Of a DNA stretch of 64,000 bases, positions 1 through 64,000 are shown piece by piece (the first letter of the stretch is position 1; the number at the start of each line of letters is the position of its first letter). The position numbers were made by a program, and so were the translations under genes. Location of the stretch: positions 2,184,001-2,248,000 of the forward strand of contig NZ_CP041742.1 in the NCBI RefSeq assembly GCF_007556775.1, in the 5' to 3' direction. This DNA is from Lysobacter lycopersici (GTDB taxonomy: Bacteria > Pseudomonadota > Gammaproteobacteria > Xanthomonadales > Xanthomonadaceae). The notes under the pieces were generated by a model. That model was given only the letters and a program-made list of their open reading frames with translations. It ran no database searches and was not told the origin of the DNA.

Positions 1-848
1 CGCCGGACCACGCCCTTGTTCGCGATCAGCTGGCCCATGATGTTGCGCGCGATGTCGGCGGGAATCGCGAAGCCCAGGCCGATGTTGCCGGCCATCGAAC
101 CGCGCGGGTTGAAGCTGGCGGTGTTGATGCCGACCAGTTCGCCGTTGAGGTTGACCAGCGCGCCGCCGGAATTGCCGGGATTGATCGAGGCGTCGGTCTG
201 GATGAAGTTCTGGTAGCCGGCGCCGGGCAGGTTGCTGCGCCCGACCGCGGACACGATGCCGCTGGTCACGGTTTGCCCGAGCCCGAACGGATTGCCGACC
301 GCGACCACGAAATCGCCCACGCGCAGCGCGCCGCTGTTGCCGAGCGGGATCGCGGTCAGGTTCTGCGCGGGGATGCGCATCAGCGCGACGTCGGTGTCCG
401 GATCCGAGCCGAGGAATTCCGCCTTGAGCGTGCGCCCGTCGGACAGCGTCACCGACACCGCGTCGGCGCCCTCGATCACGTGGTGGTTGGTCAGCACGTA
501 GCCCTTGGCCGCGTCCACGATCACGCCCGAGCCCAGCGACTGGTTGATCCGGTCCTGGGTCAGTTCCGGGAACATCCGGCTGAAGATCGGATCGTTGCCG
601 AACGGGCTGACCTGCACGTGCTGTTCGCTGTGCACGCTCACCACCGCCGGCAGCACCTTCTGCAGCATCGGCGCCAGCGAAGGCATCGGCGCGCCGTTCG
701 CCGACGCGGGCAGGGCCGCGGCGGCCGGCAGCAGTGCCGGGGTCGCGGCCTCGGCCGGGCTGCGCAGGCCGTCGCGCAGCGCGGTTGCGGCGAAGCCGCC
801 GAAAGCGGCGGCGAGGGTCAGGGCGAGGAGGGTGGGCAGGGGACGCAT
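1..848 (-). CDS. DegP/DegQ-type periplasmic serine protease, 3' part outside the window
   Basis: Trypsin-like protease of the Do/HtrA family that degrades or refolds damaged envelope proteins. The first 282 residues are present. A signal peptide starts MRPLPTLLALTLAAAF, and the catalytic triad lies in TNHHV (His near 120), DPDTDVAL (Asp near 151) and GNSGG (Ser near 226). The PDZ domains expected after the protease domain are beyond the left edge. A second in-frame ATG at 863 would add five residues; I prefer 848 because the hydrophobic signal begins there. It is transcribed away from nrdJa. Family is certain; DegP versus DegQ or MucD cannot be settled without the C-terminus. Confidence 0.93.
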   Translation of the reverse strand, partial: MRPLPTLLALTLAAAFGGFAATALRDGLRSPAEAATPALLPAAAALPASANGAPMPSLAPMLQKVLPAVVSVHSEQHVQVSPFGNDPIFSRMFPELTQDRINQSLGSGVIVDAAKGYVLTNHHVIEGADAVSVTLSDGRTLKAEFLGSDPDTDVALMRIPAQNLTAIPLGNSGALRVGDFVVAVGNPFGLGQTVTSGIVSAVGRSNLPGAGYQNFIQTDASINPGNSGGALVNLNGELVGINTASFNPRGSMAGNIGLGFAIPADIARNIMGQLIANKGVVR

Positions 849-1274
849 CGGGGTTCCGGGCATGGTTCGAACGGGAGCAAGGGCGGGGACGGAAACGCCC
901 ATGTTGGCGCGCGGAGCGGGCCACCGCCAGCGGGCCGTTCCAGTCTGTCCCGCCGCCGCTGAAACCGGTCTGAAAGACCTGAATGGGCCTCGCCGCCCGG
1001 GCGCGTCCCTGACGCTTCGCGGCAGTTGACTCGCCCGCCGGGCGGCGGTAGCGTTCAATCCCGTCGCCGCCACTACATCTTGGGGTCGGCGAACGGGTGA
1101 AGGCCCATTTATGGGGGTGGCTTCCAGCCGACGGGAGGCGGTCGGAAGCCCTGGAAAGGCACCAGAATTGCAGGTTTCGGCGCCTGCGGCGGGCGATTTC
1201 GCTGCGGCCGCGGCACCGGGATCCCATCACCAAAACACGGGCGCGGCGACACCGCGACGGAGGAAGGAATCAGC
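849..1274. other. Divergent intergenic region between degP-like gene and nrdJa
   Basis: A 426-bp stretch without a convincing gene. It must hold the promoters of both divergent genes. The only structured part is a pair of palindromic boxes at 1070-1117, listed separately. The roughly 155 bases between the boxes and the nrdJa start form a GC-rich leader; I see no cobalamin-riboswitch fold or B12 box in it. Confidence 0.6.
1070..1117 (+). promoter_or_regulatory. Tandem NrdR-like boxes upstream of nrdJa
   Basis: Two 16-bp sites have their centres exactly 32 bp apart, about three helical turns. Box 1 core is CTACATCTTG (1073-1082) and box 2 core is CCATTTATGG (1105-1114). Against the NrdR core CWATATATWG they match 8/10 and 7/10. 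NrdR boxes in front of ribonucleotide reductase operons typically come as pairs at this spacing, so repression by NrdR is the likely reading. nrdR itself is not in the window. Confidence 0.65.
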
Positions 1275-3434
1275 ATGAGCAGCGTTCGCCTGGAAGCGGT
1301 GAAATCGATGGGAACCACGACGGAAGCGGAAATCCCGATGCAGCCGGCATCGGTCGACATCTGGGACAAGAAGTACCGGTTGAAGACCAAGCAGGGCGAG
1401 GCCATCGATGCCGACATCGACGGCACCTACCAGCGCGTCGCCCGCGCCCTCGCCGATGCCGAGCCCGACGACGACAAGCGCGCCTACTGGTACGAGCGCT
1501 TCGTGTGGGCGCTGCGCCGCGGCGCGATCCCCGCCGGCCGCATCACTTCCAATGCCGGCGCGCTCGAGCACAAGCCCGCCACCAGCACCATCAATTGCAC
1601 CGTGTCCGGGACCATCACCGACTCGATGGACGGCATCCTCGACAAGGTCCACGAGGCCGGGCTCACGCTGAAAGCCGGCTGCGGCATCGGCTACGAATTC
1701 TCGACGCTGCGCCCGCGCGGCGCCTTCGTCGCCGGCGCCGGCGCCTACACCTCCGGCCCGATGTCGTTCATGGATATCTACGACAAGATGTGCTTCACCG
1801 TGTCTTCCGCGGGCGGCCGCCGCGGCGCGCAGATGGGCACGTTCGACGTCTCGCACCCGGACGTGAAGGACTTCATCCGCGCCAAGCGCGAGGACGGGCG
1901 CCTGCGCCAGTTCAACCTCTCGCTGCTGATCACCGACGGCTTCATGGACGCGGTCAACGGCGACAAGGACTGGCCGCTGGTGTTCCCGGTCAGCGACAAG
2001 GAAGCCGGCGACCTCGACCTGTCGAACGCGGAGGAAGTGGTCTGGCGCGAATGGCCGACCGCGAAGGGTTACGTCAGCCGCGACGACGGCTTGGTCGCGT
2101 GCAAGGTGTACGGGCACATCCGCGCGCGACACCTGTGGGACATGATCATGGTCTCGACGTACGACTACGCCGAGCCGGGCTTCATCCTCATCGACCGCGT
2201 CAACGAGATGAACAACAACTGGTGGTGCGAGAACATCCGCGCGACCAATCCCTGCGGCGAACAGCCGCTGCCGCCCTACGGCGCCTGCCTGCTGGGTTCG
2301 GTCAACCTGACCAAGTTCGTGCGGAAACCCTTTACCGACGAGGCCTCGTTCGACTGGGACGAGTACAAGGAAGTGGTGCGCGTGTTCACCCGCATGCTCG
2401 ACAACGTGGTCGAGGTGAACGGGCTTCCCCTGCAGCAGCAGCGCGACGAGATCCTGCGCAAGCGCCGCCACGGCATGGGCTTCCTTGGCCTGGGCAGCAC
2501 CGTGACCATGCTGCGGATGAAGTACGGTTCGAAGGAATCCTGCGAATTCACCGAACGCATCGCCCGCGACATGGCCGTCGCCGGCTGGGAAGTCGCGCTG
2601 TCGCTGGCCGAGGAAAAAGGCCCGGCGCCGATCATGGAGGAACGCTTCACCATCACCGCCGGCATGCTGCGCCAGCGCCCGGAAATGGCGAAGGACGGCT
2701 GGAAGCTCGGCCAGGAAATCCCCGGCAAGGTGCTGCACGCCAGGTACTCGCGCTACATGCAGCGCGTGGCCGAGGTCGCGCCGGAACTGGTCGAGCAGCT
2801 CGCCGACACCGGCGCGCGCTTCACCCACCACAGCTCGATCGCGCCGACCGGCACGATTTCCCTGTCGCTGGCCAACAACGCCTCCAACGGCATCGAGCCT
2901 TCGTTCGCGCACCACTACAGCCGCAACGTGATCCGCGAGGGCAAGAAGACCAAGGAGAAGGTGGACGTCTATTCCTTCGAACTGCTGGCCTACCGCGAAC
3001 TGGTGAACCCCAGGGCCATGCCCTTCGCCGAGGACGAAGCCTCGCGCCTGCCCGAGTACTTCATCTCCGCCGACGACATCACGCCCAGGGAACACGTGGA
3101 TGTGCAGGCCGCGGCGCAGAAGTGGGTGGATTCCTCCATCTCCAAGACCGCGAACGTCCCCACGGACTATCCGTACGAGGACTTCAAGGACATCTACCGC
3201 TACGCCCACCAGCAGGGCCTGAAGGGCTGCACCACCTTCCGCTTCAACCCGGCCGCCTTCCAGGGCGTGCTGGTCAAGGAAGCCGACCTGGAGAACACCA
3301 CCTACCGCTTCGAACTGGAGGACGGTTCGGTGCTCGAGGTGAAGGGCAACGAGCAGATCGAATACGACGGCGAGCTGCACACCGCCGCCAACCTGTTCGA
3401 CGCGCTCAAGGAAGGCTACTACGGCAAGTTCTGA
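1275..3434 (+). CDS. nrdJa: Class II (adenosylcobalamin-dependent) ribonucleotide reductase, catalytic part NrdJa
   Basis: Makes deoxyribonucleotides from ribonucleotides using a thiyl radical generated with adenosylcobalamin, without needing oxygen. The 719 residues form the ten-stranded barrel only. The active-site motif N325-P-C327-G-E329 supplies the thiyl cysteine and its Asn/Glu partners, and C108 (in TINCTVSG) and C338 (in GACLLGSV) are the expected redox pair. There is no N-terminal ATP cone. The protein stops before the C-terminal domain and cysteine tail, which are encoded separately by nrdJb, as in the Pseudomonas aeruginosa NrdJa/NrdJb arrangement. Start supported by a GGAGGAAGGA ribosome-binding site. 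Confidence 0.93.
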   Translation: MSSVRLEAVKSMGTTTEAEIPMQPASVDIWDKKYRLKTKQGEAIDADIDGTYQRVARALADAEPDDDKRAYWYERFVWALRRGAIPAGRITSNAGALEHKPATSTINCTVSGTITDSMDGILDKVHEAGLTLKAGCGIGYEFSTLRPRGAFVAGAGAYTSGPMSFMDIYDKMCFTVSSAGGRRGAQMGTFDVSHPDVKDFIRAKREDGRLRQFNLSLLITDGFMDAVNGDKDWPLVFPVSDKEAGDLDLSNAEEVVWREWPTAKGYVSRDDGLVACKVYGHIRARHLWDMIMVSTYDYAEPGFILIDRVNEMNNNWWCENIRATNPCGEQPLPPYGACLLGSVNLTKFVRKPFTDEASFDWDEYKEVVRVFTRMLDNVVEVNGLPLQQQRDEILRKRRHGMGFLGLGSTVTMLRMKYGSKESCEFTERIARDMAVAGWEVALSLAEEKGPAPIMEERFTITAGMLRQRPEMAKDGWKLGQEIPGKVLHARYSRYMQRVAEVAPELVEQLADTGARFTHHSSIAPTGTISLSLANNASNGIEPSFAHHYSRNVIREGKKTKEKVDVYSFELLAYRELVNPRAMPFAEDEASRLPEYFISADDITPREHVDVQAAAQKWVDSSISKTANVPTDYPYEDFKDIYRYAHQQGLKGCTTFRFNPAAFQGVLVKEADLENTTYRFELEDGSVLEVKGNEQIEYDGELHTAANLFDALKEGYYGKF

Positions 3435-3585
3435 TCCGTCGGTGGAACGGCGGCGACCCGGTGTTTTCGCCCGCGCAAGGGGTTAGCATCGCGTCGTCAC
3501 ACCCGTGACCGGGAAATTCGCCTCGAAAGGCATGTCCCGACCACCCACCGTTCCGACCGATGCAAGGCGCCCACGAGGAGGGCAC

Positions 3586-4053
3586 ATGGCCAGGAAGAAA
3601 AGCAGCAAGAGCAACGGCGTGACCGCGACGCTGTCCAGCGCCGCAGACAGCGTGAAGGACAAGGCCGCGGAAATCGGCGGCGCCGTCGCCGACAAGGCCG
3701 GCAAGGCCGTTGCCACGGTGAAGAAGGCCGCGGCCAAGGCGAAGAAGACCGCCGGCGCCGACATCGCGAAGGCGAAGAAGGCCGTCGGCAAGCGCGTCGC
3801 CAAGGCGAAGAAGTCGCTCGCCTCCGCCAGCGCCGCGGCCAAGAAGGAAGTCGCCGCGCTCAAGCGCAAGGGCGCCGGCAAGAAGGCCGCCGCGAAGAAG
3901 GCGGTGAAGAAGGTCGCGAAGAAGGCCGGCGCGAAGAAGGCGGCGGCGAAGAAGGCGGTGCGCAAGGTCGCCAAGAAGAAGGCCGCTCCGCGCAAGTCGG
4001 CTCCGCGCAAGGCCGCCAAGAAAACCGCCCGCAAGGCGGCCAAGAAGAAGTAA
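3586..4053 (+). CDS. Histone H1-like Lys/Ala-rich DNA-binding protein
   Basis: A 155-residue, very basic, low-complexity protein. Residues 1-45 are mixed and the rest is repeats of AKKA, AAKKAVKKV and RKAAKK type, ending in AAKKK. This is the composition of bacterial H1-like, AlgP/HctB-type nucleoid proteins, so a non-specific DNA- or RNA-binding role is inferred. The ATG at 3586 follows a GAGGAGGG ribosome-binding site and gives the conserved-looking start MARKKSSKS. It sits between the two halves of the split reductase in the same orientation and may be co-transcribed with them. Lys-repeat proteins show up in any search, so orthology should be judged by the N-terminus. Confidence 0.85.
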   Translation: MARKKSSKSNGVTATLSSAADSVKDKAAEIGGAVADKAGKAVATVKKAAAKAKKTAGADIAKAKKAVGKRVAKAKKSLASASAAAKKEVAALKRKGAGKKAAAKKAVKKVAKKAGAKKAAAKKAVRKVAKKKAAPRKSAPRKAAKKTARKAAKKK

Positions 4054-4065
4054 GACCGCTACAAG

Positions 4066-4101
4066 CCCCTCTCCCACCGGGAGAGGGGTTGGGGTGAGGG
4101 G
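4066..4101. repeat. Short intergenic inverted repeat (CCCTCTCCC type)
   Basis: CCCCTCTCCC-acc-GGGAGAGGGG forms a perfect hairpin at 4066-4088, followed by a G-rich tail to 4101. A related copy stands before hmgA at 60861-60905. It sits in the short gap between the H1-like gene and nrdJb and could attenuate or separate their transcripts. Confidence 0.7.
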
Positions 4102-4154
4102 AATCCTTCGCCCGCTGTCCACACCCACAACAACAAGACAACACCGGAATCGAA

Positions 4155-4970
4155 ATGGCCGTCAGGATCGACAAGAAAATCAAGGGCTACGCCGTCGTCA
4201 GCGCCGAGGACAAGGCGAAGGAACTCGCCAAGGGCGATTCCATCAGCCGCGCCCAGGCCGAGGCGGACCTGCCGTCGGCCGACGTCATCCAGATGCACGA
4301 GCGCATCGAGCGCCCGGAAGTGCTGATCGGTTCCACCTACAAGATCAAGTCGCCGCTGGTGGAACACGCCATGTACGTGACCATCAACGACATCGTGCTC
4401 AACGCCGGCACCGAGCACGAGCTGCGCCGCCCGTTCGAGGTGTTCATCAACTCCAAGTCGATGGAGCACTTCCAGTGGATCGTGGCGCTGACCCGCATCA
4501 TGAGCGCCGTGTTCCGCAAGGGCGGCGACGTGACCTTCCTGGTCGAGGAAATGAAGGCGGTGTTCGACCCGAAGGGCGGCTATTTCAAGGCCGGTGGCGT
4601 GTACATGCCCTCGCTGGTGGCCGAGCTCGGCATGATCATCGAGGACCACCTGAAGTCGATCGGGATGATGCACGACCCGGAGATGAGCGAGGCCCAGCGC
4701 GCGCTGATCGCGGAGAAGCGCCGCGCCTACGAGCAGCGCTCAAAAAAAAACTCTGAAGTAGCCACCGCCGGCGAGATGGGCGGTGCGATGGTCGATGTCG
4801 TTGGCGACAACGGCGCCGACGAACGCAGCGAGGAAGTGATCGAGGTCACCGGCGACGGCGCGAGTTTCCCGCCGTCCGCGAGCATGTGCCACAAGTGCAG
4901 CACCAAGGCGCTGGTCCTGATGGACGGCTGCGCGACGTGTTTGAACTGCGGTTATTCGAAGTGCGGGTGA
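4155..4970 (+). CDS. nrdJb: Class II ribonucleotide reductase, C-terminal subunit NrdJb
   Basis: 271 residues carrying the parts missing from NrdJa: a TSCPD-like domain at about 60-185 and, after an acidic linker, a cysteine tail (CHKC near 245, then CATCLNCGYSKCG to the end). In one-piece class II enzymes such tails pass electrons to the active-site disulfide or bind zinc. In Pseudomonas the NrdJb protein is needed together with NrdJa for activity. A run of nine A at 4742-4750 lies between the two domains; gain or loss of one A would stop translation within a few codons and remove the whole cysteine tail. Confidence 0.88.
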   Translation: MAVRIDKKIKGYAVVSAEDKAKELAKGDSISRAQAEADLPSADVIQMHERIERPEVLIGSTYKIKSPLVEHAMYVTINDIVLNAGTEHELRRPFEVFINSKSMEHFQWIVALTRIMSAVFRKGGDVTFLVEEMKAVFDPKGGYFKAGGVYMPSLVAELGMIIEDHLKSIGMMHDPEMSEAQRALIAEKRRAYEQRSKKNSEVATAGEMGGAMVDVVGDNGADERSEEVIEVTGDGASFPPSASMCHKCSTKALVLMDGCATCLNCGYSKCG

Positions 4971-5034
4971 GGTTATTTCGGTCAATTGGCTTTGAGTTTA
5001 CAGAACTGCATTCAAGATATCTAAGGCTTGAGCC

Positions 5035-5742
5035 ATGACGGTGACAGACGAACAATTTATTGATGCGATAGATAAAGCGCATGTGTTTTATGCAGAGGCT
5101 TTTTCAAATTTGCTTCTAATTACCTTCGGAATCGTAGCCTTTGTTGGGGTCATACTGCCGATAGTGATTTCTATAATTCAGAGCAAGCAATTAAAAAGTG
5201 AAAATAAGACTCTTCGGCAAGAGCTTGAAGAGCATGCGTCTCAATTAACAGCGGCGAAGTTTAAAGAGATCCAAAAAGAGCTTGAAGAAAAAGAAAGGAA
5301 ATTCGAATCCCACCTAGATGCGAAACTTGGCGAATTGAAGGCCAGAATCGGTCGGCTCACAGATGAGTCAACGGGGTCAGTTTTTCATTTGCAAGGCAAT
5401 TCAAGTCTGAAGGAGCGGCAATATGAATCTGCTACAGGCAGCTATTGCATCGCAATTCGACGATATCTAAGCGCGGAAAATTTTGCAGATATGAGAATTG
5501 TTTGCCGTATTCTATGCGAGAAATGTTTGCCGAATTTAGATAAAGATAAACTGAAGGATGAGACAAAGATTCTGGATGGTATAGACAAAGCATATAAGTT
5601 AATTCGAGATAAAAATAAAAATGGAACCTTCAGCGATTTGATAAGTAGTATTGAGGAACAGCTTTCTCTTTATAGAAAAAAAGATCAGGCGAAGCCAAAG
5701 ATCGATTCTGATTCCGCCTCTGGGTCTGCCGAACACGCGTAA
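5035..5742 (+). CDS. AT-rich orphan: single-span membrane protein with coiled coil
   Basis: 235 residues that I do not recognise. Residues about 21-48 form one strong membrane span (LLLITFGIVAFVGVIL), followed by a charged coiled coil at about 50-115 and a soluble C-terminal part at 120-215 that looks helical and could be TPR-like, since it has a short repeat region around YESATGSY. The gene is rich in A and T and uses codons such as AAA, ATA and TTA that its neighbours avoid, so recent acquisition is likely. Its stop codon lies in the first bases of an intergenic repeat. The predicted topology would place the coiled coil and C-terminus in the cytoplasm. Confidence 0.75.
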   Translation: MTVTDEQFIDAIDKAHVFYAEAFSNLLLITFGIVAFVGVILPIVISIIQSKQLKSENKTLRQELEEHASQLTAAKFKEIQKELEEKERKFESHLDAKLGELKARIGRLTDESTGSVFHLQGNSSLKERQYESATGSYCIAIRRYLSAENFADMRIVCRILCEKCLPNLDKDKLKDETKILDGIDKAYKLIRDKNKNGTFSDLISSIEEQLSLYRKKDQAKPKIDSDSASGSAEHA

Positions 5743-5847
5743 GGCGCGTTAAAACCCGCCCTACGGATTGCAGTTTTTGTAGGGCTGGTCTCGACCCGCA
5801 AACTGCGAACAACGCAATCGCGCGCATTCCGCACGAACTCCCGCCAA

Positions 5848-5884
5848 ACAAAAAACCCCGCACGTTTCCATGCGGGGTTTGCTT
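5848..5884. terminator. Hairpin terminator, copy A
   Basis: CCCCGCA and TGCGGGG arms around an eight-base loop, with an A-run on the left and TTT on the right, so it could work in both directions. About 60 bp around it are nearly identical to copy B at 6542-6601, which serves the cold-shock gene. Confidence 0.75.
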
Positions 5885-5917
5885 TGCCGCGGATGCAGCA
5901 AGGGTCGCTCAGCCAGC

Positions 5918-6003
5918 GTAGCCCGGGTAAGCGAAGCGCACCCGGGGCTCTTCTCCACGATTGACGCATTCCCGGGTGCGGCCTGCGGCCTTACCCGGGC
6001 TAC
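5918..6003. repeat. REP pair (BIME) next to its RAYT transposase
   Basis: GTAGCCCGGGTAAG-n-CACCCGGGG (about 5918-5947) is followed by TCCCGGGTGCGG-n-CTTACCCGGGCTAC (about 5970-6003). The two units are inverted copies: each has an imperfect CCCGGGT hairpin and they face each other. This is the classic organisation of REP elements mobilised by the neighbouring tyrosine transposase. Confidence 0.85.
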
Positions 6004-6072
6004 GGGTTTGGCCGAGGCCTGGTTCGGACAATGCCGATGGGCGTCGGGCGATGCGTCCGCGATCTTCGGCAC

Positions 6073-6537
6073 ATGGTCAATTACCGGCGTGCCCACGCAG
6101 ATGGCGGCACCTATTTCCTGATCCTGACCTTGCGCGACCGGCGGAGCGACGTACTGGTGCGCGACATCGATTCCTTGCGCGAGGCATGGCTTGCTGCAAA
6201 ACGTCGCGTGCCGCACGACGTGATTGCGGTCGTCGTGTTGCCCGATCACCTGCATGCCCTGGTACGGATGCGAGACGCACGGGACGATTATTCCCGGCTT
6301 GTCCAGGACGTGAAGAAAGGGTTCACCCGCCGGATCGGCATGCGCGGTCGTGGTCCATGGCAATCGCGATTCTGTGAACACCTCATCCGCAACGATGCGG
6401 ACCTGCGCGCGCACATCGATTACATCCACTTCAACCCGGTGAAACACGGACATGCGGAGCGCGTGGCCGACTGGCCACATTCTTCGTTCCACGGTTACGT
6501 GCGTGCGGGCATCCTGCCGCGCGATTGGGCTTCCTGA
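6073..6537 (+). CDS. REP-associated tyrosine transposase (RAYT, Y1 family)
   Basis: 154 residues of the IS200/IS605-related Y1 transposase fold. Motifs seen are YFLILTL at the start, LPDHLHALV with the metal-binding HxH pair, then YIHFNPVKHG and DWPHSSFH near the C-terminus, all typical of RAYTs; the catalytic Tyr is expected in the YIHFNPV segment. These domesticated single-strand transposases recognise REP hairpins and spread them. It directly follows a REP pair of the kind it would act on. I start it at MVNYRRAHADG because this is the usual RAYT N-terminus; an upstream ATG at 6031 would add 14 unconserved residues. No inactivating change is visible. Confidence 0.9.
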   Translation: MVNYRRAHADGGTYFLILTLRDRRSDVLVRDIDSLREAWLAAKRRVPHDVIAVVVLPDHLHALVRMRDARDDYSRLVQDVKKGFTRRIGMRGRGPWQSRFCEHLIRNDADLRAHIDYIHFNPVKHGHAERVADWPHSSFHGYVRAGILPRDWAS

Positions 6538-6547
6538 TTCCACAAAC

Positions 6548-6582
6548 AAAAAACCCCGCACGTTTCCGTGCGGGGTTTTCGC
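6548..6582. terminator. Hairpin terminator, copy B (csp/RAYT convergent)
   Basis: CCCCGCAC and GTGCGGGG arms with A-run and T-run on either side. It lies between the convergent RAYT and cold-shock genes and can stop both. It is nearly identical to copy A on the other side of the REP-RAYT segment. Confidence 0.85.
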
Positions 6583-6604
6583 TGCCGCGAATGTGGCAAG
6601 CCGG

Positions 6605-6817
6605 TTACTCGGCCTGGACTTCTTCGGCCTGCAGGCCCTTCTGGCCCTGCGCGACCTTGAACGACACCTTCTGGCCTTCCTGCAGCGACTTGAAGCCGCT
6701 GCCCTGGATCGAACGGAAGTGCACGAACAGATCGGCGCCGCCGTTATCCGGGGTGATGAAGCCGAAACCCTTGGCGTCGTTGAACCACTTGACGGAACCG
6801 GTTTGACGATCGGACAT
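6605..6817 (-). CDS. Cold-shock domain protein (CspA family)
   Basis: 70-residue single-OB-fold protein that binds single-stranded RNA and DNA and melts RNA structure. RNP1 (KGFGFI) and RNP2 (LFVHF) are intact. The start is set by AAGGAGT seven bases before the ATG. The 280 bp upstream of it is non-coding and could contain the long structured leader common in csp genes, but I cannot show one. A strong bidirectional terminator follows. Which Csp paralogue it is cannot be judged from sequence alone. Confidence 0.95.
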
Positions 6818-7050
6818 GGTGTTACTCCTTGGATCAGTTGGGGAAACGCGGCGCGCATGGAGCGACACCGGACTGTATCGAGCAAGGGGTAACGCGAAGC
6901 GATGGAGCGGATCGCCTGGAGCTGGCCGGGGGGCCATGGAACCGGTTGATCTACCGCATCGGGCCACGATGTACCGTGATCCCGCCTTGAACAGTGGGCG
7001 CACTGTACCGCATTCCGGGTGAAAGGCCGGGAAACCGGTCCATGCACGAA

Positions 7051-7079
7051 ACAAAAGGCGCGCATTGCGCGCCTTTTGT
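7051..7079. terminator. Perfect-hairpin terminator
   Basis: A 14-bp perfect inverted repeat, ACAAAAGGCGCGCA and TGCGCGCCTTTTGT, separated by one base, with T-runs in both directions. It lies just downstream of the small minus-strand gene at 7099. Confidence 0.85.
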
Positions 7080-7098
7080 ACCCGTTACTGGCGAACGC

Positions 7099-7296
7099 TT
7101 AGTGGTTCTGGCCCGGCTTCGGGGCGTCCTTGCGCTGCTGCACGTCGCGATCCGCGTCCTTGCCGGCGGTCGCGGACGGTTGCTTGTTCTGTGCCTGCGC
7201 GCCGGTGTTGTGCATGTCGTCCTTGCGGCCTTGCGCCTGCTGCTGCTTGTCCTGCGGATTCTGGTTCTGCTTCTGGTTCTGGGTGGGGGTGGTCAT
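7099..7296 (-). CDS. Small hydrophilic Gln/Asn/Lys-rich protein, unknown function
   Basis: 65 residues, starting MTTPTQNQKQNQNPQ and ending APKPGQNH, with no hydrophobic segment; it is probably disordered. The ATG at 7296 has a plausible AAGGA about ten bases upstream, and an efficient terminator follows, which supports a real transcript. The composition resembles small stress-related disordered proteins, but I do not recognise a family. Confidence 0.6.
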   Translation of the reverse strand: MTTPTQNQKQNQNPQDKQQQAQGRKDDMHNTGAQAQNKQPSATAGKDADRDVQQRKDAPKPGQNH

Positions 7297-7565
7297 GTTC
7301 GAACATCCTTCTCGGTGAATGGAATGCGGGTCTCCAACCGCACGCGAAGGATGCGCCTTGTGATGTTCGGGCAAGGCGAACGCAGCATGTTGTTTTGGTG
7401 AATCTCGCCGCGTTCATCGTGAAGGTGGCGCCTAGCGCGTTTGCGGCGCGCATGGGTTAAGGCAGTGTCGATGCGACGATCGGCGCGCGGTTGCGGTTCA
7501 TCGGCGGGGTTGCAGGCTAGCGCCGCGGAACAGGGCCGACCCAATCCAAGAGAGGACACAGCTCC

Positions 7566-7790
7566 ATGAACAACAAGATCCGCCTCGGCCTGTTCGCGGC
7601 TTCCGCCATCGCCGTGCTGTCGCTGTCGGCCTGCAAGACCACTGACGACATGTCGCAGGACAGCGCCCCGGCCCCGGCCCCGGCCGCGGAACCCGCCGCG
7701 CCCGCTCCGGAACCGGCGCCGACCGACACCAGCACGATGCCGACAACGCCGCCGGCCGACACCAGCACCACGCCGCAGACGACGCCCTGA
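7566..7790 (+). CDS. Small Ala/Pro-rich lipoprotein
   Basis: 74 residues. A signal sequence ends in the lipobox LSAC (Cys 22), followed by a low-complexity tail of AP, AEP and TDTSTMPTT repeats. A surface-anchored or periplasmic linker-like lipoprotein is inferred; function unknown. A GAGAGG ribosome-binding site lies nine to fourteen bases before the start. It converges with the lipocalin gene. Confidence 0.75.
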   Translation: MNNKIRLGLFAASAIAVLSLSACKTTDDMSQDSAPAPAPAAEPAAPAPEPAPTDTSTMPTTPPADTSTTPQTTP

Positions 7791-7800
7791 AGGACACGCA

Positions 7801-7826
7801 ACGCGGACGGCCGAGGCCGTCCGCGT
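7801..7826. terminator. Hairpin between convergent genes
   Basis: ACGCGGACGG and CCGTCCGCGT form a 10-bp perfect stem with a six-base loop. There is no real T-run, so termination would be weak or factor-assisted. Confidence 0.55.
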
Positions 7827-7828
7827 GA

Positions 7829-8335
7829 TCAGTCGGCGGCTTCCGCCTCGCGGTGCACCTGGCCGCTTTGCGACGGATAGATCACGTCGCCGAGGTCGTA
7901 ACCGCGCATCCGTGCGAATTCCAGCCATTCGTGCTTGGCCGCGAAATCCATCCGCGGCGTGCGATGCAACAACCACAGGTATTTGCGGCCGGGTTCGCCG
8001 ACCAGCGCGGTGCGGTACTCGTCGTCCACGCGCAGGATCCAGTAATCGCCCTTCGCGAACGGAATCCAGCGCAGGCCTTGCGGCAGGAAGGTCACTTCCA
8101 GTTTCGCGTTGCTCGCATCGACCGGCCGGGCCTGGCCCACGGCCACGTCCACCTTGCCGTCCGCGTCGATGCAGCTGTTGACCACGCGCACCGCGTCGCC
8201 GTCGCGTTCATAGGTGGCGGTGATGTCGCGCGCGGTCGCATCCTCGAAGCGCATCGGCTTGCGCGCGATCTCGAACCAGGTGCCGAGGTAGCGCTGCAGG
8301 TCCACGTGCGCGACGGTCTTCAGGTCTTCATTCAT
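7829..8335 (-). CDS. blc: Bacterial lipocalin (Blc family)
   Basis: 168-residue lipocalin with the signature LGTWFEIAR at 17-25 and the terminal LHRTPRM segment. Lipocalins bind lysophospholipids or other small hydrophobic molecules. Escherichia coli Blc is an outer-membrane lipoprotein, but no signal peptide or lipobox is present here, so this one looks cytosolic or has lost export. It begins two bases after the stop of the response regulator, so the two are co-transcribed. Confidence 0.88.
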   Translation of the reverse strand: MNEDLKTVAHVDLQRYLGTWFEIARKPMRFEDATARDITATYERDGDAVRVVNSCIDADGKVDVAVGQARPVDASNAKLEVTFLPQGLRWIPFAKGDYWILRVDDEYRTALVGEPGRKYLWLLHRTPRMDFAAKHEWLEFARMRGYDLGDVIYPSQSGQVHREAEAAD

Positions 8336-8337
8336 CT

Positions 8338-8748
8338 TCAATGCTCGTGCCGGCCCGCTTCCATTGCCTGTTCGCGCAGGCGCAGCAGGTTGCGCACGCG
8401 CGCCAGCAGTTCCACCGGGTCGAACGGCTTGGCGAGGTATTCCTCCGCGCCGCTTTCCAGCCCGATCACGCGCGCGCCGCGGCCTTCCATCGCCGACAGC
8501 ATGATGATCGGGATCGAGGCGGTGGCCGGATCGGCCTTCAGCCGCGCGGCGACCTCGAAGCCGTCGAGGCCGGGCATCTGCACGTCGAGCAGCATCAGGT
8601 CCGGCGGATCGCGGTGCACGGTCTCCAGCGCATCGTGGCCGTTGTCGATGGTGCGCGCGTCGTAGCCGGCCTCGACCAGCACGTCCGCGAGCATGAACGC
8701 GAGGTGCGGTTCGTCGTCGACGATCAGGATGTTTTCGTGCATGGCCAT
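8338..8748 (-). CDS. Stand-alone response regulator receiver protein
   Basis: 136 residues, a CheY-like receiver domain only. The acidic pair is in VDDEPH, the phospho-acceptor Asp in LLDVQMPG near residue 55, and the conserved Lys in AKPFDP near 108. With no output domain it must act by protein interaction. Cognate kinase not in the window. A second ATG six bases in could be the start. It is followed almost without gap by the lipocalin gene. Confidence 0.9.
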   Translation of the reverse strand: MAMHENILIVDDEPHLAFMLADVLVEAGYDARTIDNGHDALETVHRDPPDLMLLDVQMPGLDGFEVAARLKADPATASIPIIMLSAMEGRGARVIGLESGAEEYLAKPFDPVELLARVRNLLRLREQAMEAGRHEH

Positions 8749-8859
8749 GCACCGGTTGCGGTCGATGCCGGCATGCTTGCGAACCCCGGGCGATGCGCGC
8801 GTGAATCCCGCGCCGCCCCGCGGCCTTCGTTCATGCGCGATTCGGCCGCGGGCGCGCCT

Positions 8860-9342
8860 TCACTTCCCCGCCACCGCCGCCTCGATCGCGGCGACGTCGA
8901 TCTTCTTCATCGTCATCATCGCGTCGAACGCGCGCTTCGCCACCGCCTTGTCCGCATTGGTGAACGCCTCGGTCAGGACGCGCGGCGTGATCTGCCACGA
9001 CAGCCCCCACTTGTCCTTGCACCAGCCGCAATCGCTCTCCCGGCCGCCGTTGCCGACGATCGCGTTCCAGTAGCGGTCGGTTTCGGCCTGGTCGTCGGTC
9101 GCGACCTGGAACGAGAACGCCTCGTCCGGCTTGAAGTGCGGGCCGCCGTTGAGGCCGATGCAGGGGATGCCCATCACCGTGAATTCGACCGTCAGCACGT
9201 CGCCCTGCTTGCCGTCGGGATAATCGCCGGGCGCGCGGTGCACGGCGTCCACCGTGGTGTCGGGGAAGGTCTTCGCGTAGAAATTCGCGGCGTCCTCCGC
9301 GGTTCCGTCGTACCACAGGCAGACCGTGTTCTTGGCGATCAT
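8860..9342 (-). CDS. VOC-superfamily protein of the PhnB / 3-demethylubiquinone methyltransferase-like type
   Basis: 160 residues with the layout of PhnB-like VOC proteins: NTVCLWYDGTAEDAANFY at the start, GIPCIGLNGG near 58, and the WGLSWQITP segment near 112. Such proteins are often annotated as glyoxalase-like; the biochemical role is not known. The ATG at 9342 follows GAGGAA. It is a single-gene unit. Confidence 0.87.
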   Translation of the reverse strand: MIAKNTVCLWYDGTAEDAANFYAKTFPDTTVDAVHRAPGDYPDGKQGDVLTVEFTVMGIPCIGLNGGPHFKPDEAFSFQVATDDQAETDRYWNAIVGNGGRESDCGWCKDKWGLSWQITPRVLTEAFTNADKAVAKRAFDAMMTMKKIDVAAIEAAVAGK

Positions 9343-9505
9343 GGGCGTGTTCCTCGTCGTTCGCGGGGGGATAGCAGGCCGCAGGGCGGGTTTCGCGAGC
9401 GTGAAAGGCGCATTGCCCATGTCGCCGCGATGGGTGCAATGACTTCCGGCAGGCGTTGGCGCCAACGCGGTCGCCCACGATGCGAGCATCGATGGAGGCG
9501 GGGCG

Positions 9506-10141
9506 ATGAAGCATTGGCGTTCGCTGGCGTTGTTGTTGTGCGTGGCCGGAACGGCCTGCGCATCGGATGCGCACCGGGTCGAATCGCCGTCGGAACCGAC
9601 GGTCACGTTCCGCGTGGATCCGGCGCTGGCGGCGTTGCCGCCAATGGAATTCCCGATCGAAGGCAAGACCGACGCCGAGCGCCGGCTGTTCGTCGATGTG
9701 CGCGACGGCGTGGTGCGACGCATGCTGGTGTTGCAGTTCGAAACGGTGCGGCCGGGTTCGGATTTCCGCTTCGTGTTCCCGCCGAAACCGCCGCGCACGT
9801 TCGGTCCAAACGTCTACCGTTCCGGCGCCTATGCCTACGACGACATGCTCGCGGCCGAACGCGCGCCGGGGCTGGAAGCCGCGCGCACCCGCGCACTGCT
9901 GCAGCAGCGGGGGTTGCGACCGCCGCGTTACTGGCACGTGGCGCGGCTGGCGCGCGTCGCCGATCCGGATGGAATGCATGAAGCCATCGTGTTCTACATG
10001 GAGAACGCCGACGCGCGTTATCCCGATGGACTGGTGGATGTCGACGAGGACGGCGACGGCCTGCTCGATGCCGCGGAAACCGCGCGCCTGTGGCTGGCGC
10101 TGGAACACGCGGTCCAGGTGCAGCCGCGCGCCGGGCGCTGA
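9506..10141 (+). CDS. Secreted hypothetical protein with one EF-hand-like loop
   Basis: 211 residues. A hydrophobic N-terminus ends near AGTACASD, which could be a non-canonical lipobox or a plain signal cleavage site. Near the C-terminus DVDEDGDGLLDAAE resembles a calcium-binding EF-hand/dockerin-type loop. I do not recognise the rest. It precedes the DUF488 gene by 54 bp in the same orientation. Confidence 0.7.
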   Translation: MKHWRSLALLLCVAGTACASDAHRVESPSEPTVTFRVDPALAALPPMEFPIEGKTDAERRLFVDVRDGVVRRMLVLQFETVRPGSDFRFVFPPKPPRTFGPNVYRSGAYAYDDMLAAERAPGLEAARTRALLQQRGLRPPRYWHVARLARVADPDGMHEAIVFYMENADARYPDGLVDVDEDGDGLLDAAETARLWLALEHAVQVQPRAGR

Positions 10142-10195
10142 GTTGCCGCGACCCGGCATCGGGCGCAGGATGGCGCGCGGGAGGACATTCCCGCG

Positions 10196-10570
10196 ATGCC
10201 GAAACCGAAGATCCCGCCCGCGCATGTGGGCTTGAAGCGTGCCTACGAAGCGGCCGACACAGCGGACGGCACGCGCATCCTCGTCGACCGGCTGTGGCCG
10301 CGCGGCGTCAGCAAGCAACGGGCCGCGCTCGACGACTGGATGAAGGACATCGCGCCGAGCGCGGGACTGCGGCAGTGGTTCGGGCACGAGCCTTCGCGCT
10401 GGGCGGAGTTCCAGCGCCGCTACAAGGCCGAATTGCGCGCGCATGCCGCGGAGCTGGAACGCCTGCGCGACATCGCGGCGAAGGGCGCGCTGACCCTGGT
10501 GTACGCCGCGCGCGACGAGGAACGCAACGACGCGGTGGTGCTGCGGGACGTACTGCTGCACGGGGATTGA
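10196..10570 (+). CDS. DUF488 family protein
   Basis: 124 residues matching the short DUF488 family, with the hallmark DRLWPRGVSK at about 31-40 and WFGHEPSRW at about 61-69. The molecular function of the family is not established. Preceded by GGGAGGACA as ribosome-binding site. Confidence 0.88.
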   Translation: MPKPKIPPAHVGLKRAYEAADTADGTRILVDRLWPRGVSKQRAALDDWMKDIAPSAGLRQWFGHEPSRWAEFQRRYKAELRAHAAELERLRDIAAKGALTLVYAARDEERNDAVVLRDVLLHGD

Positions 10571-10696
10571 GCGCGCGGCTTCGCGTGCCCGCGTTCATCG
10601 CGCTGAACGTCGAGTGTTCCCCTTTGCGAAATCCTTGCAGATCCTTAACCGCGCCGCGCTTATCCCGTTCCCACACACGATGGCAGGGAGAACGGC

Positions 10697-11068
10697 ATGC
10701 GCAAGCAGATCCTCGGACTGTGCCTGGGACTGGCGGCGTTCGCCGCCGCCGCCGCGGGCGTGGAGAACAAGTGGCGGCTGCAGTTCAGCGGCAATGCCGA
10801 ATCCGCGGGCCGGATCGTGCTGGAACTCTCGCCCTCGGTCGGCGATCCGATCCGCGCCAGCGCGGACATTCCGCAAGGGCTGGGCGAGAACGACGTGGCG
10901 AAATCGGTGCGCGGCGCGTTGCAGGCGCAGGCCGGCAAGCGCTACAGCGTCGAAACCGACGACGGCGAGGACGTACTGGTGAAGAAGCACCAGGGCGAGC
11001 GCGACTTCATCGTCACCGTGGTCGAGAACAGCGTGCGCGGCGTGCGGATCGGCGTCGGCGCCGAGTAG
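10697..11068 (+). CDS. Small secreted hypothetical protein
   Basis: 123 residues with a signal peptide (LGLCLGLAAFAAAAAG) and a mature part of about 100 residues that looks mainly beta. I do not recognise a family. GGGAG ribosome-binding site ahead of the ATG. It converges with the MarR-family gene at 11126. Confidence 0.65.
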   Translation: MRKQILGLCLGLAAFAAAAAGVENKWRLQFSGNAESAGRIVLELSPSVGDPIRASADIPQGLGENDVAKSVRGALQAQAGKRYSVETDDGEDVLVKKHQGERDFIVTVVENSVRGVRIGVGAE

Positions 11069-11125
11069 GCGCGCGCCGTCGTCGCGTCGGCGATCGCGAT
11101 GTCGCGCAGGTCGTCGGAGCGGCGT

Positions 11126-11599
11126 TCATGGCGTCGCTTCCGGATCGCTTTCGTGGCCGATGCCGACCAGCACCGCGAGCAGCTTGCGCAGGCTGCCGGG
11201 ACCGCTGGCGCTGGTGCGTTCGGCGAGTTGCGCATCGATGCGCTTCGCCGCCGCGGACTGCGCTTCGGCGGCGGCATGGCCGCGTGGCGTGAGTATCACG
11301 ATCTGGCGACGGCGGTCCTGCGGATCCTCGGCGCGTTCGAGGTAGCCGCCCGCGACCAGCGCATCGACCAGTTGCCCGGCCGCCTGCTTGGAAATGCGCA
11401 GGTCGCGGATCAGCACCGACAGCGGCGCGTCGCCGGCGCCCAGCGCCAGCCCGCCGATCACGTACAGGCCGTTCTTGGGGATGTCGCCGTGGCCCGCGGC
11501 TTCCAACGCCTCGCGCATCGCGGTGGCATAGGTGTAGCGCGCATGCCGCAGCAGGGCGGGGATGGAAACGACTTCGTACCAGGGCGCTTCGTCGGGCAT
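11126..11599 (-). CDS. MarR-family transcriptional regulator
   Basis: 157-residue winged-helix regulator. The recognition helix region is around LRISKQAAGQLVDAL and the wing around DPQDRRRQIVILT. Such dimers usually repress themselves and a divergent gene and respond to small aromatic ligands. I start at the ATG of MPDEAPWYEV, which has GGA at a proper distance; a TTG at 11614 is a weaker alternative. A 7-bp inverted repeat 25 bp upstream is the likely operator, shared with the divergent membrane protein at 11749. Confidence 0.88.
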   Translation of the reverse strand: MPDEAPWYEVVSIPALLRHARYTYATAMREALEAAGHGDIPKNGLYVIGGLALGAGDAPLSVLIRDLRISKQAAGQLVDALVAGGYLERAEDPQDRRRQIVILTPRGHAAAEAQSAAAKRIDAQLAERTSASGPGSLRKLLAVLVGIGHESDPEATP

Positions 11600-11623
11600 G
11601 GCGATTTCCGGCAATGAGCTTGA

Positions 11624-11642
11624 TAGTCAAGTTAATTGACTA
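11624..11642. promoter_or_regulatory. Probable MarR operator in divergent promoter region
   Basis: TAGTCAA-gttaa-TTGACTA is a perfect 7-bp inverted repeat, with a further half-site-like GTCAA at 11652-11656. Size and symmetry fit a MarR-family dimer site, and it lies between the regulator and the divergently transcribed membrane protein. Confidence 0.6.
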
Positions 11643-11748
11643 ATTCGCGAGAGTCAAGCGACTTCTCCCCGGCTTCACCCAGGCTCCCCACGCTGTTCAT
11701 CCGGGGGGCGCAGGCTGGCACCACTGTGGACGGAACGAGGAGCGGAAC

Positions 11749-12285
11749 ATGGCGGAACGATCGATCGAAGCGCGCGGCAACCGGTTGCGGCCGCTGGTCT
11801 GGGGCGGGGCGGCCGCGTTGCTGCTGCTGCCGGCGTTGGCGATCCGCCTGCACGTCGAAGGCGTCGACTGGAACGCGACGGACTTCCTCGTCTTCGGCGC
11901 GATGCTGGCCATCGCCTGCGGCTTGTACGAACTGGCGACGCGGATGAGCGGCGACATCCGTTACCGCGCGGCGGCGGGCATTGCGGTCGCGACCGGCTTC
12001 CTCACCGTGTGGGCGAACCTCGCGGTGGGCATGATCGGCAGCGAGGGCAATCCGTTCAACCTGCTGTTCGCCGGCGTGCTGGGCGTCGCCATCGTCGGCG
12101 CGCTGCTGGCGAAGCTGCGCGCGGCCGGCATGGCGCGGGCGATGTTCGCGGCTGCGGTCGCGCAGGCGTTGGTGGTGGTGGTGGCATTCGCCGTCGGCGC
12201 GGATCCCCGTGGCGCGGTGTGCAGCGGCCTGTTCGTCGCGCCCTGGCTGCTTTCGTCGGCGCTGTTCCGGCGTGCGTCGCAATAA
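11749..12285 (+). CDS. Multi-span membrane protein, unknown function
   Basis: 178 residues with about five hydrophobic helices (near 17-32, 46-62, 76-93, 103-122 and 129-170) and short loops. I do not recognise a family. Its position opposite the MarR regulator, across a palindromic site, suggests it is the target and may export or sense the ligand of that regulator; this is inference. Confidence 0.72.
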   Translation: MAERSIEARGNRLRPLVWGGAAALLLLPALAIRLHVEGVDWNATDFLVFGAMLAIACGLYELATRMSGDIRYRAAAGIAVATGFLTVWANLAVGMIGSEGNPFNLLFAGVLGVAIVGALLAKLRAAGMARAMFAAAVAQALVVVVAFAVGADPRGAVCSGLFVAPWLLSSALFRRASQ

Positions 12286-12343
12286 GCGGGCGTACGCGCG
12301 GCGGTGGGACTACGGTGCGGTCCTGCCCATCCGGAGAATCGCC

Positions 12344-12889
12344 ATGCACCGCATCGTCCTGCTCGTCGCACTGTCCTGGATCGGGATGGCCTTCGCTGCC
12401 GAACCGGTTCCCGAGGCACCGATCCACCTGACCCCGGGCGCAGTCACCACGCCGGAACTGGTCGCCACGCTGGCCGAGCGCGACCAGGCCTTGTTCGCCG
12501 TGGTGTTCGGCTGCGACATCGACGCGCTGCGACCGATGATCGCCGACGATTTCGAGTTCCTGCACGACAAGCACGGCAAGATCGCGGACTCGGGAGCGAA
12601 GTTCGTCGGCAACGTCGCCGACGGTTGCGAACGGCAGAAGGCCGGCATCGATTTCCATTCGCGCCGCGAGCTGGTGCCCGGCACGCTCCAGACCTACGCG
12701 CTGGACCATTACGGCGCGGTGCAGTTGGGCACGCACCGCTTCTATGCCCTGCGCCAAGGCAAGCCCGACCTGCTCACCGAAACCAGCCGCTTCGTCGATG
12801 TGTGGAAGCTGGATGGCGGCGCGTGGAAGCTGTCGCGCGTGATCAGTTACGGCCACGAGCTCGATCCGGCGGCCGCGGCCCCGCACTGA
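12344..12889 (+). CDS. Exported SnoaL/DUF4440-like protein (NTF2 fold)
   Basis: 181 residues with a signal peptide ending at FAA-EP and a mature part of the small NTF2-like type: an N-terminal helix (LVATLAERDQALFAVVF), DDFEFLHDKHGKI and a C-terminal strand pair (FVDVWKLDGGAWKLSRVISYGHE). Such domains bind or convert small ligands, with the substrate not predictable. The ATG at 12344 is preceded by CCGGAGA. Confidence 0.75.
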   Translation: MHRIVLLVALSWIGMAFAAEPVPEAPIHLTPGAVTTPELVATLAERDQALFAVVFGCDIDALRPMIADDFEFLHDKHGKIADSGAKFVGNVADGCERQKAGIDFHSRRELVPGTLQTYALDHYGAVQLGTHRFYALRQGKPDLLTETSRFVDVWKLDGGAWKLSRVISYGHELDPAAAAPH

Positions 12890-12944
12890 GTCGCGAGGCG
12901 GTTAACATTCCCCCATCGGCGCGTTCGCGCGGGGGAGAATCGCG

Positions 12945-13712
12945 ATGTCGGGGAATGCGGGAAGGAATGCGCGCGCGCTGGCGTTCGCGCTGGTCGTGTT
13001 GTTCGCCAGTCCGGTCGCCTGGGCGCAGCAGGTCGTGTCGCTGCAGGTCGGCGGCAAGGACCTGCGCGTCGAGGTTCCCGACGGCTACCTGCGCATGAGC
13101 GTCGACCAGCCGACCCTGTTCGACATCGCCAAGGCCGCCGCGCCGCCGACCAACCGCGTGGTGGAGGGTTTCGTCTCCACGGCCGATGCCAAGCGCATGC
13201 TCATGGGCGCGCCTGCGGAACAGCCTTCCTACCAGGTGCAGGTGTTGCACAATGCGGAGGCACTGGATTTCAGTGCAGCCGACTGGGAGGAATTGCGCCC
13301 GATGCTCGCGAAGACCCTGGGCGAGATCGACATGGGAACGATGACCGATGCGCAATCGGACGCGGGCGCCAAGCGCCTCGGCGACGTACTCGGCACCAAG
13401 GTCACGATGAACTTCGGCGATATCGGCAAGCCGGTGGTGTACCAGGCCACGGGCGATTCGGTGCGCTTCGTCATGCTGGTACCGGTCGCGGTCTCGTCTG
13501 CCGGTATCCAGCGCCAGCTGGTGGTCGAATGCGCTGGCGCCGCGCTGCCGCTGGCGGGCAAGGTGGTGTTCCTGTACGTCTACCGCCAACACGCGGACGG
13601 CGAGGATTCCAGTATTTCCCGTACCGCGCTGGACCATTTCGCGGAACGCGCGATCGCGCTCAACCAGGCCGGCGCGGCAGCACCCGCGACAGCGCCGGCA
13701 ACGTCGCCCTGA
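12945..13712 (+). CDS. Secreted hypothetical protein
   Basis: 255 residues with a signal peptide ending at AWA-QQ and an Ala/Pro/Thr-rich C-terminal tail. The mature part reads like a mixed alpha/beta domain; no motif I recognise. GGGGGAGAA precedes the ATG. Stands alone between the SnoaL-like and DUF1993 genes, same orientation as both. Confidence 0.7.
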   Translation: MSGNAGRNARALAFALVVLFASPVAWAQQVVSLQVGGKDLRVEVPDGYLRMSVDQPTLFDIAKAAAPPTNRVVEGFVSTADAKRMLMGAPAEQPSYQVQVLHNAEALDFSAADWEELRPMLAKTLGEIDMGTMTDAQSDAGAKRLGDVLGTKVTMNFGDIGKPVVYQATGDSVRFVMLVPVAVSSAGIQRQLVVECAGAALPLAGKVVFLYVYRQHADGEDSSISRTALDHFAERAIALNQAGAAAPATAPATSP

Positions 13713-13763
13713 AGGCACGCGAGGCGCGCATAATCGCGCCTCCCCACACCCCGGAGTTCGACC

Positions 13764-14273
13764 ATGTCGCTGTCCATGTACCAGGCCTCGGTGCCGGTGT
13801 TCCTGCGCGCGCTGACCAACTTGCGCGCGGTATTGCAGAAAGGCGAGGCCTTCGCCGTGGAAAAAGGTTTCGAACCTTCGGTGCTGGTCAACTCGCGCCT
13901 GATCGCGGACATGTTCCCGCTGAGCAAGCAGGTGCAGATCGCCACCGACATGGCGGTACGCGGCAGCTCGCGCCTCGCCGGTACGGAACCGCCGTCGTTC
14001 CCCGACACCGAAACCGATTTCGCCGGCCTGTACGCGCGCATCGATCGCGCGATCGAGGTCGTGCGCGGTTTCGATGCGGCGCAGCTCGACGGCAGCGAGT
14101 CCCGCACGATCGACGTGCCGCGGCGCGGCCGCGATCCGTTGCGCCTCGACGGACAGTCCTACCTGCTGGGCTTCATCCTGCCCAACCTGTTCTTCCACAG
14201 CACCACTGCCTACGCGATCCTGCGCGAGGCCGGCGTGGCGCTGGGCAAGGACGATTTCATCGGCGCGAGCTGA
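13764..14273 (+). CDS. DUF1993 family protein
   Basis: 169 residues with the usual DUF1993 features: the SMYQASVPVFLRALTNL start, SRLIADMFPL near 49 and the late FFHSTTAYAILREAGV segment. It has the helical bundle expected of the DinB-like superfamily. No biochemical function is established. Confidence 0.87.
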   Translation: MSLSMYQASVPVFLRALTNLRAVLQKGEAFAVEKGFEPSVLVNSRLIADMFPLSKQVQIATDMAVRGSSRLAGTEPPSFPDTETDFAGLYARIDRAIEVVRGFDAAQLDGSESRTIDVPRRGRDPLRLDGQSYLLGFILPNLFFHSTTAYAILREAGVALGKDDFIGAS

Positions 14274-14341
14274 GCCGGAAGTTGGCCGACTCCAAGCTGG
14301 TCAACGTCCGCACGGTCGGCGGTTCAGCTTCGACCCCTAGA

Positions 14342-15136
14342 ATGCGCGCCATGCATTCGACCCGCGCCCTCGTCCTGCTGTTGCTGTGTGCGCTCGCCGT
14401 GCCCGCGGCGCAGGCGCGCACGGTGTATCGCTGCGTGCGCGACGGCACGGTCAGCCTGTCCACCGCGCCGGAACCCGGTTCGAAGTGCGTCGCGAAACAC
14501 ATCGACGACGATGCCGCGAAGGTGCCGAACCTCTGGGGCGAACTCGGCGTGATCCACGGCACGTTGTACGAACGCCAGCAGGACGGCAAGACCGTCTACG
14601 GCACGCGCAAGCTGCCGGGCTCGGTGGTGGTGACGCGCTTCACCGTCGCCACGCCGCCGGGTTCGACCGCGCACGCGGGGCTCGGCCAGGTCGGAAAGCC
14701 GCGCATGGACCTGTACCCGAAGGAATTCCGCGCCGCTGCGAAGGCGAACAAGGTCGATGAAGCCTTCGTCCGCGCAATCGCGCATGCCGAAAGCGGCTAC
14801 GACCCGAAAGCAACTTCGCCCAAGGGCGCGCAGGGCGTGATGCAGCTGATGCCGGAAGTCGCGCGCGAGAACGGCGTCAGCGATCCCTACGCGTACGAGC
14901 AGTCGATCCGCGCCGGCGCGAAGCTGCTCGCGCGCCTGGTCGCGCGCTACCACGGCGATTACGCGCGCGCGGCGGCGGCCTACAACGCCGGCATCGGCGC
15001 GGTGGCGAAGTACGGCGGGGTACCGCCCTACCGCGAAACGCTGGAATACGTGGACAAGGTGACCGCGCTGCACGCGCGTTATCGCGCGGCGATGGGATTG
15101 AAGCCGTTGCAGGTCGGCTTGCGGGCGGCGGAGTGA
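14342..15136 (+). CDS. Lytic transglycosylase (SLT / GH23 domain)
   Basis: Cleaves the glycan strands of peptidoglycan to anhydro-muropeptides. 264 residues: signal peptide, an N-terminal DUF4124-like segment with VYRCV and a conserved Cys pair, and an SLT domain at about 125-240 with the catalytic Glu in AHAESGYDP, then GVMQLMP and AAAYNAG. A second in-frame ATG at 14351 is an equally good start. The stop overlaps the GTG start of the next small gene (GTGA), so the two are translationally coupled. It opens a neighbourhood rich in cell-wall enzymes. Confidence 0.9.
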   Translation: MRAMHSTRALVLLLLCALAVPAAQARTVYRCVRDGTVSLSTAPEPGSKCVAKHIDDDAAKVPNLWGELGVIHGTLYERQQDGKTVYGTRKLPGSVVVTRFTVATPPGSTAHAGLGQVGKPRMDLYPKEFRAAAKANKVDEAFVRAIAHAESGYDPKATSPKGAQGVMQLMPEVARENGVSDPYAYEQSIRAGAKLLARLVARYHGDYARAAAAYNAGIGAVAKYGGVPPYRETLEYVDKVTALHARYRAAMGLKPLQVGLRAAE

Positions 15137-15327
15137 ACGCGGATTCCACCGTGCGCGTCGCCTGCCCGTATTGCGGCGAACGCATTTCGATAGCGATAGA
15201 CGCCGGCGCTGACGCGCAGCGTTACATCGAGGATTGCGAAGTCTGCTGCCGGCCGATCGTGTTCGAGGTCTGGCGCGATGCCGCTGGCGATTGGGGCGTG
15301 GCCGCCTCGCGCGAGGACGACGCCTGA
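15133..15327 (+). CDS. CPXCG-motif cysteine-rich small protein
   Basis: 64 residues with two Cys pairs, CPYCGE near 11 and CEVCCRPI near 35, a zinc-ribbon-like arrangement found in a widespread small proteobacterial family of unknown function. Starts with GTG overlapping the stop of the lytic transglycosylase by four bases. Confidence 0.85.
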   Translation: MNADSTVRVACPYCGERISIAIDAGADAQRYIEDCEVCCRPIVFEVWRDAAGDWGVAASREDDA

Positions 15328-15345
15328 TCGGCCATGGATGCGACC

Positions 15346-15435
15346 GTAGGGCGGAACCCGCGTAGCGGTTTCCGCCATCGGCATCGGCGGGTTTGCATGC
15401 GATCGGCGGAATCTCCTGCGGAGGTTCCGCCCTAC
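15346..15435. repeat. REP-like inverted pair (GTAGGGCGGAACC type)
   Basis: GTAGGGCGGAACC at the left and GGTTCCGCCCTAC at the right end are perfect 13-bp inverted arms, with smaller hairpins (CGGTTTCCGCC, GGCGGAATCTCC) inside. It lies between the convergent CPXCG and apt genes, where it may help stop transcription. Confidence 0.85.
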
Positions 15436-15445
15436 GAGTTCTGAT

Positions 15446-15970
15446 TCAGCCGGCAATCGTCCACGCCGCATGCAGCGGCGCGGTTCCGTTCCAGCGCGAG
15501 CGACCGCCGAGGAAAGCGAGTTCCATCAGCACCGACGCGCCGACGATCTCCGCGCCGAGCCCGTCCGCGAGCGCACGCGCCGCCGCCAGCGTCCCGCCAG
15601 TGGCGAGCACGTCATCGACCAGCAGCACGCGTGCGCCGGGCGCGACCGCATCGGCCTGCACCTGCAGCGCGTCCTCGCCGTATTCCAGCGCATAGCGCGC
15701 TTCCAGCACCGGGCCGGGGAGTTTTCCGGGCTTGCGCACCGGCACCACGCCGCAACCGAACGTACGTGCCAGCGGCGCGCCGAGCAGGAAGCCGCGCGCC
15801 TCGATCGCCATCACCGCGTCGATACGTGCGTCGCGCCATGGCGCGGCCAACGCGTCGATGGCATCCGCGAACGCGTCGGCATCCGCCAGCACCGGCATGA
15901 TGTCCTTGAACCCGACGCCGGTCTTGGGGAAGTCCGGGACATCGCGAACGAGGTTCTTCCAGTCGCTCAT
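15446..15970 (-). CDS. apt: Adenine phosphoribosyltransferase
   Basis: Salvages adenine to AMP with PRPP. 174 residues with the Apt pattern: VPDFPKTGVGFKDI at 11-24, AIEARGF near 55, and the PRPP-binding motif VLLVDDVLATGGTL at 115-128. Length is normal. Its start overlaps the stop of the symporter gene by four bases, so it is the second gene of that transcript. Confidence 0.95.
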   Translation of the reverse strand: MSDWKNLVRDVPDFPKTGVGFKDIMPVLADADAFADAIDALAAPWRDARIDAVMAIEARGFLLGAPLARTFGCGVVPVRKPGKLPGPVLEARYALEYGEDALQVQADAVAPGARVLLVDDVLATGGTLAAARALADGLGAEIVGASVLMELAFLGGRSRWNGTAPLHAAWTIAG

Positions 15971-17208
15971 GCGTCGGTCGCCGACGTGCGCTTGTCCACC
16001 ACCGCGGTCGCGCCGAGGTCGGCAGTCACGTTCCCGATCGTCGAGAACACGTCGGGAATCGTGTCGACCGCGAGCAGCAGGCCGAGTGGTTCCACCGGCA
16101 AACCGAGCGCCTGCGCGACCGGCATGTTGGTCGCCATGAAGCTGACCTGTCCGGGCAATCCCACCGAGCCCATGCTCACCACCACGGTGAGCGGCACCAC
16201 CGCGAACATGTGCCACATCGAGATCTCGATGCCCGAGGCCCAGGCGATGAAGGAACAGGCGACGACGTACTGCACCGGGCTGGTGATGCGGAACAGCGAG
16301 GCCGCCATCGGCAGCACCAGCGAACTGGTTTCGTCGCGGTAGCCGAGCCGCGTGCGTGCGCATTCCAGCATCACCGGCAGCGAGGCCAGCGAAGATTGCG
16401 TGCTCGCGGCGATGCCCTGCGCGGGCGCGATGCCGCTGGCGAAATGGCGCAGCTTCTCGCCGCCGAACGCGATGGCGACGACATACATCAGCAGCGTCAT
16501 CAGCAGGTAGATGCCGCTCTGCAACGCGATGTAGGCGCCGAGCGCGCCGATCAGGTCGAAGCCGACCTTCGCCGTGACCGCCAGCACCAGCGCGAACACG
16601 CCGATCGGCGCCGCCCACAGCACCCAGCGCACGACCACGATCATCGCCTCGCTGATGCCCTGCAGCAGGCCGAGGATCTGCGCGCGGCGTTCGCCATCGA
16701 TCTTCGGCAGGGCGAAGCCGAGGAACAGCGCGAACACCACCAGCGGCAGCATCGCGCCATTCGCGGCGGCGGCGATCGCGTTCGTCGGCACGATGTTCGC
16801 GAGCCAGTCGGCGGGGCCGGGCGGCGCGGTCGCGGCAGCGGTCGAGGACGTCAGCGCGCTGCGCATCGCCTCCGCGGTCGCGGCATCTCGCGGCAGCAGC
16901 GAGAGCAGGAACGGCGCGAGCAACGCGGCAATGGTCGCGGCCAGCGCGAGCAGGATCAGGAAGGTCACGATCGCGACGCGTGCGGTGCGTCCCGACGCGG
17001 CGGCGTCGCGCGCGCTGTTCACGCCCAGCACCACCAGCGCAAAGACCAATGGCACCACGGTCATCTGCAACGCCGACAACCACAGCTTGCCGATGGGTTG
17101 GGCGATGGCAGCCGCGGTCGCGGCCGCATTCGGTTCCCACCACGCCAATGCGAGGCCGAGGATCGCGCCCGCGGCCAGTCCCGCCAGAACCCGTTGCGTG
17201 GTGGTCAT
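15967..17208 (-). CDS. Dicarboxylate/amino acid:cation symporter (DAACS family)
   Basis: 413 residues, eight or more membrane spans plus re-entrant loops. Motifs are TQSSLASLP (the serine-rich hairpin), VLPMAASLFR and the C-terminal AVDTIPDVFSTIGNV. Members import glutamate, aspartate, dicarboxylates or serine with Na+ or H+; specificity cannot be read from these motifs. Starts with ATG at 17208 (MTTTQRV). It lies upstream of apt and downstream of the L,D-transpeptidase, all leftward. Confidence 0.9.
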   Translation of the reverse strand: MTTTQRVLAGLAAGAILGLALAWWEPNAAATAAAIAQPIGKLWLSALQMTVVPLVFALVVLGVNSARDAAASGRTARVAIVTFLILLALAATIAALLAPFLLSLLPRDAATAEAMRSALTSSTAAATAPPGPADWLANIVPTNAIAAAANGAMLPLVVFALFLGFALPKIDGERRAQILGLLQGISEAMIVVVRWVLWAAPIGVFALVLAVTAKVGFDLIGALGAYIALQSGIYLLMTLLMYVVAIAFGGEKLRHFASGIAPAQGIAASTQSSLASLPVMLECARTRLGYRDETSSLVLPMAASLFRITSPVQYVVACSFIAWASGIEISMWHMFAVVPLTVVVSMGSVGLPGQVSFMATNMPVAQALGLPVEPLGLLLAVDTIPDVFSTIGNVTADLGATAVVDKRTSATDA

Positions 17209-17224
17209 GCGCGGCTCCGGCCGG

Positions 17225-18004
17225 TCAAAGGATTGTCGAACTGTCGAACGTGGGCAAATGCCACGCCGCTTGCAGTCGCGAGTATTCGTTTTCGGGCAGC
17301 AACACGAACGCGGGATGCGCGTCGTCGCGCAACCACGCGAGCAGGCTGCGCAACGCATCTTCCGGCATCGAGGTGCAACCGGCGGTCGGTGCGCCCGGCG
17401 CGCGCTGCACATGGGCGAAGATGCAGCTGCCACCCTGCGGTGTCGCCTGTGCGTTGTGTTCGATCACGAAACCAACCTTGTACAGGTCGTCGGGCTTGGC
17501 TTGCAGATCGCGGCGCATCGGTTCGCTGGCCTGGTCGAGGCCCGGCGCCTTCGCCAGGCTGCGGTCGACGATGCGGTTGTACAGCGGCGAATCCGGCACG
17601 TCGATGCACCAGTCGTTGGCCTGCATGGCCTTGTAGGCGAGGCCGGTCGAAAGTTGCGGTGCATAACCGAACGCGGTGCCGATGGCGAACACGCCGGCCG
17701 GTGCGCGGCCGTCGCCCTCGCGTTTCACCGGGCCGGCGTCCTGGTCGCGCGCGTCGTGCAGGCCCAGGCCCCAGCCGGCGCCGCTGCGACCGACGTTCAC
17801 CGTGAGCGGCTGCGTGGTTTCGCGCCAGCCCTCGCCCTCGCGTTCGAACGCGCGCAGCGTGCCGGTGGGCGAATCCCAATCCGCGGTCGTGACCACGATC
17901 ATTTGCCGGGCGTTGTCCCAGGGATTCGCCTGCGGCGCCGCGGTCGAGGCGCAGGCGGCGAGCGGCAGGAGCAGGGCGGCGAGGGCGAAGCGGAATCGGC
18001 TCAT
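17225..18004 (-). CDS. L,D-transpeptidase-family lipoprotein
   Basis: 259 residues. A lipoprotein signal ends at LAAC (Cys 18), followed by a YkuD-type domain. The catalytic region has FAHVQR and TAGCTSM, the latter holding the active-site Cys. These enzymes form 3-3 crosslinks or attach proteins to peptidoglycan, or act as endopeptidase-like variants. The wide domain with YNRIVDRS resembles the YafK/ErfK-like L,D-transpeptidase branch found in Xanthomonadaceae. Adjacent to a C40 peptidase and a D-Ala-D-Ala dipeptidase. Confidence 0.87.
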   Translation of the reverse strand: MSRFRFALAALLLPLAACASTAAPQANPWDNARQMIVVTTADWDSPTGTLRAFEREGEGWRETTQPLTVNVGRSGAGWGLGLHDARDQDAGPVKREGDGRAPAGVFAIGTAFGYAPQLSTGLAYKAMQANDWCIDVPDSPLYNRIVDRSLAKAPGLDQASEPMRRDLQAKPDDLYKVGFVIEHNAQATPQGGSCIFAHVQRAPGAPTAGCTSMPEDALRSLLAWLRDDAHPAFVLLPENEYSRLQAAWHLPTFDSSTIL

Positions 18005-18029
18005 GTGCCGATGGTAGCCGAGCCCGCGC

Positions 18030-19424
18030 TCAATGCGCGCCGGTCGGCAGCGGGGCGAGCGGGTGCACGATCGAAGTCATGCGGGCTAAGTAGTCGTGGC
18101 CGGCATCGAACTGCAGCGGCAGCAGCGGCGTCACCGACACGCCGTTGAGCGGGATCCGCCGCAGCGTGCCGCCTTCGCGCACCGAAACGCCCTGCACGTC
18201 GTGGATCACCCACGGTTCGCCGTGTTCGAAACCGACCACCATCAACACATGGCCGGGGATGTAGACGAGGTCGCCGACCTGCAGCGCCGCCACCGCGCGC
18301 ATGCGATCCGCGCGAGATGCCGTGTCGTCGAACGATTGATGCGCAAACACCGAGCTCCTGGCCTGGTCGCCGGTGTTGCGCGGCATGCGCACGCCGAAGG
18401 TGGCGAACACGTCGGAGAGGAAACCGCTGCAATCGCGGCCGTCGTAATCGTGGCCCCAGCCGTAGCGTTCGCCCAGCAGCTTGAACGCCTGCCGCAACAG
18501 GTTGGCACGGCTCAGGGCGAGATCGCCAACGCGCACGTCGCTGCCGCGCGGGATCAGTGCGGGAACGAGTTGCAGTCGGCCGTTCGCATCGCGTTTCGGC
18601 AACTGCACGACCCACGCCGCGTAGGCCGCCTGTCCCGAGACCGCTTCATCGCGCGGCCAGTCGGCGAGCAGCGGCAGGTGCACGCCCATGTCCAGCGGCA
18701 GTTGCGACAGCGCGGGGCGCGACGGATCGAATGCGGTGCGCACATCGTCGCCGGTGATCACCAGTTGTGGTTGTCGCGTGGCGTATCCGAGGACTTGATC
18801 GCGCGTACCTTCCGCCAGCGCGTCGGCGGCGATCCACGCCGCGTAGTTCGGCGCGACCACGAAGCGCCAGCGGCCGTCGCGGCCGGCATGCAGCACCGCC
18901 ACCGGCGTGCCGGGGAACAGCGCGCTTTCCTGGAAGCGGTCGATGTCGACGTCGCCGGGTTTCGAGAACACGTGCTGCATCGTCGGGAAGGTGCGCAGCG
19001 ATGCGCGATGCACGACCAGCGCGAAGTTCACGCCCGTGCGATCCGGAATCGCATCCAGCGCGAGCGCGTCCCGCAATGCCGCGATTTCGTCCGGGGTCAA
19101 CGCATGGCCGTCTTCGGCATAGAGCGTTCGCGTCGGCGGCGCGGACCGTTGTTCGATCATCGCGCGCAGCTCGTCGCGATCCAGCGAAGCGGGCAGGGCG
19201 GCGAGGTCGTGCCAGCTTGGTTCCAACTTCGGCAAGGCGGCGTTGCGCGCGGCGATGGCGCCGGCGTCGAGGATCACGCGTTCGGCATCGGGCAACTTCG
19301 CGATCCAGTAGGCCGCATCGAGCTGCGCGGGCGCGACCGGCAGCGCATCGCCCGCGAACGCCGATCCCGTCGCCAGCGACAAGGTGAGCAGCAAAGTCGC
19401 GAAGGTCGCTCGCAAAACCGGCAT
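18030..19424 (-). CDS. Exported SH3-domain C40 (NlpC/P60) peptidase
   Basis: 464 residues: signal peptide (1-24), a region of about 100 residues, bacterial SH3-like domains at about 130-300, and an NlpC/P60 domain at about 310-445. The catalytic Cys is in DYDGRDCSGF near 346 and the His in IPGHVLMVV near 400. It probably cuts the peptide stems of peptidoglycan, between gamma-D-Glu and the diamino acid. The fold order matches SH3b1-SH3b2-NLPC_P60 cell-wall recycling proteins. Its promoter region is shared with the divergent dipeptidase. Confidence 0.9.
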   Translation of the reverse strand: MPVLRATFATLLLTLSLATGSAFAGDALPVAPAQLDAAYWIAKLPDAERVILDAGAIAARNAALPKLEPSWHDLAALPASLDRDELRAMIEQRSAPPTRTLYAEDGHALTPDEIAALRDALALDAIPDRTGVNFALVVHRASLRTFPTMQHVFSKPGDVDIDRFQESALFPGTPVAVLHAGRDGRWRFVVAPNYAAWIAADALAEGTRDQVLGYATRQPQLVITGDDVRTAFDPSRPALSQLPLDMGVHLPLLADWPRDEAVSGQAAYAAWVVQLPKRDANGRLQLVPALIPRGSDVRVGDLALSRANLLRQAFKLLGERYGWGHDYDGRDCSGFLSDVFATFGVRMPRNTGDQARSSVFAHQSFDDTASRADRMRAVAALQVGDLVYIPGHVLMVVGFEHGEPWVIHDVQGVSVREGGTLRRIPLNGVSVTPLLPLQFDAGHDYLARMTSIVHPLAPLPTGAH

Positions 19425-19484
19425 GGCTGCATTCCGGTGGAAAGCCGCAGCATACTATCCGTGTTCCGACGTCCGGGAATCCGC

Positions 19485-20231
19485 ATGCGCCTCTTCCTGC
19501 TTCCGCTGCTCGCATTCGCCGCGACCGCTTGCGCGGCCACCCCGGTGGACGTCGCGACTCCCGCGCCCGCGAGGCCGACGGTGCAGGTCTCGCCGGCGAC
19601 CACGGCGGAGCAGGCCGGCCTCGTCGATGTCGCCACGCTCGCGCCCGACATCCGCGTGGAAATGCGCTACGCCGGCAGCGACAACTTCACCGGCGCGGTC
19701 GTGCCCGGTTACGAAGCCAGGAAATGCCTGCTGCTGGAGCCGGCGGCCGAGGCGCTCGCGAAAGTGCAGGCCGACCTACGTTCGCAAGATCTCTCGCTCA
19801 CGATTTTCGACTGCTACCGGCCGGTGCGCGCGGTGCATGCCTTCGTCGACTGGGCGCACCACCTGTCCGACCAGCGCACCAAGGCCGAACACTATCCGAA
19901 CGTCGACAAGTCCACCTTGCTCGGACCCTACATCGCCGAAACCTCGGGCCACAGCCGCGGCGCGACCGTCGATCTCGGCATCATTCGCTGCAAGCAACGT
20001 TACGATGAAGCTCTCTGCGATCCCTTGGATATGGGCGCGGATTTCGACCTCTTCGATCCTCGTGCCAACACGGATTCGCCCGCGATCACCGAAGCGCAGC
20101 GCGCGAATCGCCAGCTGCTGCTCGATGCGATGAAACAACGCGGCTTCGTGAACTATCCGATGGAATGGTGGCACTTCACCTTCAAGCCGGAGCCGACCCC
20201 GACCACCGCCTACGACGTGCCGGTGAAATGA
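19485..20231 (+). CDS. ddpX: D-alanyl-D-alanine dipeptidase (VanX / DdpX family)
   Basis: Zinc peptidase that hydrolyses free D-Ala-D-Ala, used in wall recycling outside vancomycin resistance. 248 residues with an N-terminal signal that may be a lipoprotein signal (ATAC). Metal and catalytic motifs are intact: SGHSRGATVDLG with His and Asp, and EWWHF with the catalytic Glu and third zinc ligand. The stop overlaps the start of the HAD hydrolase gene (ATGA). No vanHA or regulator genes accompany it, so this is most likely a housekeeping recycling enzyme. Confidence 0.9.
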   Translation: MRLFLLPLLAFAATACAATPVDVATPAPARPTVQVSPATTAEQAGLVDVATLAPDIRVEMRYAGSDNFTGAVVPGYEARKCLLLEPAAEALAKVQADLRSQDLSLTIFDCYRPVRAVHAFVDWAHHLSDQRTKAEHYPNVDKSTLLGPYIAETSGHSRGATVDLGIIRCKQRYDEALCDPLDMGADFDLFDPRANTDSPAITEAQRANRQLLLDAMKQRGFVNYPMEWWHFTFKPEPTPTTAYDVPVK

Positions 20232-20965
20232 GCATCAAGCTGGTCGGATTCGACGCCGACGACACCCTGTGGAAAAGCGAGGACTACTACCGCGACGCGC
20301 AGGCGCGGTTCGAACACATCGTCGCCAGCTACGTGGACCTGGACGATGTCGGCGAGCGCATGTTCGCGATCGAAAAGCGCAACCTGGCGCTGTTCGGCTA
20401 TGGCGCCAAGGGCATGACCCTGTCGATGCTGGAAGCGGCGGTGGCGATCACCGAGGCGCGCATCAGCGCCGCCGACCTGCACCGCATCATCGAACTCGGC
20501 AAGGGGATCCTGCGGCATCCTGTGGCGCTGATTCCCGGCATCCGCGAAGCCGTCGCCGACATCGCCGCCGATTTCCCGGTCGTGCTCGTCACCAAGGGCG
20601 ATCTGTTCCACCAGGAAGCGAAGGTGCGCGAATCCGGCCTCGCCGATGCGTTCGGCCGCATCGAGATCGTGAGCGAGAAGGACGCGAAGACCTACGCGCG
20701 CCTGTTCCGCGAATTCGAAGTCGAGCCGCGCGAATTCCTGATGGTCGGCAATTCGCTGCGTTCGGACATCGTGCCGGTGCTCGCGCTCGGCGGCTGGGGC
20801 GTGCACATGCCCTACCACGTGACCTGGGCGCACGAGCAGGACGCCGGTGGCGTGCCGGATCCGGCGCGCTTCCGCGAAGTCGCGAATGCATCGGAATTGC
20901 CCGCCGCGGTGCGTGAACTCGCCGGCGCGGCTCAGTCCGCGTTCACCTCGCCGAACGCGCGCTGA
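20228..20965 (+). CDS. HAD-family hydrolase
   Basis: 245 residues. Motif I is FDADDTLW near residue 8, with nucleophile and acid/base Asp; motif II Thr in LVTKGD near 121; motif III Lys near 145; motif IV VGNSLRSDI near 177. The long helical cap suggests a small phosphorylated substrate, unknown. Translationally coupled to the dipeptidase gene. Confidence 0.9.
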   Translation: MSIKLVGFDADDTLWKSEDYYRDAQARFEHIVASYVDLDDVGERMFAIEKRNLALFGYGAKGMTLSMLEAAVAITEARISAADLHRIIELGKGILRHPVALIPGIREAVADIAADFPVVLVTKGDLFHQEAKVRESGLADAFGRIEIVSEKDAKTYARLFREFEVEPREFLMVGNSLRSDIVPVLALGGWGVHMPYHVTWAHEQDAGGVPDPARFREVANASELPAAVRELAGAAQSAFTSPNAR

Positions 20966-21068
20966 TCGCACGCCGCCAGCGGCCCGGAAAATTCCCCGCC
21001 GGTTCATCGCCGCGCCGCGAAGCTGCGCCTGTCCCGCGTGGGACATCCGACCAAGGACGAGGTGCGCC

Positions 21069-21515
21069 ATGAAGGCACTGAACAAGATTTCCCGATTCCT
21101 CGCACCATCCGCGCTCGCCATCGCGCTGGGCGTGGGTTTCTCCGTGCCGGCCGCGCCGGTCCATGCCCAGGACGATCTGACGCGCGCGATCGTGGATATC
21201 GCCGACGTGGTGTTCCGCGCCGGCGTGCCGTACTACCGCTACGGCGACTACGGTCGCTACGATCGACTCGTGGTGCAAAGCGATCGCTACGGTCGCCCGG
21301 TGTATTACCGCTACGTGCCGGTCCGTGTTTCCGCTTACCCGGGCGCGCCGCACGGCAACGCCTACGGTTACCGCGGCAGGGACGACGACCGTTATTACCG
21401 CGACGTCGACTGCAACAAGCACGGCAAATGCAAGGTCACTTATTACGACGGCCGCCACGACCGGCGCCATGACGGCCGCTGGTGGGATGGCCATCGCTGG
21501 CACGACGACGACTGA
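21069..21515 (+). CDS. Secreted Tyr/Arg/Asp-rich hypothetical protein
   Basis: 148 residues with a signal peptide ending at VHA-QD. The mature part has repeated YGR/YDR and RYV motifs and a highly charged C-terminus (WWDGHRWHDDD). Low-complexity, probably extended or metal-binding through His/Asp; I do not recognise a family. A hairpin follows at 21547-21575. Confidence 0.7.
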   Translation: MKALNKISRFLAPSALAIALGVGFSVPAAPVHAQDDLTRAIVDIADVVFRAGVPYYRYGDYGRYDRLVVQSDRYGRPVYYRYVPVRVSAYPGAPHGNAYGYRGRDDDRYYRDVDCNKHGKCKVTYYDGRHDRRHDGRWWDGHRWHDDD

Positions 21516-21546
21516 TCGCCGGTCGACCCATTGAAGCGACAACGTG

Positions 21547-21575
21547 AACGGCGCCTGTGGGTGCCGTTCGCTTTC
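21547..21575 (+). terminator. Hairpin after the Tyr-rich protein gene
   Basis: AACGGCGCC and GGTGCCGTT pair around a short loop, followed by a mixed C/T stretch rather than a clean T-run. Plausible terminator of the gene ending at 21515. Confidence 0.5.
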
Positions 21576-21643
21576 ATGCGAATCACGCTCGCGAAACGGG
21601 CTTGCGCGGTAAGCTCGGGGCAATATCCATGGAGCCAACCGCC

Positions 21644-22093
21644 ATGCGCCTGCCTGCTTCCCGACAGTTTGTTTCCTGCCTGCTTGCCGCCATGCTCGTC
21701 GCGGCCGTGCCCAACGCGCGCGCCGCCGGTCCGGTCGACTGCAAATTGCACTTCAACATGTCGGGCTGGTCCGCGTTCTACAAGACGCTGTCCGGCTCGG
21801 GCACGGTCAGTTGCGACAACGGCCAGCGCATGTCCGTGTCCATCCGCAGCAAGGGTGGCGGCCTGACCTTCGGCAAGAGCCGGATCGAGAACGGCGTCGG
21901 CGAATTCTCAGGCGTGCACGACATCCACGACCTGCTCGGCACCTATGCTTCGGCCGAAGCCCACGCCGGCGCGGTCAAGTCCGCATCCGCACAGGTGGTG
22001 ACCAAGGGCGACATCTCGCTGGCGCTGTCGGGCAAGGGCGAAGGCTGGGATCTCGGCGTCGCCTTCGGCAACTTCATCATCAGCGCGCGCTGA
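21644..22093 (+). CDS. Secreted hypothetical protein
   Basis: 149 residues with a signal peptide ending at ARA-AG. The mature part has two conserved-looking Cys (DCKLHF, VSCDNGQ) and Gly/Ser-rich beta-like strands. GGAG nine bases before the ATG at 21644 supports that start; another ATG is at 21629. I do not recognise the family. Confidence 0.7.
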   Translation: MRLPASRQFVSCLLAAMLVAAVPNARAAGPVDCKLHFNMSGWSAFYKTLSGSGTVSCDNGQRMSVSIRSKGGGLTFGKSRIENGVGEFSGVHDIHDLLGTYASAEAHAGAVKSASAQVVTKGDISLALSGKGEGWDLGVAFGNFIISAR

Positions 22094-22114
22094 CATCGCG
22101 CGCCGCGGGGCAGG

Positions 22115-23311
22115 TCAGCCTGCGGCGACCTGCTCGCGCGGCACACGCACCACGCCTTCCATCAATACGCGCGCCGAACGCGACATCACCGCCTTGGTCG
22201 CGAGCCACTGGCCGTCGACCTGCTTCACCTCGGCGCCGACGCGCAAAGTGCCGGAGGGGTGGCCGAAGCGCACGACGTCGCGGGTGCCGCCACCGGCCGC
22301 GGCGTTGACGATCGTGCCCGGCACCGCCGCCGCCGTCGCGATCGCGACCGACGCGGTACCCATCATCGCGTGGTGCAGCTTGCCCATCGAGATCGCGCGC
22401 GCGAGCAGGTCGATGTCGGTCGCGCCCACCGGCTTGCCGCTCGACGAAACGTAATCCTTCGGCGGTGCGACGAAGGCGACCTTGGGTGTCAACGGCCGCT
22501 TCGCGGCTTCGGCGACGTCGCCAATCAGGCCCATGCGCACCGCGCCGGCGGCGCGGATCGCTTCCAGCTTCGCCAGCAGCGCCGCGTCGTCGTTGATCGC
22601 CGGCTGCAGTTCGCTGCCATCGAGGCCGAGCGCCGCGGCATCGAGGAACACCACCGGCACGCCGGAATTGATCAGCGTGGCGCGCACCGTGCCGACGCCG
22701 GCGACCTCGAACTCGTCCACGACATTCCCGGTCGGGAACATCGCGCTGCCGTCCTCGCCCTCGTCGGCGGGATCGAGGAATTCCAGCGCGATTTCGGCGG
22801 CGGGGAAGGTCACGCCATCGAGTTCGAAATCGCCGGTTTCCTGCACCTCGCCGTTCGCCATCGGCACGTGCGCAACGATCGTCTTGCCGATGTTCGCCTG
22901 CCAGATGCGCACCGTCGCGATGCCGTCGCGCGGCAGGCGCGCGGGATCGATGAAGCCGTTCGCGATCGCGAACGGCCCGACCGCCGACGACAGGTTGCCG
23001 CAGTTGCCGCTCCAGTCGATGAAGTCGCCGTCGATCGGCACCTGGCCGTAGAGGTAATCGACATCGTGATCCGCCACCGACGGCGGCGAAATGATCACCA
23101 CCTTGCTGGTGCTCGAGGTCGCGCCGCCCATGCCGTCGGTGTGCTTGCCGTAGGGATCGGGCGAACCGATCACGCGCACCAGCAGCGCGTCGCGCGCCTT
23201 GCCGGGTTGTTGCGCGAAATCCGGCAGGTCCTGCAGGCGGAAGAACACGCCCTTGGACGTGCCACCGCGCATGTAGGTGCCGGGGATCTTCAGTTGCGGT
23301 TTGAAATCCAT
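22115..23311 (-). CDS. prpF: Aconitate isomerase / methylaconitate isomerase PrpF
   Basis: 398 residues. PrpF isomerises the product of AcnD, trans- to cis-2-methylaconitate, so that aconitase can hydrate it in the methylcitrate cycle of propionate oxidation. Family marks are the YMRGGTSKGVFF start, the SGNCGNLSSAVGPF segment near 100 with the catalytic Cys, and TLINSGVPVVF. It follows acnD by one base. The rest of the pathway (prpB, prpC and a regulator) is not adjacent. Confidence 0.93.
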   Translation of the reverse strand: MDFKPQLKIPGTYMRGGTSKGVFFRLQDLPDFAQQPGKARDALLVRVIGSPDPYGKHTDGMGGATSSTSKVVIISPPSVADHDVDYLYGQVPIDGDFIDWSGNCGNLSSAVGPFAIANGFIDPARLPRDGIATVRIWQANIGKTIVAHVPMANGEVQETGDFELDGVTFPAAEIALEFLDPADEGEDGSAMFPTGNVVDEFEVAGVGTVRATLINSGVPVVFLDAAALGLDGSELQPAINDDAALLAKLEAIRAAGAVRMGLIGDVAEAAKRPLTPKVAFVAPPKDYVSSSGKPVGATDIDLLARAISMGKLHHAMMGTASVAIATAAAVPGTIVNAAAGGGTRDVVRFGHPSGTLRVGAEVKQVDGQWLATKAVMSRSARVLMEGVVRVPREQVAAG

Positions 23312-23312
23312 G

Positions 23313-25931
23313 TCACGCCGCCTTGTTCGCCGCGAGGAAATCCTGGGCGAAGCGCTGCAGCACGCCGCCTGCTTCGTAGATCGAGACTTCCTCGTCCGAA
23401 TCCAGCCGGCACAGCACCGGCACCTCGACGATGCCGCCGTCGCGGCGATGGATCACCAGCGTCAGCATCGCGCCGGGGGCGGGCGTGCCGGCGACATCGA
23501 AAGTCTCCGTGCCGTCGATCCCGAGCGTGTTGCGGTTCACGCCCATCTGGAACTGCAGCGGCAGCACGCCCATGCCGATCAGGTTGGTGCGGTGGATGCG
23601 TTCGAAGCCCTCGGCCGCGATCGCTTCCACCCCGGCGAGGCGCACGCCCTTCGCCGCCCAGTCGCGCGACGAGCCTTGCCCGTAATCCGCGCCGGCGATG
23701 ATGATCAGCGGCTGCTTGCGCTGCATGTAGGTTTCGATCGCTTCCCACATGCGCATGGTCTTGCCTTCCGGTTCGACCCGCGCCAGCGAACCCTGCTTCA
23801 CGCTGCCGTCCTCGTTGCGCACCATTTCGTTGAGCAGTTTCGGATTCGCGAACGTCGCGCGCTGCGCAGTCAGATGGTCGCCGCGATGCGTCGCGTAGGA
23901 ATTGAAGTCCTCTTCCGGCAGGCCCATCTTCGCCAGGTATTCGCCGGCGGCGCTGCTGGCGAGAATCGCGTTCGACGGCGACAGGTGATCGGTGGTGATG
24001 TTGTCGCCGAGCACCGCTAGCGGGCGCATGCCGCTCAGCGTGCGTTCGCCGGCCAGCGCGCCTTCCCAGTACGGCGGGCGGCGGATGTAGGTGCTCATCG
24101 CGCGCCAGTCGTACAGCGGATTGGCGTTGCCGCCGTGCTCGACGCGCACGTTGAACATCGGGCCGTAGACCTTGCGGAACTGTTCGGGTTTCACGTTCGC
24201 GCGCACCACCGCGTCGATTTCCTCGTCGCTCGGCCAGAGGTCCTTAAGTCGAATCTCGTTGCCCTGCGCGTCGCGGCCGAGCACGTCCTTCTCGATGTCG
24301 AAACGCACGGTGCCGGCGATGGCGTAGGCGATCACCAGCGGCGGCGAGGCGAGGAAGGCCTGCTTCGCATACGGATGGATGCGGCCGTCGAAGTTGCGGT
24401 TGCCGCTGAGCACCGCGGTTGCGTACAGGTCGCGATCGATGATTTCCCGCTGGATGTCGGGATCCAGCGCGCCGCTCATGCCGTTGCAGGTGGTGCAGGC
24501 GAAACCGACGATGCCGAAGCCGAGTTTTTCCAGCTCGGGAAGAAGCTTCGCTTCCTCGAGGTAGGATTGAACGACCTTCGATCCCGGCGCCAGCGAAGTC
24601 TTGACCCACGGTTTGCGGGTCAGGCCCTTCGCGTTCGCGTTGCGCGCCAGCAGGCCGGCGGCGATCACGTTGCGCGGGTTCGAGGTATTCGTGCAGCTGG
24701 TGATCGCGGCGATGATCACCGCACCGTCGGGCATCAGGCCGGCCATTTCCTCGGCCTTGCCGTGTTCGAGCTTGGCTTCGTCGGCGATGCCACGTTCCTG
24801 CAGATCGCTGACCGGCAAGCGGCGATGCGGATTCGATGGCCCGGCCATGTTGCGCACGACGCTCGACAGGTCGAAATGCAGCGTGCGTTCGTACTGCGCG
24901 TCGGCGAGGTCGCCAGCCCACAGGCCGGCGGCCTTGGCGTAGGTTTCGACCAATGCGATTTGCGCGTCTTCGCGGCCCGTCAATCTCAGGTAATCGAGCG
25001 TGTTGTCGTCGATGAAGAACATCGCCGCGGTCGCGCCGTATTCGGGCGCCATGTTGCTGATCGTCGCGCGGTCGCCGATGGTCAGCGCGGAAGCGCCTTC
25101 GCCGCGGAATTCGAGGTAGGCGCCGACGACTTTTTCCTTGCGCAGGAATTCGGTCAGCGCCAGCACGATGTCGGTGGCGGTGATGCCCGGCTGCGGCTTG
25201 CCGGAAAGTTCCACCGCGACCATGTCCGGCGTGCGCATCCACGAAGCGCGGCCGAGCATCACGTTCTCCGCTTCCAGCCCGCCGACGCCGACCGCGATCA
25301 CGCCCAGCGCATCGACGTGGGGCGTGTGCGAATCGGTACCGACGCAGGTATCGGGGAAGGCGACGCCGTCGTCCACGTAGATCACCGGCGACATCTTCTC
25401 CAGGTTGATCTGGTGCATGATCCCGTTGCCGGGCGGGATCACGTCGACGTTGCGGAACGCCTGTTTCGTCCAGTCGATGAAGTGGAAGCGATCGGCGTTG
25501 CGCCGGTCCTCGATCGCGCGGTTCTCCGCGAACGCATCCGGATCGAAACCGCCGCATTCCACCGCCAGCGAGTGGTCGACGATCAGCTGCACCGGCACGA
25601 CCGGATTCACCGCCGCCGGATCGCCGCCCTGGTCCGCGATCGCATCGCGCAAGCCGGCGAGGTCGACCAATGCGGTCTGGCCGAGGATGTCGTGGCAGAC
25701 CACGCGCGCCGGGAACCACGGGAAGTCGAGGTCGCGGCGGCGTTCGATCAATTGCGCGAGGTAGGCATCGCGCATCGCTGGATCGGCGCGGCGCACGATG
25801 TTCTCGGCATGCACGCGCGCGACGTAGGGCAGGCCGGCCCAGGCGCCGGGCCGGATCGCCTCGACCGCGGCGCGGGCGTCGATCCAGTCGAGCTTGGTGC
25901 TGGGGAGCGGTTTGCGGAATTCATTGTTCAT
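23313..25931 (-). CDS. acnD: Fe/S-dependent 2-methylisocitrate dehydratase AcnD
   Basis: Dehydrates 2-methylcitrate to 2-methylaconitate in the methylcitrate cycle. 872 residues, aconitase family with the 4Fe-4S cysteines in SCTNTSNP near 435 and CTTCNG near 500, and the swivelling domain with GSSRDWAAKG near 775. The pairing with prpF identifies it as AcnD rather than AcnA. Leaderless of other prp genes here. It is divergent from dusA with a 40-bp gap, so promoters must overlap. Confidence 0.93.
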   Translation of the reverse strand: MNNEFRKPLPSTKLDWIDARAAVEAIRPGAWAGLPYVARVHAENIVRRADPAMRDAYLAQLIERRRDLDFPWFPARVVCHDILGQTALVDLAGLRDAIADQGGDPAAVNPVVPVQLIVDHSLAVECGGFDPDAFAENRAIEDRRNADRFHFIDWTKQAFRNVDVIPPGNGIMHQINLEKMSPVIYVDDGVAFPDTCVGTDSHTPHVDALGVIAVGVGGLEAENVMLGRASWMRTPDMVAVELSGKPQPGITATDIVLALTEFLRKEKVVGAYLEFRGEGASALTIGDRATISNMAPEYGATAAMFFIDDNTLDYLRLTGREDAQIALVETYAKAAGLWAGDLADAQYERTLHFDLSSVVRNMAGPSNPHRRLPVSDLQERGIADEAKLEHGKAEEMAGLMPDGAVIIAAITSCTNTSNPRNVIAAGLLARNANAKGLTRKPWVKTSLAPGSKVVQSYLEEAKLLPELEKLGFGIVGFACTTCNGMSGALDPDIQREIIDRDLYATAVLSGNRNFDGRIHPYAKQAFLASPPLVIAYAIAGTVRFDIEKDVLGRDAQGNEIRLKDLWPSDEEIDAVVRANVKPEQFRKVYGPMFNVRVEHGGNANPLYDWRAMSTYIRRPPYWEGALAGERTLSGMRPLAVLGDNITTDHLSPSNAILASSAAGEYLAKMGLPEEDFNSYATHRGDHLTAQRATFANPKLLNEMVRNEDGSVKQGSLARVEPEGKTMRMWEAIETYMQRKQPLIIIAGADYGQGSSRDWAAKGVRLAGVEAIAAEGFERIHRTNLIGMGVLPLQFQMGVNRNTLGIDGTETFDVAGTPAPGAMLTLVIHRRDGGIVEVPVLCRLDSDEEVSIYEAGGVLQRFAQDFLAANKAA

Positions 25932-25971
25932 CCGCCGATTTTACGCCTTTGCAGGCCGCTAAAATGGCGAC

Positions 25972-26969
<998 letters not shown>

Positions 26970-26973
<4 letters not shown>

Positions 26974-27881
26974 TCACGCGCGATATCGACGCTTTCTTCG
27001 CCTTCGCGCGCGATGTCGCGCCGGATTTCGGCCCGGCCACGGCGCGCGCCGCGTTCCTGGTCGCGCCGGACGGATTCCGCCTCGCCGAACAGTCGGCGCG
27101 GGACAATGTCTATATGGCCGGGGAAAGCGCATTCGATGCGCAACGTGCTTCGATGCAGCATCGCGAATTGCAGCGCGCGATTTCGTCCGTCATTCCGACG
27201 GTCTGTTTCGCCGGCGACCCGGATACGCCCGACGCGGTGTTCCCCAACAACGTATTCGGCACCGCAGCCGGTCGCACCATCATCGGCCGAATGCGTCACG
27301 AAGTCCGCCAGCGTGAAGCCGCTCGCAAGGACATCCGCGGCTTCTTCGGCGGCGTGCTCGACTACGCCGAGATCGACCTGTCGCAACAGCCGCACGCCTG
27401 CGAGCTCACCGGCGCATTGGTCGTCGATCGCGCGCGCGGACTCGGTTATTGCGGCCTGTCCGAGCGTTGCGACGAAGTCGGCGCGCGGCTGATGCACGAG
27501 GCCTTCGGCCTGCGCGCGAGCCTGCTGTTCGACCTCGCGCCGGGCGAGTACCACACCAACGTGGTGCTGGCGGTGCTGGCCGGGCGCGCCGCGGTGGTGT
27601 GTCCGCGCGGTTTCGCCGATCCGGAAATCGCCGCGTCCATCGCGGCGTTCCATGCGCCGCACGCCGTGGTTTGCGACGAAGCCGAGCATGCGGCCTTCGT
27701 CGGCAACTGCATCGCGCTGTCCGGCGATACGGCCTGGATGAGCGCGAAGGCTGACGCGGCGCTGTCGCCGGCGCATCGCGCACGGCTGGCGGCGGCGGGT
27801 TTCCGGGTCGAATCGGTGGCGCTGGACGCGATCGAAGCCGGCGGCGGTTCGCTGCGTTGCTGTATCGGCGAGGTGTATTGA
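26970..27881 (+). CDS. Amidinotransferase/arginine-deiminase-fold hydrolase (CtlX-like)
   Basis: 303 residues of the guanidino-group-modifying superfamily. Family marks are DAVFPNNVFG near 90, YHTNVVLAVL near 195 with the catalytic His, and GGGSLRCCIGEVY at the end with the catalytic Cys. It most resembles the CtlX (citrulline utilisation hydrolase) branch, though dimethylarginine or arginine could be the substrate. Start GTG overlaps the dusA stop (GTGA), so it is translated with DusA. An arginase gene occurs at 40942, hinting at guanidino nitrogen use in this organism. Confidence 0.83.
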
Positions 27882-27984
27882 CCGCGGTTTCCGGCCGAAT
27901 TAAGGACGGATTCACCGCCTCGTTCCGAGAATGCGCGCCACACCCGTCATTTGCCGGCATCCGCCGTTTGCGTACCCTTTGCCC

Positions 27985-28344
27985 ATGACCTGCAAGTCCG
28001 TCGCCGTCGCGTTCGTCCTGCCGCTGGCCCTCGGCCTGGCGGCGAACGCGTGGGCGGGCCCGCGCGGCGGCCAGGGCGGCAATGGCCACCGTCCGGCGCC
28101 GCAGCAGCAGGCGACGCCCTTCGTCGGGCCCGAGCGCGGCAAGGGTCGCGACGAACTGTCCGACAGCGTGCGCCGGGTCGAACGCGATACCCGCGGCCGC
28201 GTGCTCAGCGCCGAGCGGGTGCCGTACGATGGCCGCGACGTCAACCGCATCAAGGTAGTGGACCAGTCCGGCCGCGTGCGCGTGATCATGGACGATCCGG
28301 ACAAGCAGCCGTCCCCGCCGCCTGCACGCGACGACGACAACTGA
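27985..28344 (+). CDS. Small exported PepSY-like protein ahead of phoPQ
   Basis: 119 residues with a signal peptide ending at AWA-GP, then a low-complexity GQGGNG stretch and a PepSY-like part (DSVRRVERDTRGRV ... VPYDGRDVNRIKVVDQ). Its place directly before a PhoP/PhoQ-like pair suggests it belongs to that regulon, perhaps modulating the sensor; such small PepSY proteins are found in this spot in related genomes, as far as I know. Confidence 0.72.
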   Translation: MTCKSVAVAFVLPLALGLAANAWAGPRGGQGGNGHRPAPQQQATPFVGPERGKGRDELSDSVRRVERDTRGRVLSAERVPYDGRDVNRIKVVDQSGRVRVIMDDPDKQPSPPPARDDDN

Positions 28345-28399
28345 CGCATCATCCTGATGTTGCCGGCCGCGCTGCGGCCATCCTGCCCCGGAGCCCTGC

Positions 28400-29086
28400 A
28401 TGCGAATCCTGCTCGTCGAAGACGAAGCCCCGCTGCGCGAAACCCTGGCCGCGCGCCTGAAGCGCGAAGGCTATGCGGTGGATGCCGCGCAGGACGGCGA
28501 GGAAGGCCTGTACATGGGCCGCGAAGTGCCGTTCGACGTCGGCATCATCGACCTCGGCCTGCCGAAGATGTCGGGCATGGACCTGATCAAGGCGCTGCGC
28601 GACGAAGGCAGGAAGTTCCCGGTGCTGATCCTCACCGCGCGTTCGAGCTGGCAGGACAAGGTCGACGGCCTCAAGCAAGGCGCCGACGATTACCTGGTGA
28701 AGCCCTTCCACGTCGAGGAACTGCTGGCACGCATCCACGCGCTAGTGCGCCGCGCCGCGGGCTGGAGCAAGCCGACGCTCGAATGCGGGCCGGTGATGCT
28801 CGACCTCGCGGCGCAGACGGTGAGCGTCAACGGCAGCAACGTCGACCTGACCAGCTACGAGTACAAGGTGCTCGAGTACCTGATGATGCACGCCGGCGAA
28901 CTGGTGTCGAAGGCCGACCTGACCGAGCACATCTACCAGCAGGACTTCGACCGCGATTCGAACGTGCTCGAGGTCTTCATCGGCCGCCTGCGCAAGAAGC
29001 TCGATCCCGACGGCGCGTTGAAGCCGATCGAGACCGTGCGCGGCCGCGGCTACCGCTTCGCGATTCCGCGCACGGGCGAGGGCTGA
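28400..29086 (+). CDS. phoP: OmpR/PhoP-type response regulator
   Basis: 228 residues. Receiver domain 1-115 (VEDEAP, phospho-Asp in IIDLGLPK near 51, Lys in VKPFHV) and a winged-helix Trans_reg_C domain 125-222 with RGRGYRF at the end. Same orientation as the sensor kinase 28 bp downstream. PhoP identity is inferred from similarity to the PhoP branch and from the partner kinase. Confidence 0.9.
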   Translation: MRILLVEDEAPLRETLAARLKREGYAVDAAQDGEEGLYMGREVPFDVGIIDLGLPKMSGMDLIKALRDEGRKFPVLILTARSSWQDKVDGLKQGADDYLVKPFHVEELLARIHALVRRAAGWSKPTLECGPVMLDLAAQTVSVNGSNVDLTSYEYKVLEYLMMHAGELVSKADLTEHIYQQDFDRDSNVLEVFIGRLRKKLDPDGALKPIETVRGRGYRFAIPRTGEG

Positions 29087-29114
29087 CCGGCCGCACGCGC
29101 GGACCGGGGAAGCG

Positions 29115-30530
29115 ATGGCGGCGCGCGAGCCCTTCCTCGGCTGGCGGCCGCGTTCCCTGCAGAGCCGGCAGTTGCTGGCCGCGAGCTTGGGCCTGTTGGC
29201 CTTCCTCGCCATCACCGGCTACGCGCTGGACCGCGCCTTCATCGACGTCGCCGGGCAGGGCCTGCACGATCGGCTCCAGGCTTACGCCTACGCCTACCTA
29301 AACGGCATCGAGTTCGCGCGCGACGGCACGCTGATTCCGCCGGAAGTGCCGCCCGATGGCCGCTTCGACCAACCCGGCGGCGGCCTGTACGCCGATGTCG
29401 AATTGCCGAACGGACGCTGGACCTCCGCATCCTCCACCGGGCAGACGTTGCCGCGCGGCGAGGTGCTCGGTCCGTTGCAGGAACGCCAGGACGGTCCGTT
29501 GCCGATGACGCGCAGCGATGGCACCACCGGCGCGGTCTTCCGCTACGGCATCGGCGTCATCTGGGCCCCCGGCGACGACCCCAAGGCCGAATTCCCGTAC
29601 ACGATCTACGTGATGGAAGACGCCGGCACGCTGCCCAAGCAGGTGCGCGTGTTCCGCCAGGCCTTGTGGGGCTACCTCGGCATCGCGGCGCTGCTGCTGC
29701 TGTTGCTGCAGGCGCTGATCCTGCGCTGGAGCCTGCGTCCGCTGCGGCGCGTGGTGGTCGAACTCGAACGCGTGCAGCGCGGCCAGCTCGCGCGCATGAG
29801 CGAACGCCATCCGCGCGAACTCGCGCCGCTCACCGACAGCATCAACGCACTGGTCGATAGCGAGCGCGAACACCTCGAACGCCAGCGCAACACGCTCGCC
29901 GACCTCGCCCACAGCCTGAAGACGCCGCTCGCGGTGCTGCGCACGCGCCTGGACAGCGGTGCGCCGGAAAGCGGATTGCGCGAGGAAGTCGACCTGCAGG
30001 TGCGGCGCATGAACGACCTGGTCGGCTACCAGCTCGCGCGCGCCCGCTCGGGCGGGCATGCGCTGTTCGCCGCACCGGTGGAGATCGAGCCCTACGCCGA
30101 GCAGATCGTGCAGGGGCTGGAGAAGATCTACGCGGCAAATCGCGTCGTCTGCGAATTCGAGATCGCGCCCGACGCGCGCTTCCACGGCGAACCCGGCGAC
30201 CTGCAGGAACTGCTCGGCAACCTGCTCGAGAATGCGTTCAAGTGGGCGACGTCGCGAGTGCTGCTCACCGCGCAGGTCGGCGACAGCGAACCGCGGCGGC
30301 GTCCCGGCCTGGTGCTGCGCGTGGAAGACGACGGCCCCGGCATTCCACCCGATCGCATCGCCGCGGTATTGCAGCGCGGCGTGCGCGGCGACGAACGCGT
30401 GCAGGGCCACGGCATCGGCCTCGCCATCGTGCAGGACATCGTGCAGGGTTACCGCGGCACGCTCGAGGTCGGCGCATCGGCCGAACTCGGCGGATCGCGT
30501 TTCGAAGTGCACTTGCCGCCGGGTCTGTGA
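29115..30530 (+). CDS. phoQ: Sensor histidine kinase, PhoQ-like
   Basis: 471 residues. Two membrane spans (near 15-40 and 185-205) enclose a periplasmic sensor domain of about 145 residues. Then a HAMP linker, the H box ADLAHSLKTPL near 276, N box LLGNLLENAFKWA near 360, G1 VEDDGPGIP and G2 GHGIGLAIV. Asp/Glu-rich patches in the sensor domain could bind Mg2+ as in PhoQ. In Xanthomonads PhoPQ responds to low Mg2+ and antimicrobial peptides. Confidence 0.9.
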   Translation: MAAREPFLGWRPRSLQSRQLLAASLGLLAFLAITGYALDRAFIDVAGQGLHDRLQAYAYAYLNGIEFARDGTLIPPEVPPDGRFDQPGGGLYADVELPNGRWTSASSTGQTLPRGEVLGPLQERQDGPLPMTRSDGTTGAVFRYGIGVIWAPGDDPKAEFPYTIYVMEDAGTLPKQVRVFRQALWGYLGIAALLLLLLQALILRWSLRPLRRVVVELERVQRGQLARMSERHPRELAPLTDSINALVDSEREHLERQRNTLADLAHSLKTPLAVLRTRLDSGAPESGLREEVDLQVRRMNDLVGYQLARARSGGHALFAAPVEIEPYAEQIVQGLEKIYAANRVVCEFEIAPDARFHGEPGDLQELLGNLLENAFKWATSRVLLTAQVGDSEPRRRPGLVLRVEDDGPGIPPDRIAAVLQRGVRGDERVQGHGIGLAIVQDIVQGYRGTLEVGASAELGGSRFEVHLPPGL

Positions 30531-30533
30531 AGC

Positions 30534-30594
30534 AGTTGGTGGTTGGTAGTTGATGGTTGGCGGTCGTCCCACCAACTCACGAACCACCAACTAC
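30534..30594. repeat. Long imperfect hairpin of GTTGGT repeats
   Basis: AGTTGGTGGTTGGTAGTTG on the left pairs with CCACCAAC and GAACCACCAACTAC on the right, giving an imperfect stem of about 24 bp. It lies between the convergent phoQ and mtfA genes and includes the TAG stop codon of mtfA. It may act as a shared terminator, or be a mobile repeat. Confidence 0.6.
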
Positions 30595-31361
30595 GAACCT
30601 CCAAATATCGCCGGCCCGTAGAACTTCTCCAGGTGCGCGGCGACCTCGGGCATCACGCGACGCAGCCTGAGCGGATCGCTGAAGTGGTATTCGCTGCACA
30701 CCGCGAAGAATTCCTCCGGCGATTCGGCGGCGTAGTCGTCGATGGCGACGCGGCGGCCGGCATCGACGCGTTCGCACAACGCGTCGTAGGCGTGCTGGAA
30801 GTCCGAGGCCCATCGCTTCTGCCATTCGCGCGGCAGCGGCGGGGTGCCGTCCATTGCGCCGTCAAGCGCATCGAGCTTGTGCGCCATTTCGTGCACGGCG
30901 ACGCAGAAGCCGTCGCGCGGCGCGGCGAGGTCGGCTTCGACATCGGCCCAGGACAGCACCAGCGGGCCCTGTTCCCAGGCTTCTCCGATCAGGTCTTCCT
31001 CGCCCTCGTGCAGCACGCCGGCGGCATCGACGTGGCTGCGATGCGCGCGGAACGCATCCGGATACACCAGCAGCTGCGACCAGCCGTGCAAGCCCTCGGC
31101 GCCGAATTCCAGCAGCGGCAGGCAGCACAACGCGGCCAATGTCAGCCGCTGCACCTCGTCGAGTTCCAGTCCGCCGAGCGGGGTGATGGTCTTGCGCTGC
31201 AGGAACAGCGCGGCGAGTTCGCGCAGGCGTGCATCGCGTTCGGGAGGAAGTCGTGCGACCAAAGCCACGCGCGCGCGCAGGCCGAGCCAATCGGATTCGG
31301 GAATCGGGACCGGCGTGCGCCGGAATGGAGCCAGCAGTCGGCGGAACAGCGATCCGCTCAG
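30591..31361 (-). CDS. mtfA: Zinc-dependent peptidase MtfA family
   Basis: About 256 residues. The HExxH metalloprotease motif is in VAVHEMAHKLDALDG near 170, with a further Glu region in the C-terminal AAESPEEFFAV. In E. coli MtfA inactivates the glucose repressor Mlc and has aminopeptidase activity. No ATG or GTG is available in the expected N-terminal region: the conserved part begins within SLFRRLLAPF. I place the start at a CTG that overlaps the stop of the preceding gene; a rare start codon, a coupled restart or a sequencing error are all possible. Confidence 0.75.
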   Translation of the reverse strand: MSGSLFRRLLAPFRRTPVPIPESDWLGLRARVALVARLPPERDARLRELAALFLQRKTITPLGGLELDEVQRLTLAALCCLPLLEFGAEGLHGWSQLLVYPDAFRAHRSHVDAAGVLHEGEEDLIGEAWEQGPLVLSWADVEADLAAPRDGFCVAVHEMAHKLDALDGAMDGTPPLPREWQKRWASDFQHAYDALCERVDAGRRVAIDDYAAESPEEFFAVCSEYHFSDPLRLRRVMPEVAAHLEKFYGPAIFGGS

Positions 31362-31648
31362 CGGAACATGCCGGGCAGGAAGCTGTGCCAGCGCGGTACG
31401 CGTGGCATGCCGGCGCCGTCGTCGGAGCCGCCGCCGCTGGTGTGGGCCGTGGCCGCGGCCGGCTTGGCCTTGTGCGCCACGGAGGTGGGCCGCTTGACCG
31501 GGGCCTGTGCGGGGCTCGGGACGGTGATGACGCTGTCGCGGCAGTCGCCGATGTCGCCGGAGGGGCGCGCGTCGCGGGCGAACGCCAGCGAGCTGGCGCT
31601 GAGCAGGGCCAGGCTCATCAGGAGCGGGCAGATGGCGAGTCGGCGCAT
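31358..31648 (-). CDS. Secreted hypothetical protein
   Basis: 96 residues with a signal peptide (LLMSLALLSASSLAFA) and a basic, Ala/Ser-rich mature part with a possible single disulfide region near GDCRDS. No family recognised. It overlaps the start of mtfA and probably shares its transcript. The ATG at 31648 begins the hydrophobic signal; earlier in-frame codons add unlikely sequence. Confidence 0.65.
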   Translation of the reverse strand: MRRLAICPLLMSLALLSASSLAFARDARPSGDIGDCRDSVITVPSPAQAPVKRPTSVAHKAKPAAATAHTSGGGSDDGAGMPRVPRWHSFLPGMFR

Positions 31649-31823
31649 GGCATTCCCCCGGGAACCGGCCCCTCGGGACCGGGGGCACACTATAAACCGG
31701 ATGCGGGGGCGCCGCCGAAGGTTGCAATGCTGCACTGCGGCAACGCGTTGACCGGGCGTATTCAGGGTTGGAGGATGGGGCGTCGGTTCTTTTTGCGAAG
31801 GGTTATCAGGACTTGGATGGCTA

Positions 31824-32258
31824 ATGAAGCTTCATAGCGATCAGACGGAATCGAACTCGCTTTCCATACTTGGTGCCGAGGTCGTGCGGCTGATCAAAAC
31901 GGCCAACTACCAAGAGCTTGCTACGCGTTTTGGCTATGCGCTTGCTTTTGGTCAAGAGCCATCTGCAGTGATGAAGCAGGAGATTGCCATGTGCCTATCG
32001 GAAGAGGGGCGCTGCGCAACGATTGATGATGCCGCCAATCCGGATATTTCCGTCCAATACTTCAAGCCGAATGACTCGAATTTGTTTGCTTTAGTGAAAT
32101 GTTTCTTGCCTCTCTTGCAAGACCCCGGAGAGATCCTGGTAGAACTGATCGTGACGAGTGAAGGGCTAGATAATCACGTATGCATCGAGCAGATCTCGTA
32201 CGCATCGAGCATAGGTTGGGCTGAACGCAGTGAAGCCCAACGTACATTGCGGACATAA
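31824..32258 (+). CDS. Low-GC orphan gene with a repeat-derived C-terminus
   Basis: 144 residues, unrecognised, clearly lower in GC than its neighbours, beginning MKLHSDQTES and rich in Leu/Ile/Glu. The last 16 residues (WAERSEAQRTLRT) are encoded by the left arm and body of the inverted repeat at 32211-32292, so the original C-terminus was probably replaced when the repeat inserted. No signal peptide. Function unknown; acquisition by transfer is likely. Confidence 0.55.
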   Translation: MKLHSDQTESNSLSILGAEVVRLIKTANYQELATRFGYALAFGQEPSAVMKQEIAMCLSEEGRCATIDDAANPDISVQYFKPNDSNLFALVKCFLPLLQDPGEILVELIVTSEGLDNHVCIEQISYASSIGWAERSEAQRTLRT

Positions 32259-32292
32259 AAGTGTTGGGCTTCGCAGGCTCAGCCCAACCTAT
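32211..32292. repeat. Inverted repeat element (GTTGGGCT type)
   Basis: Perfect 12-bp ends, ATAGGTTGGGCT and AGCCCAACCTAT, with inner copies of GAAGCCCAAC and GTTGGGCTTC. It covers the end of the orphan gene at 31824 and lies before birA. The pattern is that of short mobile intergenic elements in this family of bacteria. Confidence 0.85.
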
Positions 32293-32377
32293 GACAGCCT
32301 CGCCGACGACTGATTACCTGAAAGCCGCATCCCGCGCCGGCTTATCATTCCCTGATGCGCTTCCCGCCATCCCGCTC

Positions 32378-33343
32378 ATGAACGATCGCGACCTGCTTGC
32401 CACGCTCGCCAGCGGCCCGACCTCGGGCGAAGCGCTGGCCGCGCGGTTCGGCATCAGCCGCAGCGCGGTGCACAAGCGCATCGAAGCTTTGCGCGAAGCC
32501 GGGATCGACATCGATGCGCAGGCCGGTCGCGGTTATGCCTTGCATGCGCCTTGCGATCTGCTCGACGCCGATGCGATCCGCGCGGGGCTGACGGAACCCG
32601 CGCGAGCCTTGCTCGCGACGCTCGAAGTCGAATGGATCGTCGATTCCAGCAACAGCGTGTTGCTGCGCCGCGCGGGCGTGGCCGATGGTGCGGAGGTGTT
32701 GCTGGTCGAAGGCCAGAGCGGCGGGCGCGGGCGTCGCGGGCGCGAATGGCGTTCGCCGCTGGCCGCGAACCTGTATCTCTCGCTGGCGCGTCGCTATGCC
32801 GGCGGACTCGCCAGGCTTGGCGGGCTCAGCCTCGCCGCCGGCGTCGCCGTCGCCGAGGCGCTGCGCTCGCTCGGCGTCGCGGTGCAACTGAAATGGCCGA
32901 ACGATTTGGTCATCGAAGGCCGCAAGCTCGGCGGGCTGCTGGTCGAAGGCGGCGGCGAACACGCGGGGCCGGCGCGCGCGGTGGTCGGGCTGGGGCTCAA
33001 CGTGTGCATGCCACGGGCGTATGCGCGCGGCATCGACCAGCCATGGACCGATCTCGCCACGGTCGCGCCGACGGCGGCCGCGTCGCGCAACGCGTTGGCG
33101 GCAACGCTGCTGTCGTGGCTGCTGCCGGCGCTGGAACAGTTCGATCGCGAAGGACTCGCGCCGTTTCGCGAACGCTACGCATCCTTCGATGCGCTGCGCA
33201 ATCGCGAGGTCGCGGTACTCGGCGGCGATGCGTTGCAGGGAACCGCGCTCGGCCTTGCCGAGGACGGCGGCTTGCGCATCCGTTTGCCGAGTGGCGACGT
33301 GCGCATCGTGCACGCCGGTGAAGTGAGCGTACGCGCCCGATGA
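32378..33343 (+). CDS. birA: Bifunctional biotin ligase / biotin operon repressor BirA
   Basis: 321 residues. An N-terminal helix-turn-helix (LAARFGISRSAVHKRIEALREAG) at about 18-42 marks a class II BirA. The ligase domain has GQSGGRGRRGREW near 105 for biotinyl-AMP formation and LKWPNDL near 170, and a C-terminal SH3-like domain. It biotinylates AccB and represses biotin synthesis. Overlaps the coaX start (ATGA), giving the birA-coaX-SPOR unit typical of these organisms. Confidence 0.95.
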   Translation: MNDRDLLATLASGPTSGEALAARFGISRSAVHKRIEALREAGIDIDAQAGRGYALHAPCDLLDADAIRAGLTEPARALLATLEVEWIVDSSNSVLLRRAGVADGAEVLLVEGQSGGRGRRGREWRSPLAANLYLSLARRYAGGLARLGGLSLAAGVAVAEALRSLGVAVQLKWPNDLVIEGRKLGGLLVEGGGEHAGPARAVVGLGLNVCMPRAYARGIDQPWTDLATVAPTAAASRNALAATLLSWLLPALEQFDREGLAPFRERYASFDALRNREVAVLGGDALQGTALGLAEDGGLRIRLPSGDVRIVHAGEVSVRAR

Positions 33344-34089
33344 ACGCGAATCCTTCCGATTGGCTGTTCGACCTCGGCAATACGCGGCTGAAATGCGCGC
33401 CGTTGGTCGATGGGCGTTGCGGCGAAGTGATCGCGCTCGCGCACGGCGAAGCGGGCTTCGTCGAAAAACTCGACGCGCTGCTGCCGCAACGCGGCGGCGT
33501 CGCGCATCTCGCCAGCGTCGCCCCGCAGGCCTTGACCGTCGACCTGCTGGATCGGCTGGCCACGCGTTTCGCGCGCATCGACATCGCGCGCACGCAGGCA
33601 TCCTGCGCCGGCGTACGCATCGCCTATGCCGATCCGTCGAAACTCGGCGTGGACCGTTTCCTCGCTCTGCTCGCCGCGCACGCACATGGCGACGCTGCGC
33701 TGGTGGTCGGCGTCGGCACCGCGGTCACCATTGACCTGATCGACGCGAATGGGCAACACCACGGCGGCCGCATCGCACCCTCGCCGTCGCTGATGCGCGA
33801 GGCGCTGCACGCACGCGCGGCGGTACTGCCGATCGCGGGTGGAATCCGCATTCCCTTCGCCGCCGATACCACGGACGCGCTGGCGTCGGGTTGCGAAGGC
33901 GCGGTGCTGGCCTTGATCGCCGACAGCCTCGCCGCCGCGCGCGAACGCCTCGGCATCGCGCCAGCGCTGCTGCTGCACGGCGGTGGTGCGGACGCGCTGC
34001 AATCCGCCTTGCCGCATTCGCTGTCGACGCCTTCGCTGGTGCTGCAAGGACTGGCATGCTGGGCGCGCCTCGAAGTTGAGCCCGCATAA
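33340..34089 (+). CDS. coaX: Type III pantothenate kinase
   Basis: First step of coenzyme A synthesis. 249 residues of the ASKHA fold with phosphate motif DLGNTRLK near 8, GTAVTIDLID near 127 and the metal-binding Asp in GVDRFLAL near 105. Type III enzymes use no feedback inhibition by CoA and often a monovalent cation. Coupled to birA by overlap. Confidence 0.95.
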   Translation: MNANPSDWLFDLGNTRLKCAPLVDGRCGEVIALAHGEAGFVEKLDALLPQRGGVAHLASVAPQALTVDLLDRLATRFARIDIARTQASCAGVRIAYADPSKLGVDRFLALLAAHAHGDAALVVGVGTAVTIDLIDANGQHHGGRIAPSPSLMREALHARAAVLPIAGGIRIPFAADTTDALASGCEGAVLALIADSLAAARERLGIAPALLLHGGGADALQSALPHSLSTPSLVLQGLACWARLEVEPA

Positions 34090-34782
34090 ATGCTGACCCG
34101 TGCGCTGATCGTCCTGCTGGTCGTGCTCAACCTCGGCGTCGCCGCATGGTGGGCACTGCGTCCGGCGCCGCGCGTGCCGGCGGATCATGCGCTCGATGGC
34201 GTGCCGAAACTGCAACTCGCCGGCGAACGCAAGTCCCCGTTGCCCGCGGTCGCACCGGTCGTGGCGTCGGTTCCGGCGACGACGGCCACGCCGGCTCCCG
34301 CCGACATCGCGAAGCAGGACGATGCGCCGCAGTGCTACCGCTTCGGCCCCTTCGCCGATGCGGCCTCCGCCATCGCCGCCGCGGCGAAATTGCGCGCCTC
34401 GGTGCAGAAGGCGAAGACGGCCGCGACCAGCAGCGGGGGCAAGGACTGGACGGTGTGGCTGCCGCCGTTCGCCGACATGACCGCGGCGCAGGCCAAGGCG
34501 CTGGAAATCGCCGGCGCCGGCATCAAGGACTACTACGTCGTCGCCGAGGGTGCGCAGGCCAGGGCGATCATGCTCGGCCGCTTCGGCAGCGAAGCGAACG
34601 CACGGCGACGCATCGCCGAATTGCGCGCCAAGGGCATCGAGGCGCAGGTGCAAGCGCCGCAGGATGCGAAAACGCAATCGTGGGTGGATGCCGCCACCGC
34701 GCCGGGCTTCGGCGTCGCCGCGGCACGGGCGCGCATCGGCGCGGCCGGCGTGCGGCCGCTGGATTGCGCCGCGCTGCGCTGA
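34090..34782 (+). CDS. SPOR-domain protein
   Basis: 230 residues: one N-terminal membrane span (LIVLLVVLNLGVAAWWAL), a Pro/Ala linker and two SPOR-like alpha/beta repeats, one near 78-140 (CYRFGPFADAASAIAAA) and one near 145-195 (YVVAEGAQARAIMLGRF). SPOR domains bind denuded glycan at the division septum. Its ATG directly follows the coaX stop. A role at the cell wall is therefore inferred. Confidence 0.87.
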   Translation: MLTRALIVLLVVLNLGVAAWWALRPAPRVPADHALDGVPKLQLAGERKSPLPAVAPVVASVPATTATPAPADIAKQDDAPQCYRFGPFADAASAIAAAAKLRASVQKAKTAATSSGGKDWTVWLPPFADMTAAQAKALEIAGAGIKDYYVVAEGAQARAIMLGRFGSEANARRRIAELRAKGIEAQVQAPQDAKTQSWVDAATAPGFGVAAARARIGAAGVRPLDCAALR

Positions 34783-34786
34783 GGAA

Positions 34787-35827
34787 TCAGTCGCCGCCGA
34801 ACACGCGATAGCGCTGCGGTCGCAGGCCGACCGCGGCGCCCGGTGCGGGCAGGTTCGCATCGACGTGGTCGGGCAGGTCCGCTTCCAGCGCGCGTTCCTG
34901 GCCTTCCACCGCGAGTTCGATCGTGATCCGGTCGGCGCGGCGCTGTACCGCGACCACTTGCGCGGGCAATCCCTCGCCCGGCGCGACCACGGCCAGGTCG
35001 TGAGGACGCACGTACAGCGTCGCTTCGCCCTGGCCTTCGGCCGGCCACGCCAGCGACTGCCCGGGCAGGGCGAAACTGCCGAACGCGACGGTGCCGCGCA
35101 GGCGGTTGGCGCGGCCGATGAAATCGAACACGTAGGCGCTGGCCGGCGCGCGGTAGATGTCTCCGGGCGTGCCGACCTGTTCGATGCGGCCGTTGCGCAT
35201 CACCACCACGCGGTCGGCGAGTTCCAGCGCTTCCTCCTGGTCGTGGGTCACGAACAGCGTGGTCTGCCCGGTCTGTTCGTGCAGGCGGCGCAGCCAGCGG
35301 CGAAGTTCGACCCGCACCTTCGCGTCGAGCGCGCCGAAGGGCTCGTCCAGCAGCAGCACGCTGGGATCGATCGCCAGCGCGCGCGCCAGCGCGACGCGCT
35401 GCTTCTGCCCGCCGGAAAGCTGTTCCGGATAACGCTCGCCGTGCTCGGGCAACTGGATCAACTGCAGCAGTTCCTGCACCCGCTTCGCGATCGTCGCCTT
35501 GTCCGGGCGCTTCGAACGCGGGCGGCTGCGCAGGCCGAAGGCGATGTTCTCGGCCACGGTCATGTGCCTGAACAGCGCGTAGTGCTGGAACACGAAGCCG
35601 ACGTTGCGCTCGCGCAGGCTCAGCCGCGTCGCGTCGGTATCGCCGAACAGCACGCGGCCGTTGTCGGGCGCGAGCAGGCCGGCGATCACGCGCAGCAGGG
35701 TGGTCTTGCCCGAACCCGAGGGCCCGAGCAGCGCGACCAGTTCGCCCGAGGCGATGTCGAGGTCGATGCCGTCGAGCGCGGCGACGCCGGTGTAGTGCTT
35801 GGCGAGTTTTTGCAGGTGCAGTTGCAT
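34787..35827 (-). CDS. cysA: Sulfate/thiosulfate ABC transporter ATP-binding protein CysA
   Basis: 346 residues. Walker [15 protein letters not shown] near 35, ABC signature LSGGQKQR near 135, Walker [13 protein letters not shown] near 155, switch His in FVTHDQ, and a C-terminal TOBE-like regulatory domain. It powers import through CysT/CysW. Last gene of the leftward sulfate operon. Confidence 0.95.
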
Positions 35828-35839
35828 GGTCGTTCGTCG

Positions 35840-36691
35840 TCAGTGGCGGCGGTGGCGGGATCCGGCGAGCGCGTCGCCGTGGCGGGATTCGAGCCAGAAC
35901 TTCAGCACCAGCGTCACCAGCGCCAGCGCGCACAGCAACGAGGCGACCGCGAACGCGGCGGTGCCGTCGAACTCGTTGTAGAGGATCTCGATGTGCAGCG
36001 GCAGGGTGTTGGTGACGCCGCGGATGTGGCCGGATACCACCGACACCGCGCCGAACTCGCCCATCGCGCGCGCGCCGCACAGCAGCACGCCGTACAGCAG
36101 TCCCCACTTGATGTTGGGCAGGGTCACGCGGGTGAACATGGTCCACGCGCCGGCGCCGAGCGAACGCGCGGCCAGTTCCTCGTCCGCGCCCTGCTGCTGC
36201 ATCAGCGGGATCAGTTCGCGCGCGACGAAGGGGAAGGTGATGAACAGCGTCGCCAGCACGATCGCCGGTCGCGCGAACAGGATCTTGACGTCGTGCGCGC
36301 CCAGCCATGCGCCGAACCAGCCGTGGCTGCCGAACAGCAGCACCAGGCACAGGCCGGCGACCACCGGCGACACCGCGAACGGCAGGTCGATCAGCGCCAG
36401 CAGCGCGCGCTTGCCGCGGAATTCGAAGCGCGCCACCGCCCACGCCAGCAGCACGCCGAACACCGCGTTGAGCGGCACCGCGATCGCGGCGGTGAACAGG
36501 GTCAGGCGCAATGCGGCCAGCGCATCGGGTTCGACGATCGCCGCGGCCCAGGCATGCAGCCCTTTCGCGAAACCGCTGCCCAGCACCACCGCCAGCGGCA
36601 TCAGCACCAGCAGCGCCATCACCGCGACCGCGGCGAGCACCAGCAGCGCGCGCAGCCAGCGCGGTGCGTCCAATCCGTGGGTTTCAGCCAT
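35840..36691 (-). CDS. cysW: Sulfate ABC transporter permease CysW
   Basis: 283 residues, six membrane spans, with the permease EAA-type loop around [11 protein letters not shown] (near 180). It forms the channel with CysT. The ATG at 36691 overlaps the end of cysT by eight bases; an ATG 15 bases upstream is an alternative. A GC-rich operon with short spacings throughout. Confidence 0.93.
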
Positions 36692-37541
36692 CGCGGCGCC
36701 TCGCATGCTTGAACAGGGCGGGGATCGCGTTGATCGCCAGTAGGCAGACGAACGAAGCCGCGAGCAGCAACGCGGCGATCGCCACCGCGCCGTCGTAGTC
36801 GTATTCCTCAAGCCGGATCGTGATCAGCAGCGGCGCGATCTCGGTCTTGTACGGCAGGTTGCCGGCGATGAAGATCACCGAGCCGTATTCGCCCAGCGCG
36901 CGCGCGAACGCGAGCGAGAAACCGGTGAGCACCGCCGGCAGCAATTCCGGCAGCACCACGCGGCGCAACGTGGTGAAGCGTCCCGCGCCGAGCGATGCGG
37001 CCGCTTCCTCCGGCTCGCGGCCCAGCGTTTCCAGCACCGGCTGCAGCGTGCGCACCGCGAACGGCAGGCCGATGAACACCAGCGCGATCACGATGCCGAT
37101 CGGCGTGTACGCCACCTTCAGGCCCATGCCTTCCAGCCAACGGCCGATCCAGCCGTTCTGCGAATACAGCGCGGTGAGCGCGATGCCGGCGACCGCGGTC
37201 GGCATCGCGAACGGCAGGTCCACCATCGCATCGAGCAGGCGCCGGCCGGGGAAGCGGTAGCGCACCACCACCCAGGCCACCAGCGTGCCGGCGAACGCGG
37301 CGGCCAGCGCCGCCGCGAACGACGCGCCGAAGCTCAGCTTCACCGCCGCCTGCACGCGTTCGTCGTGCAGCGCGCGCAGCCAACCCGAGAAGCCGAGCCC
37401 GGCCGCGTGCAGCAGCAATGCCGCGAGCGGCAGCAGCACGACCACGCCGAGCCAGCCGAGGCCGAAGCCCAGGCTGAGCCCGAACCCCGGCAGCGGCCGG
37501 CGCAACCCGCTGCCGGGCATTTTTTTCGCGACGGCGTTCAT
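36684..37541 (-). CDS. cysT: Sulfate ABC transporter permease CysT
   Basis: 285 residues with six membrane spans and the [12 protein letters not shown] coupling loop near 190, the EAA motif that docks on CysA. Partners are CysW and the binding protein encoded just upstream. Start [10 protein letters not shown] lies four bases after the binding-protein stop. Confidence 0.93.
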
Positions 37542-37545
37542 GGGC

Positions 37546-38553
37546 TCAGCGCGCGGCCTGCATGATCTTGTCGAACAGGCCGCCGTCGCCGAAATGCGTG
37601 GCCTGCGCCTTCTTCCAGCCGCCGAAGGCGCCGTCGATGGTCACCCACTTCACGGTCGGGAAATTCGCGCGTTCGGCCGCCGGCACCAGGTCGGGTTCGG
37701 CGGGGCGGTAGTAGTGCTTCGCGACCAGGCGCTGGCCTTCGGCCGAATACAGGAAGCGCAGGTAGGCCTCGGCCTGCTTGCGGGTGCCGTGCCTGGCGAC
37801 GTTCTTGTCGATCCACGCCACCGGCGGTTCCGCCTTGATGCTGAGCGAAGGCACCACGATTTCGTACTTGCCGCGGGTCTCGGGATCGTTGAGGGTCAAC
37901 AGCGCCTCGTTCTCCCAGGCGATCAGCACGTCGCCGATGCCGCGTTCCACGAATGTCGTGGTCGCGCCGCGCGCGCCGGTGTCGAGTACCGGCACGTTCT
38001 TGAACAGCCTGGTCATGTAGTCCAGCACCTTGTCGCCGTCGCGGTATTGCTGCGAGGCCCATGCCCATGCGGCGAGGTAGTTCCAGCGTGCGCCGCCCGA
38101 TGTCTTGGGATTGGGCGTGATCACCGCCACGCCCGGGCGCACGAGGTCGTCCCAGTCGTGGATCTTCTTCGGATTGCCCTTGCGCACCAGCAACACGATC
38201 GTCGAGGCGTAGGGCGTGCTGTTCTGCGGCAGCCGCGATTGCCAGTTCGCCGGCAGCAGCTTGCCCTTGTCGGCGATGGCGTCGATGTCGGCGGCCAGCG
38301 CGAGGGTGACGACGTCGGCCTCGAGTCCGTCGATCACCGCGCGCGCCTGCTTGCCCGAGCCGCCGTGCGAAGCGCGGATGGTGAGGTCTTCGCCGGTCTG
38401 TTTCTTCCATTGCGCGGCGAAGGCCTGGTTGACGTCGGCGTACAGCTCGCGCGTCGGGTCGTAGGAAACGTTCAACAGTTCGTGGTTGGCGGCGCCGGCG
38501 CTGCCGGCGAGCAGGGCGAGCGCCAGGCCCGCGAGGAAGGTGCGGTGTTTCAT
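37546..38553 (-). CDS. sbp: Periplasmic sulfate-binding protein
   Basis: 335 residues. Signal peptide ends at AGA-AN; the mature part begins with [11 protein letters not shown] as in Sbp/CysP. Further marks are [10 protein letters not shown], which holds sulfate-contact residues, and [16 protein letters not shown]. Binds sulfate (or thiosulfate) and feeds CysTWA. Sbp versus CysP cannot be decided here. Confidence 0.93.
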
Positions 38554-38568
38554 GTCGTGTCCTCTGGA

Positions 38569-39978
38569 TCAGAAGGAAAACTGTGCGCGGGTGAAGAACG
38601 CCTTCTCGTCCTCGCGCTCCACGGCGCCGAGGGCGGCGTCGAACCGGGTCTGGGTGTAGTTCGCGACCAATTTGAAGTTGCTGGTCAGGTACCAGTTCAG
38701 GGCCAGGCCCCAGCCGCTTTCGCCGGCGACCGACTTGGCCGGGTCGGCGAACAGCGGGAAGGCGTCGTCGTCGATCATCAGCCGGCCGTAGCGGGCGACG
38801 AGTTCGAACGCGCCCCAGCCCGGGCCGTTGAGCGTGAATGGGTGGTCGGGCTTGACCACGCCCTTGTAGCCCGCGTCCTCGCCGGTCAGCACGACGCCGC
38901 CGAGCAACTGCCATGCGCGGTTGGAAAGCGTGGCCTCGGCCGAGCGCGCGGGCGCGGCGACGTCCTGCTTCGACACGATGTATTCGCCGAGCAGGCCGAA
39001 GCGGCCCTTGTAGTAGTACGCCTGCGGGGAAATGCGCGTCTGTGCGCCATTGGCGTTGACGTCGCCGAGGTAGCCGAAGACCTGCACCTGCCCCGGCGTG
39101 CGATAGCGCGGCAGGAAGTTGTTGCCGTTGCCATGCTTGTCGCCGGTGCTGGCGGCAAGGCCGAAGCCGAGTCCGGACAGCGCGTTCGCGTCGTTCTTCC
39201 ACGGTTCGAAGAACAGCCGGCCGGCGAGTTCGAAATCGTCGTCGGGGTTGGTCGTGGCGCCGTCGCGGCCGTCGGGTGCGCCGTTATAGACGCCAAGTTG
39301 ATAGCTCGCGCCGGATTGGAATTCGCCCTGCAACTGCACGCCGATGTCGCGCCCGGGCGCGAGTTCGGACGGGAAGCCGAGTTCGATCTCGCCGGTCGAG
39401 GCGCTGGACTGGAGGCGTTCCAGCCCGATCGGGGTCTTGGTCTTGCCGACGCGCAGCGTTGCGCGCGGATCGAACTTCAGGTCGACGTAGGCATCCTGGA
39501 CGGTGGCGCTGTCGCCGGCGAACTGCCCATTGAGGCGGAAGCCGACCAGCGGGCCCCAGGTGCCGTCGATGGTCGCCTCGGCGCGGCGCAGCAGGAAGGT
39601 GTCGTTCTGCGGGAATTTGTCGTCGCCGAACCAGGTACGGCCGTCGCCCTGGACGAGGCCGCGGAATTTCACTTCGAAGGCATTGTCGGCGGACTTCACC
39701 GACAGGCCTTTTTCGCCGAGGCTGACGACCGGCGTGGCCGCGGCCTTGGTGGCGTCCGCCTCGGCCTGCAGTTCCTGGTTGCGTTCGACCACGCGCAGGC
39801 GCTGGTCGACGTCGGCGGTGGCGCTGCCGTTGCCTTCCAGCACGGCGATGCGCTGTTCGAGCGCGGCGATGCGGGCCAGCAATTCGGCGTTGGTGGGATC
39901 GGCGGCGTGTGCCGGTGCGATGGTTGCGGCGAGTGCCAGCGCGAGCGCGGACACGGCCAAGGGGCGATGCATAGGCAT
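38569..39978 (-). CDS. Outer-membrane porin of the phosphate-selective OprO/OprP family, in the sulfate operon
   Basis: 469 residues. Signal peptide ends AHA-AD; residues about 28-75 form a coiled coil (LLARIAALEQRIAVLEG) that should trimerise in the periplasm, followed by a 16-strand-type barrel ending in the C-terminal Phe (FTRAQFSF). OprP-type porins take phosphate or polyphosphate. Here it is the first transport gene of a sulfate operon, so a sulfate-preferring channel is the reasonable inference. GGAGTGAAATC precedes the ATG. Confidence 0.87.
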   Translation of the reverse strand: MPMHRPLAVSALALALAATIAPAHAADPTNAELLARIAALEQRIAVLEGNGSATADVDQRLRVVERNQELQAEADATKAAATPVVSLGEKGLSVKSADNAFEVKFRGLVQGDGRTWFGDDKFPQNDTFLLRRAEATIDGTWGPLVGFRLNGQFAGDSATVQDAYVDLKFDPRATLRVGKTKTPIGLERLQSSASTGEIELGFPSELAPGRDIGVQLQGEFQSGASYQLGVYNGAPDGRDGATTNPDDDFELAGRLFFEPWKNDANALSGLGFGLAASTGDKHGNGNNFLPRYRTPGQVQVFGYLGDVNANGAQTRISPQAYYYKGRFGLLGEYIVSKQDVAAPARSAEATLSNRAWQLLGGVVLTGEDAGYKGVVKPDHPFTLNGPGWGAFELVARYGRLMIDDDAFPLFADPAKSVAGESGWGLALNWYLTSNFKLVANYTQTRFDAALGAVEREDEKAFFTRAQFSF

Positions 39979-40057
39979 GATTTCACTCCGGAAGGGGTGT
40001 TATCGATGCCTCCGGTGGTCCGGTCGGCGCGTCGGGTTTTGGGTATTGCGGGGGATT

Positions 40058-40117
40058 GGAAACGCAGTTGCTGGAAGCGCAGTTCCTAGAAGCGCAGTTC
40101 CTAGAAGCGAACTTTCT
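40058..40117. repeat. 15-bp tandem repeat overlapping the yezD stop codon
   Basis: Four 15-bp units (40058-40072, 40073-40087, 40088-40102, 40103-40117). The two central units differ at one base and the outer ones at a few. On the coding strand each repeats the last five codons of yezD plus stop (a GAACTGCGCTTCTAG-like unit). A small minisatellite born by tandem duplication of the gene end. Confidence 0.85.
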
Positions 40118-40298
40118 CGCTGCGCGTGATCTGCACGATGCGGGACTGGTGCACGGTGATTTCCAGCGTGCCGAACTGCAGCGCGCGCAATGCTTCCAGC
40201 ACCTCGCGCTCGTGTTCGAGCAGGATCGGTGCCGTGGTCGGCGTCGCGGCGTCGTCGCGCTTGGCGTCGCGACCGGTGTTGCTGCGGCTGGGGGTCAT
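40101..40298 (-). CDS. yezD: YezD-family small protein (DUF2292)
   Basis: 65 residues, with the family core VLEALRALQFGTLEITVHQSR and the basic end. These proteins are often encoded beside sulfur-assimilation genes, which is so here; mechanism unknown. It starts ATG in overlap with the stop of the Rrf2 regulator and is followed by the porin gene after 122 bp. Confidence 0.85.
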   Translation of the reverse strand: MTPSRSNTGRDAKRDDAATPTTAPILLEHEREVLEALRALQFGTLEITVHQSRIVQITRSEKVRF

Positions 40299-40750
40299 GC
40301 GGCGTCTCCGTCAACGGCTTGCATCCACGCAGCTTGCTGGGTGCGTTCGGTCAAGGTCTTGAGGCTGCACTGGTCGAGCACCCCGGACAGCGCGGCACGG
40401 GTTTCGCGCATCAGCTCGCGCACCGCGCAGTGTTCGGGGTCGCTGCAGTCGCTGCAGGGTTCGTAGGCGGTCATGCTGGCGCAGCGCACCGGGGCGAGCG
40501 GGCCGTCGATGGCGCGGATCAAGTCACCGACCATGATTTCTTCGGCCGGCCGGGCCAGCGCGTGGCCGCCCATGTGGCCGCGGCGGCTCTCGACGAAACC
40601 GGCCTTGCGCAGTTCCACGAGGATGGCTTCAAGGAACTTCTCCGGCACGTTGGCGCGCGCGGCGATGGCGCGCGCCTGCAGCCAGCGGCCTTCGCCACCC
40701 TGCAGGGCACACATCGCGCGGAGCCCGTATTTGGCCTTGTTCGTCAGCAT
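40295..40750 (-). CDS. Rrf2-family transcriptional regulator
   Basis: 151 residues: winged helix at the N-terminus (KAKYGLRAMCALQ, ARANVPEKFLEAILVELRKAGFVESRRG) and a Cys cluster CSDCSDPEHC near 105-115, the spacing of which suits an Fe-S cluster sensor as in IscR/NsrR, or a redox switch. As first gene of the sulfate-uptake operon it probably controls it in response to sulfur or Fe-S status (compare CymR in Firmicutes). A possible promoter lies directly upstream with almost no leader. Confidence 0.88.
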   Translation of the reverse strand: MLTNKAKYGLRAMCALQGGEGRWLQARAIAARANVPEKFLEAILVELRKAGFVESRRGHMGGHALARPAEEIMVGDLIRAIDGPLAPVRCASMTAYEPCSDCSDPEHCAVRELMRETRAALSGVLDQCSLKTLTERTQQAAWMQAVDGDAA

Positions 40751-40760
40751 CCATATATGA

Positions 40761-40787
40761 TTTATAGGAATTAAAGTGACGCGTCAA
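40761..40787 (-). promoter_or_regulatory. Candidate promoter of the sulfate operon
   Basis: On the minus strand, TTGACG (40787-40782) and TATAAA (40766-40761) have a 15-bp spacer, slightly short for sigma-70. The region is strikingly AT-rich for this genome. Transcription would begin about four bases before the regulator's ATG, so the mRNA may be nearly leaderless. Confidence 0.45.
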
Positions 40788-40850
40788 CCGCCGACCGTCG
40801 GATGCCCGACGGACGGGCGTCCGGGTCCGACTGGCTAGAATGGCGCCGAC

Positions 40851-40926
40851 GCCGGCATAGCTCAGTTGGTAGAGCAACCGCCTTGTAAGCGGTAGGTCCC
40901 CAGTTCGAACCCGGGTGCCGGCACCA
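40851..40926 (+). tRNA. tRNA-Thr (anticodon TGT)
   Basis: 76 nt with encoded CCA. Acceptor arms GCCGGCA and TGCCGGC pair perfectly, D-arm AGCTCAGTTGGTAGAGC, anticodon loop CTTGTAA with TGT at 40884-40886, and T-arm with GTTCGAACC. Decodes ACA. A TAGAAT -10-like element lies upstream near 40836. The arginase gene begins 16 bases after the CCA. Confidence 0.98.
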
Positions 40927-40941
40927 CTCCGGAGCTTTCCC

Positions 40942-41862
40942 ATGCGCAGCCATCCGCCGGTTTCCCTCATCGGCGTTCCCACCGACATCGGCGCCGGCGA
41001 CCGCGGCGCGCGCATGGGGCCCGAAGCCCTGCGCCTGGCAGGGCTGGGCGAAGCGCTGGCCGCGCGCGGGGTCGACGTGGCCGACCGAGGCAACCTCGCA
41101 GGACCGGACAACCCGTGGCTGCCGCCCCGCGACGGCTACCGCCACCTCGACGAAGTCGTGGCCTGGAACCGCCTCGCGATGGACGCGATCCACGCCGAGC
41201 TGAAGCTGGGCCGCCTGCCGATCATGCTCGGCGGCGACCATTGCCTGGGCATCGGGTCGATCACCGCGGTCGCGCGCCATTGCCGCGAGACCGGCAAGAA
41301 CCTGCGCGTGCTGTGGCTGGACGCGCACGCCGACTTCAACACCCACGAAGTCACGCCCTCGGGCAACATCCACGGCATGCCGGTCGCCTGCCTGTGCGGC
41401 ATCGGCCCCGATGCGTTGACGAACCTCGGCGGCAGCGCACCGGCGATCTCCCCCTCGCAGGTGCGGCAGATCGGCATCCGTTCGGTCGATGAAGGCGAGA
41501 AGCGGCTGGTGAAGGAACACCGCATCGACGTCTACGACATGCGTTACATCGACGAGGTCGGGATGAAGCGCGCGATGGAACAGGCGCTGCACGGCGTCGA
41601 CGCCGACACCCACCTGCACGTCAGCTTCGACGTCGATTTCCTCGATCCGTCGATCGCGCCCGGCGTCGGCACCACCGTGCCCGGCGGCCCGGGCTACCGC
41701 GAGGCGCAGCTGGTGATGGAGATGATCGCCGACAGCGGCCGCATGGGTTCGCTCGACATCGTCGAGCTCAATCCGGCGCTCGACCATCGCAACGGCACCG
41801 CGATGCTCGCGGTCGACCTGGTCGAAAGCCTGTTCGGCAAGTCGACCTTGATGCGCGACTGA
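40942..41862 (+). CDS. rocF: Arginase
   Basis: Hydrolyses arginine to ornithine and urea with a two-manganese centre. 306 residues with metal motifs GGDHCLG near 97, DAHADFN near 123 and [10 protein letters not shown] near 227. Length and start [17 protein letters not shown] are typical. It lies immediately downstream of tRNA-Thr and may be made from the same primary transcript. No other arginine catabolic gene is adjacent. Confidence 0.94.
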
Positions 41863-42024
41863 CACGGCGCATCCGAGGCGGCATTCAGTCGCGGTTCGGT
41901 TCGCGACCGCGTTTTCGCCCTCGCGTCGACGCGCGTTTCACGCCGCGCCGGGTTCCATGTGCGCGTGCGTCGGTGATGCGTTTCGCGTCGCCCGCCATCC
42001 CTTCAATGCGAACCGAGGAATCCC

Positions 42025-42177
42025 ATGAAGCGCCTGATTGCAATACTGATGGTTGCCTGCTTCTCGACCGCCGCGCTGACCGCGTGCAACACCATGGCCG
42101 GCGCCGGCAAGGACGTGCAGAAGGTCGGCGAGAAAGTCGAGCAGAAGGCCGAGGACTGCAAGGACGCGCACTGCTGA
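42025..42177 (+). CDS. Entericidin A/B-family lipoprotein
   Basis: 50 residues: signal [18 protein letters not shown] ending in the lipobox LTAC (Cys 21), then a short [19 protein letters not shown] amphipathic part and terminal Cys residues. Entericidins are small toxin/antidote-like envelope lipoproteins induced by stress. GAGGAATCCC ribosome-binding site before the ATG, and a strong terminator follows at 42213. Confidence 0.88.
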
Positions 42178-42212
42178 TCGGAGTTGCGTCGAAAGGATTT
42201 CGGCGGAACGGG

Positions 42213-42242
42213 ACGGGCCGGCGCAAGCCGGCCCGTTTTTTG
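42213..42242 (+). terminator. Rho-independent terminator after entericidin gene
   Basis: ACGGGCCGGC-gcaa-GCCGGCCCGT forms a perfect 10-bp stem followed by TTTTT, an excellent intrinsic terminator. Confidence 0.92.
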
Positions 42243-42389
42243 TTTCGCGCGAATCGTGCAACGAGGCGTTCAGCGATGTGCACTGAATGCGCATCGCGAA
42301 CGCAACGGAACCTTGACCAAATCCGAAGATGGCGGCTGCGAAGCTGTGCGTGCGGCACCCCCCGCCGCGCAAAACGTCAGGAGTCACCC

Positions 42390-42590
42390 ATGAACAAGGA
42401 CATTATCGCCGGCAAGTGGACCCAGCTGAAGGGACAGGCCCAGGCACGCTGGGGCAACCTCACCGACGACGACTTCAAGGTCGCCCAGGGCGACGCGACC
42501 TACCTCGCCGGCAAGTTGCAGGAACGCTATGGCTGGGATCAGGACCGCGCGCAGCGCGAAGTCGACGAATTCCAGAAATCCCTGCACTAG
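42390..42590 (+). CDS. CsbD-family stress protein
   Basis: 66 residues with the family pattern: [21 protein letters not shown] at the start and [19 protein letters not shown] at the end. CsbD-like proteins are abundant general-stress proteins of unknown mechanism. CAGGAG ribosome-binding site. The neighbouring entericidin suggests a shared stress regulon. Confidence 0.93.
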
Positions 42591-42660
42591 CCGTCGAACC
42601 GGCGCTCATCCGGGAGTTCATATTCCGCGCGACGAGGAAGGGCGGATGCGCTGAAGGGCG

Positions 42661-42684
42661 AAGGGCCGGCAATTGCCGGCCCTT
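42661..42684. terminator. Perfect palindrome between csbD-like gene and 42714 gene
   Basis: AAGGGCCGGCAA paired with TTGCCGGCCCTT, 24 bp in total and exactly symmetric. No T-run, so it could be a factor-dependent terminator for the convergent genes or a protein site. Confidence 0.6.
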
Positions 42685-42713
42685 CGCATGGCGGGCGACG
42701 GCACAGCGCCGCA

Positions 42714-43517
42714 TCACCAGTTCGGCGGATCGGCGACGAAGCCGTTCGGGAACGCGCGCGGCGCGTCGTCGTTGGCGTAACGCCATGCGTTGCGCGGCAG
42801 GATGCCCATCGCGACCAGCGCATCGCGGTCGTCGTAGCGCAACTGCGTGACCTGCGAAGGACGCGAAGACGCGCGTTCGAAGGTGGTCTGCCCGACCGGC
42901 GACCATTCGCGCGCACCGTGGCCGGTGCCGATGCGCTGCGGCTGCATCGCACCGTATGCGCTGTCGGCCGCGGCCGAGGCTTCGCGCGCGGCGGAGGGCG
43001 CCGCGGCCTTGTCCATCGCGCGTTGTTCGTTCGCGACCGGCGGCGCGGGCATCGGATACACGATCGGGCGCTGGCGCTCGCGGAACACTGCGATGCCGAT
43101 CACGCCGACGTTGTCCGGACGCCCGGTGCGCGCGGCGTAGCTGTCGGGTAGGTCGGTGAAATAGAACTGGGCGACATCGTCCAGCGACTTGCGCCATCCG
43201 GCGATCTCGGTGCTCTGCCACGGCGCCAGCACGTAGCCGGCCTGCGAAGGCGAGGCGGTTTCGCCGGTGACCGCGTTCACGCCGTCCACCGACAGCACCA
43301 CAAGTACGCGTTCGCCGCTGTTGTTGCTCAGGCGCACCGAATAGCGATGGCCGGGGTCGCCGGGGATCCAGTCGCTGCCGCGCGCATGCACTTCGGGCAG
43401 CCACTGGCCGGTGTCGCGGTCGATCACGTCGATGCCGACCAGCGGGCGGGCATCGAGCGGACCGCAGGCGCTGGTCGCCAGCGCGGCGAAGGCGAGGGTG
43501 GTCAGGAAGCGGGACAT
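42714..43517 (-). CDS. Exported hypothetical protein
   Basis: 267 residues with a signal sequence (FLTTLAFAALATSACGP) that may end in an unusual lipobox. The middle, with HRYSVRLSNNSGERVLVVLSVDG, looks like an immunoglobulin-like beta domain, and the last 100 residues are low-complexity Ala/Arg-rich. The ATG at 43517 follows GAGGAGATC. No family recognised with confidence. Confidence 0.72.
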   Translation of the reverse strand: MSRFLTTLAFAALATSACGPLDARPLVGIDVIDRDTGQWLPEVHARGSDWIPGDPGHRYSVRLSNNSGERVLVVLSVDGVNAVTGETASPSQAGYVLAPWQSTEIAGWRKSLDDVAQFYFTDLPDSYAARTGRPDNVGVIGIAVFRERQRPIVYPMPAPPVANEQRAMDKAAAPSAAREASAAADSAYGAMQPQRIGTGHGAREWSPVGQTTFERASSRPSQVTQLRYDDRDALVAMGILPRNAWRYANDDAPRAFPNGFVADPPNW

Positions 43518-43597
43518 GGCGATCTCCTCGATGGGCATGCCTTCCAACGCGCCACGCGCCCGGGTGGGGTTGGCGGGCGCGCGGTTAAACTGTGCGC

Positions 43598-44902
43598 ATG
43601 AGCAAAACCCGCGTCCTCACCGGCATCACCACCTCCGGCACGCCTCACCTCGGCAACTACGTCGGCGCGATCCGTCCCGCGATCGCCGCCTCGCGTGCGC
43701 CGGATGCGGAGAGCTTCTATTTCCTCGCCGACTACCACGCGCTGGTGAAGGTGGCCGAGCCCGCGCGCGTGCAGCGCAGCACGCTGGAGATCGCCGCGGC
43801 ATGGTTGGCCTGCGGGCTGGATCCGTCGAAAGTCTGGTTCTACCGCCAGAGCGACATCCCCGAGATCCCGGAACTGACCTGGTTCCTGACCTGCGTCGCC
43901 GGCAAGGGCCTGCTCAACCGCGCGCACGCCTACAAGGCGGCGGTGGACCGCAATCGCGCCGAGCAACTCGACGACGATGCCGGCATCACCGCGGGATTGT
44001 TCATGTACCCGGTGCTGATGGCCGCGGACATCCTGCTGTTCAACGCGCACAAGGTGCCGGTGGGCCGCGACCAGGTGCAGCACATCGAGATGGCGCGCGA
44101 TTTCGGCCAGCGCTTCAACCATCTCTACGGCGAGCACTTCACGCTTCCCGAAGCGGCGGTCGAGGAACAGGTGGCGACGCTGCCCGGGCTCGACGGCCGC
44201 AAGATGTCCAAGAGCTACGACAACACCATCCCGCTGTTCGCGCCGCGCGCGGAACTGAAGAAGCTGATTGCCGGCATCGTCACCGATTCGCGCGCGCCGG
44301 GCGAAGCCAAGGGCACCGAAGGCTCCGCACTGTTCCAGCTTTACCAGGCCTTCGCGTCGAGCGAGGAAACCGCGACGTTCGCGCAGGATTTCGCAGACGG
44401 CATCGGCTGGGGCGATGCCAAGCAGAAACTGTTCGAACGCATCGATGCGGAAGTCGCACCGTTGCGCGACAAGTACGAAGCCTTGATCGCGAAGCCTGCC
44501 GACATCGAGGCGATCCTGCGCGATGGTGCGGCGCGCCTGCGTGCGCAATACGCGGCGCCGACCCTGGCGCGCTTGCGCGAAGCGGTGGGCCTGCGCGATT
44601 TGTCGACGACCGTCGTCGCGGAATCGAAAGTCGCGGCGAAGAAGGACGTGGCGCTGCCGCTGTTCAAGCAGTACCGCGAAGCCGACGGTAAGTTTTACTT
44701 CAAGTTCGCGCAGGGCGAACGCCTGCTGTTGCAGAGCGCGGGCTTCGATTCGCCGCGCGATGCGGGACAGCGCATCGCCGCGATCAAGGCGGGGCATTAC
44801 GACGCCTCCGATCCGCGGGTGCTGCGTGCGGAAGGAGTGGACGAGGACGACGTGCAGGCGGCACTCGCCGCGCTGGCCGAAGCCGAGGAAAGCAAATCGT
44901 GA
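43598..44902 (+). CDS. trpS: Tryptophanyl-tRNA synthetase with C-terminal DUF1508/YegP-like extension
   Basis: Charges tRNA-Trp. 434 residues versus about 334 in E. coli. The catalytic core has PHLGNYVGA (HIGH region) near 18 and KMSKS near 205, ends as usual around LREAVGLRDL (near 338), and is followed by about 95 extra residues. Residues 364-398 (GKFYFKFAQGERLLLQSAGF) resemble the YegP/DUF1508 fold. Start ATG at 43598; a GTG at 43592 is in frame. The stop overlaps the GTG of the next gene. Confidence 0.93.
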   Translation: MSKTRVLTGITTSGTPHLGNYVGAIRPAIAASRAPDAESFYFLADYHALVKVAEPARVQRSTLEIAAAWLACGLDPSKVWFYRQSDIPEIPELTWFLTCVAGKGLLNRAHAYKAAVDRNRAEQLDDDAGITAGLFMYPVLMAADILLFNAHKVPVGRDQVQHIEMARDFGQRFNHLYGEHFTLPEAAVEEQVATLPGLDGRKMSKSYDNTIPLFAPRAELKKLIAGIVTDSRAPGEAKGTEGSALFQLYQAFASSEETATFAQDFADGIGWGDAKQKLFERIDAEVAPLRDKYEALIAKPADIEAILRDGAARLRAQYAAPTLARLREAVGLRDLSTTVVAESKVAAKKDVALPLFKQYREADGKFYFKFAQGERLLLQSAGFDSPRDAGQRIAAIKAGHYDASDPRVLRAEGVDEDDVQAALAALAEAEESKS

Positions 44903-45210
44903 GCGATGTCGCGGGGATGCCGACGCTGGCGCTGGTGTTGTTCGCGCCGTGGTTCCTAATCCTGTCCGTGCTGTACTGGCTGTATCCGCGGCAACCGCGC
45001 AATGCGCGCCGGCGCGGCTTCGATGCGCTCGCGATCCTGCTGGCGTTCGCCGGCTGCCTGCTGAGCCTGCACTGGAGCTTCGGCTTGGCGGATCGCAGCT
45101 ACGGCCACCTGTGGCCGCAGATCCTCGCGACTTCGGTCGGTTACGGCGTGTTCCTGGCGGTGCTGACCGCGGCGTTTTTCATCCGGCGTAGGCTGTTCGC
45201 GCGTTCGTAG
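44899..45210 (+). CDS. Small membrane protein
   Basis: 103 residues with three hydrophobic segments (near 8-28, 42-60 and 75-95). Start GTG overlaps the trpS stop (GTGA), so it is translationally coupled. The TAG stop codon is made by the first bases of the REP at 45207. I do not recognise the family. Confidence 0.7.
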   Translation: MSDVAGMPTLALVLFAPWFLILSVLYWLYPRQPRNARRRGFDALAILLAFAGCLLSLHWSFGLADRSYGHLWPQILATSVGYGVFLAVLTAAFFIRRRLFARS

Positions 45211-45276
45211 GAGCGCACCTGGGCGCGACCGGCAAGATCTTTGACCGAAGGCGGTCGCGGCTAAAGCCGCTCCTAC
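45207..45276. repeat. REP-like inverted pair (GTAGGAGCG type)
   Basis: GTAGGAGCG at the left and CGCTCCTAC at the right end are perfect inverted ends; inner GCGCGACCG and CGGTCGCGGC-TAAAGCCGC form smaller hairpins. Common in genomes of this lineage. Lies between a plus-strand and a minus-strand gene. Confidence 0.85.
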
Positions 45277-45280
45277 AGGG

Positions 45281-45667
45281 TCAGGGCCATTCTTTCGCCG
45301 GGGCGCCGCGCTCGGGATGCTTCATCCTGACCACGCAGAAGCGCTGGCCGGTCGGCGCTTCCATCACCCACCAGCGCTTCACGAACGCGATTTTCTTCGC
45401 GCCGAGTCTCTCGAGGCGATCCGCTTCCGCATCGACGTCGTCGGCCTCGATGTCGAGGTGCACGCGCGAGGGATGCGCCACCTTCTGCACTTCGATATGC
45501 AGGTCGCCGGGCGTGTCGCCGAACATCTGGTATTCGGCGGTGTCGTCGCCCGCGTCGCGATCGGCGATGCTGCAACCCAGCGCCTGCGACCAGAAATCCG
45601 CGGCTGCGTCGAGGTTTTCGACGTTGCAGTCGATGATGAAACCGGCGAGGCGGCTGCGGTGGGACAT
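45281..45667 (-). CDS. VOC-family (glyoxalase-like) protein
   Basis: 128 residues, one VOC domain pair (NVENLDAAADFWSQALG at the start, HLDIEADDVDAEADRLERLGAKK in the second half, WWVMEAPTGQRFCVV at the end). Metal ligands and substrate unclear. A single-gene unit between two repeat elements. Confidence 0.85.
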   Translation of the reverse strand: MSHRSRLAGFIIDCNVENLDAAADFWSQALGCSIADRDAGDDTAEYQMFGDTPGDLHIEVQKVAHPSRVHLDIEADDVDAEADRLERLGAKKIAFVKRWWVMEAPTGQRFCVVRMKHPERGAPAKEWP

Positions 45668-45683
45668 GGCGGATTCTCCATGC

Positions 45684-45765
45684 CGTCATTCCGGCGGAAG
45701 CCGGAATCCAGCTCTTTCCCCATCATCGACGAAAGAGCTGGGCCCCGGCCTTCGCCGGGGTGACG
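45684..45765. repeat. Two facing REP-like units (CATTCCGGC / GGCCTTCGCC types)
   Basis: CGTCATTCCGGCGGAAGCCGGAATCCAG (a hairpin, 45684-45711 approximately) faces CTGGGCCCCGG-CCTTCG-CCGGGGTGACG (to 45765). Ends CGTCA and TGACG are inverted. The pair lies between the VOC gene and the stop of the E2 gene. Confidence 0.85.
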
Positions 45766-45771
45766 AACTTC

Positions 45772-47145
45772 TTAGTTGGGTTGCGCGAGGTCGTCCAGCA
45801 ACGCCGCGAGGAAACGCGCCGCCTCGCCGCCGGTGCATGCGCGATGGTCGAAGGTCAGCGAGATCGGCATGCGGCGGTGCACTTCGATGCCGCCCATCAC
45901 CGCGACCACGTCGTGCGACAGCTTGCCGGCGCCGACGATGGCCACGCACGGCGGCACCACCACCGGCGTCGCATAGCGGCCGGCGAACATGCCGAAGTTG
46001 GAGAGCGAAATCGTGTAGCCGGACAGTTCCGTGGCCGGGATCGAACGGTCCTCGACCTGCGCGCGCAGGCGCTTGATCGCGGCGCGCACGCCGTTGCCGT
46101 CGAGCATGTCGGCGTTGCGCAGCGCGGGCACGAACAGGCCGTCGTCGGTATCGACCGCGATGCCGAGGTCCACGTGCGGATGCTGGGTGCAGGTGAGGTT
46201 GGCGCCGTCGAACCACGCGTTCAACGCGGGCACGGTCTTGCACGCCGCGACGATCGCGCGAACGAGGCGCGCGGTGATGTCCTGCTTGCCGAGCCATGCG
46301 TGCAGATCGGCATCGTCGACCAGCGTGGTCGGCACGACTTGCGCGTGCGCGTCGGCCATGACCCGCGCCATGTTGCGGCGCACGCCCTTCAACTGTTCCG
46401 GTTGGCCGGTCGCGGCCACGCCCGGCGGCTGCGTGCGCATCGGCTTGCCGGATTGCGAGAGCGTGCTGCGTGCGGCGGGTGCGGGTGTCTGTGCAGGAGC
46501 GACCTGCGCTCCAGCGCGAGCAGGCGCAGGTGCCGTTGCACCAGCTTTCGCCGAACCATCGGCGGCGGCCTGCTTCACGTCCTGCATGGTCACGGTGCCG
46601 TCCGGTCCGGACGCGCGCACGCGGGCGATGTCCACGCCGAGCTTGCGCGCCATCGCGCGCACCGCGGGCACCGCCTTCACCCCGCCGACCGCGACCGCGG
46701 CTTCGCTCACCACCGCGTTGCCGACCTGCATCGCGCCGACCACGGTGCCGGCGTCTTCGCTTTTTGTGGGAGCGGGTTGAACAGCCGTCTGGCTGTTAGA
46801 AGCGGCCGCCGCGACTGCAGGAGCTGTCGTCGGGCCTGAAGGCCCTCCCACAGAAGGACCGTGGTGATGGCCGGTGTCCTGGCCTTCCGCGCGCTGCGGC
46901 AGCGAGGGATCGACTTCGAATTCGGCGAGCATCGTGCCGGTGACGATGATGTCGCCCGCGTTGCCGGCGAGCTTCAGCACCTTGCCGCTGACCGGCGACG
47001 GCACGTCGACCACCGCCTTCGCGGTTTCCATCGACACGAGGTTCTCATCGAGCTTGATGATGTCGCCGACCTTGACGTACCACTCGACGATGGTTGCGTC
47101 CGGCAGGCCTTCGCCGAGGTCGGGCAACAGGAATTGCTTGCTCAT
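45772..47145 (-). CDS. Dihydrolipoamide acyltransferase (E2) of a 2-oxoacid dehydrogenase, probably branched-chain
   Basis: 457 residues: lipoyl domain 1-80 with the lipoyl Lys in METAKAV (K43), long Ala/Pro linker with an in-frame REP (residues 99-127), a peripheral-subunit-binding domain (VPAVRAMARKLGV, about 159-195), a second linker, and the acyltransferase domain (250-457). The canonical DHRxxDG motif here reads DHRACTGG (433-440): the catalytic His 434 is kept but the Asp is a Thr. Third gene of the operon after E1 alpha and E1 beta. Confidence 0.88.
   Translation of the reverse strand: MSKQFLLPDLGEGLPDATIVEWYVKVGDIIKLDENLVSMETAKAVVDVPSPVSGKVLKLAGNAGDIIVTGTMLAEFEVDPSLPQRAEGQDTGHHHGPSVGGPSGPTTAPAVAAAASNSQTAVQPAPTKSEDAGTVVGAMQVGNAVVSEAAVAVGGVKAVPAVRAMARKLGVDIARVRASGPDGTVTMQDVKQAAADGSAKAGATAPAPARAGAQVAPAQTPAPAARSTLSQSGKPMRTQPPGVAATGQPEQLKGVRRNMARVMADAHAQVVPTTLVDDADLHAWLGKQDITARLVRAIVAACKTVPALNAWFDGANLTCTQHPHVDLGIAVDTDDGLFVPALRNADMLDGNGVRAAIKRLRAQVEDRSIPATELSGYTISLSNFGMFAGRYATPVVVPPCVAIVGAGKLSHDVVAVMGGIEVHRRMPISLTFDHRACTGGEAARFLAALLDDLAQPN
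46766..46851. repeat. REP-like element inserted in frame in the E2 gene
   Basis: GTGGGAG and CTCCCAC inverted ends, inner hairpins AACAGCC-gtct-GGCTGTT and GGGCCT-ga-AGGCCC. It lies entirely within the linker-coding part of the E2 gene, keeps the frame and has no stop, adding about 29 residues of Ala/Pro/Ser-rich sequence. Similar elements elsewhere in this window are intergenic. Confidence 0.8.
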
Positions 47146-47154
47146 GTGCGTTCC

Positions 47155-48141
47155 TTACGAATGGGCCATCGCGCGCTTGGCGGCGGCGACGATCTTGTCC
47201 ACGCTCGGCAGGTACTTCATCTCGAGGCGGAACAGCGGGATGTGGGTGTCGTAGCCGGTGACGCGCTCGACCGGCGCGAGCAGGTCGAACAGGCATTCCT
47301 CGGCGACGCGCGCGGCGACTTCGGCACCGAAGCCGGCGGTCTTCGCCGCTTCGTGCACGATCACGCAGCGCCCGGTCTTGGCCACCGATTCGGCGATGGT
47401 GGGGAAGTCGAGCGGCTTGAGCGTGGCGACGTCGATGACTTCGGCGTTGATGCCTTCGGCCGCGAGTTTCTCCGCCGCTTCCAGCGTTTCCTTCACCTGT
47501 GCGCCCCAGGTCACCAGCGTCACGTCGCTGCCGTCGCGCAGCACGTAGCACACGTCCAGCGGCAGCGCTTCACCGTCGTCGGGGACGAGTTCCTTGTACT
47601 GGCGGTAGATGCGCTTGGGTTCCATGTAGATCACCGGATCCGGGTCGCGGATCGCGGCGAGCAGCAGGCCGTAGGCGCGTTGCGGCGAGGAGGGCATCAC
47701 CACGCGCAAGCCGGGTACGTTGGTGAAGATGGATTCGTTCGCTTCGGAATGGTGCTCCGGCGCGCGGATGCCGCCGCCCCACGGCACGCGCAGCACCATC
47801 GGGCAGTGCAGGCGGCCGCGGGTGCGATAGCGCATGCGCGCGGCGTGGCAGACGATGAAGTCCACCATCGGGTACATGAAACCGTCGAACTGCGCTTCGG
47901 CCACCGGCTTCATGCCCTGCGAGGCCATGCCGACGGTGAGCCCCGCGATCGTGGTTTCGTCCAGCGGCGTGTCGAGCACGCGCTGGTCGCCGAACTGCTG
48001 TTGCAGGCCGGCGGTGGCGCGGAACACGCCGCCGTTGACGCCGACGTCCTCGCCGAGCACGACGACCGCATCGTCGTGCTTCATCTCGTAGGCGAGCGCC
48101 TGGGTGATCGCTTCGATGAGCGTGATGGGTTGCGCGCTCAT
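47155..48141 (-). CDS. 2-oxoacid dehydrogenase E1 component, beta subunit
   Basis: 328 residues. Transketolase-like pyrimidine domain with VVVLGEDVG near 26, and C-terminal transketolase domain (VTWGAQVKETLEAAEKL, IDVATLKPLD). With E1 alpha it decarboxylates the 2-oxo acid on thiamine diphosphate. Start at MSAQPITLIEA overlaps the E1 alpha stop by four bases. Substrate is probably a branched-chain 2-oxo acid, since E2 is lipoyl-dependent and the alpha subunit is of the alpha2beta2 type, but pyruvate cannot be excluded. Confidence 0.9.
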   Translation of the reverse strand: MSAQPITLIEAITQALAYEMKHDDAVVVLGEDVGVNGGVFRATAGLQQQFGDQRVLDTPLDETTIAGLTVGMASQGMKPVAEAQFDGFMYPMVDFIVCHAARMRYRTRGRLHCPMVLRVPWGGGIRAPEHHSEANESIFTNVPGLRVVMPSSPQRAYGLLLAAIRDPDPVIYMEPKRIYRQYKELVPDDGEALPLDVCYVLRDGSDVTLVTWGAQVKETLEAAEKLAAEGINAEVIDVATLKPLDFPTIAESVAKTGRCVIVHEAAKTAGFGAEVAARVAEECLFDLLAPVERVTGYDTHIPLFRLEMKYLPSVDKIVAAAKRAMAHS

Positions 48142-49211
48142 GGACGCTTCTCCTGCGCGATCGCGGCATCGCGTTGCGCGAGGACGTCCGCGGGCATGTC
48201 GCCGTACAGGTAGTCGAACATCGCCTCCACCGGCTGCACCGGGGTTTCGAGGTAGGCGTTGATCTCGACATCGACCAATTTCCCGCATTCCTCGACCCAG
48301 GCCTTTTCCTGAGCGTCGTCCCACAGCTTCTGGTCGACGAGGAACTTGCGCAGGCGCAGGAACGGTTCTTTCTCCCACGCCGCCTTCACTTCATCTTCGC
48401 CGCGGTAGCGACGCGCGTCGTCGGCGGTGGTGTGGTCGTGCAGGCGGTAGGTGAGGAATTCGATCACCGTGCCGCCTTCGCCCTTGCGCGCGCGCTCGGT
48501 CGCACGGCGCATCGCCTCGAGCACCGCGACCAGGTCGTTGCCGTCGACCTGCAGGCATGCGAGGCCGCCGGCCAGGCCCTTCTGCGCCAGCGTCTGTGCG
48601 CCGGTCTGCGCCTTGCGCGGCACGCTGATCGCCCAGCCGTTATTGATCACGCACAGCACCAGCGGCAGCGAGTAGGCGCCGGCGGAATTCACCGCGGCGT
48701 AGAAATCGGTCTTGGACGAACCGCCGTCGCCGCAGCAGGACACCGCGATGCGCGGCTGCTTGCGCAGCTTGAACGAGAGCGCCGCACCGGCCGCCATCAG
48801 GCATTGGGTGGAAATCGGCACGCACCAGGGATAGTCGTTGCGCGGCACTTCGAAATCGTTGCCGCGCTCGTCGCCGCCCCAGTACATCAGCACGTCGCGC
48901 GGCTTCACCCCGCGCATGAACTGCGCGCCGTATTCGCGGTAGCTGGGCGCGAACACGTCCTCGGGCTTCATCGACGCGCCGATGCCGACGTGGGTGGCTT
49001 CGTGGCCGAGACAGGCTGCGTAGGTGCCGAGCTTGCCGGTGCGCTGCAGGGCGATCGCCTTGGTGTCGAAGGTACGCACGAACAGCATCTGCTTGAACAG
49101 CGGCAGCAGCGCCTTCGCATCCTTCACCGCCGGCGGCAATTTGCCGGCAAGCGTGCCGTCGGGCTTGAGGTATTGCAGGTATTCGATTTCGAACGTGGCG
49201 GCGGTGGTCAT
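48138..49211 (-). CDS. 2-oxoacid dehydrogenase E1 component, alpha subunit
   Basis: 357 residues, with the thiamine-diphosphate motif GDGGSSKTD near 160 and NGWAIS near 194, and the phosphorylation-loop region YRLHDHTTADDARRYR near 262. First gene of the E1 alpha-E1 beta-E2 operon. The E3 (lipoamide dehydrogenase) subunit is not in the window and may be shared with other complexes. Confidence 0.9.
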   Translation of the reverse strand: MTTAATFEIEYLQYLKPDGTLAGKLPPAVKDAKALLPLFKQMLFVRTFDTKAIALQRTGKLGTYAACLGHEATHVGIGASMKPEDVFAPSYREYGAQFMRGVKPRDVLMYWGGDERGNDFEVPRNDYPWCVPISTQCLMAAGAALSFKLRKQPRIAVSCCGDGGSSKTDFYAAVNSAGAYSLPLVLCVINNGWAISVPRKAQTGAQTLAQKGLAGGLACLQVDGNDLVAVLEAMRRATERARKGEGGTVIEFLTYRLHDHTTADDARRYRGEDEVKAAWEKEPFLRLRKFLVDQKLWDDAQEKAWVEECGKLVDVEINAYLETPVQPVEAMFDYLYGDMPADVLAQRDAAIAQEKRP

Positions 49212-49301
49212 CGGGCGCCTTCAGGGGAACGATCCGTCCATGATACCGGCTGCGCCGAAACGAGCCGTTGCGCGCCGCCGCATACGGCGGGGCATGGAAA
49301 C

Positions 49302-49330
49302 GAAAAGCCCGGCGCGGGGCCGGGCTTTTC
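49302..49330 (-). terminator. Terminator downstream of the first ExeM-type nuclease gene
   Basis: GAAAAGCCCGGC and GCCGGGCTTTTC arms around a short loop form a strong hairpin with T-runs in both directions. It separates the nuclease gene (ends 49351) from the E1 alpha gene to the left. Confidence 0.88.
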
Positions 49331-49350
49331 GGGTGAATCAGATTGAAGGA

Positions 49351-52300
49351 TCAGGGTTTCGTGTAATCGGCAGCGTTGTTGTTCAGATTCGGATCTTCGG
49401 CGTCGGACAACACTTCTGCCCTGAAACTCAAGTGGGCCGTTCGAGGCGTGATCACCGAGAACCGGATGGTTTCCGATGTCCCGGCAGGCATCGGATCGAT
49501 GCGGTTGCAGTAGATTTCATAAGTCTGGTTGCGCTTGCAAATCCAGCCCTTGGGGTTGGCGGTTGTCGGGTTGGCGCCGTTGCCGCGAATCATCACGAAC
49601 ACATTCTGGGCCGCGTCCGGGCCTGCATTGTGTACAGGCACACTGAAGTTCGCGACCGGGCCGGAGGCGACGCCGGTGCGTACCAAGCCGACCGAGAGAT
49701 CGGCCTGTGGTGGTGCAGGCGTCACGGTGACCGCGTCCTGGAAGTCGTTGTTCGACGTGTCGGGATCGTCCGTCTCGGACGTCGCAGCCGCCGCAGCCGT
49801 CAGCGTACCCGGCAACGTCGTCGCGACAGCGGAGGCTTGGAGCGTGAACGTCGCCGCTGTATTCGCCGCGAGAGTCGAGGCATTGCATGCGACGCTCGTC
49901 GTGCCACCGGATATTTGAGGCGCGTCGCAGCTCCAACCCTCCGGAGTGATGCTGACCTGCAGGTCGGGCAGCGCCTGATCGAAGGCGAAACCCACACCCG
50001 GATTGGTCGCGTCGTCCGGGCCGCGGTTGATCACCGTCCCGATGACCATGACGGGGCGTCCTACGCTGACCGTCGAGGGCGTTGCTTCGACGTCCATTTC
50101 GAGGTCGGCGTGTTCGACCGTCTGCACGGCGAAATACGCGATCGCCGGGTCGTGGTCGGATAGGCGCGACGGCGAGTTGGCGTCGTTGCGGTTGGTTTCC
50201 GGGAAGTCGGCGTTCATGCGCGCGTGGTCGAGGTCGTACGCGGCCACGTCGGTGCCCAGCGCCTGGTTGATCAGGATGTGGTCCAGCGACTGCGCCTGCC
50301 CGTCGAAGACGTACGAATAGCGCTTGTTCGCCTCCGGCAGGTAATGCAGGTTCATCAGGTCCGGGTTCACCAGGTCGACGCCATCGCCCGGGACCACGGT
50401 CTGGTCGTCCGGGGTCGGCAGGCCGGTGACCACGCCCATCGGATCGACGTAGCCGTCGTTGAAGTCGAAGGCGTTGAAGTCGCCGAGCACGATCAGGTGT
50501 TCGCTCGGATCGGCGGTTTCGCGGGCCTGCACCAGGCCGGCCAGGTATTCGGCCTGCGCCTGGCGCTTCTTGCGCACGCGGTCGCCGGCGGTGGTGAGGC
50601 CGGATACCGTTTCGTCCGAGATGCCGTTCAGCGAACGCTGGTGCACGGCGAACGCGCTGACCGGGAACGAACGACCGTCGGCGTAGTGCACGATCGCGCG
50701 CAGCAGCAGCGGCGGGCGGTCGTTGAGCAGCGAGGCCGAGTTGTCGCTGGGATCGATCCAGGTGGTGTCCTTGCCGTACTGGGTCACGTCGACGACTTCG
50801 ACGCGCGGCGTCGAGCCATCGACCGGCGCGGTCTTGACCAGGAAGCCGACGTCGATGCCGCCGACGTCGTTGCCTTCGTCGAGGTAGGCGGCGTACTGCG
50901 GATCCTCGTCGCCGGCGGCGACCGCATCGCTGTTGATCTTGCTCGCGAGCTGCTGGAGCGTGGACAGGTTCTCCATCTCCATCACCGCAAGCACGTCCGG
51001 CGTATGCAGTTCGTCGCGGATGCCGAGCGAAGCCTTGTTGAGTCGGTTGGCGAACGCGGCCGGGGTCAGCACCGGCTCGCCGATCGCGGGATCGTTGACG
51101 GTGTCGAAGAAGCGCTCGAGGTTGTAGCTGGCGACGGTGAATTCGTCGTCGCTCGGCAGGCGCGCCGCGGTCACGGCTTCGCCGGTGGATGCGACCGTCG
51201 GCGTGGCTTCGGGCAGGATGGTGTAGCGGCGGAAGCCGTAGTCCATCGGCCCGGTCACGCCGGTGACGACCGCACCGGCCGCGAGGTCGAGCTTGGCCCC
51301 GCCGATCGCGTCACTGTCGACTTCCATGGTTTCCGGCGCGGTATCCCAGCGCGGGATCGGCGGAATGGAACCGCTCGGCGCCGGATCGGGCGCCTGGATG
51401 CCCGGGGTGCGGAACGGACGCGGATCGCCGGTGACGGTGGCGTAAAACACGCCGTTGCTGGCGCCGGTGGCGTTCGGCTCGTTGGTGGTGCCGTCGGTCG
51501 GACCGACCACGGTCAGCGAGGCCGCGCTGACGCGCATGCCTTCGACGCGCTCGAGTTGGTCGTAGGCGCCTTCCGGATTCGGGAAGGTGGTGGTCAGCGG
51601 CACCGGCGTCGGCAGGGCGTTGCCGGTGGACAGCAGGGTGACGGTGGCGAAGCCGAGTTCGGTCAGCGGCGGCTGCAGCGGATCCTGCGTCGGCGAGTAC
51701 TCGCTGATGGTCGCGGTGACCTGGACGAGGTTGCCGACCGCGGCTTCGGCCGGCGGCGCGCTGCTGGTGAACACGTACACGCCTTCCGAGGTCATCGGAT
51801 CCGCGTCCGCGTCCGCATCCGCGGCCTGGATGAAGAAGCCGTTGCTCTTGCGGCCGGTGACGATGCCGCGCGTGGTCACGGTCTGGCCGACCAGCGGCGA
51901 GGCGTCGCCATTGCCCTGGATGTCGTGGATCGGAACGACGGTGACGTCGTCGTTGTTGATCGTACCGGTACCGGTGCCGTTGGCGATGATCGCGCCGCCC
52001 GCGTTCGTCACCACCACGCTGAAGGTTTCGTTCGGCTCGGGGGTGGTGTCGCCGTTGACGTCGACGCTGATCGTGACCGAGGTAGTGCCTGCGGCGATCG
52101 TCGCGGTGCCGCTCTTGGCAACGTAATCGTTGTCGGCGGTGGTCGCGGTGCCGTCGACCGTCATGTAGCCGATATTGAGGTCGGAGGTCGGGGCGACGTT
52201 CGAGCTGATGGTGAAGAAGAACGGCTTGGTGCCGCTGTCGCCTTCGGCCGCCGAGGTGCTACCGAACGACACGCTCGGCTGCGCGACCACGCCGGAGGTG

Positions 52301-52983
52301 ACGGAGATGTTGTCGATGCCGACGATCTCGTCGTTGCCCGCGGCATTGGTGGTGATGATGCGCACCTGCAGCAGCGGCTGGTTGTTCGCATCCGCCGGAA
52401 GCACCGCGGAAACGGCGGTGACCTTGCCGGAGAGGCTGGGGCCTTCGGTGGCGTCGGCCACGAAGCCGGCAGGAACGTTGGTGAACGCGCCGCTGTTGCC
52501 GACGCGGTATTGCAGCGCCACCGGCTGCACCGCGTTGTCGGCGGTGCCGTCGAGGTCGCGCAGGTCGTAGGCGACGTTGATGCCGGTCTGGCCGCTGGTA
52601 TCGAGGTTGATCAGCAGGTAGGGCGCATCGGCCGTGCCGGAGCCCTGGAACCCGATCGTCGGGTCGGTGATCTGGAATTCGATCACGTCGCCATTGGAGA
52701 TGCTGGTGCTGGTCTGGTTGGCCAGCACGCTGAGGTCGTTGGCGGCGGCGCTGGTGCCGGTCAGCGTCTGCGGATCGGTGCCGGTCGAGGTCGTGATGTC
52801 CTGCCCGAGGTAGCCCTCGATGCCGGGGACGCCGGACCAGTCGTCGTTGGTCGTGATCAGGCCGGTGTTCGACCAATCCTGCGAGAAGGGCAGGGTTTGC
52901 GCGGTGTTGTTCGCGTTCGCGGCGAAGATCGCCGGCGACAACAGGATGGCGAGCGCCAGGCGGCGCTTGAGGCTGGACAGCAT
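49351..52983 (-). CDS. ExeM/NucH-family extracellular nuclease, catalytically complete copy
   Basis: 1210 residues: signal peptide, an N-terminal region, a Calx-beta domain (about 240-350, SAAEGDSGTK), a lamin-tail/OB-like segment (350-480), an EEP endonuclease/exonuclease/phosphatase domain (about 614-950), and two DUF11-like repeats (956-1075, 1092-1210). EEP catalytic residues are present: MEMENL, VHQRS, LGDFNAFD (near 836) and LSDHDPA (near 944). Likely digests extracellular DNA, e.g. for nutrients or biofilm release, as described for ExeM in Shewanella. A short DADADADAD stretch occurs near 395. Confidence 0.9.
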   Translation of the reverse strand: MLSSLKRRLALAILLSPAIFAANANNTAQTLPFSQDWSNTGLITTNDDWSGVPGIEGYLGQDITTSTGTDPQTLTGTSAAANDLSVLANQTSTSISNGDVIEFQITDPTIGFQGSGTADAPYLLINLDTSGQTGINVAYDLRDLDGTADNAVQPVALQYRVGNSGAFTNVPAGFVADATEGPSLSGKVTAVSAVLPADANNQPLLQVRIITTNAAGNDEIVGIDNISVTSGVVAQPSVSFGSTSAAEGDSGTKPFFFTISSNVAPTSDLNIGYMTVDGTATTADNDYVAKSGTATIAAGTTSVTISVDVNGDTTPEPNETFSVVVTNAGGAIIANGTGTGTINNDDVTVVPIHDIQGNGDASPLVGQTVTTRGIVTGRKSNGFFIQAADADADADPMTSEGVYVFTSSAPPAEAAVGNLVQVTATISEYSPTQDPLQPPLTELGFATVTLLSTGNALPTPVPLTTTFPNPEGAYDQLERVEGMRVSAASLTVVGPTDGTTNEPNATGASNGVFYATVTGDPRPFRTPGIQAPDPAPSGSIPPIPRWDTAPETMEVDSDAIGGAKLDLAAGAVVTGVTGPMDYGFRRYTILPEATPTVASTGEAVTAARLPSDDEFTVASYNLERFFDTVNDPAIGEPVLTPAAFANRLNKASLGIRDELHTPDVLAVMEMENLSTLQQLASKINSDAVAAGDEDPQYAAYLDEGNDVGGIDVGFLVKTAPVDGSTPRVEVVDVTQYGKDTTWIDPSDNSASLLNDRPPLLLRAIVHYADGRSFPVSAFAVHQRSLNGISDETVSGLTTAGDRVRKKRQAQAEYLAGLVQARETADPSEHLIVLGDFNAFDFNDGYVDPMGVVTGLPTPDDQTVVPGDGVDLVNPDLMNLHYLPEANKRYSYVFDGQAQSLDHILINQALGTDVAAYDLDHARMNADFPETNRNDANSPSRLSDHDPAIAYFAVQTVEHADLEMDVEATPSTVSVGRPVMVIGTVINRGPDDATNPGVGFAFDQALPDLQVSITPEGWSCDAPQISGGTTSVACNASTLAANTAATFTLQASAVATTLPGTLTAAAAATSETDDPDTSNNDFQDAVTVTPAPPQADLSVGLVRTGVASGPVANFSVPVHNAGPDAAQNVFVMIRGNGANPTTANPKGWICKRNQTYEIYCNRIDPMPAGTSETIRFSVITPRTAHLSFRAEVLSDAEDPNLNNNAADYTKP

Positions 52984-53158
52984 GAGTTTTCCCCGAATCG
53001 GCGCGCTCCGGCGCCATGGCCCGATTGTGCCCCAAACCGATGTCGGCGGCATGACGCCAGATCCACGACGAGCCCTCGGCTCGATCCGGGGCTTGTCGGC
53101 AGGCGATCGGGGAAGGCGCCTGCCCCCGAACCGCGCCGTAACGGCGCGGTGGCGAGGC

Positions 53159-56100
53159 TCAGGGCGTGACGTTCACCGACGTCGAGGCCTGGTTGTTCCC
53201 GGGTACCGGGTCGACGTTCGCCGAATCGGCCGTGATCGCGAGATGCACCTGGCCGCCTGCCTTGCCGGCGGGCGCGCTCGCGGTCACGGTGAACGTCGCG
53301 GTGCCGCCCGAACCGACCTGCGAAAAGACGCAGGCTATGGTCGTGGACCCCGCCGCAATTTGCGGAACCTCGCAGTCCTGCAGCGGGTCACTCGACGTGA
53401 TCGCCAGGTCCGGGAGTTCGGCGTCGAAGGCGAACCCCGCGCCGACGAAGGACGCGGTATCGGGCCCGAGGTTGCGCACCTTGGCGGTGAACGTCATCGC
53501 CTGCCCGGCCTTCACCGCGGCCGGCGTCGCGGTCACGCTCGCCGACAAGTCCGCGAAGGAATCCGGGGTGACGTACAGCACCACCGGGTCGTGCGACGAC
53601 ACCCGCAGCGCGGTCGTGTCGTTGCGGCGGGTCTCGGGGAAATCCGCGTCGATGCGCGCGTAGTCCATGCGCGTGCCGCCGCCGGCCGAGAGCGCCGCGT
53701 TGATCAGGATGTGGTCGGTCTGCTGTCGCGATCCGCGGTCGAGGTCGTTGTAGCCCTCGGTGCTGCCGAGGGGCGTGTACAAGGTCGGGTTCAAGATGTG
53801 AGCGCCATCGTTCGGGACCGCCGTCCTTTCGTCGATCGGGGCCTCGTGGAAGACGGCGAGGACATCGACGTAGCCGTCGTTCACCGCCGGCGCGTCGAAA
53901 TCGCCGAGCAGCACGATCTTCCGCGTCGGATCGGCGACCTGCAATTGCTGGATGTAGTTGGCGATGTACTGCACCTGCTGCAGGCGCTTCTGCCGGACCC
54001 TGTCGCCGAGCGTGGTCAGGCCCGACGCGGCTTCGCTGGCGATGTCCTCGCGGTCGCGCAGCTGGGCATTGATGACCGTCAGCGGATACCCGCTTCCGTC
54101 GATGTCGACGGTGGCATCGAGCATGAGCGGGGGGCGGTCGAACAACACCGCGTTGTGCCCCAACCCCGGGTCGAAGAAGGTCGCCGATTTGCCGATCTGG
54201 ACGACCGAACGGACTTGCACGCGCGGACGGCCGCTCGCGCCGGCCGCGGTCTTGACCAGCAGCGCGACATCGAGCCCGTCCGTGGCGCTGCCCTCGAGCA
54301 GGTACGGCTTGTACGCCGGGTTCGGATGGCCCGCCGCCACTTCGTCGTTGTTGATCTTGACCCCGATCGAGAACAGCGCGGCCGAGTTCTCGACATCCTG
54401 CAAGCCGAGGATGTCCGGCAGGTGCAGCGCGTTGCGCACGGCGAGCGAGAGCTTGGCGACGCGTGCATTGAATGCGTCGATCGTGAGCACGGGTTCGTCG
54501 CGGCCCGGGTCGTTGGCCGGGTCGTAGAAGCGATCCAGGTTGAAGCTCGCGACGGTGAAGCCATTGGCGGGCGGGTTCGGCGCGTACTTCAGCGGGGACA
54601 CGGACGTCATCGTGATCGGCGCCGTCGGGTCGCGCAGCAGGGTGTAGCGACGGTTGCGGTAATCGAGGACGCCCTGCAGGCCGGTGACCGTCGTGCCCGT
54701 CATCAGGTTGAGTTGCGATCCGCCCTGGGCATCGCTGTCGACGGCGATGACCTCGGGATTGCCGTCCCAGATCGGCAATGGCAGCGATTCGCTGCCGGAC
54801 GGGTTCGGGTCGGGCTGTTCGATGCCCTGCTCGCGGTAAGGGATTCCACGCGACGGATCGACCTTGGTCGCGAAGAAGACGCCGTTGCTCGCGGCGGTGC
54901 TGGTGCGCTCGGTCACCACGCCCTGGGTCGGGCCGGTGACGACCACCGTTCCGGGCGTGACGCGCATCCCCTCGTAGGGTTCGAGCTGCAGGTACGCCGT
55001 CCAGTTCGTGTCGGTGGGATCGATCTGCAATGCCACCGGCGCAGGCAGCGGGTTGCCGCTGCTGACGACGGTGATCGCGGGAGAGGCGCCGAGCTGGGTG
55101 CGTTCCGGGGAGCCGGGATCATCCGGCGGCACGAAGGACTGCACGGTCCCGGTGACGACGACGCGGTTGCCGACCGCGGCGCTCGAAGGCGGCGCGCCGC
55201 CGGTGTCGACGAAAATGCCGCTCGAGGATTGCCAGAATCCGTCGTCTTGTCCGTCCGGCGTCTGCATGAAGAAGCCGTTTTCCACGCGCGCCGTGACCAC
55301 GCCGCCAACGGGCAGGCGCTGCCCGATGTGTTGCGGCCCGTCGCCGAACATATCCCGCCACTGGATTTCGTCGATCAGGTAGGTTTTCGGATCGTCGTTG
55401 CGGATGGTCAGCTTGACGCTCTGATTCGCGGTGCCCGGGGTCGCGCCCGTTGCGCTCACCACGTCGATGAGCGCGTACTCGTCCGCTTCGTAGTCCTGGT
55501 CGCCATAGACCGTAAAGTTGAGCGGGGCGGACGTCTTGCCCGCGGGGATCGTGCCTTGCAACGTTCCGGAAGGTGCGTAATCGACGCCGGATTTCGCGCT
55601 TCCGCCGTATACCTTGACGCTGAACGCCACGCCGCCGGCGGGCGCGGCCTTGTTGAGTTTCGCGAGCGCGACCGCGGTCTTGGTCCCGCTGTTGCCCTCG
55701 TCCACCGAGACTCCCTGCAACGAGATGACGGGCGGGGGCTCGAAGTCGGAGGTCGCACCGACATGCACGTTGTCGACCGCCAGGCCATCGTCGTTGCCCG
55801 CGGCATCGAAGTCCTTCCAGCGCAGCCAGAACGTCGCGCCCGCGGGAATGGTGATGCCAGCCGGAAGATCCGCGCCAATGCTCAGCTGGTACTGGGGCAG
55901 GCTGCCGTTGATCCGCCCGACCGGCGCACCGGTCGCGATCGTGTTCACATCCAACGCGTCGACATCGGTCCAGTGCCCGGTCTGCAGCGACGTCGCGTCC
56001 GTGCTGAACTGGAAGTCGAGGCGGTCGCTGCGACCGGTCGCGCCGACATGCCATTGCTGGCCACCGTACCGGATCCAGATCGATGTCAGGTTCCCGCCGG

Positions 56101-56443
56101 TGGCGTTCTTCAGGCAGACGCCGAACATCGGCGCCATCGCGGCGCTGGCGACGCTGCCGAGCGCGCGCCATGACGACCCCGCGGTGCCATAACTGTAGAG
56201 CCCGGCTCCGCCATGGGAGCCATCGTCCGCGATCATCAACCCATCGCCGTCGTAGATGGACCAGCCCACGGGGACTTGCGACGAAGATCCGCTGGACGCC
56301 AGTGAATCGAAGTTCTGGTCGTAGGCGATGAAAGTCGACCAGGGGATCTCGGCGCAACCGGCGTGCGCCGTGCCCGCGAAGCACAAAGCCGCAAGCAACG
56401 GCAACACCAAACCGCCGCGCATCGACGCGAAGTAAGCCCCCAT
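53159..56443 (-). CDS. ExeM/NucH-family paralogue with altered EEP active site
   Basis: 1094 residues with the same plan: signal peptide (MRGGLVLPLLAALCFAGTAHA), Calx-beta domain (about 240-350), OB-like part, EEP domain (about 626-955) and one DUF11 domain (961-1094). Several catalytic positions differ from its neighbour: GDFN is GDFD, SDHDP is SSHDP, and VHQRS is NAQLRD. The Glu in VENS is kept. It may be an inactive binding protein or have changed chemistry. It is in tandem with the intact copy; 175 bp separate them. The start is either 56443 or the ATG seven codons in. Confidence 0.85.
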   Translation of the reverse strand: MGAYFASMRGGLVLPLLAALCFAGTAHAGCAEIPWSTFIAYDQNFDSLASSGSSSQVPVGWSIYDGDGLMIADDGSHGGAGLYSYGTAGSSWRALGSVASAAMAPMFGVCLKNATGGNLTSIWIRYGGQQWHVGATGRSDRLDFQFSTDATSLQTGHWTDVDALDVNTIATGAPVGRINGSLPQYQLSIGADLPAGITIPAGATFWLRWKDFDAAGNDDGLAVDNVHVGATSDFEPPPVISLQGVSVDEGNSGTKTAVALAKLNKAAPAGGVAFSVKVYGGSAKSGVDYAPSGTLQGTIPAGKTSAPLNFTVYGDQDYEADEYALIDVVSATGATPGTANQSVKLTIRNDDPKTYLIDEIQWRDMFGDGPQHIGQRLPVGGVVTARVENGFFMQTPDGQDDGFWQSSSGIFVDTGGAPPSSAAVGNRVVVTGTVQSFVPPDDPGSPERTQLGASPAITVVSSGNPLPAPVALQIDPTDTNWTAYLQLEPYEGMRVTPGTVVVTGPTQGVVTERTSTAASNGVFFATKVDPSRGIPYREQGIEQPDPNPSGSESLPLPIWDGNPEVIAVDSDAQGGSQLNLMTGTTVTGLQGVLDYRNRRYTLLRDPTAPITMTSVSPLKYAPNPPANGFTVASFNLDRFYDPANDPGRDEPVLTIDAFNARVAKLSLAVRNALHLPDILGLQDVENSAALFSIGVKINNDEVAAGHPNPAYKPYLLEGSATDGLDVALLVKTAAGASGRPRVQVRSVVQIGKSATFFDPGLGHNAVLFDRPPLMLDATVDIDGSGYPLTVINAQLRDREDIASEAASGLTTLGDRVRQKRLQQVQYIANYIQQLQVADPTRKIVLLGDFDAPAVNDGYVDVLAVFHEAPIDERTAVPNDGAHILNPTLYTPLGSTEGYNDLDRGSRQQTDHILINAALSAGGGTRMDYARIDADFPETRRNDTTALRVSSHDPVVLYVTPDSFADLSASVTATPAAVKAGQAMTFTAKVRNLGPDTASFVGAGFAFDAELPDLAITSSDPLQDCEVPQIAAGSTTIACVFSQVGSGGTATFTVTASAPAGKAGGQVHLAITADSANVDPVPGNNQASTSVNVTP

Positions 56444-56557
56444 GTCCCGCCCCCGATTCCCCGTTCCCCGCGCGAATCCTAGCGCGCCGGACCATGGCCG
56501 CAAGTGACGGGGAATCCGCGCAGGGACGCCGCGGCGGGCCCATGCGAGAATCCGGGC

Positions 56558-57427
56558 ATGGCGATAGACGACAACCAGCGCCCGCTCGAGGCGGAGATCC
56601 ACACCGACCTGGCCGGTCGCATGACCTACGCCGGCTACCTGCAACTGGACCGGCTGCTGTCCGCGCAGCAGCCGCTGTCGAACCCGCCGCATCACGACGA
56701 ACTCCTGTTCATCATCCAGCACCAGGTCTCGGAGCTGTGGCTGAAGCTGCTGGTGCACGAGCTGGGCGCGGCGATCGAACACCTGCGCCGCGACGAACTC
56801 GACGCCTGCCAGAAGATCTTCGCGCGCTGCAAGCAGGTGATCGCGCAGCTGACCGCGATGTGGTCGGTGCTGGAAACGCTCACGCCCTCCGAATACATGG
56901 AATTCCGCCACATCCTCGGGCCGTCGTCGGGATTCCAGTCGCTGCAGTACCGCGTCATCGAATTCCAGCTAGGCAACAAGAACGCCGGGATGCTGAAGGT
57001 GTTCGCGCACGACCCGCAGGCGCAGGCGCGGTTGCGCGAAGCGCTGGAATCGCCGTCGCTGTACGACGAGGCGCTGGCCTACCTCGCGCGCCGCGGCCAC
57101 GCGATTCCGCAGCGCCACCTGCAGCGCGATTGGTCGCAGCCGCACGTCTCGGATCCGGAATTGCTGCCGGCGTTCGAGCGCATCTACGAGGACACCGATG
57201 CGCACTGGGCCGAGTACCACCTGTGCGAGGACCTGGTCGACCTCGAATCGCAATTCCAGCTCTGGCGCTTCCGCCACATGCGCACGGTGCTGCGCATCAT
57301 CGGTTTCAAGCCCGGCACCGGCGGTTCCAGCGGCGTGGGTTTCCTCAAGCAGGCGCTGGACCTGACCTTTTTCCCGGAGCTGTTCGAAGTGCGAACGGCC
57401 ATCGGCGTACCGAACGCCGCCTACTGA
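56558..57427 (+). CDS. kynA: Tryptophan 2,3-dioxygenase
   Basis: Heme enzyme that opens the indole ring of tryptophan, the first step of the kynurenine pathway. 289 residues, all-alpha, with [15 protein letters not shown] near 60, heme-proximal His region RFRHMRTV near 240, substrate loop [12 protein letters not shown] near 255, and the terminal [10 protein letters not shown]. Start ATG at 56558. Downstream is a peptide transporter, not other kyn genes. Confidence 0.95.
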
Positions 57428-57550
57428 TCGGGCTGCTGCGCCGCAGCATGGGTCCGCGGTTTGACGCCGCATCGCGTCGTCGGCAATGCTCGCGCGTCCC
57501 GCATCGCGGGCTGATTTCCTGAATACGCCACTTCCACACAGGGGAACCGC

Positions 57551-59083
57551 ATGAGCGGAGCCGCAGACACCTCAACGCCGGTGAATCCACCGGACTTCCC
57601 GCAACTCATGGGGCACCCGCGTCCGTTGTGGATGCTGTTCATGTCGGAATTCTGGGAACGCTTCGCGTTCTACGGCATTCGCTGGGCGATGGTGTTGTAC
57701 ATCGTGGCCCAGTTCCACGGCGGCGATGCCTCCGGCGAGAAGCCGGCGAGCGAACTCTATGGCGCGTACCTGGCGCTGGTGTACGCGGGCGCGATCTTCG
57801 GCGGCTACGTGGCCGACAAACTGATCGGCTTCCAGCGTTCGATCCTGCTCGGCGCGGTGATCATGGCCGCGGGCCTGTTCCTGCTGGCATCGCCGACCGA
57901 ATCGATGTTCAAGCTCGGCCTGGCCACGATCATCGTCGGCAACGGCCTGTTCAAGCCGATCATCTCCACCATCGTCGGCAAGCTGTACGCGCAGGGCGAC
58001 GAACGCCGCGATTCCGGCTTCACCATCTTCTACATGGGCATCAACCTCGGCGCGCTGCTGGCGCCGCTGGTCACCCAGTACCTGGCGAAGAAGATCTTCG
58101 GCATCGAGGACATGCCGGCCTACAAGGTCGTGTTCATCGCCTCGGGCGTCGGCATGCTGCTGAGCCTGGTGTGGTTCTGGTTCGGGCGCAGGCAACTCAA
58201 GGGCATCGGCCTGCCGGCCGCGCACCAGACCGGGATGCGCAACGTCAGCCTGGTGCTGTTGCTGGGCGTGATCATCGGCATCCCGCTGTTCTACGCGCTG
58301 CTGACCATCGACGCGACCTTGCTGCAGTACATCCTGATGGCGTTGTTCGTGATCCCGGCGGTGATGCTGTTCCGCGAAGGCGTGGTGGAAGGCCGGGTCT
58401 CGCGCGACAAGGTGTCCGCGATGCTGCTCATCTTCGTGTTCAACGTGCTGTTCTGGATGTTCTTCGAGCAGGCCGGCAGTTCGTTCAACTTCCTCGCCGA
58501 GAAGATCGTCGACCGCGACATCGGCATGCAGGGCCTGTTCCAGGCGCTCGCCGGCACCAACGATTTCCCGGTGTCCTGGTTCCAGTCGGTGAACTCGGTG
58601 GCGATCATCGTGCTCGCGCCGATCATGGCCTGGATGTGGGTGAAGATGGGCCGCAACAACCCGATCATCCCGCGCAAGTTCGGCCTCGGCCTGATCTTCA
58701 ATGGCCTCGCCTTCCTGCTGCTGATGGTGGCGCTGTCGAGCATGCTCGATGACGCCGGCAAGATCCCGTTCTGGACGTTGTTCATGGTCTACGTGATCCA
58801 GTCGATCGGGGAGCTGTGCCTGTCGCCGATCGGCTTGTCGATGACCACCAAACTCGCGCCGGCCAAGCTCGGCGGCTTGGCGATGGGCTGCTGGTTCCTG
58901 TCGATCGCGATCGGCAACAACCTCGCGGGCATCTTCGCCGGCCACGTCAGCGGCGAAGGCGGCATGACCGTGGCCTCGGCGCATTCCGGCTACACCTTTG
59001 GCTTCTATGCGCTGGTCGGCTCGGGCGTGTTGCTGTTCCTGATCGCGCCGCTGATCCAGAAGTGGATGCATGGGGTGAAGTGA
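57551..59083 (+). CDS. POT/PTR-family proton-dependent peptide transporter
   Basis: 510 residues, 12-14 membrane spans. The ExxER motif EFWERFAFYGIRW near 33, Gly-rich loops, FFEQAGSS near 300 (PTR-type) and the terminal SIGLSMTTKLAP mark a POT-family di/tripeptide:H+ symporter. Single gene between kynA and repeats. Confidence 0.93.
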   Translation: MSGAADTSTPVNPPDFPQLMGHPRPLWMLFMSEFWERFAFYGIRWAMVLYIVAQFHGGDASGEKPASELYGAYLALVYAGAIFGGYVADKLIGFQRSILLGAVIMAAGLFLLASPTESMFKLGLATIIVGNGLFKPIISTIVGKLYAQGDERRDSGFTIFYMGINLGALLAPLVTQYLAKKIFGIEDMPAYKVVFIASGVGMLLSLVWFWFGRRQLKGIGLPAAHQTGMRNVSLVLLLGVIIGIPLFYALLTIDATLLQYILMALFVIPAVMLFREGVVEGRVSRDKVSAMLLIFVFNVLFWMFFEQAGSSFNFLAEKIVDRDIGMQGLFQALAGTNDFPVSWFQSVNSVAIIVLAPIMAWMWVKMGRNNPIIPRKFGLGLIFNGLAFLLLMVALSSMLDDAGKIPFWTLFMVYVIQSIGELCLSPIGLSMTTKLAPAKLGGLAMGCWFLSIAIGNNLAGIFAGHVSGEGGMTVASAHSGYTFGFYALVGSGVLLFLIAPLIQKWMHGVK

Positions 59084-59120
59084 GTTCAGAGCCTGCTCCG
59101 TACTCGATACGGGGATGAAC

Positions 59121-59201
59121 TCATCCCGGCCAGCACATGGATGTGCGCTGAGCCGGGATCCAAGGGCAAAAACTGGATTCCCGCTTTCGCGGGAATGACG
59201 A
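59121..59201. repeat. Two different REP-like units in tandem
   Basis: A hairpin TCATCCCGGC-n-GCCGGGATC (about 59121-59160), followed by CTGGATTCCCGC-tttc-GCGGGAATGACG (59173-59201). They lie between the peptide transporter and the MarR-family gene, right before a terminator. Confidence 0.75.
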
Positions 59202-59209
59202 GCAAAAAG

Positions 59210-59239
59210 CGAAAACGGCGCCTCAGGGCGCCGTTTTCG
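59210..59239. terminator. Bidirectional terminator
   Basis: GAAAACGGCGCC-tcag-GGCGCCGTTTTC, a perfect 12-bp stem with T-runs on both sides. Stops the MarR-family gene (minus strand) and reads from the left. Confidence 0.9.
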
Positions 59240-59241
59240 TT

Positions 59242-59697
59242 TCAGGCCTCGGTCAGGTGAGCGATGCCATCGGCGAGCTTGTCCAGCAGCGCGTCCAGCG
59301 CCGCGCGTTCGCCGGATTCGAGCCGCGAGAGCAGGCGCCGTTCCAGGTCCAGCGCCAGCGGCGCGATCTCGTCATAGATGCGCTGGCCGCCGCGGCTGAG
59401 CGCGAGCACCGAGCGCCGGCGGTCGTCGCCGTGCGTGTCGCGTTCGACCAGTTCGCGTTCGAGCAAACGCGCCACGGCGCGGCTGACCGCGACCTTGTCC
59501 ATGGCCGTGCGCGCGGCGACCTCGCCGGCGGAGAGATCGGGATAGCGCCCGAGCACCGCGATCACCCGCCATTCGGTCACGCCGATGCCGAAACGCTGCG
59601 CGTAGCGCGTGGCGATGGCCTGGCTGATGCGGTTGGACAGCACGCTCAGCCGATAGGGCAGGAAATGCTCGAGGTCGAGGCTGGCGTGGCGCGGCAT
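59242..59697 (-). CDS. MarR-family regulator of tyrosine catabolism (probable)
   Basis: 151-residue winged-helix regulator (FGIGVTEWRVIAVLGRYPDLSAGEVA, MDKVAVSRAVARLLERELVERD near 67-90, wing GDDRRRSVLAL). It is divergent from hppD-hmgA and a palindrome lies in the shared promoter, so it probably represses those genes until homogentisate or 4-hydroxyphenylpyruvate accumulates (compare HpdR/HmgR-type regulators). Terminated by a perfect hairpin. Confidence 0.88.
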   Translation of the reverse strand: MPRHASLDLEHFLPYRLSVLSNRISQAIATRYAQRFGIGVTEWRVIAVLGRYPDLSAGEVAARTAMDKVAVSRAVARLLERELVERDTHGDDRRRSVLALSRGGQRIYDEIAPLALDLERRLLSRLESGERAALDALLDKLADGIAHLTEA

Positions 59698-59710
59698 GCG
59701 GCGTCGCGGC

Positions 59711-59740
59711 TTGAAATGGTTTCAGATGAAACTATACAAT
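59711..59740 (+). promoter_or_regulatory. hppD promoter with MarR operator
   Basis: TTGAAA (59711-59716) and TACAAT (59735-59740) make a sigma-70-like promoter with an 18-bp spacer. Between them GTTTCA-ga-TGAAAC (59719-59732) is a perfect 6-bp inverted repeat, a natural position for a repressor to block RNA polymerase. Confidence 0.65.
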
Positions 59741-59773
59741 CCGGGCCCCACGTGCAAGCGATGCAGGAAGGCC

Positions 59774-60850
59774 ATGAGCGCGCAACCGAACCTCGGCATG
59801 ACCGTCACCACCTTCGAGAACCCGATGGGCATCCACGGCTTCGAATTCGTGGAATTCGCCGCGCCGGCCGGGCAGGGCGCCGCGATGCGCGCCTACCTCG
59901 AAAGCCTCGGTTTCACCGCGGTGGCGAAGCACAGGTCGCGCGCCGTCACCCTGTTCCGCCAGGGCACGATCAATTTCCTGCTGAACGAGTCCGCCGATAC
60001 CTTCGCTGCCGATTTCGCGACCAAGCACGGCCCCTCCGCCTGCGGTTTCGCGATCCGATTCACCAAGCCAACGAAGGAAGTCCTTTCGCACGTGCTCGCC
60101 AACGGCGGCGAGGAGATCGCGGCCGAGGGCGCAGTGAACGCGCCCAAGATCCAGGGCATCGGCGGCTGCATGCTCTACCTGATCGACGATGCGCGCGACG
60201 ACCTCTACGCCGACTACGCGCCGCTGCCGGGCGTGGACCAGCATCCGGCCGGTTTCGGCCTGACCTTCCTCGACCACCTCACGCACAACGTGTTCCTCGG
60301 CAACATGCAGCAGTGGTCGGATTACTACGAGAAGTTGTTCAACTTCCGCGAGATCCGCTACTTCGACATCAAGGGCGCCAAGACCGGCCTGCTGTCGAAG
60401 GCGATGACCGCGCCGGACGGCATGGTGCGCATCCCGCTCAACGAATCGAGCGACGAGAAGAGCCAGATCAACGAATACCTGCGCGAATACAAGGGCGAGG
60501 GCATCCAGCACATCGCGCTGTTCACCGACGACATCTATTCGACCATCGAGAAGATGCGCGAACAGGGCGTCGCCTTCCTCGACACGCCCGACACCTACTT
60601 CGACGTGATCGACCAGCGCGTCCCGAACCACGGTGAGGATGTGCCGCGGCTGGCCAGGAACAAGATCCTGATCGACGCCGATCCGGAAACGCACCAGCGC
60701 AAGCTGCTGCAGATCTTCACCCAGAACGCGTTCGGCCCGATCTTCTTCGAGATCATCCAGCGCAAGGGCAACGAAGGTTTCGGCGAAGGCAATTTCCAGG
60801 CGCTGTTCGAATCGATCGAACGCGACCAGATGCGCCGCGGCGTGTTGTGA
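59774..60850 (+). CDS. hppD: 4-hydroxyphenylpyruvate dioxygenase
   Basis: Converts 4-hydroxyphenylpyruvate to homogentisate in tyrosine catabolism with Fe(II). 358 residues, two VOC halves with the iron ligands in FLDHLTHNV near 176, GIQHIALF near 253 and the Glu in PIFFEII near 330. Start at MSAQPNLGMTV follows AGGAAGG; an upstream ATG overlaps the promoter. Followed by hmgA, which uses its product. Confidence 0.95.
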   Translation: MSAQPNLGMTVTTFENPMGIHGFEFVEFAAPAGQGAAMRAYLESLGFTAVAKHRSRAVTLFRQGTINFLLNESADTFAADFATKHGPSACGFAIRFTKPTKEVLSHVLANGGEEIAAEGAVNAPKIQGIGGCMLYLIDDARDDLYADYAPLPGVDQHPAGFGLTFLDHLTHNVFLGNMQQWSDYYEKLFNFREIRYFDIKGAKTGLLSKAMTAPDGMVRIPLNESSDEKSQINEYLREYKGEGIQHIALFTDDIYSTIEKMREQGVAFLDTPDTYFDVIDQRVPNHGEDVPRLARNKILIDADPETHQRKLLQIFTQNAFGPIFFEIIQRKGNEGFGEGNFQALFESIERDQMRRGVL

Positions 60851-60860
60851 GGTTTTGAAT

Positions 60861-60905
60861 CCCTCTCCCGCGTGCGGGGAGAGGGTGGCGAAGCCGGGTA
60901 AGGGG
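60861..60905. repeat. Short inverted repeat (CCCTCTCCC type)
   Basis: CCCTCTCCC-gcgtgc-GGGGAGAGGG, with a G-rich tail. Related to the element before nrdJb at 4066. It separates hppD and hmgA by a short distance without an obvious terminator. Confidence 0.7.
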
Positions 60906-60928
60906 CACTATCGGGAGTGGATGCACCA

Positions 60929-62239
60929 ATGAGCATCGCCAGCAACGGTTACCAGAGCGGTTTCGGCAACGAATTCGCGAGCGAGGCGATCCCCGGCTCT
61001 TTGCCGGAAGGGCGCAATTCGCCGCAGAAGGTGGCGCACGGCCTGTACGCCGAGCAGATCAGCGGCACCGCGTTCACCGCGCCTCGCCATGCGAACCGTC
61101 GCAGCTGGCTGTACCGCATCCGCCCGGCGGCGATGCATGGCGAATTCAAGCCGTTCGAGCAGCCGCTGCTCTCAAAGGGGGTGCTGCACAACGATTTCGA
61201 CACCGGCCCGGTGACGCCGGACCAGTTGCGCTGGAGCCCATTGCCAATTCCCGAAACGCCGACCGATTTCGTCGATGGCCTCGTCACCATGGCCGGCAAC
61301 GGTTCGCCGGCGACGCAGAGCGGCATCGGCATCCACATGTACGCGGCGAATCGCGACATGCAGGGTCGCTTCTTCTACGACGCCGACGGCGAATTGCTGA
61401 TCGTTCCGCAGCAGGGCCGGCTGCACATCGAAACCGAACTCGGCGTGCTCGATGTCGAGCCGCAGGAAATCGCGCTGATCCCGCGCGGCATCCGCTTCCG
61501 CGTCGCGCTGCCGGACGGTCCCTCGCGCGGCTACGTGTGCGAGAACTTCGGCGCCTTCCTGCGCATCCCCGACCTCGGCCCCATCGGCAGCAATGGCCTC
61601 GCGAACCCGCGCGATTTCCTCGCGCCGAACGCGGCCTACGAAGACGTCGACGGCGATTTCGAATTGATCGCGAAGTTCCAGGGCCACCTGTGGCGCGCGG
61701 ACATCGGCCATTCGCCGCTGGACGTCGTCGCGTGGCACGGCAACCACGCGCCCTGCAAGTACGACCTGCGCAAGTTCAACACGATTGGTTCCATCAGCTT
61801 CGACCATCCCGATCCGTCGATCTTCCTGGTGCTGACTTCGCCCAGCGATACGCCCGGCGTCGGCAACATGGATTTCGTGATCTTCCCGCCGCGCGTGCTG
61901 GTGGCACGGGACACGTTCCGCCCGCCGTGGTTCCACCGCAACATCGCCAGCGAGTTCATGGGCCTGGTCTACGGCGCCTACGACGCGAAGGCGGAAGGTT
62001 TCGCGCCCGGCGGCGCGTCGCTGCACAACTGCATGACCGGGCATGGGCCGGATGCGGCGACGTTCGAGAAGGCGAGCAACGCCGATACCTCGAAGCCGGA
62101 TGTCATCGGCGGCACCATGGCCTTCATGTTCGAGGCACGCAACGTGATCCGCCCGACGAAGACCGCGATGGACGCCGCGCATCGGCAACGCGACTACCAG
62201 GCCTGCTGGGCCGGCTTGCAGAAGCACTTCAAGCCATAG
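60929..62239 (+). CDS. hmgA: Homogentisate 1,2-dioxygenase
   Basis: Opens the ring of homogentisate to maleylacetoacetate. 436 residues. [10 protein letters not shown] near 10, PRGIRFRV and the iron-binding His/Glu region in [12 protein letters not shown] and [14 protein letters not shown] near 330, then CMTGHGPD. The ATG at 60929 ([11 protein letters not shown]) is preferred to a GTG at 60917. Sequential with hppD. Confidence 0.95.
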
Positions 62240-62320
62240 GTTTGAACGCGCGTCGCGGGGATTCGCGGCGCGTTCACCCGCATCGGCGACACTGGTTCCC
62301 TTCGAACGCGAGGAACCGGC

Positions 62321-62977
62321 ATGAACCGCAAACTGTTGTGCATGGCCATGATCGCGGCGCTGGCCGCATGCAGCGCCGATCGTGATGGGGCTTCCGATGC
62401 GGCGACTGCGCCGCCGGTTGCGGACCAACCGGCCGAGGACATTCCACCGGCGACAATGCCGGCTCCGGCGAGCCTGCCGTCGCCTGCATCGACCGCCATG
62501 CCAGCGCCCGCGGCCGATGGCGCCGACACGCAGGCGAGCTTCGCCGGCTACGGCGACGTGAAGTTCGGCATCGCCGCCGCGGAGATGGAAAAGGCCTGGG
62601 GCGGCGAACTGGAGACGCTGGGCAAGGACGCGAATCCGTCCTGCTATTTCATGGCGCCGAAGTGGGTGAAGACGCCGGCCGAATTCGCCTTCATGATCGG
62701 CGACGGCAAGTTCGTGCGCTACGGCAGCGACAGCACGAAACTCGCTGCGCCCGGCGGCGGCAAGGTCGGCATGACGGTCGAGGAATTGCAGGCGCTGTAC
62801 CACGATGCGCTGCAATCGACGCCGCACAAGTACGTCGAGGGCGGCCACTACCTGTCGATGTCCGCCAGCGGCGTGGCGCCGAGCAAGCTGGTGTTCGAAA
62901 CCGATGCCGCCGGCAAGGCCACCGCATGGCGCGTGGGCCTGTCGCCGCAGGTCGATTACGTCGAGGGCTGTTCGTAA
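62321..62977 (+). CDS. Lipoprotein with Pro/Ala linker, unknown function
   Basis: 218 residues. Lipobox LAAC (Cys 17), a 55-residue low-complexity APASLPSPAST-type linker and a compact domain from about 72 (ASFAGYGDVKFGIAAAEMEKAWGGEL) to the end with two Cys (NPSCYF, VEGCS) that could form a disulfide. I do not recognise the domain. Confidence 0.75.
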   Translation: MNRKLLCMAMIAALAACSADRDGASDAATAPPVADQPAEDIPPATMPAPASLPSPASTAMPAPAADGADTQASFAGYGDVKFGIAAAEMEKAWGGELETLGKDANPSCYFMAPKWVKTPAEFAFMIGDGKFVRYGSDSTKLAAPGGGKVGMTVEELQALYHDALQSTPHKYVEGGHYLSMSASGVAPSKLVFETDAAGKATAWRVGLSPQVDYVEGCS

Positions 62978-63041
62978 GCCCGCGGGATCGGCCTAGAATC
63001 GTCCGGGATAGAATCGCGACGTCACGCACGGGGAGAGGCGC

Positions 63042-63995
63042 ATGGCTGCAGCGGCATTGTGGTTCGTGGCGGGGTTGGTGCTCTTGGCGCTCGGTGGCGA
63101 TTCCATCGTCAAGGGCGCGTCCGGGCTGGCGCAGCGCTTCGGGGCCTCGCCCTTCATCGCCGGCCTGCTGCTGGTCGCGTTCGGCACCTCGCTGCCGGAA
63201 CTCGCGGTCAATGCGCGCGCAGCGTGGACCGGACACCAGGCGCTGGCGCTGGGCAATGCGGTGGGCAGCAACATCGCTAACATCGGCCTGACGCTCGGCG
63301 CGGCCGCGCTCGCCGCGCCGCTGTTCCTGCGCAGCCGCGCGGTCGGTCCGCTGCTGGTGTGGCTGCTGGCGATGACCGCGGTGACGATCGGCCTCGGCCT
63401 CGACGGCGTGCTCTCGCGCAATGACGGCCTGCTGCTGCTCGCGGGCTTCGTGGTGATGCTCGCGTTCCTGATCGTGCGCGGCCGCCGCGAACCGGCGGAA
63501 CTGCAGGCCGACATCGCGCGCTTCGCCGAAACCAAGCAGGGCCTCGGTTTGAATCTCTCCCGCGTGGTCATCGCCATCGTCGCGATGTACTTCGGCGCGA
63601 AGTGGCTGGTGCAGAGCGCGCCCATCGTCGGCCTCGGCCTGGGCATGGGCCCGCTGGTCACCGGCCTGCTGCCGGTCGCGATCGGCACCGCGCTGCCGGA
63701 AATGGCCGCGGCCGTCGTCGCCGCGCGCCGCGGGCAGGGCGACATGGTCGCCGGCCATGTGCTCGGCTCCAGCCTGTTCAACCTGCTGGTGGTGCTCGGC
63801 GGCATGGCCGCGTTCCGGCCGTTGCCGCTGCCGGCCTCGTTCGTGCAGTTCGAGCTGCCGGCGGCATTCGCGTTCGCGCTGGTGCTGTTCCCGATGACGC
63901 GCAGCCAGCTCGAGGTCAGCCGCCGCGAAGGCATGGTGCTGCTGGTCGCGTTCGCCGCATGGCTGGCATGGGAGCTGGTGCACCTCGCCGCGTGA
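63042..63995 (+). CDS. Calcium/sodium antiporter (YrbG/CaCA family)
   Basis: 317 residues, two inverted halves. Each carries the alpha-repeat: VAFGTSLPELAVNARAAW and GNAVGSNIANIGLTLG in the first half, VAIGTALPEMAAAVVAARR and GHVLGSSLFNLLVVLGG in the second. Acidic and polar residues of both repeats line the exchange site. Probably expels Ca2+ in exchange for Na+ or H+ at the inner membrane. It ends five bases before the window edge. Confidence 0.92.
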   Translation: MAAAALWFVAGLVLLALGGDSIVKGASGLAQRFGASPFIAGLLLVAFGTSLPELAVNARAAWTGHQALALGNAVGSNIANIGLTLGAAALAAPLFLRSRAVGPLLVWLLAMTAVTIGLGLDGVLSRNDGLLLLAGFVVMLAFLIVRGRREPAELQADIARFAETKQGLGLNLSRVVIAIVAMYFGAKWLVQSAPIVGLGLGMGPLVTGLLPVAIGTALPEMAAAVVAARRGQGDMVAGHVLGSSLFNLLVVLGGMAAFRPLPLPASFVQFELPAAFAFALVLFPMTRSQLEVSRREGMVLLVAFAAWLAWELVHLAA

Positions 63996-64000
63996 TGGCC

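Follow-up and report, generated by a model that had tools for sequence, protein, structure and literature searches.

ExeM of Shewanella oneidensis (NF033681; PMC6085458) is secreted and has an EEP domain that is preceded by an OB-like region; its activity depends on the OB-like region, which may contribute to substrate interaction. A comparable two-part plan, a region before the EEP domain and the EEP domain itself, is found in the solved EEP protein with the PDB entries 9sf8 and 9sf9, whose canonical motifs, so far as the alignment shows them (GDFN, SDHDP and the His), are intact. Pseudoenzymes are a known kind of protein, and the repeated evolution of pseudonucleases has already been described for a fungal RNase family: in the Ssd1-type pseudonucleases (Dis3L2/RNase II) active-site residues were lost at least four times, sometimes following a gene duplication, while RNA binding was retained (PMC8097288). 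None of the open-licence papers searched describes a bacterial pseudonuclease that is secreted and kept beside an active twin.

Here we analyzed two adjacent paralogous genes of Lysobacter lycopersici. They are located in the window, that is the whole stretch of 64,000 nucleotides under study, and all coordinates are window positions. The gene at 53159-56443 (minus strand) is called Right and the neighboring gene at 49351-52983 (minus strand) is called Left (Table 1). Both resemble ExeM in that they are predicted to be secreted and have an OB-like region in front of the EEP domain, and Left keeps all catalytic residues. They differ from it by Calx-beta and DUF11 domains, whereas ExeM is described in the excerpts as active with an LTD domain, and the same excerpts mention no inactive partner (PMC6085458). 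Right has the two-part plan of 9sf8/9sf9 but not its canonical motifs. The likeness between the Ssd1-type proteins and the altered copies considered below lies in the repeated loss of the active site and in a possible retention as nucleic-acid binders (PMC8097288); the Ssd1-type proteins are, however, eukaryotic, intracellular and directed at RNA, and their fold is unrelated to that of Right.

Table 1. Features of the tandem locus and its flanks (window positions; residue numbers refer to the respective protein).
Feature	Position	Strand	Remarks
Right, candidate secreted EEP-fold pseudonuclease	53159..56443	-	1094 aa, ATG to TGA
Right, predicted Sec signal peptide	56360..56443	-	MGAYFASMRGGLVLPLLAALCFAGTAHA; read from the sequence, signal-like start by script
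Right, N-terminal module	55748..56365	-	aa 27-232; common to many relatives, absent from Left
Right, Calx-beta-like beta-sandwich	55394..55735	-	aa 237-350; inferred from alignment with the Calx-beta match of Left and predicted strands
Right, OB-fold-containing region	54584..55390	-	aa 352-620; corresponds to the ExeM region before EEP; ExeM_NucH model match 379-857, family profile match to 9sf8
Right, EEP domain	53564..54568	-	aa 626-960; AlphaFold pLDDT mostly >90, VIA-align Z ~23
Right, C-terminal DUF11/CARDB domain	53174..53551	-	Pfam PF01345, 45.7 bits
Asp683 for metal-binding Glu (DNase I E39)	54395..54397	-	Left E692; LQDVEN vs VMEMEN
Gln794 for catalytic His (DNase I H134)	54062..54064	-	Left H804; NAQLRD vs VHQRS
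Asp850 for Asn of GDFN (DNase I N170)	53894..53896	-	Left N860; GDFD vs GDFN
Ser950 for Asp of SDHDP (DNase I D251)	53594..53596	-	Left D966; SSHDP vs SDHDP
Intergenic gap	52984..53158	-	175 bp; holds a GC-rich palindrome (CCGCGCCGTTACGGCGCGG) with no T run
Left, canonical partner, predicted secreted ExeM-like EEP nuclease	49351..52983	-	Calx-beta, OB region, two DUF11/CARDB domains
Left, N-terminal module	52303..52911	-	
Left, EEP domain	50128..51141	-	
Flanking gene, tryptophan 2,3-dioxygenase-like	56504..57427	+	named from sequence, with a probable start around 56561; syntenic in almost all relatives
Flanking gene, 2-oxoacid dehydrogenase E1 component	48138..49211	-	PF00676; synteny

Organization of the two genes

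Left adjoins Right directly downstream on the same strand. BLASTP aligned ~890 residues of the two proteins (Right 205-1094 to Left 228-1112) with 42% identity over 902 columns. The earlier note had ascribed the same domain plan to both copies, and this proved correct from the Calx-beta-like domain onward; the first ~230 amino acids, however, are unrelated modules of different families, and a second C-terminal DUF11/CARDB domain is present in Left only. In the family set the N-terminal module of Right occurs in 27 rows and that of Left in 6 (the query itself included). This patchy spread of unrelated modules among the relatives suggests module swapping at the nuclease locus.

Against the NF033681 (ExeM/NucH) model Right and Left scored 94.4 and 143.8 bits, both below the curated cut-off of 300. 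The architecture of ExeM/NucH, a signal-like start and an OB-like region that precedes the EEP domain, is recognizable in Right from a partial model match and the alignment with 9sf8, to which the family profile matched with E = 2e-37. The longest ORF of Left spans 49351-53052; a likelier start is the ATG at 52983, after GGGGAAAACTC, which yields a signal peptide.

The absence of a frameshift in Right, as claimed in the earlier note, was borne out: its 1094 codons contain no stop, whereas ~7 had already arisen by 80% identity in a neutral simulation, and the GC3 value of 0.88 is as in Left and the neighboring genes. With neither stop nor frameshift and with a normal GC3, a sequencing error or a pseudogene was rejected as an account of Right. 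The EEP domain of Right has a net charge of -14 and every domain is acidic overall, so that a positive sign of DNA binding is absent; charge, when examined as a sign of DNA binding, gave no clear signal. The palindrome in the intergenic gap (53120-53160) is located right behind the stop codon of Right and is terminator-like except for the missing T run.

Catalytic residues and predicted fold of Right

The catalytic signature of Right is N-D-Q-D-D-D-S-H, compared to N-E-H-D-N-D-D-H in canonical copies. The set that goes with catalytic competence in EEP nucleases (N, E, H, D-x-N, D, D-H) thus appears in Right as N, D, Q, D-x-D, D, S-H, with four of the eight residues changed and four kept (N635, D848, D910 and H951); in Left all eight are present. 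In DNase I numbering, which we take from the position of the motifs and general knowledge of the fold, the residues of Right correspond to N7, D39, Q134, D168, D170, D212, S251 and H252. The earlier note had listed GDFD for GDFN, SSHDP for SDHDP and NAQLRD for VHQRS and had concluded that three EEP positions were lost together. These replacements are exact and identical in three separate alignments, but a fourth one, E692 of Left to D683 of Right, had been missed. Because BLASTP and two MAFFT modes concur, an alignment error was ruled out as the origin of the unusual residues.

Outside the EEP domain Right keeps 39 of 42 near-invariant positions, and within it 51 of 67 non-catalytic ones. When catalytic positions were compared with the other conserved ones of the EEP domain by a Fisher test, the difference was not significant for Right alone (p = 0.2) but was so for most of the altered copies from Lysobacter. 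Since four catalytic residues remain and two of the changes are conservative (E to D and N to D), a residual or altered activity of Right is possible.

The AlphaFold model of Right has a mean pLDDT of 87.8 (mostly >90 in the EEP domain), and its residues 616-962 match TDP2, PDE12, EEPD1 and Mth212 at Z ~23 (VIA-align), as expected for a member of the EEP superfamily; nocturnin is also among the best structural matches. An altered copy of L. enzymogenes, which retains only one of the eight catalytic residues, likewise gave a confident model (mean pLDDT 86.9, pTM 0.87), its fold being read from this model and secondary structure only. In both cases AlphaFold favors the EEP fold, because the input alignments are rich in active copies. 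With the predicted fold kept and catalytic residues replaced, Right classifies as a putative pseudoenzyme.

Altered copies in related genomes and their origin

A family search with Right as query gave matches in 169 of 297 genomes of the Lysobacteraceae (Xanthomonadaceae), and 80 named loci from public genomes were added to the family set. Where the flanking sequence suffices, almost all members have the same gene order: tryptophan dioxygenase, the nuclease gene or genes, and the E1 and E2 genes of a 2-oxoacid dehydrogenase. The nuclease gene is usually single. A single conserved locus between the tryptophan dioxygenase and E1 genes points to duplication in place, and given the conserved synteny Right is unlikely to be a mobile or horizontally gained gene.

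All eight catalytic residues are present in 94 of 113 aligned copies. The single-copy ORFs are canonical without exception (79 of 79). The pattern scan behind the 80 named loci favors copies with GDF[ND]A[FP] and is by itself blind to heavily altered single copies. The family search is free of this bias, and the best copies from 80 more regions of the family, which overlap with the first set, were all canonical as well. Among the copies examined, every altered one stands in tandem with a canonical copy. Two or three tandem copies occur in sixteen genomes, and 15 of these (the window genome, 12 of the Lysobacter group and two of another genus) have just one canonical copy, the remaining ones being altered. 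Four of the 12 Lysobacter-group genomes contain a second altered copy downstream. Altered copies are mostly located upstream of the active one, Lysobacter clade B being the exception, and have signal peptides and gaps of 95-400 bp. No adjacent pair was detected outside the Lysobacteraceae in a class sample of 369 genomes; an order sample gave one (G805), which is probably Rudaea.

The tandem copies from Lysobacter (L. enzymogenes, L. antibioticus and the loci L134 and L085, among others) belong to the same locus and family and resemble Right in that an altered copy lies beside a canonical one. They differ from it in that the loss is mostly heavier (1-4 of eight residues kept), in that two altered copies sometimes occur, and they may be of separate origin. 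In clade A only one or two of the eight residues are kept, with Gly or Lys/Arg at metal positions. The altered copies in the two genomes of the other genus keep six and four of the eight.

The sixteenth genome, Rudaea cellulosilytica, has one canonical and one divergent copy with seven of the eight residues (L113:14690-18445; branch 1.8-1.9). As its motifs are intact except for a change of His to Tyr, we dropped it from the count of altered copies; it is probably active and possibly a second enzyme of different specificity.

Trees were calculated with the catalytic columns masked. A single clade of all altered copies was rejected by the AU test (p = 8e-7). By parsimony, switches between the canonical and the altered state number at least six on the careful tree (Rudaea included) and four on the quick tree, in which Rudaea was left out and more columns were masked. 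These trees indicate that altered copies arose at least four times. For Right itself the AU test allowed every placement examined: p was 0.44 for a union with Left, 0.28 for one with clade A, 0.26 for one with both clades and 0.35 for one with clade B. Hence Right and Lysobacter clade A or B could also go back to one old pseudonuclease lineage that was lost in other genomes, instead of Right stemming from a separate duplication in its own genus. Three replacements that Right has in common with clade B (E692D, I733L and F862P in Left numbering) would fit such a descent, since they are absent from the 94 active copies, in which position 733 is 91 times Ile, twice Gln and once Val; convergence or common descent would account for them alike. 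In the best trees, however, Right stands apart from both clades, a union with Left is equally allowed, and Right lies upstream of its partner, whereas the clade B copies lie downstream. We consider the old lineage a serious possibility, but the less probable origin.

As no near orthologue of Right was found in the collections searched, the selection analysis was confined to Lysobacter. Altered pairs gave dN/dS values of 0.25-0.57 for the whole gene and 0.23-0.35 for the EEP domain, and active partners 0.10-0.58 and 0.07-0.42; because these are simple NG86 estimates from GC-rich genomes, only the comparison of altered with active copies is meaningful. By this comparison the altered EEP domains in Lysobacter are under purifying selection like the active ones. 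In clade A, with members of ~49% identity, a switch followed by fixation affected only three conserved EEP positions, of which two are catalytic (N644D and E692G), and in clade B the EEP domain is the best conserved one (68% compared to 45% for the OB region and 37% for DUF11). Retention of the Lysobacter copies by selection is well supported by these sequence data. The evidence for Right is indirect and consists of the open frame, the GC3 value, the retained signal peptide and the retained structural positions. The proposal of the earlier note, selection for a non-nuclease role instead of decay, is therefore supported in part, mainly by the repeatedly altered copies of relatives, which always lie beside an intact one and evolve under purifying selection in Lysobacter, and in an indirect form for Right.

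Possible function of the altered copy

That the same pair of working and altered copy evolved several times at one spot suggests that the altered copy does a job of its own. We favor, with a probability of roughly 0.55, the reading that Right is a secreted pseudonuclease which is kept by selection as a partner of the active Left that does not cut but binds DNA or enters a complex with the enzyme. Right would be a tandem-duplicate paralogue of Left whose cutting ability has been lost in good part or entirely; it would be exported, act outside the cell alongside Left and bind DNA, or Left itself, by its retained OB and EEP folds, and in this way tune how and where extracellular DNA is degraded. 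By analogy with ExeM, an OB region and an EEP groove without the catalytic set could hold or shield extracellular DNA, or could recruit or compete with the active enzyme. For Right we infer loss of activity, selection on its own copy, binding of DNA or a partner and a modulating role.

The features used to characterize Right also bear on three other explanations. Right could still bind a metal and hydrolyze another phosphoester or a special DNA end; the four remaining catalytic residues, the conservative acids D683 and D850 as substitutes and the varied substrates of EEP folds, with TDP2, nocturnin and PDE12 among the matches, are compatible with such a shift. Gln for His-134 and Ser for Asp-251 are non-conservative exchanges, however, and Gly or Lys/Arg at metal positions in clade A is hard to square with catalysis (the function of these copies may differ from that of Right), and we regard a substrate-shifted enzyme as unlikely. 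Even less probable is a decaying, functionless duplicate that is open by chance or of recent origin. Right does evolve faster than Left (end branch 0.95 compared to 0.32 in the careful tree), has lost 16 of the 67 other conserved EEP positions, and no orthologue from the collections searched proves selection on it; but the frame has stayed intact after deep divergence with a GC3 as in the neighbors, conservation outside the EEP domain is nearly complete at the positions counted above, and purifying selection acts on comparable altered copies in other genomes.

The third explanation is a narrower form of the favored one and overlaps with it: Right might be a dedicated inhibitor or chaperone of Left, either dominant-negative or a secretion partner, and not a DNA binder. 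The restriction of altered copies to the neighborhood of an active one, together with their mostly upstream position, signal peptides and spacing, would agree with this role. Single-copy relatives do without an altered partner, however, and we judge it rather unlikely, though somewhat less so than a shift in substrate.

If the reading of Right as a non-cutting partner is extended to the family, the Lysobacteraceae may have a two-component extracellular DNA system in which a secreted pseudonuclease directs, limits or stabilizes the active nuclease, and which would have evolved independently several times at one locus because a non-cutting partner that binds DNA or the enzyme is advantageous. 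This extension is tentative, and we rate its chances as somewhat less than even. The repeated origin in place amounts to a natural replicate, with culturable Lysobacter genomes that do or do not have the altered partner, and such strains could show whether a non-cutting copy shapes the turnover of extracellular DNA, the biofilm matrix or nutrient capture.

Two further peculiarities were observed among the altered copies. In three separate groups Arg takes the place of the catalytic His in SDHDP (SDRDP, SNRDP or SLRDP), as if Arg were favored at this position; the copies concerned are L092:9329-12877, L053:8108-11470, L129:12813-16322 and L069:6188-9463 in clade B, and L061:8984-13489 and L062:11565-16166 outside of it. 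Several copies of clade A, including L055:3028-6768, L060:1828-5529, L085:3173-6982 and L104:5254-9060, have ~120 extra residues in the Calx-beta region (~235 compared to 110-120 aa).
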